DNA of 64,000 bases, taken from positions 338,687 through 402,686 of the forward strand of contig SVMG01000001.1 in NCBI GenBank assembly GCA_015067545.1, in the 5' to 3' direction. Below, piece after piece: positions 1-64,000 of this stretch; the stretch's first letter is position 1, and every line of letters starts with the position of its first letter. Source of the DNA: Oscillospiraceae bacterium (lineage in GTDB: Bacteria > Bacillota > Clostridia > Oscillospirales > Oscillospiraceae). The position numbers were made by a program, and so were the translations under genes. The notes beneath the pieces are model-generated. The model did no database searches. It was not told where the DNA came from and saw nothing but the letters and a program-made list of their open reading frames with translations.

Positions 1-314
1 CAACCAAGCCAGTCCACGCACACAAGCAAAATTGCGGTTTCCAGTGCGCCGGAACCGATCCGGCAACCGACAAACTTCGTCAGCTCCGGCCAGACAGTGC
101 TCCCGGACCAGTCATGACTATGAAACACAAAGGGCTTATTGGTCACAAATGCGAACGCAACAGCCACGCACCATGCAAGCACATTGCTCAGCCACGCGCT
201 CCACCCAAGCAGGTTATAGCAAGGAAGATAGATCAGGTAGTTGACCACCGTGGTCAGCACGCCGAAGAACAGGTAGGACAAAACATCCCAATACTTTTCG
301 AGTATTTTTTTCAT
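1..314 (-). CDS. GtrA-like small membrane protein (partial, runs off the left edge)
   Basis: This reading frame is absent from the ORF track because its stop codon lies outside the window. It starts at the ATG at 314 and stays open to base 1 (about 104 residues seen). It begins MKKILEKYWDVLSYLFFGVL and continues with hydrophobic segments (VLTTVVNYLIYLPCYNLL, LSNVLAWCVAVAFAFVTNK) and the phrase FVTNKPFVFHS. That phrase is characteristic of GtrA-family proteins, four-helix membrane proteins implicated in moving polyprenyl-linked sugars across the membrane. The ATG overlaps the aminotransferase stop by four bases (ATGA), so the two are probably translationally coupled. The C-terminal part cannot be seen. 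Confidence 0.75.
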   Translation of the reverse strand, partial: MKKILEKYWDVLSYLFFGVLTTVVNYLIYLPCYNLLGWSAWLSNVLAWCVAVAFAFVTNKPFVFHSHDWSGSTVWPELTKFVGCRIGSGALETAILLVCVDWLG

Positions 315-1597
315 ACCAATTTCTCGTCCAGATATTTTTCCAGTGCCGCCAGCTTCAGGCAGACGCAAAATACATTCATCGCAGCCTCCAGCTCCTCAAC
401 AGGAGGATAACTGGGAGCAAGCCGGATCATGGAATCCTCCGGGTCGATGCCCTTGGGATGCGTTGCGCCGGCGGGTGTGAAGGTCACGCCCAGCTGCTTG
501 CACAGCTCCAAAGTACGCTTTGCCGTTCCGGGCATTGCGGCCACACATACAAAGTAACCGCCCACAGGATGATGCCAGTGTGCGATACCCTTATTGGTCA
601 GTTCACTTCTGAGCATCTTCAGAACCATCCGAAACTTCGGCTGCAAAACCCGCGCGTGACGCTTCATCAGCTCAAGGGTATGGGCCTTATCCTTCAAATA
701 CTGAACATGGCGCAGCTGATTGATCTTGTCATAGGAGATATTCTGCACCCCGGCCAGCTTGCTCCAATAGGCAATGTTTTCCTCAGAGGAGGCGATCACG
801 GAAATACCCGCACCCGGGAAGGTGATCTTGGACGTGGATGCAAATTCATAGACCATATTGGGTCTGCCTGCATCTGCGCACAGGGAAATGATATCACGAA
901 AAGGTTCAAATTCCCCCTCAAACTCGTGAACACAGTAGGCATTATCCCACATGATCACAAAATCCGGTGCCGCGGGCTTCAGATTTGCAAAGCGGTCAAC
1001 GGTTTCCTCTGAATAGACATATCCCTGAGGATTGGAGTATTTCGGAACACACCAAATGCCCTTTACTGCCGGGTCCTTTACCATTTCCTCAACGGCATCC
1101 ATGTCCGGACCGTCAGGAGTCATGGCAACCGGGATCATTTCAAAGCCATAGGTCTCAGTGATCCGAAAATGCCGGTCATAGCCGGGTACCGGACAGAGGA
1201 ATTTCAGCTTCTCCTCCTTGCACCAGGGCCGGGGAGAGTTCACAAGGCCGTGGGTAAACCCACGGGCGATCAGGTCATGCATCAGGCTCAGGCTGGCATT
1301 GCCGCCCACAAAGGTCTGAGAGCTCTTGCAGCCCAATACATCCGCCCAGTACTCTCTGGCGCATTGAAGACCGGCCAAATCGCCATAGTTGCGGCAGTCA
1401 CTGCCGTCGATCATGCACTCTTCGCCCTTCTGCAAAACCGTCAGCAAGTCACTGACCAGATCCAGCTGGCTGCTGCTGGGCTTGCCGCGGGACATATCCA
1501 GCTTCAGATTTTTATCCTTCAAACCCGCAAAACGGGCAAGCAAGTTTTGTGCTTCACTTTCCAATTCCTCCCGGTTTCTGCAAGCATACGCACTCAC
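311..1597 (-). CDS. Aspartate aminotransferase, MocR-like aminotransferase class (PLP enzyme)
   Basis: About 428 residues of a fold-type I PLP aminotransferase resembling the type Ic aspartate aminotransferases (Pfam Aminotran_MocR), without a fused HTH domain. Visible signatures are LKLDMSRGKPSSSQLDL near the N-terminus, the substrate loop VPKYSNPQGYVYS, and FASTSKITFPGAG with the likely PLP-binding lysine. It probably interconverts aspartate/2-oxoglutarate and oxaloacetate/glutamate in the cytoplasm. The ORF track begins at a GTG (1615) that overlaps the AAAGGA ribosome-binding site. The GTG at 1597 is 9 nt downstream of that site and gives the usual N-terminus (SAYACRNREELE). The ATGs at 1606 and 1603 are alternatives but sit too close to the site. 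Its stop overlaps the GtrA-like start. Confidence 0.88.
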   Translation of the reverse strand: MSAYACRNREELESEAQNLLARFAGLKDKNLKLDMSRGKPSSSQLDLVSDLLTVLQKGEECMIDGSDCRNYGDLAGLQCAREYWADVLGCKSSQTFVGGNASLSLMHDLIARGFTHGLVNSPRPWCKEEKLKFLCPVPGYDRHFRITETYGFEMIPVAMTPDGPDMDAVEEMVKDPAVKGIWCVPKYSNPQGYVYSEETVDRFANLKPAAPDFVIMWDNAYCVHEFEGEFEPFRDIISLCADAGRPNMVYEFASTSKITFPGAGISVIASSEENIAYWSKLAGVQNISYDKINQLRHVQYLKDKAHTLELMKRHARVLQPKFRMVLKMLRSELTNKGIAHWHHPVGGYFVCVAAMPGTAKRTLELCKQLGVTFTPAGATHPKGIDPEDSMIRLAPSYPPVEELEAAMNVFCVCLKLAALEKYLDEKLV

Positions 1598-1639
1598 ATC
1601 CATCATTCCTTTCACGAATAATCCGTATTTACTTGGCTT

Positions 1640-1668
1640 ATTATATGTTATTCACCTCAAAAATGCAA
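1640..1668 (-). promoter_or_regulatory. Sigma-A promoter of the aminotransferase-GtrA operon
   Basis: On the minus strand TTGCAT, a 17-nt spacer and TATAAT lie about 40 nt upstream of the start region. Confidence 0.75.
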
Positions 1669-1748
1669 TACGAAACTCCAAAAATTTCATTTTTTATTAT
1701 GCGGATTTACAAATTTTGTCTATTTCACCACATTACACAAATTTATCC

Positions 1749-1777
1749 TTGCTTTTTTGATGGTTATGCCATAAAAT
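1749..1777 (+). promoter_or_regulatory. Probable glnN promoter
   Basis: TTGCTT, 17-nt spacer, TAAAAT on the plus strand, 35 nt upstream of the glnN ATG. The -10 hexamer lies inside the perfect palindrome at 1765-1786. Confidence 0.6.
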
Positions 1778-1786
1778 TATGGCATA
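1765..1786. promoter_or_regulatory. Perfect palindrome over the glnN -10 region (candidate operator)
   Basis: TATGCCATAA, 2-nt centre, TTATGGCATA: ten-base arms without mismatch, covering the proposed -10 box and ending 10 nt before the AAAGGA ribosome-binding site. The position suits repressor binding. The sequence does not match the GlnR box TGTNA-N7-TNACA. A small RNA hairpin is a less likely reading, because transcription would start near its 3' arm. Confidence 0.65.
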
Positions 1787-1811
1787 GTATGTTCTGAAAG
1801 GATGCGTTAAC

Positions 1812-3896
1812 ATGAGTCACATCATCAATGTACCCGAGATCTTCGGCTCCGATGTATTTAATGAGGCTACCATGCGCGAGCGACTGGAGCCCGAGACCTA
1901 TAACGCATGGAAGCAGTGTATCTGCACCGGCTCTGCCCTCCCTCTTGAGGTGGCAAACAAGATCGCCGAGGCCATGAAGCTTTGGGCAACCCAGAAGGGT
2001 GCAACCCACTATACCCACTGGTTTCAGCCCATGACCGGCATCACCGCCGAAAAGCACGACTCCTTCATCTCTCCCACCGGTGACGGACGTGTCATTATGG
2101 AGTTTTCCGGCAGTGAATTGGTACGCGGTGAGCCCGATGCCAGCTCCTTCCCCTCCGGTGGCTTGCGTGCAACTTTTGAGGCCCGGGGCTATACCGCTTG
2201 GGATCCCACTGCTTTTGCTTTTGTAAAGGATGGAAGTCTTTACATTCCCACCTGCTTCTTCTCCTACACCGGAGAAGCCTTGGATAAGAAAACACCCCTC
2301 CTGCGCTCTTTGGATGAGATTTCCCGGGAAGCTGTGCGTATTCTGCGTCTGTTCGGCGATACTGAGACCCAGCGCGTCAAGGTCTCCGTTGGCCCGGAGC
2401 AGGAGTATTTCCTCATCCCCAAGTCCCTGTATGCTCAGCGGCTTGATCTGCGACTGACCGGCCGTACCCTGTTTGGTGCACCTGCACCCAAGGGTCAGGA
2501 GCTGGACGATCATTATTTTGGCACCATCCGTACCCGTGTCTCCAGTTTTATGAAGGATCTGGACGAACAGCTGTGGCGGTTGGGTATTTTGTCCAAGACC
2601 AAGCATAACGAGGGTGCTCCCTGCCAGCATGAGCTCGCCCCCATTTACTCCGACGCAGGCAATGCCTGCGATTCCAACCAGTTGATCATGGAGATCATGA
2701 AAAAATGCGCCGCCAAGCACGACCTGGTATGCCTGCTTCATGAAAAGCCCTTTGCGGGTGTGGCCGGCTCCGGCAAGCACAACAACTGGTCTCTTTGCAC
2801 GGATACCGGCAAGAACCTGTTTAAGCCCGGCAGAACGCCCCGGCAAAACGCGCAGTTCTTGGTATTCCTGGCAGCCTTCCTCAAGGGTGTGGACGAATAT
2901 CAGGATTTCCTTCGCTCCACAGTCGCCTATGCAGGCAATGACCACCGCCTGGGCGTCAGCGAAGCTCCCCCTGCGATCATTTCCGTCTTCCTGGGCGATG
3001 AGCTCACCGGTGTGGTCAATTCTATCATCAACGGCACAAACTACACTGATCCCCAAAAGAGCCTGCTGCGTATTGGTGTGGACGTCCTGCCCTCCATCCC
3101 CAAGGACACTACAGACCGCAACCGCACCTCTCCCCTTGCCTTCACCGGTAACAAGTTTGAGTTCCGTATGCTGGGCTCATCCCAGTCCGTAGCCGGCCCC
3201 AATATTGCACTGAATACCATCATGGCGGAGGAATTGGGCAAATTTGCGGATATTTTGGAAAATGCCGCGGATTTCGATGCCGCCCTGCAAAAGCTGGTCT
3301 GTGACACCTTCACCGCCCACCAGCGGATCATCTTCAACGGCAACGGCTACTCTGAGGAGTGGAAACAGGAGGCTGTCGGTCGCGGTTTGAGCAATCACAG
3401 CAACACCGCTCAGGCTCTGCCCACCTATGTTTCCCAAAAGAACATCGATCTGGTCACAAAGCGCGGCATTTTCACGGAGTCCGAGTTCCGGGCCCGGTAC
3501 GAGATCCATATGCAGTCCTACCGCAAGGTCATCGCCATTGAGGGCCGCACCTGTGTGGATATGGCGTTGCATCAGATCCTCCCTGCTGCATTGCACTACA
3601 CCCGGGATCTGACAAAATCCATCATTGACAAAAAGGCCATCGGCGCATCCTGTACGGCAGAGCAAGCCCTTGTGGAACGGCTCAGCACCGCCTGCGACAG
3701 CGTGTATGAAAAATCCCAGGATTTGTCCGGCAAGCTGAACAGCATCCCCGCTGAGACCGAGGCCGCCGCAGACTACATGAGCAATGTAATCGTACCTGCC
3801 ATGGAAAGCCTGCGCGTGGACGCTGACACTTTGGAACAGCTCACCGATAAGTCCTACTGGCCTTATCCCACCTATTCCGATCTGCTGTTTTACTAA
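1812..3896 (+). CDS. glnN: Glutamine synthetase type III
   Basis: A 694-residue protein of the GSIII/GlnN class, about 250 residues longer than GSI and usually a dodecamer. It makes glutamine from glutamate, ammonia and ATP. Family features seen are PSGGLRATFEARGYTAWDP near the N-terminus, VGPEQEYFLI with a metal-binding glutamate, NEGAPCQHELAPIY, VAGSGKHNNWSL, the substrate/ATP loop RLGVSEAPPAIISVFLGDEL, and NRTSPLAFTGNKFEFRMLGS. AAAGGA lies 10 nt before the ATG. The gene is monocistronic, divergent from the aminotransferase and convergent with dut. Regulation probably goes through the palindrome at 1765-1786. No PII or ammonium transporter gene is in the window. Confidence 0.97.
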   Translation: MSHIINVPEIFGSDVFNEATMRERLEPETYNAWKQCICTGSALPLEVANKIAEAMKLWATQKGATHYTHWFQPMTGITAEKHDSFISPTGDGRVIMEFSGSELVRGEPDASSFPSGGLRATFEARGYTAWDPTAFAFVKDGSLYIPTCFFSYTGEALDKKTPLLRSLDEISREAVRILRLFGDTETQRVKVSVGPEQEYFLIPKSLYAQRLDLRLTGRTLFGAPAPKGQELDDHYFGTIRTRVSSFMKDLDEQLWRLGILSKTKHNEGAPCQHELAPIYSDAGNACDSNQLIMEIMKKCAAKHDLVCLLHEKPFAGVAGSGKHNNWSLCTDTGKNLFKPGRTPRQNAQFLVFLAAFLKGVDEYQDFLRSTVAYAGNDHRLGVSEAPPAIISVFLGDELTGVVNSIINGTNYTDPQKSLLRIGVDVLPSIPKDTTDRNRTSPLAFTGNKFEFRMLGSSQSVAGPNIALNTIMAEELGKFADILENAADFDAALQKLVCDTFTAHQRIIFNGNGYSEEWKQEAVGRGLSNHSNTAQALPTYVSQKNIDLVTKRGIFTESEFRARYEIHMQSYRKVIAIEGRTCVDMALHQILPAALHYTRDLTKSIIDKKAIGASCTAEQALVERLSTACDSVYEKSQDLSGKLNSIPAETEAAADYMSNVIVPAMESLRVDADTLEQLTDKSYWPYPTYSDLLFY

Positions 3897-3897
3897 G

Positions 3898-3933
3898 CAA
3901 AAATCCGGGTCTTTCGACCCGGATTTTTTATTT
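3898..3933. terminator. Bidirectional terminator between glnN and dut
   Basis: AATCCGGGTC, 4-nt loop, GACCCGGATT, flanked by A-tract on the left and T-tract on the right, so it works for both convergent transcripts. Confidence 0.9.
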
Positions 3934-4365
3934 TCCAGTAGAACCGAAACCACCTGTGCCGCGGCCGGTATCGGTTAGCTCTTCTGCCTCTTCATACGCA
4001 GGTGTCAGCACAGGTGTGATCACCAGCTGTGCGATCCGCTCGCCGGGCGAAACAGTCTGTGCCACCTTTCCGTGATTATGCAGGACAACAGAAATTTCGC
4101 CCCGGTAGTCGCTATCGATGACGCCGACCTTATTTGCCGGTGCGAGACCGCGCTTTGCACCCAAGCTGCTTCGGGCATACACCAGTCCTGCACAGCCCTT
4201 GGGCACTTCCATGGCAAGGCCCGTAGGGATAAATACCGTTTCTCCGGCCTCGATGGTCACCGACGCATCCAGACAAGCGTACAGATCTGCGCCTGCGGCA
4301 TCACGAGAGCCATAGGTGGGCAAAATTGCATTCGGTCTGACTTTCTTTACTGCAATGGTACTCAT
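3928..4365 (-). CDS. dut: dUTP diphosphatase (dUTPase)
   Basis: A 145-residue trimeric-type dUTPase that hydrolyses dUTP to dUMP and diphosphate. It keeps uracil out of DNA and supplies dTMP synthesis. All five family motifs are visible in order: SRDAAGADLYA (I), YARSSLG (II), GVIDSDYRGEI with the catalytic aspartate (III), PGERIAQLVI (IV) and the C-terminal RGTGGFGSTG arm (V). Length is normal. Its ATG overlaps the upstream nrdG-like stop by four bases (ATGA), so the two nucleotide-metabolism genes are coupled. The bidirectional terminator follows directly after the stop. Confidence 0.97.
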   Translation of the reverse strand: MSTIAVKKVRPNAILPTYGSRDAAGADLYACLDASVTIEAGETVFIPTGLAMEVPKGCAGLVYARSSLGAKRGLAPANKVGVIDSDYRGEISVVLHNHGKVAQTVSPGERIAQLVITPVLTPAYEEAEELTDTGRGTGGFGSTGK

Positions 4366-4895
4366 GTGTGCATCCCCTTATCTTCCCAAAGAATTACCTT
4401 TTTCGCCTGCAGCGATGCAGGCACATCGATCAACCGCTGATTCTCTGAACCGCGAAAACGCAGGTTCAGATTTTTCTTTTCTTCCACAAACGGGCCATCC
4501 ACCAAAACATCCAGATAATCAAGATATTCTTTCGTGATTGTCCAATCCCCCAGTGTGCCGGAGGTGATCTTATCAAAAAGGTATCCGGAAAATGCCCAAA
4601 TACTCTTGTTTGGCATTTGGGATTTGATCCTCCGGAGCAACTGCAAAATCGGCTCCTGATTTTGGGGTTCGAAAGGCTCTCCGCCCAATAAGGTCAAGCC
4701 CTTGATATAGTCCGGGCGGAGCATATCCAAAATGGTTTGGATGGTTTCCTCAGTAAAGGGTGTGCCGTATTCAAAATCCCAGGCAACCTCGTTGAAGCAC
4801 CCCTTGCAATGATGCGTACAGCCGGATACAAACAGGCTCACCCGGACGCCCGGGCCGTTGGCAATATCGCAGTTTTTGATGGTTGCGTAATGCAC
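4362..4895 (-). CDS. nrdG: Anaerobic ribonucleoside-triphosphate reductase activating protein (radical SAM)
   Basis: About 177 residues. NrdG uses a [4Fe-4S] cluster and S-adenosylmethionine to install the glycyl radical on the anaerobic ribonucleotide reductase NrdD. The phrase IANGPGVRVSLFVSGCTHHC followed by KGCF gives the CxxxCxxC cluster motif, and LLGGEPF is the SAM-binding GGE-type motif. The ORF track starts at a TTG (4913). The GTG at 4895 is preferred because it lies 7 nt after an AGAGGG ribosome-binding site and gives the usual N-terminus (HYATIKNCDIANGPG). nrdD is not in the window. The 4-nt overlap with dut indicates an operon. Confidence 0.93.
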   Translation of the reverse strand: MHYATIKNCDIANGPGVRVSLFVSGCTHHCKGCFNEVAWDFEYGTPFTEETIQTILDMLRPDYIKGLTLLGGEPFEPQNQEPILQLLRRIKSQMPNKSIWAFSGYLFDKITSGTLGDWTITKEYLDYLDVLVDGPFVEEKKNLNLRFRGSENQRLIDVPASLQAKKVILWEDKGMHT

Positions 4896-4924
4896 AGCCT
4901 CACCCTCTTCCAAAAAGTGATGCC

Positions 4925-4953
4925 ATTATATCACAAAATCCCACATTAAGCAA
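4925..4953 (-). promoter_or_regulatory. Promoter of nrdG-dut
   Basis: Minus strand TTGCTT, 17-nt spacer, TATAAT. The -35 box overlaps the trxB stop codon. An imperfect GTGAT-N8-ATCAC dyad spans the -10 box. It is not an obvious NrdR box. Confidence 0.7.
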
Positions 4954-5872
4954 CGGCTACCGCCAGATATTCTTCAATTTCGTGCGCCGCCACAGCGCCG
5001 TCAGCCGTAGCCGTGACGATCTGGCGAACTGCCTTGGTACGGACATCTCCCACCGCATACACACCGGGCAAATTCGTTTCGGTGGACTCCCCTGCTACGA
5101 TATAGCCGGCCTCATCCAGCTCCAACTGATTGGCGAACAACTCCGTTGCGGGCGTTCTGCCAATGCTGACGAAAACGCCATCACACGGAATATTCTCACT
5201 TTCGCCGGTAACCTTGTTGCGCAGCACCACGCCCTCCACACGGTCATCGTGCAAGAGGGATGCAACTTCACTGTTCCACCGGAATTCCAGGTTTTCTGCC
5301 CTCTCCAGAGGCTCGTGATAGATCTTGGAAGCCCGCAGGGTATCTCTGCGATGGACAAGGATCACTTTCTTCGCAACTCTGGCCAATGTCAGCGCATCGG
5401 CCACCGCAGAATTGCCTCCACCGACCAAGACCACCGTCTTGCCCCGGTAGAACATCCCGTCGCAGGCAGCGCAGTAGTGCACGCCCCGGCCGGTCAGTTC
5501 CTGCTCCATGGGAAGGCCCAGCTTCCTGGGATTAGCGCCGGTTGCAACGATGACCGTGCGCCCATAAAACGTACCCTGATCCGTTTGCAATTCTTTTATT
5601 TCCTGATTCAGTTTTACAGACTGGACATCGGCATACACCGTTTCCGCACCAAAGCGCTCTGCGCCCTTTTGCATGCGCATGCCCAAATCAAAGCCGTCCA
5701 CACCCTCGTCAAAACCGGGGTAATTATCCACTTGATGGGTCAGCGCCATCTGGCCGCCTGCGGCCAATCGTTCCAAAACCGCCACCTGCAAACAGGCTCT
5801 TGCCGCGTACATTGCCGCCGTGTATCCCGCCGGGCCACCGCCCAGCACCAAAACATCATATACCTTTTCCAT
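4946..5872 (-). CDS. trxB: Thioredoxin-disulfide reductase
   Basis: A 308-residue low-molecular-weight flavoprotein that passes electrons from NADPH through FAD and a redox disulfide to thioredoxin. Seen are the FAD dinucleotide fold LGGGPAGYTAAMYAARA, the active-site CAAC in VHYCAACDGMFY (around residue 135), the NAD(P)H fold VVLVGGGNSAVADAL, and the C-terminal GVYAVGDVR motif. An AGGAGGT site lies 6 nt before the ATG. It is transcribed separately from trxA, but its promoter carries the same palindrome at the same spacing. Both are probably controlled by one regulator. Confidence 0.97.
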   Translation of the reverse strand: MEKVYDVLVLGGGPAGYTAAMYAARACLQVAVLERLAAGGQMALTHQVDNYPGFDEGVDGFDLGMRMQKGAERFGAETVYADVQSVKLNQEIKELQTDQGTFYGRTVIVATGANPRKLGLPMEQELTGRGVHYCAACDGMFYRGKTVVLVGGGNSAVADALTLARVAKKVILVHRRDTLRASKIYHEPLERAENLEFRWNSEVASLLHDDRVEGVVLRNKVTGESENIPCDGVFVSIGRTPATELFANQLELDEAGYIVAGESTETNLPGVYAVGDVRTKAVRQIVTATADGAVAAHEIEEYLAVAVA

Positions 5873-5896
5873 AACCTTACCTCCTGTTTTTTCTTT

Positions 5897-5938
5897 AGTA
5901 TATCCGAAAAGCGGCGGCTTTACTGTGATATTGTCACG
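5897..5938 (-). promoter_or_regulatory. trxB promoter with CRP/FNR-type palindrome
   Basis: Plus-strand TGTGATATTGTCACG (5924-5938) is a near-palindrome centred at 5931. The -10 TATACT (minus) lies at 5897-5902, exactly 28 nt from the centre. The -35 region has no consensus. If transcription starts 6-7 nt past the -10, the palindrome is near -41, the class II activator position. The trxA promoter has the same arrangement. Confidence 0.75.
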
Positions 5939-5940
5939 AT

Positions 5941-5971
5941 AAAGGAAAAGCCCACTGCCGAAGCAGTGGGC
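5941..5971 (-). terminator. Terminator after trxA
   Basis: Minus strand AGCCCACTGC, TTCG loop, GCAGTGGGCT, then TTTTCC. It follows the trxA stop by about a dozen bases. Confidence 0.9.
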
Positions 5972-5982
5972 TCTGCGGGTAT

Positions 5983-6291
5983 TTACGGAAGCATCGCGAG
6001 GATCTGCGCCTTGGATTTTGCGCCGGTGGACTGAGTCAAGACTTTGCCGTCTTTCATAACCACCAGCGTGGGGATGCTGTACACCTGGAACTTGGTTGCA
6101 AGCTCCGTCTGTGCATCCACATCCACCTTGCCCACCACGATGTGCTCATTTTCTGCGGCAATCTCATCGATGATAGGGCTTACCATCCGGCAGGGGCCAC
6201 ACCATGTGGCAAAGAAATCCAGCAGAACGACCTTCTCGCTCTTAACAACTTCGTTTTCAAAATTTTCCTTGGTGATATTCAGAACTGACAT
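5983..6291 (-). CDS. trxA: Thioredoxin
   Basis: A 102-residue thioredoxin with the classical active site FFATWCGPCRM (WCGPC) and the conserved cis-proline region YSIPTLVVMKDG. It reduces protein disulfides and donates electrons to peroxiredoxins, methionine sulfoxide reductases and similar partners, and is recharged by TrxB encoded just downstream. An AAGGAGG site precedes the ATG. It has its own promoter and terminator, so it is monocistronic. Its upstream palindrome matches that of trxB. Confidence 0.97.
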   Translation of the reverse strand: MSVLNITKENFENEVVKSEKVVLLDFFATWCGPCRMVSPIIDEIAAENEHIVVGKVDVDAQTELATKFQVYSIPTLVVMKDGKVLTQSTGAKSKAQILAMLP

Positions 6292-6324
6292 CTTTTTGTC
6301 CTCCTTGTTTTGTTTTGTAGCCTT

Positions 6325-6366
6325 ATTTTACCCCAAATTTCGGAGGACTTCTGTGATAATGTCACA
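6325..6366 (-). promoter_or_regulatory. trxA promoter with CRP/FNR-type palindrome
   Basis: Plus-strand TGTGATAATGTCACA (6352-6366) has perfect 5-bp TGTGA/TCACA arms, centred at 6359. The -10 TAAAAT (minus) is at 6325-6330, again 28 nt from the centre, with no recognisable -35. The half-sites resemble CRP-type TGTGA but the internal spacing is 5 rather than 6. Confidence 0.75.
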
Positions 6367-6371
6367 TTGAG

Positions 6372-8573
6372 TTATTTATTGTTCAATTCCTTCAGTACAG
6401 CGCCAAAACTGCTTGGCTCATCGGTGATTTTATACCACGTGTCATCCTGTGCTTTTACAAATCCACCAGCGTCATAGATAAAGCACACAGTATCTCCGTT
6501 TTCATATATAAGCGTTACGTTCCATATAATATATGCTGATTGCTGAGGCTTGTTCTCGAAGTCGGTTGTCAGATCCAGGCTTGAGAAGTAAGCGGCAACA
6601 ATATTTGCATCGTTTTCTGTAAAAGAATACTGATATTTTCCCTTGGCATCCGCTACCATTGCAACAAGAAGCTTTCCATTTTCTTTCAGCCCAAGCAACT
6701 CTGCGTCGTCTCCCTTAAAGAAATAAATCGGCTTCAGATCAAACCTATCAGGACTGAAAACATAGAGAAAATCGTCAATAACCACACCTCTGACTTGATC
6801 GAGAATACCCTTGATTTCCCCAATTCTCAGTTCCCGCAGCTGACTGCCCGTAAATTGTAGGAGCACATAGCCGTCATATGTGGGAATACCGAACAGATTA
6901 TTCTCCCTGTCAATGTAGTAAGCCTTATAATCGGTTGCAAACCTCGCATCCTTGACATAGGAACAAACAGAGGTCACGCCATTTTCGGTCTCTTGATAAA
7001 CTTCAACTTTTAAGCACCGCTTTTCGTCAAAGCCGATGCCCATAAGATAACCGTCCTTTAGTTGGATCAGGGAGCTGGAATATCCTTCGATTGTGCCGGT
7101 ATCCTTGACTGTGATATTTCCAAGATCAGTCATATCGAAAAAGAATACCGGATCCCTCAGCGTTACCACAACTGCGGTGCAGACATAGGCATAGTCTCCA
7201 TCAAAACGGACGGATTCTACCGTTTCACCCTCGGGGGCGAAATCCTTCACTTCTGCGAGTTTTTCCCATGTATCCACCTCGAAGCAGGTTAAATTGGCAT
7301 TCTGGTAAGTTGGAGGCAGCGGCATGGGCTCGCCGACAGGCGGAGCGGTATTTCCATAAGCATCCGTTGCGGGATTGGTGTTGCCGGATGCTCTGTAACG
7401 GCGGTTTGTGCCGGTAACGATGCGAAATACTCCGTTATGCTCATCCATGCTGTACTGATTCTTGATTGTACCCTCCACGCAGAAGGTGCCTTTCAGGGTC
7501 AGGCCGTTCTCGCCGTAACCCACACAGGCGATCTCGGTCATGGACTTGGTTGCAGTGATATGTTCTGCAATTTCTTCCTTATCTGTATAACCGCGGGTCA
7601 CATAGATGTTATCCCTGGATACATACAGCTGTCTGGAGTAGGACATAAATGCACCGGCATCAGTGACCGAAAGATCCTTGGTATCCAACAGGTTGATAAC
7701 TGTATAACTGTCACTTGTCAACTGTTCTGGAACGACAATGTTTTCTGCCGGGATGGGGTTCATATCCTCCGGCGTGCCATACTGGGGCAAATAACTGGAT
7801 TCGTCATCAAAATCCACTTGATATTTCATGCTGTAGCGGGTCATGACCATCAGCTGATCTCCTACCATCCGGGAGGATATCAGGCTGCCAGTCAAATAAA
7901 CTGTCTTCTGATCAATTACATGTTCCGGATCCTGCACATCCAGTAATACGATCTTCACAAAGTTTTTCCAACAATTATCTATCAGTTTATCTCCTGGAAT
8001 CAATAGAGTCACTCGGGATGCGTCCGCAGACAAATATATTTCCGGGCTATTGTAATATGCCTCTATGTCTCGTTTTAAATTCCAACTACTGACGATATGA
8101 GAATTACTACCATCGATGGAGTAAATATTCAAAGAGTACCCATCAAAGTAGAAGATATGGGTTTCGCTCCGTTTGATCAAGTCCCCTTCGTGGACACCTG
8201 CTACCTGGTGATCGGTGATCTCTATGGAAGTATTTGCGGAACTGCCGTTACTCGGTGCGTCACCTTGGAACAAAACATCTTCATTATTATCCTGATCCCA
8301 CTGCATATATTCTTCCCAGGTGAGTCCTTGCGCCTTATCCGGCAAATCCCGGCTGATAGCTTCAATGACCTTAAAATACTGGCTGTCGCTATATTGGGAA
8401 ATATCGATCCCGGGCTCAACAGGCACACCCTCATTACTCCCTTTTGGAAGCAACAAACCGGCCACAATGCACAGGCACAGCATGCCTGCTGTTGCCATCA
8501 GGGCCTTGCGTTGGGTTTGCTTTTTCTTGAGCTTGCCCTGAACGGATTGCATCCTTTCTTCATATGTCTTCAT
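6372..8573 (-). CDS. Membrane-anchored beta-propeller protein, candidate ECF partner
   Basis: About 733 residues resembling the Beta_propel family (secreted C-terminal beta-propeller proteins distantly related to WD40). After a short basic cytoplasmic tail (MKTYEERMQSVQGKLKKKQ) comes one membrane segment (ALMATAGMLCLCIVAGLLL). The rest is extracytoplasmic and contains repeated strands such as SSLIQLKDGYLMGIGFD and GDQLMVMTRYSMKY. The TTG start in the ORF track is replaced by the ATG at 8573, which has AAAGGTGGG 8 nt upstream. It overlaps the ECF sigma gene by 14 nt, so production is coupled. The layout suggests an anti-sigma or sensor role, but no known anti-sigma motif (such as a zinc HxxxCxxC) is visible, so this is inference. 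Confidence 0.8.
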   Translation of the reverse strand: MKTYEERMQSVQGKLKKKQTQRKALMATAGMLCLCIVAGLLLPKGSNEGVPVEPGIDISQYSDSQYFKVIEAISRDLPDKAQGLTWEEYMQWDQDNNEDVLFQGDAPSNGSSANTSIEITDHQVAGVHEGDLIKRSETHIFYFDGYSLNIYSIDGSNSHIVSSWNLKRDIEAYYNSPEIYLSADASRVTLLIPGDKLIDNCWKNFVKIVLLDVQDPEHVIDQKTVYLTGSLISSRMVGDQLMVMTRYSMKYQVDFDDESSYLPQYGTPEDMNPIPAENIVVPEQLTSDSYTVINLLDTKDLSVTDAGAFMSYSRQLYVSRDNIYVTRGYTDKEEIAEHITATKSMTEIACVGYGENGLTLKGTFCVEGTIKNQYSMDEHNGVFRIVTGTNRRYRASGNTNPATDAYGNTAPPVGEPMPLPPTYQNANLTCFEVDTWEKLAEVKDFAPEGETVESVRFDGDYAYVCTAVVVTLRDPVFFFDMTDLGNITVKDTGTIEGYSSSLIQLKDGYLMGIGFDEKRCLKVEVYQETENGVTSVCSYVKDARFATDYKAYYIDRENNLFGIPTYDGYVLLQFTGSQLRELRIGEIKGILDQVRGVVIDDFLYVFSPDRFDLKPIYFFKGDDAELLGLKENGKLLVAMVADAKGKYQYSFTENDANIVAAYFSSLDLTTDFENKPQQSAYIIWNVTLIYENGDTVCFIYDAGGFVKAQDDTWYKITDEPSSFGAVLKELNNK

Positions 8574-9099
8574 AAGTGATTCCCACCTTTTCAAGCAAAG
8601 ATTTCAGAGATGTCTTTGCCCGGGCAAGCAGGTTATACACCTGCTTTTTCGACCGGGACATGATGGCACAAACCTCATCGGGAGTAAAGCCGTCAAAATA
8701 GGTCAGCATCAACACCTGGCGATACTGCAATGGCAGTTCCTGCAAGCAGGCAAACACCGCCCTGTCGCGCTCCTTTTTGATAGCGTCCCCCTCCAGATCC
8801 CCTGCCGAGAGCACAGCTTCCACATCCTCCAACGGAACATTTTTCCGGTGGAAGCGCAGGTAATTTAAGCACCGATGGCGAATCGCCTTGTAAAGATATG
8901 CTTTGAAATGGGCCTCATCGTTAAACTTTCTGTCCCTGATCAGCACATCTGCCAGCGCGTCTTCCATCAGTTCCTCGGCAACAGATTCGCTCCCTACAAA
9001 ACTGCAGGCAAAGCGCACCAAGGGGTCTGAATATGTACGGATAATCGTTTCCAGAGAAGCAACTTCTCCAAAACCAATTTTTATACCAAATTGGGCCAT
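8560..9099 (-). CDS. ECF-type sigma-70 family RNA polymerase sigma factor
   Basis: About 179 residues with only regions 2 and 4, as in extracytoplasmic-function sigma factors. Region 2 is visible as IIRTYSDPLVRFACSFVGS...AEELMEDALADVLIR...AYLYKAIRHRCLNYLR. Region 4 is visible as LPLQYRQVLMLTYFDGFTPDEVCAIMSRSKKQVYNLLARAKTSL. The ATG at 9099 is chosen over the GTG at 9108 because an AGAGGTG site lies 6 nt ahead of it. Its 3' end overlaps the membrane beta-propeller gene, the usual arrangement for an ECF factor and its membrane partner. The stimulus is unknown and no clear autoregulatory ECF promoter could be recognised upstream. Confidence 0.92.
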   Translation of the reverse strand: MAQFGIKIGFGEVASLETIIRTYSDPLVRFACSFVGSESVAEELMEDALADVLIRDRKFNDEAHFKAYLYKAIRHRCLNYLRFHRKNVPLEDVEAVLSAGDLEGDAIKKERDRAVFACLQELPLQYRQVLMLTYFDGFTPDEVCAIMSRSKKQVYNLLARAKTSLKSLLEKVGITYEDI

Positions 9100-9230
9100 T
9101 ACGATCACCTCTTCATCCTTATAACACCTGAACTGTGGAAATTACTCACGATAATTTTCAAAAAATTCATCCATATCCCATTTCTTGTAGTATAATGCAA
9201 ATAAGGAACAATTGCAATGACTGCCCTCTG

Positions 9231-9242
9231 CCTGGGTATAAT
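9231..9242 (+). promoter_or_regulatory. Possible -10 region for the zinc peptidase gene
   Basis: TATAAT near 9237 follows a TTGCAA at a long 19-nt spacing, 30 nt before the AAAGGAG site. A second TATAAT at 9191-9196 has no good -35. The assignment is weak. The rest of 9100-9271 shows nothing else recognisable. Confidence 0.4.
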
Positions 9243-9271
9243 AAAAAAGCATCTTTTGAAAGGAGCAACCT

Positions 9272-9991
9272 ATGTTCGGATATTATTACGGTTTTGATCT
9301 GACATACATCGTACTGGTGCTGCCTTGCGTGATTTTGGCCATGATCGCCAGCGCCAATGTCAATTCCACTTTTAAGCGCTATTCCGAAAAGCATTCTTAT
9401 CGTCGCATCACCGGCGCGCAGGCCGCAGAGCGCGTGCTTCGTGCAAACGGCGTGGCAGGGGTCCGCATCGAACGGATTCGCGGCAATCTGACAGACCACT
9501 TTGACCCCAAGACTAATGTCATTCGTCTTTCTGACAGCGTGCACGATTCCACATCTGTTGCCGCCATCGGTGTTGCCTGTCACGAAGCCGGTCACGCAGT
9601 ACAGTACGCCCAGCACTATGGCCCCATCAAGCTCCGCGCCGCCATCATTCCCATTACGAACATCGGCAGCAAACTGGCCATGCCCCTGATTTTGCTTGGT
9701 CTGCTGTTTAGCTTTGGTGAAACGGTTTCCTACGGTTTTGTGTACGCCGGTATCGCCTGCTTTGGCCTTTCCTTGGTATTCCAGTTGGTCACATTGCCTG
9801 TGGAGTTCAACGCCAGCCGCCGGGCCATGCAGGCCATTGAATCGGCTGAACTTCTGACAGAAGACGAGCAGCGCGGTGCGCGCAAGACCCTCACCGCGGC
9901 CGCCATGACCTATGTGGCTACCACGGCGGTTGCCCTCGCTCAGCTTGTTCGCTTGCTGGCTATTTTCGGCGGCAGACGGCGCAATGATTAA
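9272..9991 (+). CDS. Membrane neutral zinc metallopeptidase, YugP family
   Basis: A 239-residue protein of the Zn_peptidase_2/YugP type. It has a first membrane helix (IVLVLPCVILAMIASANV), then the soluble catalytic part with DHFDPKTNVIRLSDSVHDSTS and the zinc motif ACHEAGHAVQYAQ (HExxH). Two further hydrophobic segments follow (IGSKLAMPLILLGLLFSFGE, YGFVYAGIACFGLSLVFQLV), and then PVEFNASRRA, a conserved patch likely contributing the third metal ligand. Family members are membrane proteases whose substrates are mostly unknown. AAAGGAG precedes the ATG. It appears monocistronic. Confidence 0.9.
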   Translation: MFGYYYGFDLTYIVLVLPCVILAMIASANVNSTFKRYSEKHSYRRITGAQAAERVLRANGVAGVRIERIRGNLTDHFDPKTNVIRLSDSVHDSTSVAAIGVACHEAGHAVQYAQHYGPIKLRAAIIPITNIGSKLAMPLILLGLLFSFGETVSYGFVYAGIACFGLSLVFQLVTLPVEFNASRRAMQAIESAELLTEDEQRGARKTLTAAAMTYVATTAVALAQLVRLLAIFGGRRRND

Positions 9992-9996
9992 CCGAG

Positions 9997-10071
9997 CCAG
10001 TGCGCACACTGGCGTGGGAATCCCCTTGATCGATTGAGATTGCCACACCAGTCTGAGGACTGGTTCGCAAT
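9997..10071. repeat. Two-hairpin dispersed-repeat-like element
   Basis: Two stems share the CCAGT core: CCAGTG-CGCA-CACTGG (9997-10012), and a larger ATTGC/GCAAT stem enclosing CCAGTC-TGAG-GACTGG (10039-10071). Intergenic elements of the form ATTGCCACACCAGT...TTCGCAATGACA are, to my recollection, frequent in related gut Firmicutes. Only one copy is in this window. Confidence 0.55.
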
Positions 10072-10081
10072 GACAGAAATT

Positions 10082-10114
10082 ACCGCTCCGGTATTGACAA
10101 CCGGGGCGGTTTTC
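10082..10114 (+). terminator. Terminator whose loop contains a promoter -35 box
   Basis: ACCGCTCCGGT (10082-10092), 7-nt loop ATTGACA, ACCGGGGCGGT (10100-10110), then TTTCTGT. One G-T pair in the stem. It probably ends the peptidase transcript, though the T-tract is short. Confidence 0.7.
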
Positions 10115-10122
10115 TGTATAAT
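10094..10122 (+). promoter_or_regulatory. Perfect-consensus promoter for the abrB-like operon
   Basis: TTGACA, 17-nt spacer, TATAAT: both hexamers exact. The -35 sits in the loop and the spacer covers the 3' arm of the terminator hairpin just described. Confidence 0.88.
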
Positions 10123-10170
10123 CTTTGGGTGTGAAAAGTATGAAAAGTATGAATTCAAAGGAGTGGTGAA

Positions 10171-10410
10171 ATGCCTGGAGGCAAACACATTTTAGGAAAA
10201 ACCAACGCCCGCCGGGTCTTCGGCACTGCCAAGGTCGGTGACCGGGGGCAAATCGTGATTCCCAAGGAAGCCCGGGAAATGTTTAACATTCAGCCCGGAG
10301 ATACCTTGCTGATTCTGGGTGAATCCGATGCCGGTCTGATCGTCTCCCGGCCGGAGACGCTGAATGACTTGGCTGACAAAATACTGAACAATGTAAAAAC
10401 AGAGGATTGA
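10171..10410 (+). CDS. AbrB/SpoVT-type DNA-binding protein
   Basis: A 79-residue protein with one swapped-hairpin AbrB fold: FGTAKVGDRGQIVIPKEARE, then the strand GDTLLILGE and a short acidic tail. Proteins of this kind dimerise and bind DNA as transition-state regulators or as antitoxin-like repressors. No toxin gene accompanies it. It is the first gene of an operon with the PLP lyase (5 nt gap) and a DMT transporter, so it may regulate that operon. AAAGGAG lies just upstream of the ATG. A strong consensus promoter precedes it. Confidence 0.9.
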   Translation: MPGGKHILGKTNARRVFGTAKVGDRGQIVIPKEAREMFNIQPGDTLLILGESDAGLIVSRPETLNDLADKILNNVKTED

Positions 10411-10414
10411 TACA

Positions 10415-11698
10415 ATGGAAGATTTATTGGCTCTTTACGGCGGAATGGGTATTTCCCCCGCTGTCTACAACTACGGCGAGGCCGCTCTGAAGAAGCTGCA
10501 GGCGCGTTTTGCCGAAATCGATAAGGTAGCGGAATACAACCAGGCAAAGGTGATTTCCGCCATGCAAAAAAACCGGGTCAGCGCCGCCTGCTTCGCTGCA
10601 ACCACCGGTTACGGCTACGATGATATGGGCCGTGACAACTTAGAGCGGGTCTATGCGGATGTGTTCCACACGGAGGCCGCTTTGGTACGCCCGCAGATCA
10701 CCTGCGGCACCCATGCGCTGACCGTTGCACTTTCTGCTAACTTGCTCCCGGGAGACGAACTGCTCTCCCCTGTTGGCCTGCCCTATGACACCTTGCAGGA
10801 GGTCATAGGCATTCGTCCCAGTCCCTGCTCCTTGGCAGAGTACGGCGTGACTTACCGCCAAGTGGATCTGCTGGAAGACGGCACTTTTGACTACGAAAAT
10901 ATTCGCAAGGCCATCAATGAAAAGACAAAACTCATTACCATTCAGCGCTCCAAAGGCTATGCCACCCGCCCCACCTTCTCCGTGAAGCAGATCGGTGAGC
11001 TGATCGCATTCTGCAAATCCGTCAAGCCCGATGTGCTGGTAATGGTGGACAACTGCTACGGCGAATTTGTAGAGACCATTGAGCCTTCCGATGTGGGCGC
11101 AGATATGACGGTGGGCTCTCTGATCAAGAACCCCGGCGGCGGCCTGGCTCCTATCGGCGGTTACATTGCCGGCACACGGGAGTGCATTGACCGCTGCGGT
11201 TATCGCCTTTCTGCTCCCGGCTTGGGCCAGGAAGTGGGTGCAAATTTGGGCTTGATGCCCGCCCTTTACCAAGGCTTTTTCCTTGCTCCGACTGTGGTTG
11301 CAGGTGCTGAAAAGGGCGCGATCTTTGCCGCCAATCTGTATGAGCCTTTGGGCTTCCGCTGTGTTCCCAATGCCACCGAAAGCCGCCACGACATCATCCA
11401 GGCAGTGGAGCTGGGCAGCGAAGCCGGCATGATTGCTTTCTGTAAGGGCATCCAGGCGGCGGCACCTGTGGATTCCTACGCCGCACCCATCCCGGGTGAC
11501 ATGCCCGGTTATGACAGCAAAGTCATCATGGCCGCCGGCGCATTTGTACAGGGCTCGTCCATTGAGCTTTCTGCGGACGGCCCCATCCGTCCCCCCTATG
11601 CGGTGTATTTCCAGGGCGGTCTGACCTGGTGTCACGCAAAGCTTGGTATCCTAATGAGCCTGCAGAAAATGGTGGATGCAGGGCTTGTAAATATATAA
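10415..11698 (+). CDS. Methionine gamma-lyase-like PLP enzyme (aluminium-resistance/YnbB family)
   Basis: A 427-residue PLP-dependent enzyme of the Met_gamma_lyase (PF06838) family, long annotated as aluminium resistance protein. Visible are the cofactor-binding stretch TGYGYDDMGRDNLERVYADVF, ITCGTHALTVALSANLLPGD, the aspartate-bearing strand VLVMVDNCYGEFVE, and GSLIKNPGGGLAPIGGYIAG with the likely Schiff-base lysine. It is probably a carbon-sulfur lyase or related amino-acid enzyme, and the true substrate is not known. It is the middle gene of a three-gene operon with an AbrB-like regulator and an exporter-like transporter, which fits production and export of a metabolite (inference). Confidence 0.92.
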   Translation: MEDLLALYGGMGISPAVYNYGEAALKKLQARFAEIDKVAEYNQAKVISAMQKNRVSAACFAATTGYGYDDMGRDNLERVYADVFHTEAALVRPQITCGTHALTVALSANLLPGDELLSPVGLPYDTLQEVIGIRPSPCSLAEYGVTYRQVDLLEDGTFDYENIRKAINEKTKLITIQRSKGYATRPTFSVKQIGELIAFCKSVKPDVLVMVDNCYGEFVETIEPSDVGADMTVGSLIKNPGGGLAPIGGYIAGTRECIDRCGYRLSAPGLGQEVGANLGLMPALYQGFFLAPTVVAGAEKGAIFAANLYEPLGFRCVPNATESRHDIIQAVELGSEAGMIAFCKGIQAAAPVDSYAAPIPGDMPGYDSKVIMAAGAFVQGSSIELSADGPIRPPYAVYFQGGLTWCHAKLGILMSLQKMVDAGLVNI

Positions 11699-11711
11699 GG
11701 AGGAAACTACA

Positions 11712-12638
11712 ATGTCTTGGCTATTCTTTTCCATTGCAACCGCTGTTTTGTGGGGTGCTGCAGAACTGTTTTACAAAAAGGGCGCTCTCCCCAACGAAAA
11801 ATATTCCCACCTGAAGATCTGCATCTGTGTTGGCGCAGTGATGGGCCTTCACGCCATCTTCACCCTGCTGACCCAGGATATCAACTACAATCCTATCAAT
11901 ATCATCCGTTATCTTCCCGTTTCCCTGTTTTACATTATCTCCATGGCCTTCTCCTATTTCGGCATGCGTTTCCTGGAGGAATCCATTTCCGATCCCATTG
12001 AGAACACCGCCGGTGTCATTTGCACCCTGCTGTTTGTCATCTTCCTGCAGGAAGAGATCTCCTGGCTGACCTGGGTCGCGATCGGTGTCATTACCGTTGG
12101 TGTTTTGGGTGTCAGCTTCCTGGAAAACCACGGCGAAACCACAAGAAAAAAGAATTATGGTAAAACCCTGGCTATCGTGGCATTCTGTATGCCCTTTGTG
12201 TACGCCCTGCTGGATGCCTTCGGCACATTCCTGGATGATGCTTTCTTCCTGATTGAAGACGTTGCCAATTCTCCCTTGGTGGATGTGACCGAGGAAACCA
12301 TTGAAGATGTGGCCAATACCAGCTATGAGCTGACGTTTGCCATGTTCGCCCTGGGCCTGTTCATCTTCCTGAAGGCCAAAAAGGTAAAGTTTGGCCCCAT
12401 TCCCCAGCATAAGGACAAGATTTTGGCCGCTGTATTTGAAACCGCCGGTCAGTTTACATACGTATACGCCCTGGGCGGAGTAGATGCCATTGCTGCCCCC
12501 ATCCTCTCCTCTGTTTGCGTAGTGTCCCTAGTGCTTTCCCGTATTTTCCTGAAAGAAAAGCTTTCCTGGAAAACTTATGCTTTCATTGCTGTCGTGATCG
12601 TCGGTATCCTTTTGCTGGCAGTGAGCGAGGAACTATAA
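11712..12638 (+). CDS. EamA/DMT-superfamily transporter
   Basis: A 308-residue membrane protein with two EamA-like halves. The first starts WLFFSIATAVLWGAAELFYKKGA and includes YIISMAFSYFGMRFLEESISDPIENTAGV. The second ends LSWKTYAFIAVVIVGILLLAVSEEL. About ten hydrophobic helices can be read. An acidic stretch (DDAFFLIEDV...VDVTEETIEDV) of about 35 residues separates the halves at the start of the second unit and is longer than in typical members. The family moves amino acids, nucleosides or other small metabolites, and the substrate here is unknown. AAGGAGG precedes the ATG. It is the last gene of the operon and is followed by a strong terminator. Confidence 0.9.
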   Translation: MSWLFFSIATAVLWGAAELFYKKGALPNEKYSHLKICICVGAVMGLHAIFTLLTQDINYNPINIIRYLPVSLFYIISMAFSYFGMRFLEESISDPIENTAGVICTLLFVIFLQEEISWLTWVAIGVITVGVLGVSFLENHGETTRKKNYGKTLAIVAFCMPFVYALLDAFGTFLDDAFFLIEDVANSPLVDVTEETIEDVANTSYELTFAMFALGLFIFLKAKKVKFGPIPQHKDKILAAVFETAGQFTYVYALGGVDAIAAPILSSVCVVSLVLSRIFLKEKLSWKTYAFIAVVIVGILLLAVSEEL

Positions 12639-12656
12639 AAAATTTATAATATCTAA

Positions 12657-12691
12657 CCAAAAAGTCGTCGGATTTTCCGACGACTTTTTAC
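12657..12691 (+). terminator. Terminator of the abrB-like/lyase/transporter operon
   Basis: AAAAAGTCGTCGGA, TTT loop, TCCGACGACTTTTTA: a long perfect stem with a U-tract. Confidence 0.93.
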
Positions 12692-12703
12692 ATGTAAACT
12701 TTG

Positions 12704-12732
12704 TTGACACCGCACCCTTTGCATGGTATAAT
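12704..12732 (+). promoter_or_regulatory. Perfect-consensus promoter of the pyr operon
   Basis: TTGACA, 17-nt spacer, TATAAT, both exact. The predicted leader is only about 40 nt and holds no PyrR-type attenuator or terminator, so pyrimidine control must act another way or be absent. Confidence 0.9.
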
Positions 12733-12778
12733 ATGCGGGATAAGAAAGTTACATATTCGCGCTGCGAAAGGAGTTTGT

Positions 12779-14014
12779 ATGACTATGCAGAATCAGAACG
12801 CAACAATGCTCGATGCCCTCTGTGGCAGCAGTGTTCGTGTTTCTATTTTGGACCGTCTTTCTTCCGTTGACCTGTGTACTTTCAATTCCCCTGAATATGC
12901 TGTTTTTCCCGGCTTTTGTGATGTGCATGTGCACTTCAGAGAGCCGGGCTTTTCTTATAAAGAGACCATTTTCTCCGGCTCTTTGGCAGCAGCTCACGGT
13001 GGATACACAGCGGTCTGCACAATGCCCAATCTGGACCCCGTTCCGGATACCAAGGCACATCTGAAAGAACAGCTTGATCTCATCAAGCAGGACGGTCTGA
13101 TCCACATTTATCCTTACGGCTCTATTACCATGAGCTCAAAGGGCGAAGCACTTTCCGAAATGAAAGCCATGGCGCAGCAGGTCATCGGCTTTACTGATGA
13201 CGGCAAGGGCGTACAGCGCGACGATATGATGCGCGCCGCCATGAAGCAGGCCAAGCAGCTGAACAAGCTGATCGTTGCCCATTGTGAGGTCAACGATTTG
13301 CTGAACGGCGGCTACATCCACGATGGCGACTACGCCCGGGAGAATCACCACCGGGGCATCTGCTCCGAAAGTGAATGGAAGCAGGTGGAGCGGGATCTGG
13401 CTCTTGTCAGGGAGACCGGCTGCGCCTACCATGTGTGCCACATCTCTACAAAAGAATCTGTGGAGCTGATCCGCAAGGCAAAGGCACAGGGCCTCAATGT
13501 CACCTGTGAAACTGCCCCCCACTATCTGCTCATGGACGATTCCTACTTGCAGGAAGATGGCCGTTACAAGATGAATCCCCCTCTGCGGGATCGATCCGAC
13601 CGGGAAGCACTGATCGCCGGCATCCAGGACGGCACCATCGACATGATCGCCACCGACCATGCCCCTCACTCAGAAGAGGAAAAGAGCAAGGGCTTGGACG
13701 GCAGCAGCTTTGGCATTGTGGGCCTGGAGACTGCATTCCCCCTGCTGTACACCTACTTGGTGAAGGAAAACATCATCTCTCTTGAGAAGCTCCTGCAGCT
13801 GCTGGTCACCAATCCCCGGAAGCGTTTCCGCATCCCCATGACCACGGACTTTTCCATTTGGGATATGCGTCAAAGCTACCTCATTGATCCCGAGGAATTC
13901 CAGTCCCAGGGCAAATCCACTCCCTTCGCCGGCTGGAAGGTTTGGGGCAAGTGTATGGCCACCGTATGTGACGGCAAGCTGGTTTGGTTAGAAAAGGTAA
14001 GAAACAGCAAATAA
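12779..14014 (+). CDS. pyrC: Dihydroorotase
   Basis: About 411 residues, amidohydrolase fold, type I dihydroorotase. It cyclises carbamoyl-aspartate to dihydroorotate, step three of UMP synthesis. Metal-binding motifs are FCDVHVHFREPG (HxH), AHCEVN, CHISTKESV and MIATDHAPH. YKMNPPLRD is the substrate loop. GFTDDGKGVQ appears where other amidohydrolases have a carboxylated lysine. The ORF track extends upstream to 12701 and would include the promoter. The ATG at 12779 has AAAGGAG 5 nt ahead and is clearly the start. It is the first gene of the pyr operon. The next gene is carB 30 nt on, with no carA in between. Confidence 0.96.
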   Translation: MTMQNQNATMLDALCGSSVRVSILDRLSSVDLCTFNSPEYAVFPGFCDVHVHFREPGFSYKETIFSGSLAAAHGGYTAVCTMPNLDPVPDTKAHLKEQLDLIKQDGLIHIYPYGSITMSSKGEALSEMKAMAQQVIGFTDDGKGVQRDDMMRAAMKQAKQLNKLIVAHCEVNDLLNGGYIHDGDYARENHHRGICSESEWKQVERDLALVRETGCAYHVCHISTKESVELIRKAKAQGLNVTCETAPHYLLMDDSYLQEDGRYKMNPPLRDRSDREALIAGIQDGTIDMIATDHAPHSEEEKSKGLDGSSFGIVGLETAFPLLYTYLVKENIISLEKLLQLLVTNPRKRFRIPMTTDFSIWDMRQSYLIDPEEFQSQGKSTPFAGWKVWGKCMATVCDGKLVWLEKVRNSK

Positions 14015-14044
14015 TACTTGAAATAGATTTATGGAGGCTTTCAT

Positions 14045-17000
14045 ATGGCAAAGCGTACAGATATTAAGAAGATCATGATCATCGGCTCCGGCCCCATTGT
14101 TATCGGCCAGGCCGCCGAATTTGACTACGCCGGCACACAGGCTTGCCTTGCCCTGCGGGAAGAAGGCTATGAAGTGGTTTTGGTGAACTCCAATCCCGCC
14201 ACCATCATGACCGACACCACCGTGGCGGACAAGGTATACATGGAGCCGCTGACTTTGGAATACGTTGCAAAGATCATCCGCTACGAGCGCCCCGATGCCA
14301 TCGTCCCCGGCATCGGCGGTCAGACCGGTCTGAATCTTGCCATGCAGCTGGAGAAAAAGGGCATTCTAAAGGAATGCCGCGTGGAGCTTTTGGGTACTTC
14401 CAGCGCATCCATCGAGCGCGCGGAAGACCGCGAGCTGTTTAAGGAGCTTTGCCAGTCCATTGGCGAGCCTGTCATTCCCTCTGAGATCACCTACTCCATT
14501 GAGCAGGCCAAGGAAGCCGCAAAGCGCATCGGCTACCCTGTGGTTCTGCGTCCTGCCTTTACCCTGGGCGGCACCGGCGGCGGCTTTGCTTACAATGAAG
14601 ACGAGCTGGTGGAGGTGGGTCTGAATGCCTTTAAGCTCTCCCCTGTTCATCAGGTTTTGGTAGAAAAGTCCGTCAAGGGCTACAAGGAGATCGAATTCGA
14701 AGTCATGCGCGACGGCAGTGACCACGCCATCACCATCTGCGGCATGGAAAACATCGATCCTGTGGGCGTCCACACCGGCGACAGCCTGGTGGTCGCACCC
14801 ATCATGACCCTCAGCCCCGAGGATGAAAAAATGCTCAACGATTCTGCCATCAAGCTGATCCGCGAGCTGAAGATCGAGGGTGGCTGTAACGTCCAGTTTG
14901 CACTGAACCCCTATACTTCCGAGTATTACCTCATTGAGGTCAATCCCCGGGTCTCCCGCTCCTCTGCATTGGCATCCAAGGCATCCGGCTACCCCATCGC
15001 CAAGGTCACTGCAAAGATTGCAGTGGGCATGACCTTGGAAGAAATCAAGATCGCCAACACCAACGCCGCTTTCGAGCCTCAGCTGGACTACGTGATCGCC
15101 AAGCTCCCCCGCTTCCCCTTTGACAAGTTCACCTCTGCTCCCAACCTGCTGGGCACACAGATGAAGGCCACCGGCGAGGTCATGGGCATCGGTTCTACCC
15201 TGGAGGAGGCTCTTTTGAAGGGCACTCGCTCCCTGGAAGTGGGCGTCAACCACATCTACCACGCCAAGTTCGACAATATGACCGACGACGAACTGCTGGA
15301 TTATATCAAGGATTTCCGCTCTGATAACATCTTCGCCATTGCGGAGCTGCTATACCGCGGCTTAACAGTTGCAAAGATCCACGAAATCACGCAGATCACC
15401 CCCTACTTCCTGGAAGCCATTAAGCGGATCGTGGACATGGAAGAAACTCTGAAGTCCCACGTCAATGACCTTTCCGTGCTTACCGCTGCCAAGAAGATGG
15501 GCTTCAGCGACAAGTATGTTGCCCGCATGTGGAAGTGCAGCGAGCTGGATGTTTACAACTTCCGCAAGGCAAACAATCTGTTCCCCGTATTCAGAATGGT
15601 GGACACCTGCCATACGGGCGCCTATATCCCCTACTTCTACTCCTCTTACACCGGTGAGAATGCATCACGCCTGACGGATAAGAAGAAGATCGTGGTGCTG
15701 GGCGCAGGTCCTATCCGTATCGGCCAGGGTGTGGAATTTGACTACTCCACTGTCCATGCGGTTATGACCATCAAAAAGGCGGGCTACGAGGCCATCATCA
15801 TCAACAACAACCCGGAAACCGTTTCCACGGACTATACCACTGCGGACAAGCTGTACTTCGAGCCGCTGACTCCGGAAGATGTGATGAACATCATCGAGTT
15901 TGAAAAACCCATCGGTGTCATTGCCTCCCTTGGCGGTCAGACTGCCATCAACCTGGCACAGCCGCTGACCGACCGCGGCGTGACCATCATCGGCACGGAC
16001 TGCGCCGCCATCGACAAGGCTGAAGACCGCAACGCCTTTGAAAATCTCTTGAACGAGCTGGACATCCCCCGGGCAAAGGGTCAGGCTGTCACCAAGATCG
16101 AGGACGGCATCAAGGCCGCCGCTGAGATCGGCTATCCTGTGCTGGTTCGTCCCTCCTTCGTACTGGGTGGCCGGGCGATGCAGATCGTCGCCAACGAGCA
16201 GCAGCTGCGTCACTATCTGAAGACCGCTGTTGAGATCGACGAGGACAAGCCTGTGCTTGTTGACAAGTATATTGAGGGCCGCGAGGTGGAGGTTGACGCC
16301 ATCTGTGACGGTCGAAATGTGTTCGTTCCCGGCATCATGGAGCTGGTAGAACGCACCGGCGTTCACTCCGGCGACTCTATTTCTGTGTATCCTTCCTTCT
16401 CCATTTCCGACAAGGTCAAGGGTACGATCCTGCAGTACGCCAAGAAGCTGGGCCTGGGCATTGGCATTGTGGGCCTCTACAACATTCAGTTCATTGTGGA
16501 CAAGGATGACAATGTCTTTATCATTGAGGTCAACCCCCGTTCTTCCCGTACTGTCCCCTTCCTCAGCAAGTCCACCGGCTACTCTCTGGCTGACATCGCC
16601 ACCGAGGTGATCCTGGGCAAGAGTCTGAAGGAGCTGGGTCTGTTCGATATTTACCCCGATGAGAAGGAGCGCTGGTATGTAAAAGCACCCGTATTCTCCT
16701 TTAACAAGATCCGGGGTCTGGATGCCTACCTGTCTCCCGAAATGAAATCCACCGGCGAAGCCATTGGCTACGACAAGACCATGAACCGCGCCCTTTATAA
16801 GGCTTTGCAGGCATCCGGTATGCATCTGCAGAATTACGGCACGATCCTTGCAACCATCGCCGACAAAGACAAGGAAGAAGCACTGCCCCTTATCCGTCGG
16901 TTCTATAACCTGGGCTTCAACATTGAGGCAACAGAGGGCACTGCAAACTATCTGAAGGCCAACGGCATCCGCACCCACGTGCTGAAGAAGATCAGTGAGG

Positions 17001-17212
17001 GCAGCGAAGAGATCCCCAACGCTCTGCGCCAGGGCCACATTGCCTATGTGATCAACACCCGCAACCCCGGCTCCAGCCAGGATGACGGTGTGCAGATCCG
17101 TCAGATCGCTACCGAGCACAATGTGACTATGTTCACGGCGCTGGATACTGCCCGCGTCCTTCTGGACGTGCTGGAAGAGACCACGCTGACCATTTCGACT
17201 ATTGATGCCTGA
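14045..17212 (+). CDS. carB: Carbamoyl-phosphate synthase large subunit
   Basis: A 1055-residue synthetase subunit with the duplicated ATP-grasp layout. The N-half begins KKIMIIGSGPIVIGQAAEFD, and the second half is marked by KKIVVLGAGPIRIGQGVEFD (about residue 545). Each half carries its own glycine-rich loop (FTLGGTGGGFAYN, FVLGGRAMQIVAN) and metal-binding EVNPR (LIEVNPRVSRSSALASKASG, FIIEVNPRSSRTVPF). The C-terminal MGS-type domain ends in TARVLLDVLEE. It makes carbamoyl phosphate from bicarbonate, ATP and ammonia delivered by the small subunit CarA. carA is not adjacent and not in the window, which is unusual. GGAGG precedes the ATG. Confidence 0.98.
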   Translation: MAKRTDIKKIMIIGSGPIVIGQAAEFDYAGTQACLALREEGYEVVLVNSNPATIMTDTTVADKVYMEPLTLEYVAKIIRYERPDAIVPGIGGQTGLNLAMQLEKKGILKECRVELLGTSSASIERAEDRELFKELCQSIGEPVIPSEITYSIEQAKEAAKRIGYPVVLRPAFTLGGTGGGFAYNEDELVEVGLNAFKLSPVHQVLVEKSVKGYKEIEFEVMRDGSDHAITICGMENIDPVGVHTGDSLVVAPIMTLSPEDEKMLNDSAIKLIRELKIEGGCNVQFALNPYTSEYYLIEVNPRVSRSSALASKASGYPIAKVTAKIAVGMTLEEIKIANTNAAFEPQLDYVIAKLPRFPFDKFTSAPNLLGTQMKATGEVMGIGSTLEEALLKGTRSLEVGVNHIYHAKFDNMTDDELLDYIKDFRSDNIFAIAELLYRGLTVAKIHEITQITPYFLEAIKRIVDMEETLKSHVNDLSVLTAAKKMGFSDKYVARMWKCSELDVYNFRKANNLFPVFRMVDTCHTGAYIPYFYSSYTGENASRLTDKKKIVVLGAGPIRIGQGVEFDYSTVHAVMTIKKAGYEAIIINNNPETVSTDYTTADKLYFEPLTPEDVMNIIEFEKPIGVIASLGGQTAINLAQPLTDRGVTIIGTDCAAIDKAEDRNAFENLLNELDIPRAKGQAVTKIEDGIKAAAEIGYPVLVRPSFVLGGRAMQIVANEQQLRHYLKTAVEIDEDKPVLVDKYIEGREVEVDAICDGRNVFVPGIMELVERTGVHSGDSISVYPSFSISDKVKGTILQYAKKLGLGIGIVGLYNIQFIVDKDDNVFIIEVNPRSSRTVPFLSKSTGYSLADIATEVILGKSLKELGLFDIYPDEKERWYVKAPVFSFNKIRGLDAYLSPEMKSTGEAIGYDKTMNRALYKALQASGMHLQNYGTILATIADKDKEEALPLIRRFYNLGFNIEATEGTANYLKANGIRTHVLKKISEGSEEIPNALRQGHIAYVINTRNPGSSQDDGVQIRQIATEHNVTMFTALDTARVLLDVLEETTLTISTIDA

Positions 17213-17214
17213 TG

Positions 17215-17400
17215 GGATTCCTTTGGAATCCTCGATATAAATTCCCTTCGGTAATTTTTGATATATGCATCGCATTCGATATATCCTAACGGATTCGATA
17301 TGCGCTGAAGCGCAAGAGGGGAATTTATGTCATATCGAAGCGCAGCTACATCGAATTTGCGCCAGGAAATATATCGAATGGGCGAAGCCCATATATCGAC
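17215..17400 (+). repeat. Cluster of small hairpins bordered by ATATCGA motifs
   Basis: A 185-bp stretch between carB and the four-helix-bundle gene, packed with short dyads: GGATTCC-TTT-GGAATCC (17215-17231), GCGCT-GA-AGCGC, ATGGGC-GAA-GCCCAT, and a long-range GATATAAATTCCC with GGGGAATTTAT near 17317. Six copies of CGATAT/ATATCG separate them. No protein is encoded. It has the look of a mobile or structured leader element attached to the next gene. Confidence 0.7.
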
Positions 17401-17415
17401 ATTGGAGGAGCTCCC

Positions 17416-17778
17416 ATGGCTGATAGCAAAAGTCAACTCCGCGAGGATAGTATCAATTTCGCTATTACCGTATCAGACGTATGTGATGAAATCAGGGGTT
17501 GCTCCGTGTATGTTAATCAACTTCTGCGCTGCTCCTCTTCTATTGGTGCAAACATTCATGAGGCGAAATATGCACAAAGTCGCGCAGATTTTGTCAGCAA
17601 ATTAGAAATAGCATTAAAAGAAAGTTCTGAGACAGATTACTGGTTGGAATTACTCTACCGAAAGCATAAACTGTCAGATGAACTTTATACCACTCTAAAA
17701 AATCAATGCGGTAGTATTCGCAGAAAATTGATTGCATCCGTTACCACCGCAAAGGCTAATAGTGGAGGAAAGCAATGA
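17416..17778 (+). CDS. Four-helix-bundle protein (S23/23S-rRNA-IVP-like) inside the pyr operon
   Basis: A 120-residue, helical protein matching the four-helix-bundle family first seen in 23S rRNA intervening sequences. The core phrases are VNQLLRCSSSIGANIHEA, YAQSRADFVSKLEIALKESS and ETDYWLELLYR. The molecular role of the family is unsettled. Related bundles act as RNA/DNA-binding accessory proteins (Avd in diversity-generating retroelements), but no reverse transcriptase is here. GGAGGAG lies 5 nt before the ATG. Its stop overlaps the pyrK start (ATGA) and its 3' end supplies the pyrK ribosome-binding site, so it is embedded in the operon's translation rather than simply dropped in. A hairpin-rich leader precedes it. 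Confidence 0.9.
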   Translation: MADSKSQLREDSINFAITVSDVCDEIRGCSVYVNQLLRCSSSIGANIHEAKYAQSRADFVSKLEIALKESSETDYWLELLYRKHKLSDELYTTLKNQCGSIRRKLIASVTTAKANSGGKQ

Positions 17779-18506
17779 AGCAAAGTATTTTCACTGTCAT
17801 CAGCAATGATGCGCTGACGCAGAATGTCTACAAAATGGTGCTTGGCGGAGACACCTCTGCCATTACAGCACCCGGTCAATTTGTCAACATTCAGCTGGAC
17901 GGACTGTTTTTGCGTCGGCCCATCTCCGTCTGTGACTACGACGAAAAGACTCTTACCATCATCTACAAGGTGGTGGGCAAGGGCACGGAAGCCATGTCCG
18001 CTATGTCCGCAGGGCAAGAGCTGGACATTCTCACCGGACTGGGTAATGGCTATGATCTTTCCCTGTCCGCAGATGCCCCCGTCCTGTTAGGCGGCGGTGT
18101 AGGTGTACCTCCCATGTATAACCTGGCCAAAAAGCTGGTAGCGCAGGGCAAGTCCGTCTCTGTCATTTTGGGTTTCAATACTGCCAGTGAAGTATTCTAT
18201 GAAAGCGAGTTCAAGGCTTTAGGCTGTGGAGTCCAGGTGACTACTGTGGATGGCTCTTACGGCAAAAAGGGCTTCGTCACCGATGCCCTGCCGGAAAGCT
18301 ATACCTATTTCTACACCTGTGGCCCGGAGCCCATGCTGAAAGCCGTCTATAAGGCGACCCACACCTCCGGCCAGATGAGCTTTGAAGAGCGGATGGGCTG
18401 CGGCTTCGGCGCATGCATGGGTTGCTCCTGCAAGACTCTCACCGGCTACAAGCGCATCTGTAAGGAAGGCCCTGTGATGAAAAAGGAGGAGATCTTATGG
18501 GATTGA
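17775..18506 (+). CDS. pyrK: Dihydroorotate dehydrogenase B, electron-transfer subunit
   Basis: A 243-residue iron-sulfur flavoprotein that takes electrons from the PyrD catalytic subunit to NAD+. The FAD-binding barrel shows RRPISVCDYDEKTLTIIYK, the NAD-binding part LLGGGVGVPPMYNLAKKL, and the C-terminal [2Fe-2S] cluster the cysteine pattern MGCGFGACMGCSC with a later RICKEGPV. The ATG overlaps the four-helix-bundle stop by 4 nt and the 3' end overlaps pyrD by 10 nt, so the three are translationally linked. Length is normal. Confidence 0.96.
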   Translation: MKQSIFTVISNDALTQNVYKMVLGGDTSAITAPGQFVNIQLDGLFLRRPISVCDYDEKTLTIIYKVVGKGTEAMSAMSAGQELDILTGLGNGYDLSLSADAPVLLGGGVGVPPMYNLAKKLVAQGKSVSVILGFNTASEVFYESEFKALGCGVQVTTVDGSYGKKGFVTDALPESYTYFYTCGPEPMLKAVYKATHTSGQMSFEERMGCGFGACMGCSCKTLTGYKRICKEGPVMKKEEILWD

Positions 18507-19411
18507 ATGTAAATCTGTGCGGCATTGAGCTGCGTAATCCCGTGATCCCTGCCTCCGGTACATTCGGCTACGGCTATGAGTTTGCAGAGCTTTATGACAT
18601 CAACGAGCTTGGTACATTCTCCTTTAAGGGAACGACTAAGGATGCCCGTTTTGGAAATCCCACGCCCCGGATCGCAGAGTGCACCGCCGGTATGATCAAT
18701 GCCGTTGGTCTGCAGAATCCCGGTGTGGAGAAAGTTATCGCAGAAGAACTGCCCAAGCTGAAACAGTGCTTCCATAAGCCTGTCATGGCCAATGTTTCCG
18801 GTTTTTCCGTAGAGGATTATGCCTACACCTGCGAGAAATTGAACAAAGAAGAGCAGGTGGGCTGGCTTGAGGTAAATGTCAGCTGTCCCAATGTTCACGG
18901 TGGCGGCATGAGCTTTGGTACATCCCCTGCCGCAGCTGCAGAGGTGACCAAGGCGGTCAAGGCCGTCACCACAAAGCCCGTGATCATCAAGCTCTCCCCC
19001 AACGTCACTGACATTGTTTCCATCGCAAAGGCCTGTGAAGATGCAGGTGCAGACGGCATCAGTCTGATCAACACCATGCTGGGCATGCGGATCAATCTAA
19101 GCACCCGCAAGCCCATCATTGCCAATACCATGGGTGGTTTCTCCGGGCCGGCCATCTTCCCCGTTGCATTGCGGATGGTCTACCAGGTGGCGCACGCAGT
19201 TGAAATCCCCGTCATTGGAATGGGCGGCGTCAGCAGCGCCGAAGATGTGATTGAAATGATGTTGGCAGGTGCGACCACTGTGGAAGTGGGCGCCGCCAAC
19301 CTGGTGAATCCCTACATTTGTCGCGATATTATCCGGGATCTGCCCCGGGTGATGGAAAAATATAGAATCGAAAATCTGAAAGACATTATAGGAGGCGTTA
19401 AAAATGGGTAA
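18497..19411 (+). CDS. pyrD: Dihydroorotate dehydrogenase B, catalytic subunit (class 1B)
   Basis: A 304-residue FMN TIM-barrel enzyme oxidising dihydroorotate to orotate. NPVIPASGTFGYGYEF near the N-terminus, the active-site base region VNVSCPNVHGGGMSFG (cysteine base, class 1) and the phosphate-binding GMGGVSSAEDVIEMMLAGA are all visible. Class 1B is supported by the adjacent PyrK partner. GGAGG sits inside pyrK. It overlaps pyrF by 8 nt. Confidence 0.97.
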   Translation: MGLNVNLCGIELRNPVIPASGTFGYGYEFAELYDINELGTFSFKGTTKDARFGNPTPRIAECTAGMINAVGLQNPGVEKVIAEELPKLKQCFHKPVMANVSGFSVEDYAYTCEKLNKEEQVGWLEVNVSCPNVHGGGMSFGTSPAAAAEVTKAVKAVTTKPVIIKLSPNVTDIVSIAKACEDAGADGISLINTMLGMRINLSTRKPIIANTMGGFSGPAIFPVALRMVYQVAHAVEIPVIGMGGVSSAEDVIEMMLAGATTVEVGAANLVNPYICRDIIRDLPRVMEKYRIENLKDIIGGVKNG

Positions 19412-20102
19412 GGACGTAATCGTAGCCTGCGACTTTTCTTCTGCAGAGGCAACCTTCGCATTTCTGGACAAATTCCAAGGCAAAAAGCCCTTTGTGAAGA
19501 TTGGCATGGAGCTTTACTATGCCGAGGGCCCCAGCATCGTCCGGGAGATCAAGGCCCGCGGCCACAAGATCTTCCTGGATCTGAAGCTTCACGACATTCC
19601 CAACACAGTGAAAAAGGCCATGGCCGTTCTGTCTCATTTGGATGTGGACATCTGCAACCTGCACGCTGCCGGCACAACCGCTATGATGAAAGCCGCGCTG
19701 GAAGGTCTGACCCGGGAGGACGGAACCCGTCCCCTGCTCATTGCGGTCACACAGCTGACCTCCACCGATCAGGAAAGCATGGAAAAGGATCTGCTGATCA
19801 AGGCTCCCATCGACCAAGTGGTCATGCACTACGCAGAAACTGCAAAAAATGCCGGTCTGGACGGTATCGTCTGTTCCCCTCTGGAGGCAGGCAAGGTCCA
19901 CGACCGCTGCGGCAAGGACTTTTTGACCGTCACTCCCGGCGTGCGCTTTGCTGACGGAGATGTGGGCGATCAAAAACGAGTCATGACACCCGCTGCTGCA
20001 AAGGCCATCGGCTCTGATTACATCGTGGTAGGCCGTCCCATTACCGCTGCCGCAGACCCGGTTGCCGCCTATGAGCGCTGCGTGGCAGAATTTTGTGATT
20101 AA
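19404..20102 (+). CDS. pyrF: Orotidine 5'-phosphate decarboxylase
   Basis: A 232-residue TIM-barrel decarboxylase that turns OMP into UMP, the last step of the pathway. The catalytic DxKxxD set is in FLDLKLHDIPNTV. Substrate phosphate contacts are in VTPGVRFADGDVGDQKRV and YIVVGRPITAA. VVACDFSSAEATFAFLD gives the first strand with its aspartate. Start ATG overlaps pyrD (8 nt) with AGGAGG just upstream. Confidence 0.97.
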   Translation: MGKDVIVACDFSSAEATFAFLDKFQGKKPFVKIGMELYYAEGPSIVREIKARGHKIFLDLKLHDIPNTVKKAMAVLSHLDVDICNLHAAGTTAMMKAALEGLTREDGTRPLLIAVTQLTSTDQESMEKDLLIKAPIDQVVMHYAETAKNAGLDGIVCSPLEAGKVHDRCGKDFLTVTPGVRFADGDVGDQKRVMTPAAAKAIGSDYIVVGRPITAAADPVAAYERCVAEFCD

Positions 20103-20113
20103 GGAGATAGAAT

Positions 20114-20770
20114 ATGGAAGCCTACAAAAGAGAATTTATCCAGTTCCTGCAGGGTGCAGGCGTGCTGAAATTTGGTGACTTCACCGCAAAATCCGGCCGC
20201 AAGATCCCCTACTTCATCAATGCCGGCATGATCAAGACCGGAGAGGAGATCGCAAAATTGGGCGAATTTTACGCCAAGGCCTATTTTGAAAAAGTGGGCA
20301 ACAAGCCCACCGTCCTCTACGGCCCTGCTTATAAAGGCATCTCCATCGCCGTTTCTGCCGCAGTTGCTCTGAGCAAGAATGGGCTGAATGTGCCCTTCTT
20401 CTTCAACCGCAAGGAGGTTAAGGACCACGGCGAGGGCGGCGTATTTGTGGGTTATGTTCCTCAGGCCGGTGAGGAAGTGGTCATCGTGGAAGATGTGATC
20501 ACCGCTGGCACAGCTATCCGGGAGAGCATGGCAATTTTGAGCCATCTGGACGGCGTCAAGGTCGCCGCAACCTTCGTCATGGTGGATCGCAAGGAAAAGG
20601 GTCAGGGCGAAAAGGGTGCAATGCAGGAGATTGAGGAAGAATTCGGCTTCCCTGTCTACTCCGTGGTCGATGTGTATGACATCATCGAATACCTCGAGGA
20701 AGATCCTGCCAACGAAGAAAATGTCACCCGGATCAAGAATTACCTGGCCGTGAACGGAGCAAAGGCATGA
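20114..20770 (+). CDS. pyrE: Orotate phosphoribosyltransferase
   Basis: A 218-residue type I phosphoribosyltransferase that joins orotate to PRPP. The PRPP motif is [18 protein letters not shown], the substrate loop [13 protein letters not shown], and [18 protein letters not shown] the orotate-side segment. AAGGAG lies shortly before the ATG. The stop overlaps the pyrB start (ATGA). Placing pyrE after pyrF and before pyrB is normal in clostridial operons. Confidence 0.97.
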
Positions 20771-21849
20771 GAAGTTTGATCAGTATTTTGGATTTTTCTG
20801 TGGCAGAGCTGGATGCGCTCATTGCCACTGCCAAGGACATCATCGCCCATCCTGAAGATTATCGGGAAAAATGCCGATATAAAAAGCTTGCGACGCTTTT
20901 TTACGAGCCCTCCACCCGTACACGACTGAGCTTTGAAGCCGCCATGCTGGATCTGGGCGGCAGTGTGCTGGGCTTCAGTGAGGCCAATTCTTCCTCCGCG
21001 TCCAAGGGCGAGAGTATGGCGGACACAGCCAAGATCCTATCCTGCTACGCAGACATCATGGCCATACGCCATCCCAAGGAGGGCGCGCCATATGTTGCAT
21101 CCTGTAATGCAACTGTGCCTGTGATCAACGCCGGTGACGGCGGCCACAACCATCCCACTCAGACACTGACGGATATCCTCACCATTTCCCGGGAAATGGG
21201 CCGGCTGAACAACCTGACCATCGGCCTGTGCGGCGACTTGAAGTACGGACGCACAGTTCATTCACTGATTGAGGCCATGGCCCGGTATGAAGGTGTCAAA
21301 TTCGTACTGATTTCGCCGGAAGAACTGAAAATCCCCGGTTTCATCCGCTTCAATGTGCTGGAACGCTACGGCATTGCCTACGAGGAGGTCTCTTCTCTGG
21401 ACGAAGCCATGCCCGAGCTGGATGTGCTGTATATGACCCGGATCCAAAGGGAGCGCTTTGACTCCCAGGAGGAATACGACCGGCTGAAAAACAGCTATAT
21501 TCTGGATCCCGGCAAGATGGCCTTGGCAAAGAAGAACATGTGTGTCCTACATCCTCTGCCCCGTGTCAATGAGATCAGCGTGGCTGTGGACAGTGATCCC
21601 CGGGCGGCCTATTTCCGCCAGGCTCTGAACGGCAAGTTCGTGCGCATGGCGCTGATCCTTAAGCTGCTCCAGGAAGCGGAGCAGAATCCGGTACGGCAGA
21701 CTGTGGACACCAGCGGCTATCTGAAGGATCGTGTCTGCACCAACCCCAAATGCATCTGCCAGACTGAGCAGGAGCTGCCTCACTTGGCTAAGCTCACCGA
21801 TCCCAAAGCAAATATTTATCGCTGTATCTATTGCGAACATAAGGTATAA
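20767..21849 (+). CDS. pyrB: Aspartate carbamoyltransferase with fused PyrI-type zinc tail
   Basis: A 360-residue protein. Residues 1-305 are the catalytic ATCase chain that condenses carbamoyl phosphate with aspartate. It has [20 protein letters not shown] (carbamoyl-phosphate loop), [15 protein letters not shown] and [11 protein letters not shown] linker of about 20 residues then leads to a C-terminal CX4C...CX2C unit ([22 protein letters not shown]) that matches the zinc-binding domain of the regulatory subunit PyrI. The N-terminal nucleotide-binding (allosteric) domain of PyrI is absent and no separate pyrI gene follows. The zinc unit probably stabilises trimer or holoenzyme contacts. Fused PyrB-PyrI chains are known in Thermotoga. 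This shortened, zinc-only version is less familiar to me. Confidence 0.95.
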
Positions 21850-21880
21850 CAAACGGCTGTCTCAAAATGATTATTTGTAG

Positions 21881-21980
21881 GGACACCGCTCCTGCGGTGT
21901 CCGATAATAACGGGAAATAGCAGAAAAATCGGCACAAATTGTGCCGATTTTTCTGTTTCGGACACTCCGGAGGAGTGTCC
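21881..21980. repeat. Paired GGACAC hairpins flanking the pyr terminator
   Basis: GGACACCGC-TCCT-GCGGTGTCC (21881-21902) and GGACACTCC-GGA-GGAGTGTCC (21960-21980) bracket the terminator symmetrically and share the outer GGACAC/GTGTCC. The layout suggests a small intergenic repeat element. Only this copy is in the window. Confidence 0.6.
21924..21956 (+). terminator. Terminator of the pyr operon
   Basis: AAAAATCGGCAC, AAATT loop, GTGCCGATTTTT followed by CTGTTT. A-tract and T-tract make it usable from both sides. Confidence 0.9.
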
Positions 21981-22025
21981 CCACGGTATTGTCTTTAGGG
22001 ATGATGACTTACCCTTTCTCTACAT

Positions 22026-22055
22026 AAAAACAGGGGCGCGGTAATCGCGCCCCTG
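22026..22055 (-). terminator. Terminator of the first giant lyase gene
   Basis: Minus strand CAGGGGCGCG, ATTAC loop, CGCGCCCCTG, then TTTTTATG, starting about a dozen bases after the stop. Confidence 0.92.
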
Positions 22056-22066
22056 CCTTTTCATGA

Positions 22067-25000
22067 TTAGGTTGTTCCGTTCCAGGTACTGTCAGAAGTT
22101 ACACAGAACTGGTCGATGATGCTATGCTGCTGTCTGGCTCTTAGGTTCACAGAATATACTTCATTTACATCCGTCCAGTTACAGGTAGCAATCTTAACCC
22201 ACTTGTACTGCGTGGTCTCGCCCCATTGTGCATATTTCCAGGTCTGTGCACTATTGTTCTTGTCACCCTTGATCAGTGTCAAGACAGACGGAGTTGCAGA
22301 CTCTTTTTTCACCTTAGCCCAGATGTAATAGGTGCCGCCAGTGCTCACCTTTACATCGAAGCTGACATGGGCAGGATAGTCTGCCACCGTACCGCCAATC
22401 ACTGCAGTATTCGTTCCGCCCATATATACGGCCTTGCCGTCGTCATACAGTTTCGTGGGAACGAAGTTCGCATAAGTTGAATCCTTTTCGGTAAACAGCT
22501 TCACGCTCTCAGCCTCAATATAGGCAGGAGTGCTGCCTACAGCATAGAAACCAACCTTGCCACATTCGCACACGCCGGTGGTACCGAAGTTGTGCTCAGC
22601 CTTGTCTTTCAGCGCTGTGCAACCGGCAAAGGTGCACTTGCGACCGTGATGGGTTTCATCACTACCCCACTCAGCGCCGTATGTATGCACATGAGGTGTG
22701 GTTATTTGAGAATCAGAGGTTACCATGAACTGATCAATCAGGATGGCTCCGGCCTGTCTGCTTCTGAGGCGGACTCCATAGGTCTTGCCAGCCTCCCAGT
22801 TACAGGTTGCAATCATGACCCACTTAAAACCATCCGTCGTATTGAAGGTATCATAAGACCAACCACCTGCTGTAACATTCAAATTGCCGGTTCTCTTGGT
22901 AATACCATCAATATAGGACCAGATGTTTGCGCCGCTCTGGCTCACCTTTGCCCAAACGTAATAGGTTCCGGTCTCGCTTGCCTTTACTTCAAAGCTGACA
23001 TGGGCAGGATATGCGGACAGATCATTGGAATTGATCGTGGTATAGTTGGCATTACCTGCTTGCGGCAGCTTGATATAATTGCCGCCGGATACATTGCTGT
23101 CAGCTACCAGTACGACGGGAATCTGGTTGGCATAGGTAGAGTCGTTTGTTGTAAAGATGTCTACATCCTCTGCCTCAATAAAGAGTTGATCGCTGCTGCC
23201 CACATACACCAGAGGTGCGCCGCAGGTGGTACACAGCTTATTCGCGCCAAAGGTGTGCTCTGCCTTATCGGACACCTTATTCGTGCATCCGCAAGTGGAC
23301 GCGTGCCAGTGGTAGGTGTCGTCATGGCTCCATTCGGAGCTGTAGGTGTGGATGTGCACAACTCTTGTGTAGCCACAGGTATTACAGGTAGCGTCCGTAT
23401 CATTGTCATATACGTGCTCACCCTTATCGGCGATCAGCTCGGTGTGTCCGCAGGTGGATGCGTGCCAGTGGTAATCTGCATCCGTGCTCCAGTCGGTGCT
23501 GTAAGCATGCTCATGAGGCTTGATGCCCGCGAAGCTGCTGTCAGCTGTTACATAGAGCTGGTCGATCTTGGTTGAGCCGTTTCTGCCGATCAGCCGGACA
23601 TAAATGGTTTCATTTGCTCCACCGGTTTCATATGCACCGACCAGATACCAACCTGCATACTGAGGTGTGTACTTCTTATCCAGTTCATAGTAGGAATAGG
23701 TATGATCCTTCGCAGAACCGGAGATAGATGTAAACAGGGTTCCTGCGCTGTCGAACTTCGCCCACACATAGTACTTGCCAGGTGTGGCAGCATTGATTTG
23801 GAAGCTTAAGTGTGCGGGTGCGCCCTGTGCACTCAGGAAGGCCGTAGATGTGCCAACAAAGCCATTGAAGTTGACGTGCTTTTCATTGCTTGCGGTAGCA
23901 CTTTCTTCCACATTTACCCGGGTGTAATCCAATGTGGTATCCTCTGCCTCGATCACAGTATCCGGTGCAAAGGATGCCATGGGGTCATCCTGGTTCGGTG
24001 CGTAGGTGTTATCCATGGTCACTACGAACTGGTCAAATACGATCCGTCTGCCGTTTCTTGCTCTGAATCGGACGGAGTAGGTCTTTCCGGCTGTCCATTC
24101 ACAGACACCGATCCGGACCCAAATGAAGTCCTCTTCGTTTGCGCTGCAGTAATCATCGGTACCCCAGAGGTCGTACTCCCAACCGGTGCCGGTGGCAGAT
24201 GTACGCTGACCCTTGTAGGTATTGCCGTCAATGTAGGACCAGATATTGGTATCCTTGTCTACGCATACACGTGCCCAGACGTAGTGCAGGCCTGTCTTGA
24301 GTGCCTTCACATCGAAGCTGATATGGGCAGGATATGCGGTCAGGTTAGAGGCATTCTCGCCCATCGAGACACCGTAAGCAAGATTTTCGGTCCAGGACCA
24401 CTGGGCAACCTTGCCACCGGATGCAAACGCATTGTCCGCGATCATAACGGGTGCCTTGCTGTGCCCGAAGGTCGTATCCTTCTCCAGGAAGAGGTTGACA
24501 TCCTCTGCCTCAATGAAGGTCATTTCGTTGTCGCTGACGAACTCCTGCTCTGCGCCGCAGACCGTACAGCGCTTATCTGCGCCATAGCTATGGTATGCCT
24601 TCTCAGAGACCTTATTGGTACAGCCGCAGGTAGCTGCGTGCCAGTGATAACGCTCATTGCTGGTCCATTCTGTGCTATAGGTGTGCGGATGGACTGCACG
24701 GACATGGCCACAGGTGTTACAGGTGGTGTCCATATCATCGTCATAGATGTGCTCTGCCTTATTGGAGATCAGGTCGTCATGGGGACAGGTTGCAGCGTGC
24801 CAATGGTAATCCGCATCCTTGCTCCAATCGGTGCTGAAGCTGTGCTGGCAGCGAGGTACGCCAACAAAGTTGCTGTCCGTAGTTACGTAGAACTGCTCGA
24901 TGATGTTGGTGCCGTTTCTGCCGTTCAGACGAACATATACGCTTTCGCCTGCTTCTGTCACATCGTATGTTCCGATGAGATACCAGCCTTCGACAGTTGC

Positions 25001-28000
25001 TTCCATCTTCTGATCCGGCTTGTAGTACTTGTAGGTAAAGTCGTTGCCATAGCCGGAGACGGATGCATACAGAGTGCTGAACTTATTAAACTTGCCCCAT
25101 ACATAGTAGGTGCCAGCCTTGTCAGCCGTCAAACGGAAGCCGATCGCAGGAGATGCACCGCCAGTGTACAGATACAGGTTGTCGTAGAAGTGCTGTCTTT
25201 CCAGCTTGACCTGCAGTACGCCCTTTTCGGTCTCGCTCAAAACGATATCCGAACGCAGAGGATCTGTGGTCACTTCTATTGCTTCCACAGTCCGGTCGGG
25301 CTTGATGGTTACCAGCTCATCCTCCATGGCGGGTGCAAAGCCAGGATCAGTAGTAACTACGAACTTATCGTAGGAAATACCACCGTCACGGCCACGCAGG
25401 CGCACGGTATAGGTCTGACCCTGCTGCCATTCACACACAGCCAGCCGGTACCACACATAGCCGCCTTCGACCTTGGTGCTGTTGTAGTCTTCCGCATCAC
25501 CCATCATATCGTACAACCAGCCGGTTTTCGCTGTGGTCATACTGTTAACAAAGACATTGCCATCTGTATAGGAACTGATGGTGGGTGTTGCACTGGAGCA
25601 CTTGTAGCGCACCCATACAAAGTGCGTTCCGGATTTCTCTGCCTTCACACTGAAACTCAGGTGAGCAGGGTTCGCGGTTAGATCTGTGCTCTCGGTGATC
25701 GTACCTGTGGCAAACCGACCGCTCCAATCCAGCTTGGCTACCTTGCCGCCGGAAGCATTATCATCCTCAGTAACTGTAACGACATCCTTGGTCAGATTGG
25801 TGGTCTTGCCGTTACCATCGGTAGCATACATAGAAGAGTCGGGACCCTGATGCAGAGTTGTGTCCTCTGCCTCGATCTCCATATAGAACGGAGGATTGGG
25901 ATTAAACAGGGCAATATCAGCCAGATTGATCCAGCCCTCCAAATCCTCAAAGATGATACGGCCGTAAACGACACCGTAAATATCCTTGGTCTGGACGATC
26001 TCAACTGCTGCGCCGAAGGGCAATGTACCCATAACTGCGGCGGTCAGGGAGGAACGGTTGTAAACCTTCGTTCCGTTTTGTGCACTGACCGTTCCGGACT
26101 CCACAGAGAATTCATCGGGATCAGCTGTTAGGGCAACGTCCGTCATATTGATCCAGCCCTGATAGCCGTTGAAATCAACAAGGGCATAGGTGACGCCATT
26201 GACCATTTGCGTCTTGACGATCTTGATGGCTGTACCCGCACTCATCTGTCCCAACACGGCTGCGTCGGTCCAGGGAGCGTTCTTGACTGTGGTGTTGGCG
26301 ACCACTCTACCAGTGTCACGGATCCGTGCTTCAGCATCACTGTAGATGGCGATATGCGCCAGGCGGACCCAAGCATAACCGTCGTTCCAGGCGATCTTTG
26401 CCCAGGAAACATTGTCAATGACCTGCGTGCGGACCACATCCACCTTTGCGCCCTTTGCCAGGGTGCTCAGCTGGTCACCGCCAACAGTTGCGTAGACGGT
26501 TGTGCCATTGGAATTGATGACCTCAGCTGCCTGAGTGGGAACGCCGACAAATACGACCTCCTGCCAGTTGAACCAGTTGTTGTCCGGCACATTGCCGTAG
26601 CCGACCAGCTTTACATAGCGGGCCTGCAGATCCTCAGGCATCGTATAAGATTGCCAGACATATTCTTCCTTTGTCTTCTCAGACTTGAATCTCTTGCCAC
26701 CGCTGAGCTCAGTAAAGTTGACACCGTCCTCGGAAACAAGAATCTCAAAGGTGTAGATACGGGTCTTACACTGGCCAAACATAAAGTGGATGGCTTCCAA
26801 AGTGTACACTCTGCCGAAGTCATATACACCGCCGGCTTCGCCGAGATAACCGGCAAGTGCCGTGTAAGATGCAGAGGAATTATCCAGCGTGTTGACCAGA
26901 CCGCTGCTGTCGGATGTATCGACACTGCCTGTACCCTTTTCATCTGTCAGATACACGTTCTCGACCTGGATTGCATTGTCGAAGTCGCGCTTTTCCTCGG
27001 GGATGTAGGCAGGGGCCTTGGCTGTGACATAGGCGCATTTTGAGCGGGCATTCCATTCTGCCTCGCCATAATCCTTGGTGATCAGCAGTCCCAGATCCTC
27101 AACGGGCAGGAGAATCTCATCGCCAACGACCTGCAAGGCGGAAACATCCACCTTCTTATCGTTCACAGTTGCGGTTTTATTCGCCGTGTCGATCACAATA
27201 TGCTGCAAGCCCATGTACTCGATGGAAACGACTGCGCCCTCGCGGGTGATGACGCTGTCGAAAATCTCAAAGGTCTCGAGCACGGGAACCAGAACGGTAT
27301 CGCCACTCTTTACGGGCTTGACTTCCGTGATCACATAGTTGCCGTTGACATTGTACAGCAGGATGTCATTCACGGGCTCACGGTGGTCCACCGTGTCAAA
27401 GGTCTTGTTGCTGTTGTCGTTCTTGCGGGTAATGGTAACCTTACCGGCAGGTGCATCGAAGTACAGCATACCGCCGTCCTCAGAGGCAACGCAGTCCACG
27501 GTCTTGCCGCCTGCAGACACGGTCCATGTGCCTGCCTTCATGCCAGCTACATTGACCTTAAAGGTGGAATGACCGGCGCTTGCAGGAATGGTAAAGCTAA
27601 CAGTGCTGCTGATACGGTTGTTGCCGTCCATGTTGAACATCGCCACATGGTTGAGCAGCTGTGCGCCCATGACGCCATTGCCCTTGATCAGGGTAGCAGG
27701 CACCACCTCGGTGCTGCCGTCAGCATCGCTGACATACATGACGTTGAGCATATAGTCCGTCTGATTGGTGTTGGTGGTAGTGGTGGTGATCTCCAAACGA
27801 CCCCAACCGGGCTCATACGCCATGTTATCCGCCATGGTACTTTCATTGGGGTGGTTCTTGCCGTTGTACCAGTATTCCTTATCCTCACCGCCGAGGCGCT
27901 TGATCTTATAGATGGGATCTGCAGCATCGGCAGCACCCACATACAGGACCTGATTCACCAGCTTGCCGCTGTAGCCTTCCTCGGTGTTTTCAATGATAAT

Positions 28001-30994
28001 GGTATTGCCGTTAACCACCGGTCTGGTCTGAGAATGGAGCAGGAAGCTCTTGGTAGAGCCGGCCTCTGCTGTCTTGATCTGATCAAAGACAATGAACGCA
28101 CCGGGATACTTCGTATTGCCGTCCAACTCCAGGTTCAGGAACAGCATACTACGGATCGCTTCCTGGGTATTGTCATCGTACGCACCGGCAACATCACCTG
28201 CGATGTAGGTATAGTCCGGAGTATAAATATTGGGACCGAATTCCTGACCTACGATCTTGGAGCGCAGATATTTGCTGCTGGGGTCTGGGTTGAGCAGATC
28301 ATCCACAGAAACTTTTTGGACTTGTACGCCTGTGGGATTTGCCAGGGAGGAAATGGACAGAGTATTATGGGCAACGGACAGACCGTAATAATCAGTATCA
28401 TGATCGCAGCCCATCAAGACATAGTAGCCGGAGTCACCGGTGAGCAGACCCTTGTAGTAGATCTGGAAGCTACCGGTATCCTCATGCTGGTGACCGCCGA
28501 TCTCTCTTTGTGTCATCTGCATGGAAACTACGATGTCATTGGAGGTCTTACCCCATTCCCAACCGGTACGGGCGATCATGCCGCCGTAGGGCGTGGGCAG
28601 ATATCTGGAAAGGGGCAGATTGCCAACCTCTGTATTGCCGGTGGCATTATCCAAAATGCTGGGATCGTTCAGGATCAGTGTCATAACAGGAGAGTAAATG
28701 GTCGTTCCCGCGCCGGGCTGTACTCCGGGATTTTCCCGCAGCAGCTCCTGATACAGAACAGGATCCTTGTAGAAGTTGGCTACATTGAATATGATCGATT
28801 TCATGGAGTCAAACCAGGTATCATCCTTGGTTTGGGTCATCTCATAGTCGTCGCCTTCGGTCATGATCTTACCGTCAGCACGGCGGGTGTAGATCCACTG
28901 ATAGATGACCTGGGATGCCTCATCAATGAACACCCGGATACCGTCGGCCTTGCCGTCACCGTCCAGGTCGTTCTTGCCGCCGGTCATCTGGTAGATCAGC
29001 CACTGACCCCACATATCCGCATCAAAGCGGTAGGTGCCGTAGGCACTGCCCTGGTGGTAAGCCATGGACTTATACCAAACATTACGGGTATCGATGTACA
29101 GATCAAAGTACATACCGGCAATGTAATCGTAGATGGAAGGATAATCATCTGCAATTGCAATCGCAAAGGCCAGCCAGCACTGCTGGACCTGATACTCCGA
29201 GTCGTGGCCGTTATTGGCCAGGGCCTGGGTTGTTGTGGGTGGGAAGCCTGCTTCGATCATGGATGCCTGGATCTGTGCACCGGCAACAAGCAGGTCCTTC
29301 TCGTGATCGTCCAGCAGATCGTAGCACCAGTCATAGACCTCTGCAACGGTGAACAGGGTCGAACCGATATAACGGTAGTCCATTCCTTGGCCGGAGAAGG
29401 TAACGGTCTGCAGGAAGTTGATCATGGCTTCAACCGCTTCGTCACCGTGGGTCAAAGCGGTCCGCTTCTTCCACTCATTGTCGCTGTTCTTGTAAATGGC
29501 ATAATCAAAGGCTTTTGCCTCAATGATCTGCAAGTAGCTTTCGCTGTAGTTGCTGGCCGCCTTCACATCCGGCAGCACACCGTCGAAGTCCGAACCGCGC
29601 TTTTTGTCGAAGGCTACCCGCGCAGCTTCGTTGTCCTCGTGTTCCATTCTCTCCAGAATGCTGGGGATATCCGCCTCGGTGAACATCACACGGGGATGCT
29701 GATTTGCTGTGGGGTAGATAAGAGGATCCGGGAATTCCTCTGTATCAAATTCCGTCACCTTATCCCAGACCAGCTGGCCGGGCAGTGTGCCCACGCCTGT
29801 GGGAAGATAGGCAACGTTATCGGTGATGATGAATTTGTCGATCTGACCGCCCATATGTCTGGAACGGATGCGGATGTCGAGTATGTCACCCGCCTCACAG
29901 TCAACTGTTGCAATGCGCGTCCACTTGAAGTCGCCCTCCTCAGGCACGACTTCCACCATACGGGTGTACTTGTACTCCTCGCCATTGGAGGAAACAATAC
30001 AGCTGATCGCGTTACTCGAAGCATACATTCTTGCCCAAACAACATAGGTGCCGGTAGTATCCGTATGGATGCGGAAGCTCATCTGAGCAGCAAGCGTCTC
30101 GCTGTAGTCGGCATAGTCGGGCTGGCCGTCGCCGTCGTTATCCTCCGCGGCCTTGGCCATATGTGCTACCTTACCGCCGGAAGCATTGGCGTGATCCTTA
30201 ACCACAATGCGCTCCTGGCCGGGCAGGATCTGATCCTCCGCCTCGAACATGGCGCGGCTGTGATCGGCCTCGTACACACGTACGCCATCCTCGGCTACCG
30301 TATACTTTGCCACGTAATCTTCATAGGTAAGGGTCGCTTTGAGCGTGACTTCCTTACCGGCAACAGTGATATTCTTGATGGCAACGACGGTTTTGTTCTC
30401 ATCCGCCGCATTGACCTCCAGGGGCGCCATCATAGGGATCAGGATGCCGGCGCACAGAATGATAGCGATCATCGCCGTCACCTTTCTGCGCTTGATGAAC
30501 ACAAACACCACACCTGCGATGACCGCTGCACCCAGCAGTGACCACAGAATGATGTTCACGACGTTGACGCCGTCACTGGGCTCTTCCTCAGTGCCGGTGG
30601 CATCGTCTGAGCTGCCGGGCGTCTGATCATTGCCCGTGTTGCCGTTCTGTGTGTCCTCGACGACTGTGACAGCCTTGCGGAACCAAGTCATTCGGAATTC
30701 CTCATGAACACCCACGGAGAACGCACCGGAAACCGGCTCGCCCGTGGTAAACTTGACTCCATCCGGGAGTTCCACAGAATATGTAAAGGTCTTCTCTGTG
30801 TTGTAATTGTTGGTTACAGCCAGAGTCAGCCGCATTTCGTCGTATTCGCCAAAGGAGTCACTGGAGGTGATCCATTCGGCTGCAACGCCCTCTTCTGTGG
30901 TTGTCGCCGCGTAGGTCAGGATCACTGTGGAGAAAATCACAGCAATCATGAGCAACGCAGAAACAATACGGTTTAACGTGGATTTGTTTTTCAT
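22067..30994 (-). CDS. Giant heparinase II/III-like surface protein with many carbohydrate-binding-like modules (2975 aa)
   Basis: Domains by rough residue: signal peptide 1-30; small beta domain 35-112; acidic linker; membrane helix 146-168 (IILWSLLGAAVIAGVVFVF); KRRK loop; second signal-like segment 172-196 ending VNA-ADE; CBM-like module 245-405 (FEAED); heparinase II/III-type lyase about 430-1190, with GGHQHEDTGSFQIYYKG near 838 and GDSGYY; copper-amine-oxidase-N-like domain about 1210-1330; F5/8 type C (discoidin) domain about 1350-1485; three bacterial SH3-like repeats about 1490-1700; then six CBM-like modules interleaved with Cys/His repeats (HWHAATC, CNTCGH) to the end. It probably binds and cleaves an acidic polysaccharide at the cell surface. 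The substrate is unknown. AAGGAG precedes the ATG by 9 nt. It is paralogous to 53350-61680. No LPXTG motif or S-layer domain was seen. Confidence 0.9.
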   Translation of the reverse strand: MKNKSTLNRIVSALLMIAVIFSTVILTYAATTTEEGVAAEWITSSDSFGEYDEMRLTLAVTNNYNTEKTFTYSVELPDGVKFTTGEPVSGAFSVGVHEEFRMTWFRKAVTVVEDTQNGNTGNDQTPGSSDDATGTEEEPSDGVNVVNIILWSLLGAAVIAGVVFVFIKRRKVTAMIAIILCAGILIPMMAPLEVNAADENKTVVAIKNITVAGKEVTLKATLTYEDYVAKYTVAEDGVRVYEADHSRAMFEAEDQILPGQERIVVKDHANASGGKVAHMAKAAEDNDGDGQPDYADYSETLAAQMSFRIHTDTTGTYVVWARMYASSNAISCIVSSNGEEYKYTRMVEVVPEEGDFKWTRIATVDCEAGDILDIRIRSRHMGGQIDKFIITDNVAYLPTGVGTLPGQLVWDKVTEFDTEEFPDPLIYPTANQHPRVMFTEADIPSILERMEHEDNEAARVAFDKKRGSDFDGVLPDVKAASNYSESYLQIIEAKAFDYAIYKNSDNEWKKRTALTHGDEAVEAMINFLQTVTFSGQGMDYRYIGSTLFTVAEVYDWCYDLLDDHEKDLLVAGAQIQASMIEAGFPPTTTQALANNGHDSEYQVQQCWLAFAIAIADDYPSIYDYIAGMYFDLYIDTRNVWYKSMAYHQGSAYGTYRFDADMWGQWLIYQMTGGKNDLDGDGKADGIRVFIDEASQVIYQWIYTRRADGKIMTEGDDYEMTQTKDDTWFDSMKSIIFNVANFYKDPVLYQELLRENPGVQPGAGTTIYSPVMTLILNDPSILDNATGNTEVGNLPLSRYLPTPYGGMIARTGWEWGKTSNDIVVSMQMTQREIGGHQHEDTGSFQIYYKGLLTGDSGYYVLMGCDHDTDYYGLSVAHNTLSISSLANPTGVQVQKVSVDDLLNPDPSSKYLRSKIVGQEFGPNIYTPDYTYIAGDVAGAYDDNTQEAIRSMLFLNLELDGNTKYPGAFIVFDQIKTAEAGSTKSFLLHSQTRPVVNGNTIIIENTEEGYSGKLVNQVLYVGAADAADPIYKIKRLGGEDKEYWYNGKNHPNESTMADNMAYEPGWGRLEITTTTTNTNQTDYMLNVMYVSDADGSTEVVPATLIKGNGVMGAQLLNHVAMFNMDGNNRISSTVSFTIPASAGHSTFKVNVAGMKAGTWTVSAGGKTVDCVASEDGGMLYFDAPAGKVTITRKNDNSNKTFDTVDHREPVNDILLYNVNGNYVITEVKPVKSGDTVLVPVLETFEIFDSVITREGAVVSIEYMGLQHIVIDTANKTATVNDKKVDVSALQVVGDEILLPVEDLGLLITKDYGEAEWNARSKCAYVTAKAPAYIPEEKRDFDNAIQVENVYLTDEKGTGSVDTSDSSGLVNTLDNSSASYTALAGYLGEAGGVYDFGRVYTLEAIHFMFGQCKTRIYTFEILVSEDGVNFTELSGGKRFKSEKTKEEYVWQSYTMPEDLQARYVKLVGYGNVPDNNWFNWQEVVFVGVPTQAAEVINSNGTTVYATVGGDQLSTLAKGAKVDVVRTQVIDNVSWAKIAWNDGYAWVRLAHIAIYSDAEARIRDTGRVVANTTVKNAPWTDAAVLGQMSAGTAIKIVKTQMVNGVTYALVDFNGYQGWINMTDVALTADPDEFSVESGTVSAQNGTKVYNRSSLTAAVMGTLPFGAAVEIVQTKDIYGVVYGRIIFEDLEGWINLADIALFNPNPPFYMEIEAEDTTLHQGPDSSMYATDGNGKTTNLTKDVVTVTEDDNASGGKVAKLDWSGRFATGTITESTDLTANPAHLSFSVKAEKSGTHFVWVRYKCSSATPTISSYTDGNVFVNSMTTAKTGWLYDMMGDAEDYNSTKVEGGYVWYRLAVCEWQQGQTYTVRLRGRDGGISYDKFVVTTDPGFAPAMEDELVTIKPDRTVEAIEVTTDPLRSDIVLSETEKGVLQVKLERQHFYDNLYLYTGGASPAIGFRLTADKAGTYYVWGKFNKFSTLYASVSGYGNDFTYKYYKPDQKMEATVEGWYLIGTYDVTEAGESVYVRLNGRNGTNIIEQFYVTTDSNFVGVPRCQHSFSTDWSKDADYHWHAATCPHDDLISNKAEHIYDDDMDTTCNTCGHVRAVHPHTYSTEWTSNERYHWHAATCGCTNKVSEKAYHSYGADKRCTVCGAEQEFVSDNEMTFIEAEDVNLFLEKDTTFGHSKAPVMIADNAFASGGKVAQWSWTENLAYGVSMGENASNLTAYPAHISFDVKALKTGLHYVWARVCVDKDTNIWSYIDGNTYKGQRTSATGTGWEYDLWGTDDYCSANEEDFIWVRIGVCEWTAGKTYSVRFRARNGRRIVFDQFVVTMDNTYAPNQDDPMASFAPDTVIEAEDTTLDYTRVNVEESATASNEKHVNFNGFVGTSTAFLSAQGAPAHLSFQINAATPGKYYVWAKFDSAGTLFTSISGSAKDHTYSYYELDKKYTPQYAGWYLVGAYETGGANETIYVRLIGRNGSTKIDQLYVTADSSFAGIKPHEHAYSTDWSTDADYHWHASTCGHTELIADKGEHVYDNDTDATCNTCGYTRVVHIHTYSSEWSHDDTYHWHASTCGCTNKVSDKAEHTFGANKLCTTCGAPLVYVGSSDQLFIEAEDVDIFTTNDSTYANQIPVVLVADSNVSGGNYIKLPQAGNANYTTINSNDLSAYPAHVSFEVKASETGTYYVWAKVSQSGANIWSYIDGITKRTGNLNVTAGGWSYDTFNTTDGFKWVMIATCNWEAGKTYGVRLRSRQAGAILIDQFMVTSDSQITTPHVHTYGAEWGSDETHHGRKCTFAGCTALKDKAEHNFGTTGVCECGKVGFYAVGSTPAYIEAESVKLFTEKDSTYANFVPTKLYDDGKAVYMGGTNTAVIGGTVADYPAHVSFDVKVSTGGTYYIWAKVKKESATPSVLTLIKGDKNNSAQTWKYAQWGETTQYKWVKIATCNWTDVNEVYSVNLRARQQHSIIDQFCVTSDSTWNGTT

Positions 30995-31019
30995 AGTTGT
31001 CCACTCCTTCTCTTCTTAG

Positions 31020-31055
31020 GATGCACCCATTGCACTTTTGTACAAAAGGTGCATC
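31020..31055 (-). promoter_or_regulatory. Leader hairpin just upstream of the giant lyase ribosome-binding site
   Basis: GATGCACC (31020-31027) pairs with GGTGCATC (31048-31055) and the loop holds a perfect CTTTTGTACAAAAG palindrome. It ends about 10 nt before the AAGGAG site, so it could affect translation or be a protein-binding site. Confidence 0.5.
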
Positions 31056-31069
31056 TTATAGATGCTTTC

Positions 31070-31127
31070 ATTGTATCACATTCACCAATCAATTACTGTG
31101 CATATCTTGCATTGTTTTCTGCGTAAA
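31070..31127 (-). promoter_or_regulatory. Activator element and promoter of the first giant lyase gene
   Basis: A -10 TACAAT (31070-31075, minus) without a -35 consensus lies 15 nt from a 37-bp element (31091-31127) that recurs, 30/37 identical, upstream of the second giant gene at the same spacing. On the minus strand the element holds two direct half-sites, ACGCAGAAA and GCACAGTAA, 23 bp apart, as expected for an AraC-type dimer. Confidence 0.78.
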
Positions 31128-31203
31128 TTGCTAAAAATGCCAATAATACTAATAGCAATTATGCGCAATCGGCTTATTTTTTTGTATAATCTGCTTTTTG
31201 TGT

Positions 31204-31235
31204 AAAAAAAGCAGGCTGTGCAAGTTGCACAGCCT
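31204..31235 (-). terminator. Terminator after recR
   Basis: Minus strand AGGCTGTGCAA-C-TTGCACAGCCT followed by GCTTTTTTTAC. Confidence 0.92.
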
Positions 31236-31245
31236 TCTTTTGCTA

Positions 31246-31845
31246 TCAAATTTCCTGTCTGCCTTCCAATGCCCGGGACAGCGTAACCTCATCGGCATAT
31301 TCCAGCTGACTCCCTACACTCATGCCGTAGGCAAGGCGCGTCACCTTGACCTCCATCGGCCGTAGGAGACGAGAGATGTACATAGCAGTCGCTTCGCCCT
31401 CCGTATCCGGATTCGTGGCCATAATGACCTCCCGTACCTCTCCGGATGCCACCCGCATCAAAAGCTCCTTGATGCGGATATCATCCTGGGTCACATGGTT
31501 CAGCGGCGAGATCACACCGTGAAGCACATGGTACAGACCGTTGAATTCCCGGCTGCGCTCCATAGCGATCACATCCTTAGGCTCGGCCACCACACAGATG
31601 GTGCTGCGATCACGCATTTCATTGTCACAAAGGGGGCAAATATCCCGATCCGTCAAATTCTGGCACACCGGGCAGGTGTGGACATCCTGCTTGGCTGCGA
31701 GGATCGCATCCGCAAACGCCTTGGCGTCCGCATCATCCAGCTCCAAAACATGAAACGCCAACCGCTGAGCGGTCTTTCCGCCAATGCCAGGAAGCCTTGC
31801 GAACTGATCCGCAAGCTCCTGCAGTGCTGTGGGAAAGTACTGCAT
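31246..31845 (-). CDS. recR: Recombination mediator RecR
   Basis: A 199-residue protein that works with RecF and RecO to load RecA on gapped DNA. The N-terminal helix-hairpin-helix is seen in RLPGIGGKTAQRLAFHVL, the zinc finger in CPVCQNLTDRDICPLC, and the Toprim domain in ICVVAEPKDVIAME and ATNPDTEGEATAMY. Length is standard. Its ATG overlaps the ybaB stop by one base (TGATG), placing it last in a dnaX-ybaB-recR unit, an arrangement widespread in bacteria. Confidence 0.97.
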   Translation of the reverse strand: MQYFPTALQELADQFARLPGIGGKTAQRLAFHVLELDDADAKAFADAILAAKQDVHTCPVCQNLTDRDICPLCDNEMRDRSTICVVAEPKDVIAMERSREFNGLYHVLHGVISPLNHVTQDDIRIKELLMRVASGEVREVIMATNPDTEGEATAMYISRLLRPMEVKVTRLAYGMSVGSQLEYADEVTLSRALEGRQEI

Positions 31846-32189
31846 CAGAACAGGCCTCCCAGGTTCAGGCCGCCGGTGAGTCGGGACATGTTGTTGGCAG
31901 CTTCTGCATCTGCAGCGCGCATGGCTTCATTCACGGCGGCGATCACCATATCCTGGAGCATTTCCACATCATCGGGGTCAACTGCCTCGGGATTGATCTG
32001 CAAATTCACAACCTCATGCTTGCCATTGACGGAAGCGGAAACCATACCGCCGCCAGCGGTAGCTGTGTGGATCTTATTCTCCTGCTCCTCCTGCATACGC
32101 AGCAGCTCCTGCTGCATCTTCTGGGCCTGCTTCATCATAGCAGCCTGGTTCATGCCACCGGGCATACCCCGGAAATTATTCTTTGCCAT
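31845..32189 (-). CDS. YbaB/EbfC nucleoid-associated protein
   Basis: A 114-residue member of the YbaB/EbfC family. It has a coiled-coil-like methionine- and glutamine-rich N-terminus (NQAAMMKQAQKMQQELLRMQEE), then GMVSASVNGKHEVVNLQINPEAV and DMVIAAVNEAMRAADAEA. Family members are dimeric DNA-binding proteins encoded between dnaX and recR. AAGGAG precedes the ATG by 5-6 nt and the gap to dnaX is about 10 nt. Confidence 0.95.
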   Translation of the reverse strand: MAKNNFRGMPGGMNQAAMMKQAQKMQQELLRMQEEQENKIHTATAGGGMVSASVNGKHEVVNLQINPEAVDPDDVEMLQDMVIAAVNEAMRAADAEAANNMSRLTGGLNLGGLF

Positions 32190-32199
32190 AATTGACTCC

Positions 32200-33828
32200 T
32201 TAATTATCCTTAATGTTTACAATATTGCTGTGGGTACGGCCAAAATCCATCAACCGTTCCATTTTTTTACTCACTTGGGGCTTTGCGGTCATATCTTCGG
32301 CCTTGGCGACAACATTCCTGCCCAGGATCGCGGACGCCTTCCGGGCGACCATATCCAATACATTGGGCTTATTGACCATTTCCATAGTAAAGCCGTTATT
32401 ACACCGGAGCACCACTTGATTGCCGCGCAGCACTCCCTGTATCGGCGCATTCTCTCCGGTGGTAAAAAAGCCCACCAGCGGAGGCCGCATCTCCTGCCGG
32501 ATGGACGCGACCAACTCCGCCCAAAAACCCACAGGGGTGGTGTCTGCAACTTGTGCCGGCAGGACCGACTCGTCCAACACCGGAGGTGCATCAGCATCAT
32601 CCGGCATAGGCGGAATTTCGTCTTCAAATTCTGCAGCTGTTACCTGCGGTGCAGGGGTTGCGGTTACAAGCACACCGCTTTTCAGCTGTTCCTCCAATCG
32701 GGTCAGCCGGGCATTCAAACTTTGTGCATCCAACTGAAGCTCCGGCTGGCACAGGCGAATGAGACACAGCTCTGCATCCATCCGGCGGCTGGCACTGCGG
32801 GTAAAACCGGACATGGTTGCTTCCAAACTCTCCATGATCTGCACCAGTTCGCCACCGGAAAGACGCTTAGCCAGTTGCACTGCTTCTTTATCCGAGGCCA
32901 CCCCGGACAGCATGGTAAGCCCTGCATCCGGCGCAGTTTTCAGCACCAACAGATCCCGGGCAAGACAGGCCAGCTCGTCCAGAAGCGCTCCCAGCTCCTT
33001 GCCTTCGGAATAGAGCTTGTTCAAAAGCTCCAGCGCCTTTGCGGTATTGTGATCCGCAATGTAGCCCATAAGCTCCGCAGCGCGGCGCTCACCGGCGATG
33101 CCCAAACAGGCGTAGACCCGTTCGGCAGTCAGTTCGCCCACGGTAGCAGAAGCACATTGGTCAAGCAGGCTCAGACCGTCGCGCATACCGCCATCAGCCA
33201 TACGGGCCAAAACGCGGGCTGCAGAATCGTCCAAATCGATACTTTCCTGATACGCCACATACTGAAGCCGCTGAGCAATATCCTCCTGACTGATGCGACG
33301 GAAGGAGAATCGCTGACACCGGGACAAAATTGTGGCCGGAACCTTATGGAGCTCCGTAGTCGCCAAAATGAACAGCAGATGCTCCGGCGGCTCTTCTATG
33401 ATCTTGAGCAGCGCATTAAAGGCGGAAATGGACAGCATGTGCACCTCGTCGATGATGTACACACGCATTTTCACCTGAGAAGGCGTATAAATGGCATCGT
33501 CGCGCAGGTCGCGGACATTGTCCACGCCGTTGTTGGAAGCGGCGTCGATCTCCAGCACATCCATACATGCGCCGGAATCAATGGCGCGGCACGCCTCACA
33601 GCAGTTACAGGGATTGCCGTCCTGGGGATTGAGACAGTTGACCGCCTTTGCCAAAATTTTGGCGCAGCTGGTTTTACCCGTACCCCGGGAACCTGTAAAC
33701 AGGTAGGCATGGCTCATTTTTCCGCTGATCAGCTGGGTCTTCAGCGTTTGCGTCACCGCCAGCTGACCGGAAACGTCATCAAAGGTCTGGGGACGGTATT
33801 TACGGTATAATGCTTGGTAGGCAGACAT
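32200..33828 (-). CDS. dnaX: DNA polymerase III subunit gamma/tau
   Basis: About 542 residues. It is the clamp-loader ATPase of the replicative polymerase. SAYQALYRKYRPQTFDDV starts the protein. Walker A is FTGSRGTGKTSCAK, the zinc-binding region CLNPQDGNPCNCCEAC, and Walker B with sensor region YIIDEVHMLS. The tau-like C-terminal half (from about 365) is less conserved. The ORF track begins 20 codons too early. The ATG at 33828 has AAAGGAGG close by. It is transcribed after the SRP RNA and probably partly by read-through. An A7 run near the 3' end is too late to be a gamma/tau frameshift site. Confidence 0.97.
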   Translation of the reverse strand: MSAYQALYRKYRPQTFDDVSGQLAVTQTLKTQLISGKMSHAYLFTGSRGTGKTSCAKILAKAVNCLNPQDGNPCNCCEACRAIDSGACMDVLEIDAASNNGVDNVRDLRDDAIYTPSQVKMRVYIIDEVHMLSISAFNALLKIIEEPPEHLLFILATTELHKVPATILSRCQRFSFRRISQEDIAQRLQYVAYQESIDLDDSAARVLARMADGGMRDGLSLLDQCASATVGELTAERVYACLGIAGERRAAELMGYIADHNTAKALELLNKLYSEGKELGALLDELACLARDLLVLKTAPDAGLTMLSGVASDKEAVQLAKRLSGGELVQIMESLEATMSGFTRSASRRMDAELCLIRLCQPELQLDAQSLNARLTRLEEQLKSGVLVTATPAPQVTAAEFEDEIPPMPDDADAPPVLDESVLPAQVADTTPVGFWAELVASIRQEMRPPLVGFFTTGENAPIQGVLRGNQVVLRCNNGFTMEMVNKPNVLDMVARKASAILGRNVVAKAEDMTAKPQVSKKMERLMDFGRTHSNIVNIKDN

Positions 33829-33857
33829 TTCGTCCCCTCCTTTCAATGTGTAAAATA

Positions 33858-34161
33858 AAACCGGCTCATAACAAGATCGCACACCCACATTTGAACCTGC
33901 TGTGTACCCGGTAACAACGCAGCCAGCTCAGAACCGGCAACCCCGCGGCACACGGAAAGATCCGCTTAATGCTGCTTGGTTCCCCACCTGACATGGTTCA
34001 CGGGATTCCGTTGCGCAAGACCGGTTCGTCAACACCGCTTGCGAAGGCCGGACGGCACGCAAACAAGCCCGGGTGTGGGAATTCATCCCTGCTATAGCGG
34101 ATTGCAGGCAACAGGGCACCGCTATCTCCCCGATTAGTGCGACCTTGTTATAAGCCGGTCA
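33858..34161 (-). ncRNA. ffs: Signal recognition particle RNA (large, Alu-containing type)
   Basis: About 300 nt on the minus strand. The universal helix 8 core reads CATGTCAGGTGGGGAACC then AAGCAGCATTAAGCGGAT, followed by GTGTGCCGCGGGGTTGCCGG and TCTGAGCTGGCTG, closely like the Bacillus scRNA. The two ends pair over more than 20 bases (GACCGGCTTATAACAAGG... with ...CTTGTTATGAGCCGG), forming helix 5, so the Alu domain is included. The tail TTTTATTTT may end transcription. The position just upstream of dnaX is also found in Bacillus. Exact ends are approximate. Confidence 0.92.
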
Positions 34162-34186
34162 GCCATAACAAGGCTATTTGGTTAAA

Positions 34187-34408
34187 TTAGTTGAGCTTGG
34201 AGTCGATGAAGGCAGCCAGCTCACCAAAGGTGGCGATCTTCTGATCCTCCAAATCCAGTTCCACACCCAGTTCGGACTCCAGATCCATGATCATCTCAAC
34301 GATATCCAGAGAATCAATACCCAGGCTCTCAAAGCTGCTGTCGGGAGTGATCTCACTGGGATCCAGCTCCAACTGCTTTGCCGCGTAGGAAACAAGTTTT
34401 TCGTACAT
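34187..34408 (-). CDS. acpP: Acyl carrier protein
   Basis: A 73-residue acidic four-helix protein carrying fatty-acid intermediates on a phosphopantetheine arm. The attachment serine is in SLGIDSLDIVEMIMDLE. The remainder (VELDLEDQKIATFGELAAFI) fits the family. GGAGGT precedes the ATG. It is alone, with no fab genes beside it, and has its own promoter that reaches into the end of the upstream flavoprotein gene. Confidence 0.96.
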   Translation of the reverse strand: MYEKLVSYAAKQLELDPSEITPDSSFESLGIDSLDIVEMIMDLESELGVELDLEDQKIATFGELAAFIDSKLN

Positions 34409-34445
34409 AATCTATACCTCCAAATTACATTGGGTTTCTTCAAGT

Positions 34446-34474
34446 ATTTTAGTATAAGATACGGAATTTGTCAA
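34446..34474 (-). promoter_or_regulatory. acpP promoter
   Basis: Minus strand TTGACA, 17-nt spacer, TAAAAT, about 38 nt before the ATG. Confidence 0.85.
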
Positions 34475-35697
34475 TGCTGTATTTCAGCCGCCGCCAGGCC
34501 TGCCGCATAGGCCGTTGCCCAGGCGATCTGCAGATTGAAGCCGCCGGTATAGGCATCACAGTCTATGATCTCACCGGCAAAATACAATCCCGGCACCAAT
34601 TTGGACTGCATGGTCTTAGGATCGATTTCCGAAACTTTTATACCTCCGGAGGTGATGATCGCCTCAGAAACCGGTCGTTTTCCCGTAATTTCCACAGAAA
34701 ACGCTTTCAGAAGCTCCACCATGCTGCGGCGTTGCTGCCGGGTCAGAGAATTGGCCTGCAGCATGGGGTCAATGCTCAGTCTGCGCAAAACAACGGGAAT
34801 CATACTTCTGGGCAAAAGATCCGTCAGCGCGTTTTCCATGGTTCGGTTTTGATACATCTCAAGATCCCTCAGAATGCGCCCATCCAGCTTTCCTTCATCC
34901 AGAGCAGGCTTCAAATCGATGACCAGACGGCAGTTGCCCTTCAAATGGGCGCTTGCGGACAAGACCGTAGGCCCGGAAACGCCGAAATGGGTAAAAAGCA
35001 ATTCACCGAAGTCCTTAAAGAGCACCTTATTCTTCTCATTGACCAGCTTGACCGCCACATTGCGCAGGCTGAGTCCCTGCATATCCGGGCAGTCATCCCC
35101 GGCTGTCTCCAAAGGCACCAATGAACCAACAACCGGCGTCACGGTATGACCCAATTCCCTGGCCATTTCATAGCCATCGCCGGTTGAACCGGTGGTGGGG
35201 TAACTCAGTCCGCCGGTGGCCAGGATCACCCGGGATGCTTCATGAATGCCCCCATCTGTGGACACCCCGCAAACCTCACCATTTTCCGTAAGGATCTTAC
35301 GAACACGCTCTGTTTTCACTGTCACATGATTTGTGCGCAGTTCATTGCGCAGGCAGTCGAGTACAGAACTCGCCTTGTCAGACACAGGAAACACCCGGTT
35401 GCCCCGTTCTGTTTTCAGCGCACAACCGTGCGCTTCAAAAAACTTCTTAACAGAGTCCGGCGGGAACGCTGCCAGAGCGCTATACAGAAACCGTCCATTC
35501 CGCGGAATGTTCTGCAAGACTTCCTGCACATCGCAGTCATTTGTCACATTGCAGCGGCCCTTGCCGGTGATCAGCAATTTCTTTCCCAAGCGGTCATTGC
35601 GCTCCAGCAAAAGCACCTTGCTCCCCTGCTGGGCTGCAGTGATCGCCGCAAGCATACCTGCCGGACCACCGCCGATCACAATCACATCAGCTTTCAT
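34471..35697 (-). CDS. HI0933-family flavoprotein (BaiN/aminoacetone-oxidase-like)
   Basis: A 408-residue FAD-dependent oxidoreductase. The FAD fold is VIVIGGGPAGMLAAITAAQQ, followed by the family-typical KKLLITGKGRCNVTND, GNRVFPVSDKASSV, and the C-terminal GLYFAGEIIDCDAYTGGFN. Family members have uncertain substrates. A relative in bile-acid degraders (BaiN) reduces steroid double bonds, but nothing else here suggests bile-acid metabolism. It is coupled to the upstream RpiR gene by a 4-nt overlap (ATGA). Confidence 0.92.
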   Translation of the reverse strand: MKADVIVIGGGPAGMLAAITAAQQGSKVLLLERNDRLGKKLLITGKGRCNVTNDCDVQEVLQNIPRNGRFLYSALAAFPPDSVKKFFEAHGCALKTERGNRVFPVSDKASSVLDCLRNELRTNHVTVKTERVRKILTENGEVCGVSTDGGIHEASRVILATGGLSYPTTGSTGDGYEMARELGHTVTPVVGSLVPLETAGDDCPDMQGLSLRNVAVKLVNEKNKVLFKDFGELLFTHFGVSGPTVLSASAHLKGNCRLVIDLKPALDEGKLDGRILRDLEMYQNRTMENALTDLLPRSMIPVVLRRLSIDPMLQANSLTRQQRRSMVELLKAFSVEITGKRPVSEAIITSGGIKVSEIDPKTMQSKLVPGLYFAGEIIDCDAYTGGFNLQIAWATAYAAGLAAAEIQH

Positions 35698-36563
35698 CCG
35701 TTTTCTTCCTGCTTTTCGTAAACATTATACTCAGACCAAACATGCTCCAATTCCTGGAATGTTTTGGACAGTTCCTTTTCCTTCTTCGCGGCTATGGCCA
35801 CGATCAGCGCATTGACTACGCTCAGCGGCGCAACCAGAGAATCCACCAAAGAAACCATGTCGCTCTTTGCAACCAACACATGGTCACTGCACTGACCCAG
35901 GGAGGACAGCTTTGTATCTGTCACGCCGATCACCGTTGCACCGGTGCTGCGGCAGTACTGAGCCGTTTTCAAGGTGGTGGCAGAATATCTGGGGAAGCTG
36001 AACGCGATCACGGCATCCTTGGAATTGACACCCACGATCTGCTCAAACATCTCACTTGCGCCGGAAGTCGTCAAAATGTGCACATTTTGGAACATATAGT
36101 TCAGGTAATAGCCCAGAAAATTTGCCAGGGGTGCGGCAGAACGCACGCCGATAATGTATACCCGCTCTGCTCCCAGCACAGCATTGACTGCTGCTTCAAA
36201 TGCTTCCCTGTCCACGGTCTCCCCTGTTTGACGCAGTTTTTCCATATCGGACTGCAGCACCATGGACAGTACATTTTGCCCGACCATACGGTCATTGGTC
36301 ACCTCGATCCGCTGAGCAGCGGTCAATCTGTTCACAACCATCTCCTGCAATGCTTTCTGCATGCTGGGATAGCCGTCATATCCCAGCTCCACTGCAAAGC
36401 GCACCACAGTGGATTCCGAAATGCCCACGGTTTTTCCCAATGTGTTGGCGGTCATAAAGGCGGCCTTGTCGTAGGATTCCAGAATGTACTGGGCGATCCG
36501 CCGCTGGCCTTTGGAAAAAGTAGCTTCTTTGGATTTCAAAACAGAAAGAATATCTTGGCGCAT
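35694..36563 (-). CDS. MurR/RpiR-family transcriptional regulator
   Basis: About 289 residues. The N-terminal HTH_6 domain covers roughly 1-75 (FSKGQRRIAQYILESYDKAA, TVGISESTVVRFAVELGYDG). The C-terminal sugar-phosphate SIS domain shows VYIIGVRSAAPLANFLGYYL and VIAFSFPRYSATTL, with VIGVTDTKLSSLGQCSD. RpiR proteins sense phosphosugars. The effector here is unknown. The ATG at 36563 is used because GTGAGGTG lies 6 nt ahead. The TTG start in the ORF track is unsupported. Its own promoter contains a palindrome, suggesting autoregulation. Confidence 0.93.
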   Translation of the reverse strand: MRQDILSVLKSKEATFSKGQRRIAQYILESYDKAAFMTANTLGKTVGISESTVVRFAVELGYDGYPSMQKALQEMVVNRLTAAQRIEVTNDRMVGQNVLSMVLQSDMEKLRQTGETVDREAFEAAVNAVLGAERVYIIGVRSAAPLANFLGYYLNYMFQNVHILTTSGASEMFEQIVGVNSKDAVIAFSFPRYSATTLKTAQYCRSTGATVIGVTDTKLSSLGQCSDHVLVAKSDMVSLVDSLVAPLSVVNALIVAIAAKKEKELSKTFQELEHVWSEYNVYEKQEENG

Positions 36564-36592
36564 GTTCAACACCTCACAGAATTTATGCAATC

Positions 36593-36624
36593 ACTATAAC
36601 AGAACTCTTGCATTTTTGCAAGAG
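36593..36624 (-). promoter_or_regulatory. rpiR promoter overlapped by a TTGCA palindrome
   Basis: Minus strand TTGCAA, 17-nt spacer, TATAGT. The palindrome CTCTTGCA-N4-TGCAAGAG (36605-36624) covers the -35 box and part of the spacer. Further TTGCA/TGCAA units follow at 36628-36649. This is a likely RpiR operator. Confidence 0.72.
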
Positions 36625-36636
36625 CAATTGCAGAAA

Positions 36637-36669
36637 AATGCAAATTGCAGGACTAATACAGTCCTGCAA
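36637..36669 (-). terminator. Terminator overlapping the pseudouridine synthase stop codon
   Basis: Minus strand TTGCAGGACT, GTATT loop, AGTCCTGCAA, then TTTGCATTTTT. The TAG stop codon begins in the loop. Confidence 0.75.
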
Positions 36670-37354
36670 TTTCATCTTCTGTTAAATTACGCCATTTTCC
36701 GAGAGGGAGATCCCCTAACATCAGACTCCCCTCTTGGATGCGGCGCAGCCGTGTCACGGTCATTCCTGCGGCCTCGCACATCCTGCGCACCTGCCGATTG
36801 CGCCCTTCATGAATGGTAACCAGCAGCTTCGCTTTCTCCCCTTCTGCGCGCACAAGCTTCACCTGGGGCCGGCGAATCGGATAGCCGTCCAGTTCAATCG
36901 GTCGGCTCAGCAGCATCTGTGCCGCATCATGATACCCCCGCACTGTAACCTCATAGGTCTTATTCACCTCATGCTTGGGGTGCATCAGCCGATTGGCAAA
37001 TTCCCCATCATTGGTCAGCAAAAGCAGACCTTCGGAATCCATATCCAAGCGGCCAACGGGATAGACGCGAACACTGCAATCCGCCACCAGCTGGGCTACA
37101 TTCTGCCGACCCTTTTCATCCGAAAGGGTGGTCACATAGCCTCTGGGCTTATTGAGCATAATGTACACATGCGCTTCCATGGACGGGATCGGCTTCCCGT
37201 CCAGTAAAATCTCATCCATATCCGGGTCAGCGCTGTCACCCAGCTGTGCGGTGCAGCCGTTGACCTGCAACCGTCCATTTGCTATCCACTCCTCCGCCTT
37301 TCGACGGGAGGCAAGGCCTCTTGCAGAGAGGATCTTTTGTAATCTTTCTTTCAT
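36653..37354 (-). CDS. rRNA pseudouridine synthase, RsuA/RluB family
   Basis: About 233 residues. The N-terminal S4 RNA-binding domain is seen in RLQKILSARGLASRRKAEEWI. The catalytic domain has VYPVGRLDMDSEGLLLLTND, with the nucleophilic aspartate in GRLD, and the closing TIHEGRNRQVRRMCEAAG. It converts a uridine of rRNA to pseudouridine. In Gram-positives the scpB-linked member is usually RluB, modifying 23S rRNA. The ATG at 37354 has GGAGG and overlaps dacF by ATGA. The ORF track start is nine codons too early. Confidence 0.94.
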   Translation of the reverse strand: MKERLQKILSARGLASRRKAEEWIANGRLQVNGCTAQLGDSADPDMDEILLDGKPIPSMEAHVYIMLNKPRGYVTTLSDEKGRQNVAQLVADCSVRVYPVGRLDMDSEGLLLLTNDGEFANRLMHPKHEVNKTYEVTVRGYHDAAQMLLSRPIELDGYPIRRPQVKLVRAEGEKAKLLVTIHEGRNRQVRRMCEAAGMTVTRLRRIQEGSLMLGDLPLGKWRNLTEDEIAGLY

Positions 37355-38442
37355 TTGCCGCCTCCAAATATACGCTCCCAAATGGTGGGCTTTTGGGGCT
37401 CTACCGTGCGCTCCACCGTTTCACCGTATATAAGCTTTACTTTGCCCACTGCACCATCACCGATACAGACATAGGCATAGCCTGCCGTCTTTCCCTTGAC
37501 TACCGGTGCATAAACAAAGCCCGGACCGGACAAAACGATTTGTGCCTGCTCCTCTTTTGACAACGGAAAGGAAAAATCTTCTGCCGCGACCAAGGACACC
37601 TGTGCTTCCCTGCCTGAAAATACCGTGGCATATCCAAGGCAGTCCCCTTCGCGAATCAGCTGCTGCACGCAGTAGTTGGAAAATCCCTTTTCCAGCAACA
37701 TACTGTGATCCGCCCAGTCGTTTCCGTCATTGACGGTCACACAAATCAGCCGCCGGCCATCCCGGGTGGCACTGGAGACCAGGATCCGACCTGCAGCCTT
37801 GGTATAGCCGGTTTTTACCCCGTCAGCTCCTTCCACGCGCCACAAAAGCTTGTTGTGGTTTTGCATGGTGCGGCTGCCTACCCGGACGGATTTGCTGGAA
37901 ACGGTCTGATAAAAAATCGGGTTTTTCATGGCATAAGCCGTCAGCAACGCCAGATCCCGGGCTGTGGAATAGTGATTGGGGCTGTCCAGACCATGGGGAT
38001 TTTCAAAATGCGTACCATCCAGTCCCAGCTGCCGGGCCTTGTCGTTCATCATGGCCGCAAAGCCTTCCACAGTGCCGCCGCAGTAAATCGCCAGCGCCAC
38101 CGCCGCATCATTGCCGGAGCGGAGCATCAGCCCATACAGCAGCTCCTGGAGGCTGAGGATCTCCCCCTCCTGCAGGTACATGGATGAGCCCTCGATGCCA
38201 ACGGCTTCTTTGGGGATCTTCATGCGATCCAAAACATTGCAGTGCTCGCAGACGATCAGCGCAGTCATGATCTTTGTGGTGCTGGCAATGAGGCTGCGGC
38301 TGTCCGCATCCTTTTCGTACAACACCCGGCCGGTCTGTGCATCCAGCAAAATTGCCTTTTGTGCCGAGATCGCACCCACCGGAAGACTTAAAAACAGGAC
38401 GGCAGCCATTATAGCCGCCGTCCCGGCAATAAATCGTTTCAT
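37351..38442 (-). CDS. D-alanyl-D-alanine carboxypeptidase (DacF/PBP5-type)
   Basis: About 363 residues. An N-terminal signal peptide (MKRFIAGTAAIMAAVLFLSLPVGA) exports the protein. The serine peptidase S11 motifs are SLIASTTKIMT (SxxK), LRSGNDAAV (SxN) and GVKTGYTKAAG (KTG). A beta-domain typical of PBP5 follows. It trims the terminal D-alanine of peptidoglycan stem peptides. In spore formers the homologue next to scpAB and ytfJ acts in forespore cortex synthesis. No C-terminal amphipathic anchor is obvious. The ATG at 38442 is preferred to the GTG three codons upstream. Confidence 0.94.
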   Translation of the reverse strand: MKRFIAGTAAIMAAVLFLSLPVGAISAQKAILLDAQTGRVLYEKDADSRSLIASTTKIMTALIVCEHCNVLDRMKIPKEAVGIEGSSMYLQEGEILSLQELLYGLMLRSGNDAAVALAIYCGGTVEGFAAMMNDKARQLGLDGTHFENPHGLDSPNHYSTARDLALLTAYAMKNPIFYQTVSSKSVRVGSRTMQNHNKLLWRVEGADGVKTGYTKAAGRILVSSATRDGRRLICVTVNDGNDWADHSMLLEKGFSNYCVQQLIREGDCLGYATVFSGREAQVSLVAAEDFSFPLSKEEQAQIVLSGPGFVYAPVVKGKTAGYAYVCIGDGAVGKVKLIYGETVERTVEPQKPTIWERIFGGGK

Positions 38443-38481
38443 TTCTCTCACCCGGGGATAGTTTGACCCGGAATGAAAGAA

Positions 38482-38874
38482 TTATTCTGCGTTTTTCTTA
38501 CTGTGAGAGTCGATAAAAGCAGAAACCTTGTCCAAAGTATCGGGGATCATTTCCACCAAACGGTCAGCAGTGGTATTTGCAGGCGTTGCCACCGGCAGCA
38601 TGCGCACATTCCCCTCTTTTACGATCAAAAATGCAATAGGGGTCACGCTGACACCGCCGCCTGCACCGCCGCCAAAGGGATTCTCCTGCTTGTTGGCATT
38701 CTTGGAAACATAGTCCGAACCGCCGCCGCCAAAGCCAACACTGACCTTGGAAACAGGAATGATGGTCACACCGTCAGCCGTGGTAATCGGTGTGCCGATG
38801 ACGGAATTTACATCCACCATCTGTCGGATCTTCGCAATGGTATTCTCCAGCATATTGGGAATATTCTGACTCAT
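38482..38874 (-). CDS. ytfJ: GerW/YtfJ family sporulation protein
   Basis: A 130-residue protein of the spore-specific YtfJ (GerW) family. It has IGTPITTADGVTIIPVSKVS, the glycine-rich VGFGGGGSDY and GGGAGGGVSVTPIAFLIV segments, and VRMLPVATP. Its presence implies an endospore-forming lineage. It lies between DUF2953 (ATGA overlap) and dacF, the conserved neighbourhood of this gene in Clostridia. Biochemical function is not settled. Confidence 0.94.
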   Translation of the reverse strand: MSQNIPNMLENTIAKIRQMVDVNSVIGTPITTADGVTIIPVSKVSVGFGGGGSDYVSKNANKQENPFGGGAGGGVSVTPIAFLIVKEGNVRMLPVATPANTTADRLVEMIPDTLDKVSAFIDSHSKKNAE

Positions 38875-39479
38875 TTAACAGCACCGCCTTTTCGTTTGTT
38901 TGTAATTTTCAAAAATTCTTTCAGGGCCCGCCAGCCATACCGCAAAAGCAGCCCCAAGAGTCTGCCCAGGGTGATGGTGATATCCGCCCGTACATAAACG
39001 GTCGTCGAGGTCTGCGTAAAATCACAGCAAACCTGCACATCCCGCTTTTTGATCACAAAAAGCCGCTCCAGCTGGGGCATCAGATTGCCCACCGCCGCCC
39101 AGGCTCTTCCGTAATTGATGGCCAGATCACAAGGATCGCCGCCGGCCATGCACAGCAGCAGTTCAAAACGTTTGACACGCAGCTTCCTGCGAAAATCCCC
39201 CAAAAAATCCGTAGCCACCCGGACCAACGGCAGAAAATCCGTAAGCTTTCCGCCCTCTTTCTTTTCGGGCGCAGGTTGCTCTGTCTGCACAGCCGCTGCA
39301 GGACTTTCCTGCTGTGCAGAACTCGCTTTTTCCTTCTTCTTTTTCCGGGGGTACACAGTGAGCTTCACCGGTCCGATAAGCAGCCTGGCAATCGGCCCGG
39401 AGGCTTCATAGATCCCGCTGATCCCCAGGGGCAGGCATCCCAGTATGAGCAGAATGCCCAGTGCGATCAGCCAGCCCAT
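38871..39479 (-). CDS. DUF2953 membrane-associated protein
   Basis: A 202-residue protein with one N-terminal membrane segment (LIALGILLILGCLPLGI), a highly basic patch YPRKKKKEK, a low-complexity linker, then a DUF2953-like part (DPCDLAINYGRAWAAVGNLMPQLE, VQVCCDFTQTSTTVYV). The family lies next to ytfJ in most spore-forming Clostridia and is likely sporulation-related, but has no assigned activity. It overlaps scpB by one base. Confidence 0.88.
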   Translation of the reverse strand: MGWLIALGILLILGCLPLGISGIYEASGPIARLLIGPVKLTVYPRKKKKEKASSAQQESPAAAVQTEQPAPEKKEGGKLTDFLPLVRVATDFLGDFRRKLRVKRFELLLCMAGGDPCDLAINYGRAWAAVGNLMPQLERLFVIKKRDVQVCCDFTQTSTTVYVRADITITLGRLLGLLLRYGWRALKEFLKITNKRKGGAVK

Positions 39480-40057
39480 CAGACTTCCTCCGTTGCAGGT
39501 TCCTGGATCTCAGTCTGCTCCATAAGCTCGATGGGTTCTCCAAAATTGATCTTCTCAATGGACGGCAGTTCCTCTAAAGAGGAAATACCAAAGGTGCGAA
39601 GAAAATCCGCAGTAGTCTTATACTGAATGGGACGGCCAGGCACATTCAGACGGCCTGATTCCTCGATCAGCTTCTTGTTCATCAGTGCAGAAATGGAATA
39701 GGAGCTGTCCACCCCGCGAATCTGCTCGATCATGGCCTTGGTGGCCGGCTGATAGTAAGCAACGATGGTCAGTGTCTCCAACTGGGAAGCGGAGAGCTTC
39801 GGGGGTTTGCGGGTCTCCAGCGCCTTAGTGACGAAATCTGCCATCTCACCGGAAGACACCATCTGATAGCCCTTTTCCAGCTTCAGAATGCGGATGCCCC
39901 GCCGTTCAAAGGACAGTTCGTCCATCAGCTTGTCCGCCGCGGCCACAATATCCTTGGGATCCGCTTCCAGCGCCATGGCCAGCCGGCTTACCTCGATCCG
40001 CTCTCCTGCGGCAAAAAGGATGGCCTCAATGGCTCTTTGCAGTTCTGTTTGTTCCAT
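39479..40057 (-). CDS. scpB: Segregation and condensation protein B
   Basis: A 192-residue double winged-helix protein that, with ScpA, forms the accessory complex of SMC for chromosome segregation. IEAILFAAGERIEVSRLA opens the first winged helix. The second shows LSASQLETLTIVAYYQP and the hallmark IEQIRGVDSSYSISALMNKKLI and YKTTADFLRTFGISSLEELP. One-base overlaps (TGATG) with scpA and DUF2953 show tight coupling. Confidence 0.96.
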   Translation of the reverse strand: MEQTELQRAIEAILFAAGERIEVSRLAMALEADPKDIVAAADKLMDELSFERRGIRILKLEKGYQMVSSGEMADFVTKALETRKPPKLSASQLETLTIVAYYQPATKAMIEQIRGVDSSYSISALMNKKLIEESGRLNVPGRPIQYKTTADFLRTFGISSLEELPSIEKINFGEPIELMEQTEIQEPATEEV

Positions 40058-40854
40058 CAGGTCATCTCCTCTACATTCACATTTGTGCTGTCAACCAGGC
40101 GGACATTGGGGTTCTCGCCGTTAACATCATCTTCCAAATTGACGGAATTGGTCTTGCACAGCTCCAGCACCGCCAAAAAAGTTGCCACGATCTCCGAACG
40201 GCTCTTGTTGCCCTTAAACAGGTTCTTCAGCCGCTCCACGCCACGCAGGATCAGCCTTCTGACCACTTCTGTGGCTTTCTTCGTCACGGGATAGCGTTCC
40301 TTGCCCACAATGCCCTTAAAGTTCACTGTCGGTGGCGGCAGACGCTGCTGATTTCGCTCTGCGATCTCATCCAAAGAACGGAGCAGATCGTTAACCTCAT
40401 GCTGATAGCGATAGGTCTGATCCTTGCGCAGGGGTTCCGGCTCCTTGGTAAACAGGCAGCGACCTATCTCATTTCTCGGCTCCAGCCAGGTAATGGCAAT
40501 GCGGATCTGCTCAATAGCTTCCTTGCGCTGGCGCTCAATCAAGGATTGACGCAGCAGATCCAGCTCGCTCTCCGCTTCTGCCTGTTCGGCGGCGGAAAGC
40601 AGCATTTTGGTCTTAATGAGCATCAAATGAGAGGCCATGGTGATAAACTCACTGGCGATCTCCATATCCAGCCGCTTCATCTCGTCCAAATACGCAAGGT
40701 ACTGCTCCAAAATGGCCGTGATGGACACATCCTGGATCTCTATTTTATTTTTGCTGAGCAGCAGAAAAATAACGTCCAGCGGACCTTCAAAGTCCTCCAT
40801 CCCCTCATTGCGGGTGCGGACGATTCCCTCCAGGCGGTATTGCGGTTCTCCCAT
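40057..40854 (-). CDS. scpA: Segregation and condensation protein A
   Basis: A 265-residue kleisin that bridges the SMC heads. The N-terminal SMC-binding helix is in FEGPLDVIFLLLSKNKIEIQ, then ITAILEQYLAYLDEMKRLDM and FITMASHLMLIKTKMLL. A C-terminal winged helix ends with VATFLAVLELCK. AAGGAGC precedes the ATG. First gene of a six-gene run to rluB, transcribed from the promoter at 40895-40923. Confidence 0.96.
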   Translation of the reverse strand: MGEPQYRLEGIVRTRNEGMEDFEGPLDVIFLLLSKNKIEIQDVSITAILEQYLAYLDEMKRLDMEIASEFITMASHLMLIKTKMLLSAAEQAEAESELDLLRQSLIERQRKEAIEQIRIAITWLEPRNEIGRCLFTKEPEPLRKDQTYRYQHEVNDLLRSLDEIAERNQQRLPPPTVNFKGIVGKERYPVTKKATEVVRRLILRGVERLKNLFKGNKSRSEIVATFLAVLELCKTNSVNLEDDVNGENPNVRLVDSTNVNVEEMT

Positions 40855-40894
40855 AACGGCTCCTTATCCATACTTATCCACAATAATTTCGTTT

Positions 40895-40923
40895 ATTATA
40901 CCACCAAACGAGACAATACGCAA
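40895..40923 (-). promoter_or_regulatory. Promoter of the scpA operon
   Basis: Minus strand TTGCGT, 17-nt spacer, TATAAT. Confidence 0.78.
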
Positions 40924-40936
40924 GTATTTCCATACA

Positions 40937-40965
40937 GAAAAATCCCCAACCATGCGGTTGGGGAT
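40937..40965 (-). terminator. Terminator after the YitT gene
   Basis: Minus strand ATCCCCAACC, GCAT loop, GGTTGGGGAT, then TTTTTC. Confidence 0.93.
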
Positions 40966-40970
40966 CCTTA

Positions 40971-41825
40971 TTAAGACAGCGGTTTGAATCCATCGCCTTG
41001 TATATCGTTGGTAGTTCCCACAATGACAAAAGCAACCGGATCGATCTGCTTGATCATCTTCTTCACCTTCACAGCCTCGCGCTTATCCATGACAGATATG
41101 ATCATTCTCTTTTCATTGTTGGTATATGCACCCGTACAATTATTTACCACACTGGCACCACGCTCCAGATCATGCATGATGTAGTGCAGGATTTTTTCTT
41201 CCTTGTCCGTGATGATCATAAGGAACTTGGAGGAATTGAAGTTTTCAATCGCGCCATCCACCACAAAGGCACGGATGACGATGGCAAACAAAGAGAGAAT
41301 ACCTGTTTCCGTTCCAAAAGCAGAAAATGCCAGGAGGATCACGATGGAGTCCACCAAAAGCAGGGCCTTTCCCACATTGATCCTGGTATACTTCTTAAGG
41401 ATCATGGCAACCACATCCGTGCCGCCGGAGCTGCCGTCCTCATTGAAAATCAGCGCCGCACCCACAGAAACCAGGATCATATCGATAAACAGCTCCACCA
41501 CTTTCTGTCCGGTGAAGGGTTCCGTAACGGGCACAAGCTGTTCAAACAGATTCAACAGTAATGTCAGCAGCAGAGAGCAGTAGATCGTTTTGAAGGTAAA
41601 TGCTTTGCCCAACACAATCATGCCAACAGCCAGCAAAACCACATTGAAGATACTTGCCAGCTGTGCAGGAGTCAAAAAGCCCGTCATTTCGCTGATCATC
41701 TGCGCCAGACCTGCCGTACCACCTGTAGAAAAATCGTTGGCAAATTCGAAGAAATACACACCCACTGCCATTAAAACCGTGCCAAGGGTTATCATCAAAT
41801 AGGATCTTATATTTTTGAAATTCAT
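40971..41825 (-). CDS. YitT family membrane protein
   Basis: A 284-residue protein with five to six membrane segments (LMITLGTVLMAVGVYFFEF and onward). It has the YitT hallmarks FSTGGTAGLAQMISEM and FNEDGSSGGTDVVAMIL, and a C-terminal cytoplasmic DUF2179 domain (FLMIITDKEEKILHYIMHDL, IISVMDKREAVKVKKMI). The biochemical role of the family is uncertain. It appears monocistronic, with its own promoter and terminator. Confidence 0.93.
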   Translation of the reverse strand: MNFKNIRSYLMITLGTVLMAVGVYFFEFANDFSTGGTAGLAQMISEMTGFLTPAQLASIFNVVLLAVGMIVLGKAFTFKTIYCSLLLTLLLNLFEQLVPVTEPFTGQKVVELFIDMILVSVGAALIFNEDGSSGGTDVVAMILKKYTRINVGKALLLVDSIVILLAFSAFGTETGILSLFAIVIRAFVVDGAIENFNSSKFLMIITDKEEKILHYIMHDLERGASVVNNCTGAYTNNEKRMIISVMDKREAVKVKKMIKQIDPVAFVIVGTTNDIQGDGFKPLS

Positions 41826-41876
41826 CGCCGTGCCTGCCTTTCATATCAAGCTGTCGTCCATATTGTCAACAGTGAT

Positions 41877-41905
41877 ATTTTATCGAAGAAAATAAAAAAG
41901 CACAA
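41877..41905 (-). promoter_or_regulatory. Possible YitT promoter
   Basis: Minus strand TTGTGC, 17-nt spacer, TAAAAT. A TTGACA lies closer to the gene but its partner ATATGA is poor and too near the start. The remainder of the gap to 42039 shows nothing else. Confidence 0.5.
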
Positions 41906-42039
41906 CTAAAGTTTCTTTCAAAAATCTCACAAAAATCTATGATTTTTTGCAGAGTGACCCCATCTGTACAAATTCAGCGGACATCCTCGAAAGGACTGTA
42001 CCCAACGGCCAAAAGTATTCTTTCATACCGTGACTTAAG

Positions 42040-42570
42040 TCAAATCATTCCGCTGATCCAATAATCCAGCGCCAGATATGTAAAGTAAAAGGGTATACAG
42101 GACGCCAAACCCAATATCACATCCATCACCACTGCGCCGACGGATGCATTCTTCCGTCTGATTCGGCAGTATAAATATCCCAACATCAGAAAGATGCTCA
42201 AGCTGATCATGCCGACGCAAAGGCTGGCCGGGAAGCGTATCGGGTGTCTGGCCGGGTTCGTGAGGAAGAAGCAGGATAAAAAAGAAAGCATGCAATGAGC
42301 CCCCAGACTTGTCACTGCTGAGATCCCCAAAGTCACAGTGGTGGTCTTCCAGTTGCAATACTGCGCAATTCTTTTATGGAAAATCACACCGGCGATCCCG
42401 TACAGAATGGTCACGCCGCCCCCGGTCAGTGACGCAAAGGCGACACATTTGGCCACTTGCACCAGATGATACTCTGTGATTTTTTCGACCGGAAACAAAA
42501 CTGGGCAAGTCAACCCGGCAGCAAACAGAACCACGCCAATCAGCAAGGTAGCAAAATATGTTTTCTTCAT
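42040..42570 (-). CDS. Small four-helix membrane protein, function unknown
   Basis: A 176-residue hydrophobic protein that I do not recognise. Four membrane segments can be read: YFATLLIGVVLFAAGLTCP, VAFASLTGGGVTILYGIAGV, a middle pair around LGAHCMLSFLSCFFL and LCVGMISLSIFLMLGYLYC, and a last GLASCIPFYFTYLALDYW. Seven cysteines are present, several within membrane segments, but without a metal-binding pattern. An AAGGAGGG site 7 nt before the ATG and a good promoter support it as a real gene. It stands alone between YitT and the tRNA. Confidence 0.75.
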   Translation of the reverse strand: MKKTYFATLLIGVVLFAAGLTCPVLFPVEKITEYHLVQVAKCVAFASLTGGGVTILYGIAGVIFHKRIAQYCNWKTTTVTLGISAVTSLGAHCMLSFLSCFFLTNPARHPIRFPASLCVGMISLSIFLMLGYLYCRIRRKNASVGAVVMDVILGLASCIPFYFTYLALDYWISGMI

Positions 42571-42589
42571 AGCACATCCCTCCTTATTC

Positions 42590-42618
42590 AGTATAGCATG
42601 GACTGCTCATAGATTCAA
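42590..42618 (-). promoter_or_regulatory. Promoter of the small membrane protein gene
   Basis: Minus strand TTGAAT, 17-nt spacer, TATACT. Confidence 0.75.
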
Positions 42619-42689
42619 GACTTTGCTATTCGCTTCTTTTGCACAGTTGCATCTACATCCGTTCTAAGCCCCAACCTACTGTTTCCTAT

Positions 42690-42720
42690 AAAAAAACACC
42701 CATCCGAAGATGGGTGTTTT
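42690..42720 (-). terminator. Terminator after tRNA-Ser
   Basis: Minus strand ACACCCATC, TTCG loop, GATGGGTGT, then TTTTTTTATAGG. Confidence 0.93.
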
Positions 42721-42721
42721 A

Positions 42722-42813
42722 TGGCGGAGAAGGAGGGATTTGAACCCTCGATACCCTTTTGGGGTATACACGATTTCCAATCGTGCGCGCTCGGCCAGCT
42801 ACGCGACTTCTCC
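42722..42813 (-). tRNA. tRNA-Ser (anticodon GGA)
   Basis: 92 nt on the minus strand with CCA encoded. Acceptor GGAGAAG pairs with CTTCTCC. The anticodon stem CACGATT-GGA-AATCGTG is clear, and a long variable arm (TATACCC-CAAAA-GGGTAT) marks a class II tRNA. The T-arm is GAGGG-TTCAAAT-CCCTC. It reads serine UCC/UCU codons. Confidence 0.97.
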
Positions 42814-42836
42814 ATGCGCTTTTGTTCAGCCTGCAT

Positions 42837-42865
42837 ATAATACTACATTTGACATGGTTTGTCAA
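42837..42865 (-). promoter_or_regulatory. tRNA-Ser promoter
   Basis: Minus strand TTGACA, 17-nt spacer, TATTAT, about 24 nt before the mature 5' end. Confidence 0.85.
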
Positions 42866-42906
42866 CCCCTATTTTTGGAAAATCGGGGCATTTTCTGCCC
42901 CGATTT

Positions 42907-44649
42907 TTACACCTGTGCAAACTGGCTGTTATAGAGCTTCGCGTAGAAACCATTGGCCTCCAGCAGAGCATCATGGCTCCCCTGCTCTACGATTTTCCCA
43001 TCCTTCATAACAAGGATCACATCCGCTTCCCGGATCGTAGACAGCCGGTGGGCAACGATGAAGGAAGTCCTTCCCTCCATCATGGCATCAAAGGCCTTCT
43101 GAATCCGCATTTCGGTACGGGTATCGATGGATGATGTTGCTTCGTCCAGGATCAGCATAGGCGGCAGACACAGCATCACCCGGGCAATGCACAGCAGCTG
43201 CTTCTGCCCCTGCGACAGGTTGCCTCCGGATTCACCGATAACGGTATCGTATCCCTTAGGCAGCCTCTTGATAAAGCTGTGGGCATGGGATTTTTTTGCT
43301 GCTTCAATGATCTGCTCATCCGTTGCATCCGGCTTTCCCATAGCGATATTTTCCCGAATCGTGCCGGCCTTCAGCCAAGTATCCTGAAGCACCATGCCGA
43401 TACAGCTGCGCAGCTGCCCGCGAGCCATGTGGCCGGTATCCACACCATCGAGTGCGATCTGGCCGCCCTGTGGGTCGTAGAAGCGCATGAGCAGGTTGAT
43501 AAAGGTGGTCTTGCCACAGCCTGTAGGGCCAACGATAGCCACGCGCTGGCCCGGTTCAACCGATAAAGTGAACTCAGAAATCAGCGGTTTGTCCGGGGTA
43601 TAGGAGAAGGTCAGGTCCTTGATTTCCATTGCGCCGCGAACCGTATCCGGCTTTTCCGGTGTTTGCGGCTCCGGAGTTTGGGCTGGTGCTTCAATGAGGT
43701 CGAATACCCGCCCGGCGCAGGCCAGGGCATTCTGTAATTCAGCGATCACGCCGGAAATTTCATTAAAGGGTTTTGTATACTGGTTTGCATAGCTCAAAAA
43801 GCTGGATAGATGACCCACAGAAATGCCGCCACCGATCGCCATAAACGAGCCCACAAGCGCAACGCCTGCATAGACCAGGGCATAGACAAACCGGGTGCTG
43901 GGATTGGTCAGGCTTGAATAGAAAATCGCCCGCAGGGATGCCTTTTCCAAACGGTCATTTACTTCATCAAAGGCATCCAGCGCAGCACTTTCCCGATTGA
44001 ACGCCTGCACCACCTTGATCTGACCTACTGTTTCATCGATGATGGCCGTTTGCTCGCCCCGGGTCTTGGCCTGCAGCGCAAACAGCGAATGGGTGCGCCC
44101 GGCAATGAACGCTGCCACCACCAAAGACAGTGGCGTAAGCACAATAACCACCAAAGCGATCTTCCAGTTGATCAGAAGCATCAGCACCAGTGTACCCACA
44201 ATGGTCATCACGCCGGTAAACAGTTGTGTAAATCCCATAAGCAGGCCATCGGCAAAGGTATCCACATCCGCGATCACCCGGCTGACAGTATCGCCCTGGG
44301 GGTGCGTGTCCAAATAGCTTAGCGGCAGGATCTGCAGATGCCGAAACGCCTCATTGCGAATATCCCGGGTAACACAATAGGTGATGCGGTTATTGATCAG
44401 CGTCATCAGCCATTGGGCAAGGCCACCGATTCCGGCGCACAGAGCAATGGTAACAAGCTCTGCAGACATAGCTGCAAAGTCCACTTTTCCGGCATCCACA
44501 ATGCAGTCGATAGCACGGCCCACCAGGATGGGAATATACAGGCTCATGGCGACATAGGCGGTTGCCATCACCAAAGCGGCTACAGCCGCCGGGATATATC
44601 TGCGCAAGCGGCGCAGAACTTTTCCAAGAACAGTGGTTTTCTTATGCAT
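42907..44649 (-). CDS. Heterodimeric ABC exporter, subunit with catalytic Walker B
   Basis: About 580 residues: six membrane helices followed by an ATPase domain. Walker A is VGPTGCGKTT, Walker B MLILDEATSSID with the catalytic glutamate, and the H-loop IVAHRLSTI. Its signature motif is altered to NLSQGQKQL rather than LSGGQ. This half therefore contributes the degenerate signature to the second, non-catalytic site. The ATG at 44649 has AAGGAGGT 8 nt upstream. The ORF track start lies inside the partner gene. It overlaps the partner by 8 nt. Substrate unknown. Exporters of this type expel drugs, peptides or lipids. Confidence 0.93.
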   Translation of the reverse strand: MHKKTTVLGKVLRRLRRYIPAAVAALVMATAYVAMSLYIPILVGRAIDCIVDAGKVDFAAMSAELVTIALCAGIGGLAQWLMTLINNRITYCVTRDIRNEAFRHLQILPLSYLDTHPQGDTVSRVIADVDTFADGLLMGFTQLFTGVMTIVGTLVLMLLINWKIALVVIVLTPLSLVVAAFIAGRTHSLFALQAKTRGEQTAIIDETVGQIKVVQAFNRESAALDAFDEVNDRLEKASLRAIFYSSLTNPSTRFVYALVYAGVALVGSFMAIGGGISVGHLSSFLSYANQYTKPFNEISGVIAELQNALACAGRVFDLIEAPAQTPEPQTPEKPDTVRGAMEIKDLTFSYTPDKPLISEFTLSVEPGQRVAIVGPTGCGKTTFINLLMRFYDPQGGQIALDGVDTGHMARGQLRSCIGMVLQDTWLKAGTIRENIAMGKPDATDEQIIEAAKKSHAHSFIKRLPKGYDTVIGESGGNLSQGQKQLLCIARVMLCLPPMLILDEATSSIDTRTEMRIQKAFDAMMEGRTSFIVAHRLSTIREADVILVMKDGKIVEQGSHDALLEANGFYAKLYNSQFAQV

Positions 44650-46366
44650 GGTCTGCCACCTCCTTGGGGAACTGGGAGTAGTAGATCTCCTGGTAAACAG
44701 CGCAGCCGGCCAGCAATTGCTCATGTGTTCCCTGCCCCGCCAATACACCGTCGTCCAGCACAAGGATCAGATCCGCACAGCGCACAGATGCGGCGCGCTG
44801 AGAGACGATAAAGGTTGTGGGCGGATTCTTCATACGCCGAATTGCACCGCGCAAAGATGCGTCCGTGGAATAGTCCAAAGCCGATGCGCTGTCATCCAGA
44901 ATCAAAACGGATGGCTTTCGCACCAATGCTCTTGCAATTGTCAGCCGTTGGCGTTGTCCACCGGAGAAATTCGTGCCACCCTGTGCCACTTCCCCATCCA
45001 GCTTGCCTTCCTTATCTTTCACCACATCTGCAGCCTGGGCGATCTCCAAGGCCTGCCAAAGCTCTTCGTCCGTGGCATCTTCCCTGCCCCAAAGCAGATT
45101 TTCACGGATCGTTCCGTGGAACAGCACTGCCTTTTGAGGCACGATGCCAATGCTCTGCCGCAGTGCGTGCTTGTCCAGCTCCCGGACATCCACGCCATCC
45201 AGCAGAACCTGTCCGGAAGAGGCATTATAAAGTCCGGGTATCAGATTCACGAGGGTAGTTTTGCCGCTGCCCGTGCCGCCAATAATGCCGATAGTCTGCC
45301 CCGGCTGAGCAATGAAGCTGATATTCTCCAATGATGCCTCTGCCGCGCCCTCATAGGTAGCAGAAACATTCCGAAACTCCACCTTGCCACGGCAAGAGAG
45401 AGATTTTTCTCCTGTTACAGCTTCCACCGGAATCTCCAGCACGGACTCGATCCGGTTGGCACACACAGCCGCCTTGGTCATGGTAATGATCAGATTGGCC
45501 ATCTTGATCAGCTCCACCAGGATCTGAGACATGTAATTATACAGCGCAATGACCATGCCTTGGGTCAGAATGCCGCCGTCCACCTTCATTGCGCCAACCT
45601 TGATCAGCACGACCACAGCAAGGTTCACAATCACAAAGGTAACGGGATTCATCAGCCCTGAGATGCGACCTGCAATCTGCTGACGGCGAGTCAGCTCCTG
45701 CGTGCACTGCTCAAAATCATGCACTTCATTATCTTCCCTGCAAAAGGCCCGCAGAACCCGCACGCCAGCCAAATTCTGACGGGTTGCAGCTGTTACACCA
45801 TCCAGCCCCTCCTGCACCTTGCGGTACATGGGCATGGTGATCAGCATAATGCCGAACACCACGATGCACAGCACCGGGATCACCCCGGCGAAGACAAGCG
45901 CCGCATCAAAATCGATGGTAAAAGCCATTACCATCGCACCAAACACCACAAAGGGCGAACGCAGTAACAGCCGCAGCGCCAAATTCACACCGGTCTGCAC
46001 CTGATTGATGTCTGAAGTCATCCGGGTGATGATGGTGGAATAGCCCACATGATCGATCTGGGTATAGCTCAGCCCCAGCACCCGCTCCATCACATTGTGA
46101 CGCAGGCGGGCTGCCACACCCACTGCTGCCTTTGCTGAGAAATATTGGGCCACGATGGCGCAGATCAGTCCCACAATGCCCAGCGCCACCATAACGATGC
46201 ACATTTTAACGATATAGGACCCATCTGCATTGGCGATACCGATATCTACAATGGCCGCCACGACCAAGGGGATCAGCAATTCAAAGGTTGCTTCCAGCAT
46301 CTTAAAAAGCGGTGCCAGAATACTTTCCCTGCTGTACCCTTTCATCAATTTCATCAAAGTTTTCAA
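44642..46366 (-). CDS. Heterodimeric ABC exporter, subunit with degenerate Walker B
   Basis: About 574 residues, same layout as its partner. It begins KTLMKLMKGYSRESILAPLF with the conserved segment LLIPLVVAAIVDIGI. Walker A GGTGSGKTT and signature FSGGQRQRL are canonical, but Walker B reads VLILDDSASALD, with aspartate where the catalytic glutamate should be. The H-loop position is a glutamine (IVSQRAASV). Together with the partner's odd signature this marks one dead and one live ATP site, as in TM287/288-like exporters. The TTG at 46366 is chosen because GAGGAG lies 8 nt before it. An ATG at 46357 is an alternative. Confidence 0.92.
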   Translation of the reverse strand: MKTLMKLMKGYSRESILAPLFKMLEATFELLIPLVVAAIVDIGIANADGSYIVKMCIVMVALGIVGLICAIVAQYFSAKAAVGVAARLRHNVMERVLGLSYTQIDHVGYSTIITRMTSDINQVQTGVNLALRLLLRSPFVVFGAMVMAFTIDFDAALVFAGVIPVLCIVVFGIMLITMPMYRKVQEGLDGVTAATRQNLAGVRVLRAFCREDNEVHDFEQCTQELTRRQQIAGRISGLMNPVTFVIVNLAVVVLIKVGAMKVDGGILTQGMVIALYNYMSQILVELIKMANLIITMTKAAVCANRIESVLEIPVEAVTGEKSLSCRGKVEFRNVSATYEGAAEASLENISFIAQPGQTIGIIGGTGSGKTTLVNLIPGLYNASSGQVLLDGVDVRELDKHALRQSIGIVPQKAVLFHGTIRENLLWGREDATDEELWQALEIAQAADVVKDKEGKLDGEVAQGGTNFSGGQRQRLTIARALVRKPSVLILDDSASALDYSTDASLRGAIRRMKNPPTTFIVSQRAASVRCADLILVLDDGVLAGQGTHEQLLAGCAVYQEIYYSQFPKEVADHA

Positions 46367-46396
46367 TGAAATATCTCCTCTGTTTGCATTTGCATT

Positions 46397-46425
46397 ATCA
46401 TAGCACAACTGTCAAAAATAAGCAA
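46397..46425 (-). promoter_or_regulatory. Promoter of the ABC exporter pair
   Basis: Minus strand TTGCTT, 17-nt spacer, TATGAT, directly after the upstream terminator. Confidence 0.7.
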
Positions 46426-46426
46426 G

Positions 46427-46461
46427 AAAAACACATCCGCCGGGGTTTCGGCGGATGTGTT
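46427..46461 (-). terminator. Terminator after the phosphatase gene
   Basis: Minus strand AACACATCCGCC, 8-nt loop, GGCGGATGTGTT, then TTTC. Confidence 0.9.
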
Positions 46462-46511
46462 ACAGAGCACAGCAGCGAAGCATTTCATTACTCCCGCAAA
46501 GCTCACCTGCT

Positions 46512-47198
46512 TTATTTTCCGTATATATTCTGCACATCAATGCCATTGGTGTGTCTGGCATCATTGAGTAATTCCATAGCCGGGCAGATCAGTGCCCCTT
46601 CGTCGCCCTCCAATGTGACAACAGAGATCGCAGTGAATTTCGGTTGGATCGTCTTGCACACAAAGGGAAACGGAAGATTGAAAAGATGGGACAGAACCGC
46701 CGACGAAGCTCCGCCGTGGCTTGCCATGACGACTGTCTGTGAATTGTTCTCCTTGACCCGATAATAGTTCCCCTCGCGGACATATCCCAATTCTGCAAGC
46801 CAGGGATCGAACCCACCTATGACTCTTTGCACGCTCTCGATTATTACATTATTTTGGAAAACCGGGTGCTCCATCCAGTCAGGAAGCATCACATCCTCTC
46901 CCCGGGAAACCATGGCATTGGTGGTCGCCCATGGCTGCCCAAAAAACGGGATCTCTTCGCCGTTGGCAGACCCCCAGTTCAGTTCCCGCATAAAATCACA
47001 TTGGTGGCAGGAAAGTCCAAGCTTTGCTCCAATATGCTGGGCGGTTTCCACCGCACGACCGGACGAGGAGGTGAATATACGGTCGATTCCCTCATTGCAC
47101 AGTCTTTCCGCTGCGGCCTCAGCCTGCAGGTGACCCAACTCAGTAAGACAGTCCTTTTCGTAGTTGGGATGTCCATGCCGGACAAAAATCAATCTCAT
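46512..47198 (-). CDS. Histidine phosphatase family protein
   Basis: A 228-residue phosphoglycerate-mutase-like phosphatase. The phosphohistidine motif is LIFVRHGHPNYEKD (RHG), the arginine helper RIFTSSSGRAVETA, and the second catalytic histidine VVMASHGGASSAVL. Such enzymes dephosphorylate sugar phosphates, nucleotides or phosphopeptides. Its start overlaps the AraC-type regulator stop by one base (TAATG), with GGAGG inside that gene, so the two are co-translated and may share a role in sugar response (inference). Confidence 0.92.
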   Translation of the reverse strand: MRLIFVRHGHPNYEKDCLTELGHLQAEAAAERLCNEGIDRIFTSSSGRAVETAQHIGAKLGLSCHQCDFMRELNWGSANGEEIPFFGQPWATTNAMVSRGEDVMLPDWMEHPVFQNNVIIESVQRVIGGFDPWLAELGYVREGNYYRVKENNSQTVVMASHGGASSAVLSHLFNLPFPFVCKTIQPKFTAISVVTLEGDEGALICPAMELLNDARHTNGIDVQNIYGK

Positions 47199-49387
47199 TA
47201 TACTTCCTCCAAACTATGTCCTGCTTTTTCACCGTTGCGCGCCTGCACCGGTGACATGCCGAACTTTTTGCGGAATGCGGTAGAAAAATAGCTTGCGCTC
47301 TCAAAGCCCACATTACGGCCAATTTCCACAACATTTTCGCTGGTAGTACGCAGCAATCGGTATGCCGTTTCCAGTCTTTTGGAGGTAATGTACTCCTTAA
47401 AGCCAACTCCCGTCTTTTCCTTGAACAGACGGCTTACCGCATAAACTGACATGTTCATGTGGTCTGCGACAGACATCAGGCACAGCTCACAGTTGGTCAG
47501 ATTCTCATTCACGTAATCCATAAGCTTCATCTGCAGCTTTGCGCTGTTGAGCTCCTGGGTGGATGCTACGGTATCGCAGTATTTTTCCACCGTAGTCCGC
47601 AGAAGGGCAAACAGTCTGGTGGGGTTACGGAAGGTCATCAGTGCATCGATCTCTTCCTCCGGCAGCGGCACCTGGCTGTCCTTAACACTTGTCAGAAATG
47701 TTGTCAGCAGCTTGTAGCAGTAGTACAGGCGGTATGCAGGACGGATCCTTCGCACCGCCAAAATCACCTCGATCTTTTCCAGGGACAGCAGTGCCTTTTC
47801 CTTTTCACCTGTACAGACCTGCTGCACAAAATACTGCACTTCCTTCACCGGATAATCACCCACGGGGGTAACATCCTCACTCTCCTGCTGATACACCTGC
47901 TCGGAGAAGGAGCTGTAATAGGATTTACGAAGCTCCTGCAGATTCTGCACGACTTCACCCATGCGCACATCACCCTCGCAGTTCGCGGCATCCCGCAAGC
48001 TATGGTGCATATTCATTTTTGCAAGGATCGGGTCAATGGCACTGGGCGAAAGTAAAATAAACAGCACATGAGGACGGTTTGGCATACTGGTGGTATACAC
48101 ATCCACATTTTCCATGCTTTTGCTCAGGTGGTCCGCCACTGCATTTGCCTGACTGGCGGTCAGCTCCACGGAGCTGACAGTGATCACCGCAAAATACCGC
48201 AGACGGTCGCAGTCGAACTGCTTATTGAGCAGATCATCTTCCACCGGCGAACCGTAGATCAGGTCGCCCAGCACAAAGCTGGCCAGCAGTGCCTGTTGGT
48301 CAGATATCTTGGCATCCCGGGCAAAAAATGCCGAATCCAGGAGCTCCAGCTCCGAAAGGTTGCTTGCGCCCAGAGCCGCTGAGTGGCGGGAGATCAGCCG
48401 TTTCACCGGGTTGTAGTTGATATATACCGCCGTTGCAAACAGGACCACAGTCAGCATCAGTGACACGGCAATGAAGCCCGCCATGCGGTTGACATACTCT
48501 GTCATTTCCTTTCTGGAATCCGCCTGGGTAACGGATGCCAGGAAAACATTGCCCGTGATTTCATCGGTGTACTTATAAATATCCAGGCGTTCCTGGTCAT
48601 AGGTCAATTCAAAGTAGGGCTGATCATCGTCTCCCAGGAATGCGGCAAAAGCGCTTCCCTCGCAGGCCGAGACCGGGAAGCTGGCATTGTGCACCAACCA
48701 GTCCCCCTCTTTGTTCACAATGGCCAAATTCGAGCCGGATGGGATATTTGCCTGGAAGGTTCGCAGAAGATTATCCGCATCCAGAACATAGATCACCACG
48801 CCCTGAAAGGCGGTCCAGGATTTCAGATACACCGGCTTAGCGATGAGAAATCTGCCGTAGGTGTTGGTATTTTTCACAAAGAAGACATCCATCTGCGTAA
48901 GCTCGTTCAGGAAAGCCATAAGGCTCTGCTGCACCTGCTCTTCCTCAGCGCCAACGTTGCTGAAAAACAGCTCCTGTGATGGGCGGTAGCCGCTCATAAG
49001 CACGCAGTCCTTGCTGGGATAATAAAAACCGATCTCCTCCACGGAAGGCAATCCCACACTGTAGTTCTTGACCACCTGTGCGGCCTTGAACAGATCATAA
49101 CCGGTGGCCTTGGGGTCCAGCGGATCGCACATTGCGGTGTCGGCGCTGATCTTCAGGGCATTGTAGTCCAGCATTTCCAGCTGGGCGTTCCAGGAGTGGG
49201 CATTGCTGCGCAGGGCGGCCACAAATGCATCGGTATTGTTGGCGCTGATCTCGGTAGTGGATTGTCTGACCAGCCAAAGCTGCACTGTGACCAGTGGGAT
49301 GCAGATCAGGACAATAATGGAAACGATCATCGTCAGAAGAAAAGATTTTCGAATAAACCAAGGTCTGTGTTTGAGTTTTCCGGTCAT
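47198..49387 (-). CDS. Membrane-bound AraC-family transcriptional regulator with extracellular sensor
   Basis: 729 residues. A first membrane helix (LLTMIVSIIVLICIPLVTVQL) is followed by an extracellular sensor of about 260 residues resembling Cache domains, and a second helix (GFIAVSLMLTVVLFATAVYI) near residue 305. A cytoplasmic middle region follows, then two C-terminal HTH motifs (LMSVADHMNMSVYAVSRLFK and VVEIGRNVGFESASYFSTAF). Proteins with this plan sense extracellular sugars or oligosaccharides and control polysaccharide loci in Gram-positive gut bacteria. It sits between the two giant lyase genes and is the only candidate in the window for binding their shared promoter element. Confidence 0.93.
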   Translation of the reverse strand: MTGKLKHRPWFIRKSFLLTMIVSIIVLICIPLVTVQLWLVRQSTTEISANNTDAFVAALRSNAHSWNAQLEMLDYNALKISADTAMCDPLDPKATGYDLFKAAQVVKNYSVGLPSVEEIGFYYPSKDCVLMSGYRPSQELFFSNVGAEEEQVQQSLMAFLNELTQMDVFFVKNTNTYGRFLIAKPVYLKSWTAFQGVVIYVLDADNLLRTFQANIPSGSNLAIVNKEGDWLVHNASFPVSACEGSAFAAFLGDDDQPYFELTYDQERLDIYKYTDEITGNVFLASVTQADSRKEMTEYVNRMAGFIAVSLMLTVVLFATAVYINYNPVKRLISRHSAALGASNLSELELLDSAFFARDAKISDQQALLASFVLGDLIYGSPVEDDLLNKQFDCDRLRYFAVITVSSVELTASQANAVADHLSKSMENVDVYTTSMPNRPHVLFILLSPSAIDPILAKMNMHHSLRDAANCEGDVRMGEVVQNLQELRKSYYSSFSEQVYQQESEDVTPVGDYPVKEVQYFVQQVCTGEKEKALLSLEKIEVILAVRRIRPAYRLYYCYKLLTTFLTSVKDSQVPLPEEEIDALMTFRNPTRLFALLRTTVEKYCDTVASTQELNSAKLQMKLMDYVNENLTNCELCLMSVADHMNMSVYAVSRLFKEKTGVGFKEYITSKRLETAYRLLRTTSENVVEIGRNVGFESASYFSTAFRKKFGMSPVQARNGEKAGHSLEEV

Positions 49388-49420
49388 ACCGTCCTTGCTC
49401 CTCTCCGTACTTGTTTGTTT

Positions 49421-49449
49421 ATTTTAGCACAATACGGCTTGTTTTGCAA
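49421..49449 (-). promoter_or_regulatory. Promoter of the AraC-type regulator
   Basis: Minus strand TTGCAA, 17-nt spacer, TAAAAT. Just upstream, on the plus strand, TACGCAGAAAA repeats one half-site of the lyase promoter element, a possible autoregulatory site (weak). Confidence 0.75.
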
Positions 49450-49467
49450 CGGACAAAATACGCAGAA

Positions 49468-49502
49468 AAAACAACGCCCCAGCCGGATAACCGGCTGGGG
49501 CG
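49468..49502 (-). terminator. Terminator after the 41-residue peptide gene
   Basis: Minus strand CGCCCCAGCCGG, TTAT loop, CCGGCTGGGGCG, then TTGTTTTTTC. It ends the 1170-aa/peptide transcript before the regulator promoter. Confidence 0.92.
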
Positions 49503-49557
49503 CCCTTCTGACCTGTCACACAGCAGCCCTATGCGGCAGAGAAGAAAATCGTATTAG

Positions 49558-49683
49558 TTAGGGAAACTCGTCAGGGGGAAGAACAACACCGTTGTCGCCG
49601 TCAACGAGATCACCACTGGTGGTGATAACGTCCTCGACCCGGAAGAGCAGCACATTCAGTTTGGGTTCCAGAAAATCTTTCAT
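49558..49683 (-). CDS. 41-residue acidic peptide, function unknown
   Basis: A small gene too short for the ORF track. ATG at 49683, stop at 49558, with an AAGGAGGT site 7 nt upstream that begins at the stop codon of the 1170-residue protein gene (16 nt gap). The product starts MKDFLEPKLNVLLFRVEDVI, continues TTSGDLVDGDNG and ends VVLPPDEFP. It has no signal peptide and is strongly acidic at the C-terminus. I recall similar short proteins with an EPKL...EDVITTSG pattern beside large secreted proteins in gut Firmicutes, but cannot name a family. It lies before a strong terminator and so is the last gene of the transcript. Confidence 0.75.
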   Translation of the reverse strand: MKDFLEPKLNVLLFRVEDVITTSGDLVDGDNGVVLPPDEFP

Positions 49684-49699
49684 GTGTATTACCTCCTTA

Positions 49700-52600
49700 T
49701 CAGGATGCGTAGGCTGCGGCGCTGTCGCCGTACTTCATCATAGCCTTGACCAGGTTGCCCAGATTGGTAGCCTGCTTGTTGTAAGCATAGGTCTCGACGC
49801 TGTAGAGCAATGCACAGCTAACAGCAGTATCGCCATTGTTAACTTCTGCATAAATCTCTTCGCTCATCTGTGCAGCATTCAGACCGTTGAAGTCAACATA
49901 GTAGGTATTCTCCGCACTTTCGTCCTTAACGGGAACCAGGTTCCAGGTGTTGCCTGCCGCCTGGATCTCCACAGTAACATTGGAAATATCCAGCTCTGTC
50001 TTGAAGGTCAGACGAACGGTAACCGCATCGTTCAGGATCAGGGAAGCGGACTTCCAGGTAGCAGCATTGTCCGACTCACCGACAAACTCCAGCTCGCTCA
50101 CCAGCTCCCGGTCAGTTGCGGTAGCGGCGCTGAGATCCAGGTCTGTGGTATCCAGAGGTTCCTGGCCCAGGGCCTTCTGCAGCTCCACGCCGTAGTTGAT
50201 CAGGTCAGCCAGCAGGGTGTCCAGCTTGGCATCGCCCTCGCCCATCTTGTTCTTGCAATAGGTCAGAACACTGTAATCGCGAGTGTCCAGCACTACATCG
50301 ACACCATTGAAGGTGGCGTGCAGGGTGGCGGTGATATTGTCAGCGATCTCGTGAGGAGCAATGTTCTTAAACCAGAAGACATAGCTGTCACCATCTGCAA
50401 CACCCTCAACGGTGGTTTCCTCGCCGTTCATGGTGAAGACCACATAGGGATCGGTGAAGTCTGTGCCAAACTTATCAGCCAAAGCGGTGTACTTGATGGC
50501 CAGATTGTTCTGCAGAGCCAGAGAAGCATTCTTGATGGTGGGCTCATCCAGGCCGGCCAGTTCAAGCTTCAGAGGAACCAGTTCAAAGTTGTCCACGTAT
50601 ACAAGGTCATTTGCGTGACCAGTACCTGTCATGATGATCTTAAACTGGAAATGCTTGTCAGTTCCGTCAAGGTAACCGGACGCGCCGATCTTAGTCCACT
50701 CTGTATTGCTTACATTGATGTACTTGCGATCTGTAATTGTCCGAGTACTATCAAAAGAGGCCGAACCCGAAGTATATTCTGTCGTTGTCCGAAGCAGTGA
50801 TGCATAAGCAGACATGGCAGAAGCAGTGGCATTGGCATCAACAGTGTCCTCACCGCGCATCAGGGAAAAACCAAACCAATAATCACCCGCACCCTTCTCT
50901 GCTACCACAGCCGGCAGAATGTTGGAGTAATTCCAGTTTGCATGGCTGTAAAGGTGCTCATGTCCACCGCCATCCGCGCGGGTGCTCTTGACGATCTGAT
51001 AGGCAGCATACTCACCGTGACATACGGGATCGGTAACAAAACCGGGTGCGTAATTTGCAACTGGATCGTTCCATGCCCAACCGGTAGAAATATTTTCAAA
51101 ACTGCCGCCGTAGTATGCGGATGCCAAATTCTCATAAGGATGGACATAGATGACCTGCTCCACGGTCAGCTCACCGGTAATAATGTACTCGTTGGAGCTG
51201 ACAGTACCGGTCACCACATAGCGGCCCAGCTTGGACACATCCAGAGTAGTGAGATCCCAGGTCACATCAGCCTTGCCGGTGGTGCTATTGCTCAGAGCTA
51301 CATCTACCTGCGCGGGCAGAGCCAAAGCGGTCTGCCAATCTACGCCTGCGTAGGTATTGTAATCCTTGATCACAGACAGAGCAGTCGGCGTGGAGGTGAC
51401 CTTGGTAACGATTGCCGGAACCTCAGCCAGCTCAATCTTCAGAGGAACCAGTTCGAAGTTATCCACATATACGCGGTCATTTGCGTGACCCTGACCTGTA
51501 ATAGTAATCTTGAACTGGAAATGCTTATCGGTTCCATCCAGATAGCCTGTCAAACCGATTTTTGTCCACTCTGTATCGCTCACCGGAATGTACTTTCCAT
51601 CTCTGTATCGGCGAGTTGAATCAAAAGAGGCACTTCCACTGGTATACTCTGCTGTAGTACGTTCCAGCACTACCAAGGCAGAAAGACTGGAAGCTGTAGC
51701 ATTGGCATCAACAGTGTCCTCACCGCGCATCAGGGAAAAACCAAACCAATAATCACCCGCACCCTTCTCTGCTACCACAGCAGGCAGAATGTTGGAGTAA
51801 TTCCAGTTTGCATGGCTGTAAAGGTGATCAGATCCACCGCCATCCGCGCGGGTGCTCTTGACGATCTGATAGGCAGCATACTCACCGTGACATACGGGAT
51901 CGGTAACAAAGCCCGGTTTGTAATCTGCAACCGGATCGTTCCATGCCCAACCGGTAGCAATATTTTCAAAACTGCCGCCGTAGTATGCGGATGCCAAATT
52001 CTCATAAGGATGGACATAGATGACCTGCTGCACGGTCATGGGCGCTCTCATAATATATTCGTCAGAGGTCACCTTACCGGTGAGCACATACCAGCCGGGG
52101 GTGGTCAGATCCAGCTTGGTGTAATCCCACTCCACGGAAGCCTTGCCGGTGCCGCCGTTGTCCAGAGTTACATCCACCTCAGTGGGCAGACCCAGAACCT
52201 CTTTCCAATTCTCACCTGCATAGGTATCGTAATTCTTGATCACGGAGTAAGCAGGAATCTCAGAAGTGACAGCGGTGATGACGGGAGGAAGCTCGGTCAG
52301 CGCCAGCTTCAGAGGAACCAGTTCAAAGTTGTCCACATATACGCGGTCATTTGCGTGACCCTGACCTGTAATAGTAATCTTGAACTGGAAATGCTTATCG
52401 GTTCCATCCAGATAGCCTGTCAAACCGATTTTTGTCCACTCTGTATCGCTCACCGGAATATACTTTCCATCTCTGTAGCGGCGAGTCGAATCAAAAGAGG
52501 CACTTCCACTGGTATACTCTTGCGTAGTACGGTCTAACACTACTAAGGCAGAAAGACTGGAGGCTGTAGCATTGACATCAACAGTGTCCTCACCACGCAT

Positions 52601-53212
52601 CATAGAGAAACCAAACCAATAATCACCCGCACCCTTCTCTGCTACCACAGGAGGCAGAATATTGGAGTAATTATAATTCGGATGGCTGTAAATGTGATCA
52701 GATCCACCGCCATCCGCGCGGGTGCTCTTGACGATCTGATAGGCAGCATACTCACCGTGGCATACGGGATCGGTAACAAAGCCCGGTGCGTAATTTGCAA
52801 CCGGATCGTTCCATGCCCAACCGGTAGAAATATTTTCAAAACTGCCGCCGTAGTATGCGGATGCCAGATTCTCGTACTCCCGAACCTGCACCGGGAAGTA
52901 AACAGCCTGCGCAACGCCGTTTACGGTACCGGGAACAAAGTAGTAGCCGGGAGTCTTCAGGTCAACATACTTGGCAGCATCTGCCCACTGGACATCGGCC
53001 TCGCCGTCACTTGTGGTGACCTTGGCAGGCATGCCCAGCTGTGCGACCCAATCCTCGCCAACGTAGCTATCATAGTTTTCTACGATAGAAACGCCTTGCG
53101 GCTGGGTAATGGTCGCCTCAGTTGCCTTTGCCGTAAATACTACGCCGGGAATGCAGGAAATGAGCATCGCCAGGCACAGAAAAACGGCAAGTGTTTTGCT
53201 GAGTCTTTTCAT
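49700..53212 (-). CDS. Secreted protein with three 290-residue Ig/carbohydrate-binding repeats (1170 aa)
   Basis: A signal peptide (KTLAVFLCLAMLISCIPGVVFTAKA, about 1-30) is followed by three near-identical units. Each has an Ig-like domain (VIKNYDTYAGENWKEVLGLP, LTTPGWYVLTGKV) and a jelly-roll, CBM-like domain (ENLASAYYGGSFEN, WAWNDPVA, YVDNFELVPLKL). The last 270 residues form a domain I have seen at the C-terminus of other large clostridial surface proteins (ASLALQNNLAIKY, YSVLTYCKNKMGEGDAKLDTLLADLINYGVE), without a name known to me. There is no catalytic motif, so binding to a glycan or attachment to the cell is the likely role. AAGGAGGT precedes the ATG. The gene directly follows the second giant lyase gene on the same strand. 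Confidence 0.85.
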   Translation of the reverse strand: MKRLSKTLAVFLCLAMLISCIPGVVFTAKATEATITQPQGVSIVENYDSYVGEDWVAQLGMPAKVTTSDGEADVQWADAAKYVDLKTPGYYFVPGTVNGVAQAVYFPVQVREYENLASAYYGGSFENISTGWAWNDPVANYAPGFVTDPVCHGEYAAYQIVKSTRADGGGSDHIYSHPNYNYSNILPPVVAEKGAGDYWFGFSMMRGEDTVDVNATASSLSALVVLDRTTQEYTSGSASFDSTRRYRDGKYIPVSDTEWTKIGLTGYLDGTDKHFQFKITITGQGHANDRVYVDNFELVPLKLALTELPPVITAVTSEIPAYSVIKNYDTYAGENWKEVLGLPTEVDVTLDNGGTGKASVEWDYTKLDLTTPGWYVLTGKVTSDEYIMRAPMTVQQVIYVHPYENLASAYYGGSFENIATGWAWNDPVADYKPGFVTDPVCHGEYAAYQIVKSTRADGGGSDHLYSHANWNYSNILPAVVAEKGAGDYWFGFSLMRGEDTVDANATASSLSALVVLERTTAEYTSGSASFDSTRRYRDGKYIPVSDTEWTKIGLTGYLDGTDKHFQFKITITGQGHANDRVYVDNFELVPLKIELAEVPAIVTKVTSTPTALSVIKDYNTYAGVDWQTALALPAQVDVALSNSTTGKADVTWDLTTLDVSKLGRYVVTGTVSSNEYIITGELTVEQVIYVHPYENLASAYYGGSFENISTGWAWNDPVANYAPGFVTDPVCHGEYAAYQIVKSTRADGGGHEHLYSHANWNYSNILPAVVAEKGAGDYWFGFSLMRGEDTVDANATASAMSAYASLLRTTTEYTSGSASFDSTRTITDRKYINVSNTEWTKIGASGYLDGTDKHFQFKIIMTGTGHANDLVYVDNFELVPLKLELAGLDEPTIKNASLALQNNLAIKYTALADKFGTDFTDPYVVFTMNGEETTVEGVADGDSYVFWFKNIAPHEIADNITATLHATFNGVDVVLDTRDYSVLTYCKNKMGEGDAKLDTLLADLINYGVELQKALGQEPLDTTDLDLSAATATDRELVSELEFVGESDNAATWKSASLILNDAVTVRLTFKTELDISNVTVEIQAAGNTWNLVPVKDESAENTYYVDFNGLNAAQMSEEIYAEVNNGDTAVSCALLYSVETYAYNKQATNLGNLVKAMMKYGDSAAAYAS
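50571..51440 (-). repeat. 870-bp repeat unit, third copy within the 1170-residue protein gene
   Basis: Anchored on AGAGGAACCAGTTC at 50571. The same anchor recurs at 51441 and 52311, so the period is exactly 870 bp (290 codons) twice. Long stretches are identical between copies. Confidence 0.88.
51441..52310 (-). repeat. 870-bp repeat unit, second copy
   Basis: Nearly the same DNA as the neighbouring units through the CBM-like part. The Ig-like part is more diverged. Confidence 0.88.
52311..53120 (-). repeat. Repeat unit, first copy (diverged N-terminal Ig part)
   Basis: The CBM-like part matches the other two copies closely. Its Ig-like part (GVSIVENYDSYVGEDWVAQL) is closer to the C-terminal unit of the second giant protein. 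Confidence 0.82.
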
Positions 53213-53240
53213 TTTTGTTTTACCTCCTTAAATATTTACC

Positions 53241-53336
53241 CGGGGCAGGGCTGCCACCCCGTAGTATACAAAAATGCAGTTTGGGGCACGATCGTTTCCG
53301 TCGTTATCCCCGGTTGGGGAGGCGTGTCGCCTCCCC
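53241..53336 (-). promoter_or_regulatory. Intercistronic hairpins between second giant gene and 1170-residue protein gene
   Basis: A strong GGGGAGGCG-TGT-CGCCTCCCC stem (53316-53336) without a U-tract and a weaker CGGGG...CCCCG stem (53241-53261). No promoter was recognised in the 137-nt gap. The hairpins probably process or stabilise a shared mRNA. Confidence 0.55.
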
Positions 53337-53349
53337 TATCCGCTTTTGG

Positions 53350-56300
53350 TCATTCTGCCAGAGGCAGCTTCAGGGGCACCAGCTCAATGTTATCCAGATA
53401 CAGGATATCATTGGCAACACCCTTGCCGGTGTTGACGTAGAACCGCAGGTGCTCATCCAGGCCATCCATATTGGCAACCATACCCACACGCGTGAAGCCG
53501 TCCGCATTCAAGGTCACATCAGCGGTGGTCAGTTTGCGGCTGCTCTCGTATGCCACGGAGTTGTTGTTTTCACCCAACTGATCCAGTCCGGGCACCAAGG
53601 TGGTGGTTCTGTGCATGGCCATGTTGATGGTGAAGTTGTCATTCACCTCACCGGTCACGGTGTTCGCACCGATCATTGCCCATACACCAAACCAGTATTC
53701 GCCGGCCTGTGTCACCGTATTGGCGAACATTTCGGAATACTTGTTGTAGGAGTATGCGGGCTGACCACTAACCGTCGTCCAGCCGGAGGGCATGATCTGC
53801 TTGGTGGCATACTTGCCGTGGTATACGTGCTCCGTGGTAAAGCCCTGGTTGCGCAAGGACCAATAATTGGGCTTATTCTCCAGGCTGCCGTTGTAATTCT
53901 CCAAAAGGTTGCTGTAGGCACGAACCTCGACCTTGAAGTAAACCGCCTTTTGCACGCCCTTTACTGTGCCGGGCACTGCATAAGAGCCTACCACATCCGG
54001 GTTGACGTAGTCTGCTACGTTCTCCCACTGAACATCCACTTCCACGCCGGCTACCTTCACCTTCGTGGGCAGGCCCAGCTTGGCGATCCAGTCTGCGCCC
54101 ACATAGCCGTCGTAATCCTCGACGATGGAAACGCCGGTGGGTGTTTCCAGATCCTTCAGCGTGCTGCAGACAGTACATATGCCGTCTTCGAACCGGTGCT
54201 CTTCATATCCCGGCTTCGCGCCGCAGATACATTCGTGCCAGTGGTGGGTGGTATTGGAATGCCATGCTTCATCCGGAGTACACACGTGAGCCGGTCTCTC
54301 GTAGCCGCAGACATCGCAGGTCCTGTCAAGGACATTCTCGAAGGTATGCGCATCCTTGTCACGGAACAGCTCATCGTGGCCGCAGTCAGCCTTGTGCCAG
54401 TGATCGTTCTCGTCAGACTCCCATTCGGTGCTGTAGGTATGCACATGGGGGATGTCGTTGGGATCGTTGGTGATGTAGATCTGGTCGATCTCGACATTTT
54501 CCGTCACAGACCGGAATCTCAGCACGTAGGATTTGCCGGCAGTCCAGTTATAGACCTTCTCAGCACCATAGGCGCCTTCCTTATTACCAAGCGTCTGCAT
54601 GTGGTACGCCTGTTTCAGCCGCACCCAATAGAAATCGTCCTCCGCCACAGAGTAGGTTCCGTCTGCCTTCGCCAACGGCTGACGCCAATAGTAGGTGTCC
54701 GTTCCGTTGTCATCCTCGATCATGCAGAAGATGCCATCCTGGTAATTGACGCTGTTTCGCTCAGACGTGGAAACCTTCAGCCAGATATAGACCTCAGATG
54801 TCGTGTCAGAGTGAGCCGCATAGACCAGGTGTGCATTGGGCCTGTTGCCCTGATTCATCATAGCGTAGGTCAGGTTGAAGGTCCATTTTGTCTGCATGGT
54901 CAATCCGCCCGAAGCTGCGCTATTGGTCTTCACGCCCATGGGATGGGTGGTCACGATCTTGTTATAGTGATTGGTGTTCACATAGTATGTGTTCAGGAAA
55001 TTCTCCTGACCGATGGGTGCGATCGCGCCCTCCTCTGCCTCAATGGTCAGCTTGCCGCCGGTCATGTTGTACGCAGTACGCATACCGCAGGCGCTGCAAA
55101 CGCCGTCCACAAAGGTGTGCTCCGCCGTATCCTTCTTGTGGCCGCAAGCACATTCATGCCAGTGGCTGTATGCGTCGAAGCTCCACAGGTCGCTATAGGT
55201 ATGCTCGTGAGGAGGCCGCACATAGCCGCAGTCATTACAGGTGGTATCCAAAAGATCGTTGTAGGTGTGTGCTTCCTTTTCGGTAACCAAACCGTCATGG
55301 CAGGAAGATGTCCACCAGTGGTGATTCTCATCAAAGCTCTTCAGCGAATTCCATTCATGGCTATGCGGAATGTCGCTGGCACTGTTGGTGATGTAGATCT
55401 GATCGACCTGAACATTGGCAACCGCACCTCTGAGGCGGATCTTATAGGTCTGGCCTGCAGTCCAGTTGTAGGCGTGGTCTGCCTGCTTTACAGTCTCAGA
55501 GCGCCACTCCTGATTCAGGCACACCCAGTAGTAGTCGCCTGCGCCCTTGGAAATGCCATTGAGATCCAACGGCTGACGCCAGTAGTGGGTATCTGTGCCA
55601 CCATCGATATAGGCGTAGATCTTGGCACCGTAGGTCAGGTTTGCAGGAGAATAGACCCTCAGCCAGATATAGTACTGTCCGGATTTATCCGGGGTCACCA
55701 GTGCGCTGATATGGGGGATCGGTGTTGTACCGGCCTCCAGGAAGGTGTTCCAGCCAGAGTTGGTATTGATGATCTGAACCGCCTTGCCGGAAGAGGCATT
55801 GGTCTGCTCCACCACCTTGACAACAGGCTTGTTGTGCTGATTCGGAATGTGGTTTTCCTTGTCATCCGGAGCCAGCATCAGATCCTCTGCTTCCAAAGTC
55901 AGCTTGCCGCCGGATGTTGCAAAGGGCGGTAAACCGCCGCAGATCGTACACTTGCCATCCACATAGTTGTGGGGTGCGTAGTTGGGGTTCTTGCAGCCAC
56001 AGGTGTTGCATTCGTTGTCGGTGTGGTCCTCAAAGTAATGCTCACCGTAGAAACGCAGGGGGGCATCCGTACAGCCACATACAGGCTGATACCAGTGATG
56101 GGTGTTATCATGACTCCAGGTTTCCGCATACTTGTGGTTGTGAGGTGCTTCGCCCGGATCATTGGTAATGAAGATCTCGTCCACCTGCACACCTGCATAC
56201 ATACCTCTGAGATTGATGGTATATACACGCCGCGCGGTCCACTCATACAGATGCTCTCTGGTCAGCTTTACGCCGTTCTGGCATTCCTGATACAGTCTGA

Positions 56301-59300
56301 CCCAAATATAGTTGTCCGCATCTGCAGAATAGGTCTCCAATGTCAGAGGCTGACGCCAGTAGTAGTAGTCATCGCCACCCTCGATCCAGGCATACAGACC
56401 GGTCTCCTTCTGGGCGTACACCTTTGCCCAGATGTAGTACTCACCGCTCTCGTCGGGCATGACCCGGAAGCTGAGGTGCGATGATGCCTCGGAGGTGACA
56501 CGCATCAAATTGTACCAGTTGGTATATGTCTTCAGGAACTCGACCGCCTTACCGCCGGCAGCGCTTTCCCGTTCGACGATCTTGGAAATATCGCCTTCGT
56601 AGTACTGATTCGGATTGAACTGATCCGGAATGATCTCCTCCACGCCGGGTCCCTGCAGCTTGGCGTCCTCTGCCTGTACAGTAACGCTGCCACCGGTCAT
56701 GAGATGCACACCGGTGATCGGTCTGCAGGTAGTGAAAATCTTGCCAACAGTCATGCCCTTGTCACAGGTCTTGATCCGAACGTAGATGGATTCACTTGCC
56801 TGGATCTCGATCTCACCGAGCTTCACCTTCAGGTAACCGTTTTCGGATTCGGTCTCCATTTCGCTCAGGTCGCCCAGAGTATACTCGAAATCCTCGTTAT
56901 TGGCAGAAACAGCATAGAAGAATCTGTCAGCAGCTGCACTTGCCGCCTTCAGGGTAGCCCAAACGCTGAACGTACCGCTGGTATCCGTGATGATATTCAG
57001 GGTGATATCACCGGGCATATTCTTGGTGTTCAGCACATAGTCGATATAGGCCTGGCTCACGCTGCCATCTGCACTGACACTCTGCAGCTTTGCTGCTGTG
57101 CCGGAGGGCTTGGCCATGGAATACTCATAGATCGCATCCTTGGCATTCACAGACACCTCACCGCTGATATTGGTCTGCTTGCTGTAGCAATCCTCATAAG
57201 GAACATAAGAAGCCTCAGGCGAGATCACGAAGCAGTCGATGATCAGACCGTCGCAACCGGAAATAACCGAAAGGTCATACTCTTCGTTTGCGTTCCATAT
57301 TGCACCGACTAACTGGTCTTCGTACTGACCCAGCTTGATCCATTCAAAGCCATCCTTGTCCTTCTTGCCAACGTTGACCTTTTCGGCGTAATAGGTATCA
57401 CCGGTCACGCCTTCAATGTTGACCCACAGGCAATCTCCGGAGGTCACCTTGGAGGTGTTGACCTTCGCCCAAATATAGTAGGTTGCTGTCTTGTTGGGGA
57501 TGAAGGTCGCCCACAATTGCGGCTTCGCGGCTGTCACCGTGCCGGGATTGGTGGTGTAGCCCACCTTCATGGTCACGCTCTCCTTGCCGGAGGCCTGTGT
57601 ATTTCCTTCTGCAACAGCAGTATCCTGCATATGGAAGCATTCTGCCTCAGCCAGCAGCTTATTGCCGATGATCTCAGCGCCATCGGGGTCGATCACAGAC
57701 TTCTGCAGGAACAGAATTTCCTTAATGATGGTCCAGCCGTTGTCCACAGAAGCATTGGGCTTGCCGGCATTGGTGTATCTGTAGCGTCCCTGACCAACGA
57801 TCTTGACAAATCGTGCATCATTGTTCATGGGGAAGCTGATATAGGTGTTCGCAGTTGTCTTGTAGGCGATCTCACCGGAGCGGGTGTTCTTGTATACCTC
57901 TTCCCAAGTCACTCCATCTATAGAAACATAAAGATCAAAGATGTAGTCACTGTACAGGGTTTCTTCCGTGAAGAACATGACCAGCATATCCGTAAGCGGT
58001 ACGACCTTACCGAAGTCAAAGATCGCTTCACAGATATTGTTGCCGGACTTCTGACTGGTCCAACGGGTCGTAGCGTCGCCATCCAGACAGTTGCTCAGAG
58101 GCATGGTAGAGTAGCCATTGTCAATGATTGCCTCCACCTGAACAGCGGTGGGGTATTCATAAAGTACATCCTTGGAAAGCTCCGGGATGCCCACCTGTGC
58201 CTCCACGTTAATGCGGATCCGGTTGATGAAGCGGTCGTAGTACATCTTGCCGCTTTCACCGACCAGCGCCTGCATGGTGGCCATGTCCACCAAAAGATCG
58301 CCTGCTTCCGCACGGATCTCCTTGAACGCAACAGCTTCCCCATTCTTGGTGATGGAGGTGGCTGTCAGTTCATAGGTGACGCCTTTGTAAAGCACGGAGT
58401 ACTTGGAACCGTCTCTGCTCCAGGAACCCTTGCCGTTAAGTGCATCAAATACCAAAGATGCGGGGATCAGGTAATCGTCACCGGATTGCACGGGGTGTGC
58501 ATCGGTGTAGTAATAGAAGTTGTTGACCATGATGCCGATGGGTTCTTCATCGGTATTGGGTGTCTCATCAAAGGTCTTGTTGCTGTTGGCATCGGTGTAG
58601 ACCAGCTTCACAGTACCGGCAGCTGCCTCGAAGTAGATCATGCCGCCGTCTTCGGAGGCGATCTGATTTCCAATGGACTTACCGTTCACATAAACAGTCC
58701 ATGTACCTGCCTTCAGGCCGGCCACATTGACCTTAAAGGTGTTGTAGCCCTCATTGGCAGGAATGGTAAAGGTGGTTGTTTCTGCGATACGGTTGTTGCC
58801 GTCCATATTGAACATGGCAACATGGTTCATCAGCTGTGCGCCCATCAGCACACCCTGACCGTCATAGATCAGCTTGGCGGGAACGAGCTGTGCATCGCTG
58901 TCACCGTCACTGACGTACATAACATTGAGCATGTAGTCAGTCTGATTTTCCTCGGTAGTCTTGGTGGTGATCTCCACACGGCCCCAGCCCTGCTCCTGAG
59001 AGAGTGTGCTGGCGATCGTGTCATTATGTGCATAGTTGTACTGGCCAACCAGGAACTGCTTGCCATCGCCGCCGATCACACTGATGGTATAATCAGCATC
59101 CGCCTTGGCAGCAGTACCCATATACAGCACCTGGTTTGTCAGCTGTCCGTTATAACCGTGTCTTGTGTTCTTGATGGTGATCACATTGTCATCCACAGTG
59201 GGTTCCTGCTGCATATGTAACAGGAAGCTCTTCTTGGAGCCCACCTGGGTGGTCTTGATCTGGTCAAATACCACGAATGCACCGGGGTGCTCGGTATTGC

Positions 59301-61680
59301 CGTCCAGCTCCAGGTTTAGGAACAGCATGCTTCTGACTGCCTCCTGAACATTGTCATCGTAGGACTTTGCAATGTCACCGGCCAGGTAAGAATATTCCGG
59401 CTTGTAGGTATTGGGGCCGTACTCATGGCCAACAACGGTGTTGACGATCTCCATGTAACCCGGAGTACCCCAACCTCTGACTTCTGAATTGTTCTGAACA
59501 CCGTAGCGGTTCTGAACCGAGGTGATCGACAGGGTGTTGTGCGCAATCGAAGACTTGGTGTAGTTCAAATCGTGGGGTGTGGCATAATTCACATAGTAGC
59601 CGCTTTCGCTGGCCAAAATGCCCTTATAGTAGATCTGGAAGTTACCTGCGTCGTGGTGCTGGTGGTTGTTCACGTACACCTGTGACAGCTGCATCTTCGC
59701 GATCACATCATTGGAATCCGTACCCATGTCCCAACCGGTCCGGGCGATCATGGAGCCGGACGGTGTACCAAAGTACTTCGTGTAGGGCATATTGTAGTAG
59801 GACTCAGTGTCCACCTCGGTATCATGGGTCACCAGCAGATAGAAAGCATCCGTGCCGGTGAACTTCAAGTTCTTCAATTCCAGGGCCAAACGGCGGTATA
59901 CACCGTTCTTATAGAAATTAGCACGCCGGGCAAATGTGTTTGCATTCGCATCCCAAAGCTCCGTTCTGTCGGTCTGGTTTTCTTCCCAGGTATCGCCTTC
60001 CCGGAGGAACTGACCGTCCGGACGCAGGCTGTACAGCACCTGATCCGCAGATTTTTCTACGATCGGATCCAGAGAAATGAAGCCGTCGTCCTTGCCGTCA
60101 CCGTCCCGGTCATTGTCACCGCCGGTCATGGCATAGATCAAATACTGGGCGTTCAAATCCGCATCACCACGGCCACCGACGCCGTAGCTGATGCCCTGGT
60201 GGTGAGTTTCGGAAACATACCAAATATTTCTGGGCGCCAAATACAAATCGAAGTATGCGCCGCCCACATATTCGTAGAAAGTGGGATATTCGTCGTACAT
60301 GGCGATGGCGATTGCCAGCCAATACTGCTGGACCAGATTGCCGCCAATGTGGCTGACAACGGTATCCTTGGATTCGCCGATCTTGATAGGCCAGCCTGCC
60401 TCGGAGGGCGCACCGACTCTGATCGCACCGGCTGCGATATTCTGCTTGTCCTCATGGGTCAGCAGATCATAGCACCAGTCATAGACCTCGGCTGCTGCCA
60501 GCTGGCAGTCACCGCGATAGTAAATATCGTAATCATTAGGAGCAAAAGTTACTGTCTCCAGCGCCTTCTGAATAGCACGGACAGCCTGTTTGCCGTAGTA
60601 GCCGGCCATGTGGGCGTCCTTCTCATTATCACTGTCCTTAAACAGTGCATAATACAGTGCCTTTGCACGAATGGAATACAAATTATCGGCACTATAGTTT
60701 CTCTCGATGACCACATTTCCGTTCTCGTCAACAGTCTCCTTGGGTGTGCCAAAAGAACCGTTAAAAGTAATACCCAGGTAGCGATAGAACGCGCTGACGA
60801 GCTCTGCGCACTCCTCAGACTCCATTGCCTTGATGATACCGGGAATATCATCCTTGGTAAACATCAGACGGGGGTGTTCACCAATGGTTGGGCTGATCGT
60901 GGGATATTTATACTCCACCCAATCAAGAACGGACATGGAGCTGTGCATGGCTTCAACCACGGTCTCGGTCTGATCAGCCATCTCATAGTTGATGGTGGCA
61001 GTAGCCTCGTATTCCTTGCCGTCGACAATGAACTTGACCGACGCGTTCATGGTGTTACCCTCACCCACGACGATCTCACCGGAATTCAGCTCGACCGCGC
61101 TCACATCCACCGCAGGGATGCAGGGCAGCAGCATACCCAGCACCAGCACCAACGCGATGCAGGAAATGATGCCTCTGCGCTTAAGGATAAGAAAAACGAT
61201 GCCGCCAATGCCTGCAAAAGCCAGGACGATCAGGACGATCAGCACAACGACCGTGCCTACAGAGGGGCCTTGCTCCTCCACATCCGTATCCACAGGCTCA
61301 GTGGGCGCCGGTTCCGTTGCGGGAGGTGTCTCCTCCTCGGGAGGATTGACGACCTTCATCATCCGCAGATTGATGGCCGCCCGCTCGCCGACCTCAACCA
61401 CTTGCGCGCCTTCAATATCACCGCTCATCAGCGTCAGCTCGTCCATGGGGACCTGCGCTGTCCAGGAAATATTTGCCAGCTTCATATTCTGGTTGTAGTT
61501 TTTCGCCAGCAGGATGATCTGGATCTCTTCATTCACACCATACTCAGCTTTGGATGTGACGATCTCAAAGGTCATTCCGTCTCCGGCAGCATATTCTGCG
61601 GCGATTGCAGAAATCGCGCACACAGCTGCCAGTGCCAGGACCAAAGCGATCAGAGATCTGAGAAGCTTACTTTTTTTCAT
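53350..61680 (-). CDS. Giant heparinase II/III-like surface protein, paralogue of 22067-30994 (2776 aa)
   Basis: Domains by rough residue: signal peptide 1-28; small domain 35-110; Pro/Glu linker; membrane helix 142-166 (VGTVVVLIVLIVLAFAGIGG); KRRG loop; second signal-like segment 171-195 ending VSA-VEL; lyase about 268-1040, with NNHQHHDAGNFQIYYKG near 673 and ESGYY; copper-amine-oxidase-N-like domain about 1043-1163; F5/8 type C domain about 1173-1323; CBM-like modules (AEAECFHM, VQAEDAKLQ, LEAEDLMLA, IEAEEGAIA) from about 1340 to 2406, separated by Cys/His repeats. It ends with one Ig plus CBM-like unit homologous to the neighbouring 1170-residue protein. It has no SH3-like repeats. It probably degrades an anionic polysaccharide at the cell surface. 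The substrate is unknown. GTGAGG lies upstream of the ATG. Confidence 0.9.
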   Translation of the reverse strand: MKKSKLLRSLIALVLALAAVCAISAIAAEYAAGDGMTFEIVTSKAEYGVNEEIQIILLAKNYNQNMKLANISWTAQVPMDELTLMSGDIEGAQVVEVGERAAINLRMMKVVNPPEEETPPATEPAPTEPVDTDVEEQGPSVGTVVVLIVLIVLAFAGIGGIVFLILKRRGIISCIALVLVLGMLLPCIPAVDVSAVELNSGEIVVGEGNTMNASVKFIVDGKEYEATATINYEMADQTETVVEAMHSSMSVLDWVEYKYPTISPTIGEHPRLMFTKDDIPGIIKAMESEECAELVSAFYRYLGITFNGSFGTPKETVDENGNVVIERNYSADNLYSIRAKALYYALFKDSDNEKDAHMAGYYGKQAVRAIQKALETVTFAPNDYDIYYRGDCQLAAAEVYDWCYDLLTHEDKQNIAAGAIRVGAPSEAGWPIKIGESKDTVVSHIGGNLVQQYWLAIAIAMYDEYPTFYEYVGGAYFDLYLAPRNIWYVSETHHQGISYGVGGRGDADLNAQYLIYAMTGGDNDRDGDGKDDGFISLDPIVEKSADQVLYSLRPDGQFLREGDTWEENQTDRTELWDANANTFARRANFYKNGVYRRLALELKNLKFTGTDAFYLLVTHDTEVDTESYYNMPYTKYFGTPSGSMIARTGWDMGTDSNDVIAKMQLSQVYVNNHQHHDAGNFQIYYKGILASESGYYVNYATPHDLNYTKSSIAHNTLSITSVQNRYGVQNNSEVRGWGTPGYMEIVNTVVGHEYGPNTYKPEYSYLAGDIAKSYDDNVQEAVRSMLFLNLELDGNTEHPGAFVVFDQIKTTQVGSKKSFLLHMQQEPTVDDNVITIKNTRHGYNGQLTNQVLYMGTAAKADADYTISVIGGDGKQFLVGQYNYAHNDTIASTLSQEQGWGRVEITTKTTEENQTDYMLNVMYVSDGDSDAQLVPAKLIYDGQGVLMGAQLMNHVAMFNMDGNNRIAETTTFTIPANEGYNTFKVNVAGLKAGTWTVYVNGKSIGNQIASEDGGMIYFEAAAGTVKLVYTDANSNKTFDETPNTDEEPIGIMVNNFYYYTDAHPVQSGDDYLIPASLVFDALNGKGSWSRDGSKYSVLYKGVTYELTATSITKNGEAVAFKEIRAEAGDLLVDMATMQALVGESGKMYYDRFINRIRINVEAQVGIPELSKDVLYEYPTAVQVEAIIDNGYSTMPLSNCLDGDATTRWTSQKSGNNICEAIFDFGKVVPLTDMLVMFFTEETLYSDYIFDLYVSIDGVTWEEVYKNTRSGEIAYKTTANTYISFPMNNDARFVKIVGQGRYRYTNAGKPNASVDNGWTIIKEILFLQKSVIDPDGAEIIGNKLLAEAECFHMQDTAVAEGNTQASGKESVTMKVGYTTNPGTVTAAKPQLWATFIPNKTATYYIWAKVNTSKVTSGDCLWVNIEGVTGDTYYAEKVNVGKKDKDGFEWIKLGQYEDQLVGAIWNANEEYDLSVISGCDGLIIDCFVISPEASYVPYEDCYSKQTNISGEVSVNAKDAIYEYSMAKPSGTAAKLQSVSADGSVSQAYIDYVLNTKNMPGDITLNIITDTSGTFSVWATLKAASAAADRFFYAVSANNEDFEYTLGDLSEMETESENGYLKVKLGEIEIQASESIYVRIKTCDKGMTVGKIFTTCRPITGVHLMTGGSVTVQAEDAKLQGPGVEEIIPDQFNPNQYYEGDISKIVERESAAGGKAVEFLKTYTNWYNLMRVTSEASSHLSFRVMPDESGEYYIWAKVYAQKETGLYAWIEGGDDYYYWRQPLTLETYSADADNYIWVRLYQECQNGVKLTREHLYEWTARRVYTINLRGMYAGVQVDEIFITNDPGEAPHNHKYAETWSHDNTHHWYQPVCGCTDAPLRFYGEHYFEDHTDNECNTCGCKNPNYAPHNYVDGKCTICGGLPPFATSGGKLTLEAEDLMLAPDDKENHIPNQHNKPVVKVVEQTNASSGKAVQIINTNSGWNTFLEAGTTPIPHISALVTPDKSGQYYIWLRVYSPANLTYGAKIYAYIDGGTDTHYWRQPLDLNGISKGAGDYYWVCLNQEWRSETVKQADHAYNWTAGQTYKIRLRGAVANVQVDQIYITNSASDIPHSHEWNSLKSFDENHHWWTSSCHDGLVTEKEAHTYNDLLDTTCNDCGYVRPPHEHTYSDLWSFDAYSHWHECACGHKKDTAEHTFVDGVCSACGMRTAYNMTGGKLTIEAEEGAIAPIGQENFLNTYYVNTNHYNKIVTTHPMGVKTNSAASGGLTMQTKWTFNLTYAMMNQGNRPNAHLVYAAHSDTTSEVYIWLKVSTSERNSVNYQDGIFCMIEDDNGTDTYYWRQPLAKADGTYSVAEDDFYWVRLKQAYHMQTLGNKEGAYGAEKVYNWTAGKSYVLRFRSVTENVEIDQIYITNDPNDIPHVHTYSTEWESDENDHWHKADCGHDELFRDKDAHTFENVLDRTCDVCGYERPAHVCTPDEAWHSNTTHHWHECICGAKPGYEEHRFEDGICTVCSTLKDLETPTGVSIVEDYDGYVGADWIAKLGLPTKVKVAGVEVDVQWENVADYVNPDVVGSYAVPGTVKGVQKAVYFKVEVRAYSNLLENYNGSLENKPNYWSLRNQGFTTEHVYHGKYATKQIMPSGWTTVSGQPAYSYNKYSEMFANTVTQAGEYWFGVWAMIGANTVTGEVNDNFTINMAMHRTTTLVPGLDQLGENNNSVAYESSRKLTTADVTLNADGFTRVGMVANMDGLDEHLRFYVNTGKGVANDILYLDNIELVPLKLPLAE

Positions 61681-61754
61681 ATCCGGGCCTCACTTTCGTT
61701 TTCTTGCAGAAAGGTTCAATTTTTTACAGCCGCAAAAAATCAAAACCCACAATA

Positions 61755-61812
61755 ATTTTACAACATGAATAAAAAAATTGCTGTGCATATCCTGCAAGAA
61801 TTTCTGCGCAAA
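61755..61812 (-). promoter_or_regulatory. Activator element and promoter of the second giant lyase gene
   Basis: A -10 TAAAAT (61755-61760, minus) lies 15 nt from the 37-bp element (61776-61812) shared with the first giant gene. The element begins 96 nt upstream of the start codon (97 in the other gene). Half-sites GCGCAGAAA and GCACAGCAA are 23 bp apart. No -35 consensus. Confidence 0.78.
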
Positions 61813-61837
61813 CAGCTTTCTTGTAACAAAATGGACA

Positions 61838-61874
61838 AAATGCCGCAAGAAATTGAAAATTCCTTGCGGCATTT
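61838..61874. repeat. Long hairpin in the SBP-lyase gap
   Basis: Arms of 17 bases (AAATGCCGCAAGAAATT with AATTCCTTGCGGCATTT, one mismatch that can pair as G-U) around a 3-nt loop. On the minus strand it is followed by TTTTGTCC and may act as a second terminator. Confidence 0.7.
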
Positions 61875-61879
61875 GCACC

Positions 61880-61917
61880 AAAAAATAGCCGGACTCGGCA
61901 TACACCAAGTCCGGCTA
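61880..61917 (-). terminator. Terminator after the sugar-binding protein gene
   Basis: Minus strand TAGCCGGACT, 12-nt loop, AGTCCGGCTA, then TTTTTTGG. It separates the transporter transcript from the lyase transcript. Confidence 0.85.
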
Positions 61918-61939
61918 CTGGGTAGATTATGCGTTTGAC

Positions 61940-61965
61940 ATCGTTGCAGCTCGCGCTGCCACGAT
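61940..61965 (-). promoter_or_regulatory. Hairpin in the 3' untranslated region of the sugar-binding protein gene
   Basis: Minus strand ATCGTGGCAGC, GCGA loop, GCTGCAACGAT, one mismatch. No U-tract, so it probably protects the mRNA 3' end. The rest of 61918-62027 shows no gene. Confidence 0.55.
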
Positions 61966-62027
61966 CTCATTAGAAATGCATCTCAATTCTCACTAAGGGG
62001 AATGGATACAAATATGTTCATGAAAGC

Positions 62028-63674
62028 TTAGTTGTGACGGTCGTAAGCAGCCTGATAGGTGTCGATCAGGTCGATAGCGCCGATGCTCTCCAGACCGTTC
62101 ATGTACTCAGTCCAGTTGTTGGCAACGGTCCACTCACCGGTCATGAACTTAGCAAAAGCGGATTCCATGTACAGGTTCAGCTCGGTGTTGACATCAGCAG
62201 CATCCAGGGACTCGTCCTCAGTCAGGAACAGACCGGAGGTGCTCCAGCGCTCCACCAGGTGGGGCCACAGCTTGTCGCGGACCTCAGTCTGCTTGCAGTA
62301 GAAAGCAGTGTTGGCCTTTTCGACATCCTGGAACCAGCTGAGGTACAGAGCGGTGTTGCAAACCTCGTTGTTGGCCCATTCACTGGGGGTCTTGTACTCT
62401 TCCCAGTTGATACGCTCGTAGTGGCCATCGCCCAGATCTCTCCAGTGAACGTTCTTCTCGCCCAGGTAGAGGTAGTTACCGTAGATGGTTCCTTCCTCGT
62501 TCAGAGGATCTTCAGCGGTAGCGTAAGCAGCGTCGAACCACTGTACCAGAGTGATGATGTCTTCCTCGGGCAGCTCAGCATTGATGCAGTTGAGCATCCA
62601 GCCGGGCACGGTGTTGTTGGTCCAGATCAGCTGGTCCTGCCACTGAGAGGTCAGGGGCTGGATCAGGGACAGCTCCACAACGCCGGACTTGAAGTTGTTG
62701 GCATTGACGCTGGAGGCAGGGAAGATAGCAGCCTGGTTGTTGGCAGTCTTAGCCTTGTTGGCAGCGGTGCAGTCAGCAGAGAAGATGTCCTGCTCGCAGG
62801 CGCCGGAGGCGTAGACCCAGGAAATGAACTCGATGTAACGCTTGTACTGCTCGGTGGTGCAGCCCAGGACGACCTTGCCGTCCACCAGGTCATAACCGGT
62901 CTGCAGAGCTTCCTTACCGAAGACGGGGAAGAAGAAGTTGTCCATGTAGCCGTTCCACTCGATGTAGCCCCATTCGCCGCCCATCAGGAAGTTCAGAGCC
63001 TTGAAGCCATCGATCTTGTCCTCGTAGTAAGCCTGCATATCCAGAATGAACTGCTTGAACTCGTCGATGGTGGTGGGCATGGTCAGACCGGCCTCTTCCA
63101 CCATATCGTCACGGACATACAGCAGGTTAGCAGGAGAACCAACGCCTGCGGACTGAGCAGGCAGGGAGTAGAAGGAGCCGTCCTCATTCAGATAGTTGGT
63201 CAGAGCCACGGGATAAGCCTGCAGCATCTTCTGGAAGTTGGGCATGTACTGCAGATACTCAGCAAAGTTGACCAGCTTGCCAGCCTTGCCGTATTCGTAA
63301 ACAACTTCCTTATCTACGCCCCAAGAGATGCAGATGGCATCGGGCATATCGCCGCCGGCCATGACCTGGGACAGCTGGTCACCCTTCAGGTCGATCCAGT
63401 TCACATCGACGCCGGTGACCTCGTTCCAGCCGACCATAACTTCACGCTCGTTGGGTGTTTCCATACGGTTTGCGATGGTGAAGGTCTTGCTGGATTCCAG
63501 GGGGTAGCGCTCTGCATTGGACTTGCCGACAAGGCTGGGGTGGATGTCGACGTTGTTAACAGAGGGCTTGGTGCCTTGGGTCTCATTTACGTCCTCTTGT
63601 ACACAACCGGCAAACATGCCCATGCACATGACCAGCGCCAGCATCAGAGCAAGCACTTTCTTGACATTTTTCAT
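62028..63674 (-). CDS. Sugar ABC transporter substrate-binding lipoprotein
   Basis: A 548-residue extracellular solute-binding protein. The lipoprotein signal peptide ends in the lipobox MFAGC (about residue 24), so the cysteine is lipid-anchored to the outside of the membrane. The mature protein resembles the LplA-like class: GWNEVTGVDVNWIDLKGDQL, AGGDMPDAICI, LYVRDDMVEEAGLTMPTTID and IDGFKALNFLMGGEWG. It probably binds oligosaccharides released by the lyases and passes them to the permeases. AGGAGG lies upstream of the ATG. It follows the permease gene by about 55 nt in the same operon. The ATPase is not in the window and is commonly a shared one. Confidence 0.94.
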   Translation of the reverse strand: MKNVKKVLALMLALVMCMGMFAGCVQEDVNETQGTKPSVNNVDIHPSLVGKSNAERYPLESSKTFTIANRMETPNEREVMVGWNEVTGVDVNWIDLKGDQLSQVMAGGDMPDAICISWGVDKEVVYEYGKAGKLVNFAEYLQYMPNFQKMLQAYPVALTNYLNEDGSFYSLPAQSAGVGSPANLLYVRDDMVEEAGLTMPTTIDEFKQFILDMQAYYEDKIDGFKALNFLMGGEWGYIEWNGYMDNFFFPVFGKEALQTGYDLVDGKVVLGCTTEQYKRYIEFISWVYASGACEQDIFSADCTAANKAKTANNQAAIFPASSVNANNFKSGVVELSLIQPLTSQWQDQLIWTNNTVPGWMLNCINAELPEEDIITLVQWFDAAYATAEDPLNEEGTIYGNYLYLGEKNVHWRDLGDGHYERINWEEYKTPSEWANNEVCNTALYLSWFQDVEKANTAFYCKQTEVRDKLWPHLVERWSTSGLFLTEDESLDAADVNTELNLYMESAFAKFMTGEWTVANNWTEYMNGLESIGAIDLIDTYQAAYDRHN

Positions 63675-63728
63675 AGTTTTTTCCTCCTATTTTTTATATG
63701 TAGTCAGGTTTCCCTGTTGCTACTGTGT

Positions 63729-64000
63729 TTAGCCCTTCACAGAGCCAAGCATTACGCCCTTGTCGAAATACTTCTGGACGAAGGGGAAAATCACAAGCAT
63801 CGGTACGGATGCCACAACGATAACAGAGTACTTGATCTTGTTCAGCAGCTCTGCGTAGTACACTGCGTCTTCACCCTGCATGGTAACCGAGTTCTGGGCA
63901 CGCATGATCAGATCACGCAGCACCATCTGCAGAGAGTGGTACTCCGGAGTCATCGTCTGGTAGTACAGGCTGGGAGTAAAGCCGTTCCACTTTGCCACTG
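63729..64000 (-). CDS. Carbohydrate ABC transporter permease (LplC/MalG-type, partial, cut by the window end)
   Basis: Only the last 90 or so residues are visible. The track's start at 63998 is an internal GTG. AKWNGFTPSLYYQTMTPEYH, LQMVLRDLIMRAQNSV, the last membrane helix YSVIVVASVPMLVIFPFVQ and the ending YFDKGVMLGSVKG match the C-terminus of LplC-type sugar permeases. The EAA loop lies beyond base 64000. It is upstream of the substrate-binding protein in the operon. A second (LplB-type) permease gene is expected further right. Confidence 0.92.
   Translation of the reverse strand, partial: VAKWNGFTPSLYYQTMTPEYHSLQMVLRDLIMRAQNSVTMQGEDAVYYAELLNKIKYSVIVVASVPMLVIFPFVQKYFDKGVMLGSVKG

Follow-up and report, generated by a model that had tools for sequence, protein, structure and literature searches.

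GTGA-N5-TCAC sites at the thioredoxin promoters of an Oscillospiraceae bacterium and their link to a candidate CRP/FNR-type regulator

The promoters of trxA and trxB in the analysed stretch of DNA (the window, 64,000 nucleotides, G000:C1:338687-402686, from an assembly of 1.8 Mb that is 97% complete) share the palindrome GTGA-N5-TCAC at a fixed distance from the -10 box, and the CRP/FNR-type regulator encoded at C1:229062-229724 very probably binds these sites and activates transcription in the class II manner under oxidising stress. Computation shows the sites with their spacing and conservation, the regulon, and the association with the regulator; that the regulator binds directly, that it activates and does not repress, and which signal (redox or nitrosative) it senses are inferences, and no binding or expression data are available. 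According to the proposed mechanism, a dimeric regulator of the CRP/FNR superfamily would bind GTGA-N5-TCAC at a centre position of -41, where the site overlaps a degenerate -35 element (xxGAAx), and would activate trxA, trxB and an operon for Zn-ribbon and 4Fe-4S ferredoxin-type proteins through class II contact with RNA polymerase. The trigger would be oxidising stress (O2, peroxide or related), with C45, C79 and C85 as the candidate sensor.

Sites at trxA and trxB and elsewhere in the genome

A sequence-only reading of this DNA had located a palindrome upstream of each gene, centred 28 nt from the -10 box. Both palindromes were found in place, TGTGATATTGTCACG at 5924-5938 and TGTGATAATGTCACA at 6352-6366, which read CGTGACAATATCACA (trxB) and TGTGACATTATCACA (trxA) on the gene strand (-). 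The spacing is also exact, as at both promoters 28 nt separate the central base of the palindrome from the first base of the -10 box, and exactly 21 nt lie between the 15-mer and the -10 box, corresponding to 22 nt after TCAC.

All features of the two transcription units lie on the minus strand. The trxA site (6352..6366) is centred on position 6359, equivalent to -41, and is kept before orthologous trxA/trxB genes in relatives. It is followed by a GAA element at 6349..6351 (-33 to -31), inferred to be a degenerate -35, by the -10 box TAAAAT at 6325..6330, by an inferred transcription start (A) at 6318, and by trxA itself (5983..6291), encoding a thioredoxin of 102 aa with a CGPC active site (TIGR01068 over cut-off; PF00085). 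The trxB site (5924..5938) is centred on 5931, again at -41, and precedes the -10 box TATACT (5897..5902) at the same spacing as in trxA, an inferred start (A) at 5890, and the gene for a thioredoxin-disulfide reductase of 308 aa (4946..5872; TIGR01292 over cut-off); the trinucleotide at -33 to -31 is GTA in this promoter. Neither start has been mapped experimentally, and both were placed by the alignment of 172 promoters described below. The two gene identities are firm on the family matches. Between the genes, at 5947..5974, lies an intrinsic terminator with a hairpin of -22.3 kcal/mol (z -5.3) and a subsequent U-rich tract, which fits the suggestion that trxA and trxB are separate transcripts. 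For the window, a Markov model of third order predicts 0.03 matches to GTGA-N5-TCAC-N22-TANNNT, against 2 observed, and none of 300 simulated windows contained two such matches.

Directly upstream of trxA, on the minus strand of the window, are genes for a protein of 740 aa that is apparently membrane-anchored (6372-8594) and for a 182-aa protein resembling sigma factors (8560-9108). The arrangement suggests a sigma factor linked to a membrane partner.

A scan of the whole genome, which had been proposed from the window alone, revealed one further perfect copy at C10:108950-108964, with the identical distance of 21 nt from the 15-mer to a -10 box, TATAGT. The operon downstream encodes a Zn-ribbon-like protein (84 aa) and a ferredoxin-type 4Fe-4S protein (211 aa). 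These genes (L003:1191-1445 and 559-1194, on G000:C10) are reminiscent of frdX of HcpR regulons, and the 84-aa protein is cysteine-rich. Looser scans were dominated by chance, with 54 matches versus 38 in the control when two mismatches were allowed and 36 versus 38 for the loose composite pattern of this type; therefore, the analysis relied on strict matches and on conservation alone. Several candidates were rejected. The match at C1:231785 (TGTGATATAATAACA), immediately 5' of a ZIP gene, is more likely a TATAAT promoter, and the one at C10:126634 has no convincing downstream gene. A recurrent match, GTGATCTTTTCACTAGCCAT...TCCTCCTAAAAT, present in several genomes (e.g., G010:C42:1820 and G012:C16:105875), is without the GAA flank; it probably reflects the conserved start of a gene on the opposite strand.

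Conservation, predicted regulon and promoter layout

Conservation at orthologous genes was examined in 60 relatives. The palindrome, for which a check in related genomes had been proposed earlier, is present 5' of orthologous trxA/trxB in most orthologs of the genus. In most close orthologs the site precedes trxB, or a joined trxA-trxB operon, at an equal distance to a TATACT-like box, and it is missing in several relatives without the regulator (e.g., G002, G003, G037, G038, G043, and G052). Across 41 genus genomes, GTGA-N5-TCAC-N21/22-TANNNT gave 133 matches, compared with 16 for the reversed-pattern control.

The loci of these genus-genome matches, together with 80 regulator-gene loci from GTDB genomes, yielded 186 distinct sites, and the distance from TCAC to the -10 box is exactly 22 nt in 172 of them. 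Judged by the downstream gene, thioredoxin or thioredoxin reductase is the target of 92 sites, followed by the group of rubredoxins, rubredoxin-like proteins, flavodiiron proteins and ferredoxins (21), a short-chain dehydrogenase (19), a cysteine-containing membrane protein without a Pfam match (16), ZIP transporters (7), rhodaneses (7), nitroreductases (4), CcdA/DsbD-type proteins (3), a ferritin, and singletons. The sites may accordingly be read as a predicted redox-defence regulon, composed of oxygen- and redox-defence genes and recurring across many gut Clostridia. No published account of this regulon was found, which is weak evidence because only open-access literature was covered, and a prediction in a regulon database is not excluded.

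The membrane protein behind 16 of the sites has ∼190 aa (..FFNILFAWLGL..GYCNRYCGRGQLF..WCVYCPMG) and no Pfam match at 1e-5; it occurs at L227 (site at -3218), L169, L185, L188, L231, L241, and L263. Its conserved cysteines suggest a membrane electron-transfer protein.

Since part of the site list was selected by pattern, spacing was tested again with no such restriction imposed. In the 80 regulator loci (702 kb), the counts of GTGA-Nx-TCAC for x = 2 to 10 were 3, 18, 2, 109, 10, 2, 3, 20, and 3, with the sole peak at x = 5. Of 84 flanked (RGA) sites, 59 have a -10-like hexamer at +22 and 9 have one at +21, and no other distance accounts for more than 5. No strict site was present in 23 of the 80 loci, where the flank was examined up to 5 kb. 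The N5 spacing, already recognized as unlike the classical ones, is thus real and clade-wide (109 N5 versus 10 N6), and even distant homologs of the regulator (about 40–45% identity; L079, L080, and L083) are still found near N5 sites of unchanged spacing.

The 172 promoters with identical spacing were aligned. The seventh base after the -10 box is A in 94% of them and is likely the transcription start; a start at this A places the centre of the palindrome at -41, fixed across the regulon and in line with the position near -41 first estimated. TTGACA is not present in the alignment. Instead, positions -33 to -31 show G, A, and A in 97, 91, and 91%. The left arm has no mirrored counterpart of this trinucleotide, which resembles a weakened -35 element (xxGAAx). 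The earlier statement that there is no -35 consensus is correct for both promoters of the window, but the regulon-wide GAA resembles a degenerate -35. A site centred at about -41.5, overlapping the -35 region, together with a poor -35 consensus, is characteristic of class II CRP-type promoters. The centre at -41 and the xxGAAx element support the anatomy of a class II activator, with both the start and activation itself being inferred.

Position -41 by itself leaves repression possible. The same protein could act at the same sites as a repressor that, while bound at -41, obstructs the -35 region until oxidation releases it, and the overlap of the site with that region as well as the conserved degenerate -35 (GAA, -33 to -31) are compatible with such a role. 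However, a repressor site needs neither the rigid distance to the -10 box, kept at one spacing in 172 of 186 cases, nor a weakened -35 at almost all of its targets, and the regulator's own promoter in the window's genome is a standard, full TTGACA-N17-TATACT, showing that this genome does not lack good -35 boxes. We therefore consider repression unlikely.

The candidate regulator and its link to the sites

The sequence-only reading had found no regulator of this type in the window. Indeed, the one PF00027 protein found in the genome, the CRP/FNR-type protein at C1:229062-229724, is encoded outside it, about 109 kb upstream. Its N-terminal part matches the cNMP_binding-type beta-barrel (PF00027, 29.7 bits, cut-off 27.5), and its C-terminal part the Crp-type helix-turn-helix HTH_Crp_2 (PF13545, 62.7 bits; PF00325, 34.2 bits; both over cut-off). 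R184, E185, and R189 of the recognition helix are invariant in 22 aligned orthologs. In CRP, R180, E181, and R185 correlate with bases of the binding-site arm, R-E-R reading TGTGA (PMC1274295), and since the three residues match those of the regulator, a TGTGA arm is predicted. In the superfamily test on site arms, the R-E-R residues match the gene-linked GTGA/TCAC sites. The N6-equivalent arm spacing, usual in the superfamily without being a strict criterion for it, is absent here. Every CRP/FNR motif quoted in PMC1274295 has an even centre and is equivalent to GTGA-N6-TCAC, one base longer. The proposal of an uncommon member of the CRP/FNR family is borne out.

Two cysteines of the regulator, C45 and C85, are conserved without exception in a set of 31 sequences, and a third, C79, in nearly all of them (DICLFSASC). 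The N-terminal cysteine cluster typical of FNR, a 4Fe-4S oxygen sensor, is not present in the regulator, in which only C45, C79, and C85 are conserved. It is plausible that the three cysteines form a thiol, iron-sulfur or heme redox sensor, none of which has been shown. In L209 and L248 the regulator gene lies under its own site, pointing to autoregulation in some genomes, whereas in the window's genome its promoter is a plain one of the sigma-70 type.

Within the genus, all 27 genomes with the regulator have sites, in comparison to 4 of 14 without it (p 9e-7). In genomes at least 90% complete, the corresponding numbers are 11 of 11 and 0 of 5 (p 2e-4). These p-values treat related genomes as independent and serve as a guide only. 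The four site-bearing genomes without a detected regulator (G017, G025, G034, and G060) are all 70–84% complete. At least six genomes (G012, G014, G016, G021, G022, and G028) have the regulator gene next to trxB or trxA-trxB, and around this gene the site density reaches 135 per Mb, far above the few sites per genome overall. The suggested search for a linked CRP/FNR gene and redox targets thus led to a regulator gene often beside the trx genes and to a regulon of redox genes. Taken together, the centre at -41, the missing -35 consensus, the conservation at trxA/trxB, the single CRP/FNR protein of the genome with its CRP-type recognition residues, the co-occurrence and linkage of this protein with the sites, and the redox regulon support the assignment as a class II CRP/FNR-type site.

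One could also suppose that the protein is HcpR, which controls hcp and frdX under nitrosative stress and likewise belongs to the CRP/FNR family; the third target in the genome is a ferredoxin operon reminiscent of frdX, and flavodiiron proteins are among the targets in relatives. The motifs of HcpR, however, TGTGAN6TCACA, TTGACN4GTCAA, and GTAACN4GTTAC, are all one base longer (PMC1274295), the genome's own hcp gene (C18:48110-49804) has no GTGA-N5-TCAC in its locus, and the paper on C. difficile HcpR makes no mention of thioredoxin or trxB, the site there being only at frdX-hcp. This identity appears very doubtful.

The odd centre of the palindrome raises another reading, namely that a regulator of a different family, e.g., one of Fur type with a 7-1-7 site (TGTGAYA-N-TRTCACA), acts here and the CRP/FNR protein merely co-travels. 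The site does resemble the 7-1-7 boxes of Fur/Zur. Yet the sites cluster at the high density given above around the CRP/FNR gene, co-occur with it and precede that gene itself, the GTGA/TCAC arms are those predicted from the CRP recognition residues, and a fixed -41 is untypical of Fur repressors, leaving this reading with hardly any plausibility. Chance palindromes, for which only the short arms and the frequency of two-mismatch matches (54 versus 38 in the control) could speak, are refuted by the conservation, the regulon-wide spacing and the Markov expectation and can be dismissed.

Returning to class II activation by the CRP/FNR protein, a wider proposal is that it represents an undescribed subfamily, with PDB 3DV8 as representative, that acts as master oxygen/redox regulator in many gut Oscillospiraceae and Lachnospiraceae through a new three-cysteine sensor, the arm spacing being one base shorter than in the known motifs of the family and the dimer placed exactly at -41. 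For this proposal as a whole, we regard the case as evenly balanced. Little is known about how strict anaerobes of the gut perceive oxygen and induce their thioredoxin, rubredoxin and flavodiiron defences. The present work yields a clearly delimited site, a list of targets, and a candidate regulator for which the structure of a relative has been solved. Cultured carriers include Anaerobutyricum hallii, Eubacterium ramulus, Oscillibacter valericigenes, and Ruminococcus sp. FMBCY1. The results also suggest that a CRP/FNR dimer is tunable to the N5 half-site spacing.

Relation to known systems

By domain tests the regulator is a member of the CRP/FNR superfamily, and by the motif and hcp tests it is not HcpR. 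With E. coli CRP at class II promoters it shares the cyclic-nucleotide-binding fold with HTH_Crp_2, the R-E...R residues, TGTGA arms, a centre near -41, and a weak -35. Unlike CRP, it has N5 instead of N6, so that the centre falls on the base at -41 and not at -41.5, as well as three conserved cysteines and redox targets. HcpR of Desulfovibrio, Clostridia and Porphyromonas is likewise a member of the CRP/FNR superfamily that controls redox and stress genes of anaerobes, ferredoxin-type targets among them, but differs in motif spacing, and the regulon described here is centred on thioredoxin instead of hcp.

The closest solved structure by sequence is PDB 3DV8, a Crp/Fnr regulator of Eubacterium rectale (E 7e-92, residues 3-218), which shares C45, C79, C85 and R-E...R with the regulator. 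A protein of Ruminococcus sp. FMBCY1 (L248) with the first 40 residues of 3DV8 is itself preceded by an N5 site. In the open-access literature 3DV8 was mentioned in one paper, only as a modelling template for PgRsp (PMC6955866), and neither a function nor a ligand nor targets of it were found. PgRsp, a Crp/Fnr redox regulator of Porphyromonas gingivalis modelled on 3DV8, is reported to bind heme, with Cys76/Met78/His85 as candidate ligands (PMC6955866). These candidate ligands lie in a loop region similar to the cysteine loop of the regulator; in contrast to the regulator, heme binding has been reported for PgRsp, and no shared binding motif is established. The second-best solved relative is CooA (1ft9), whose heme-ligand loop aligns beside C79/C85 of the regulator, although CooA is a CO sensor and its targets and exact ligands differ.
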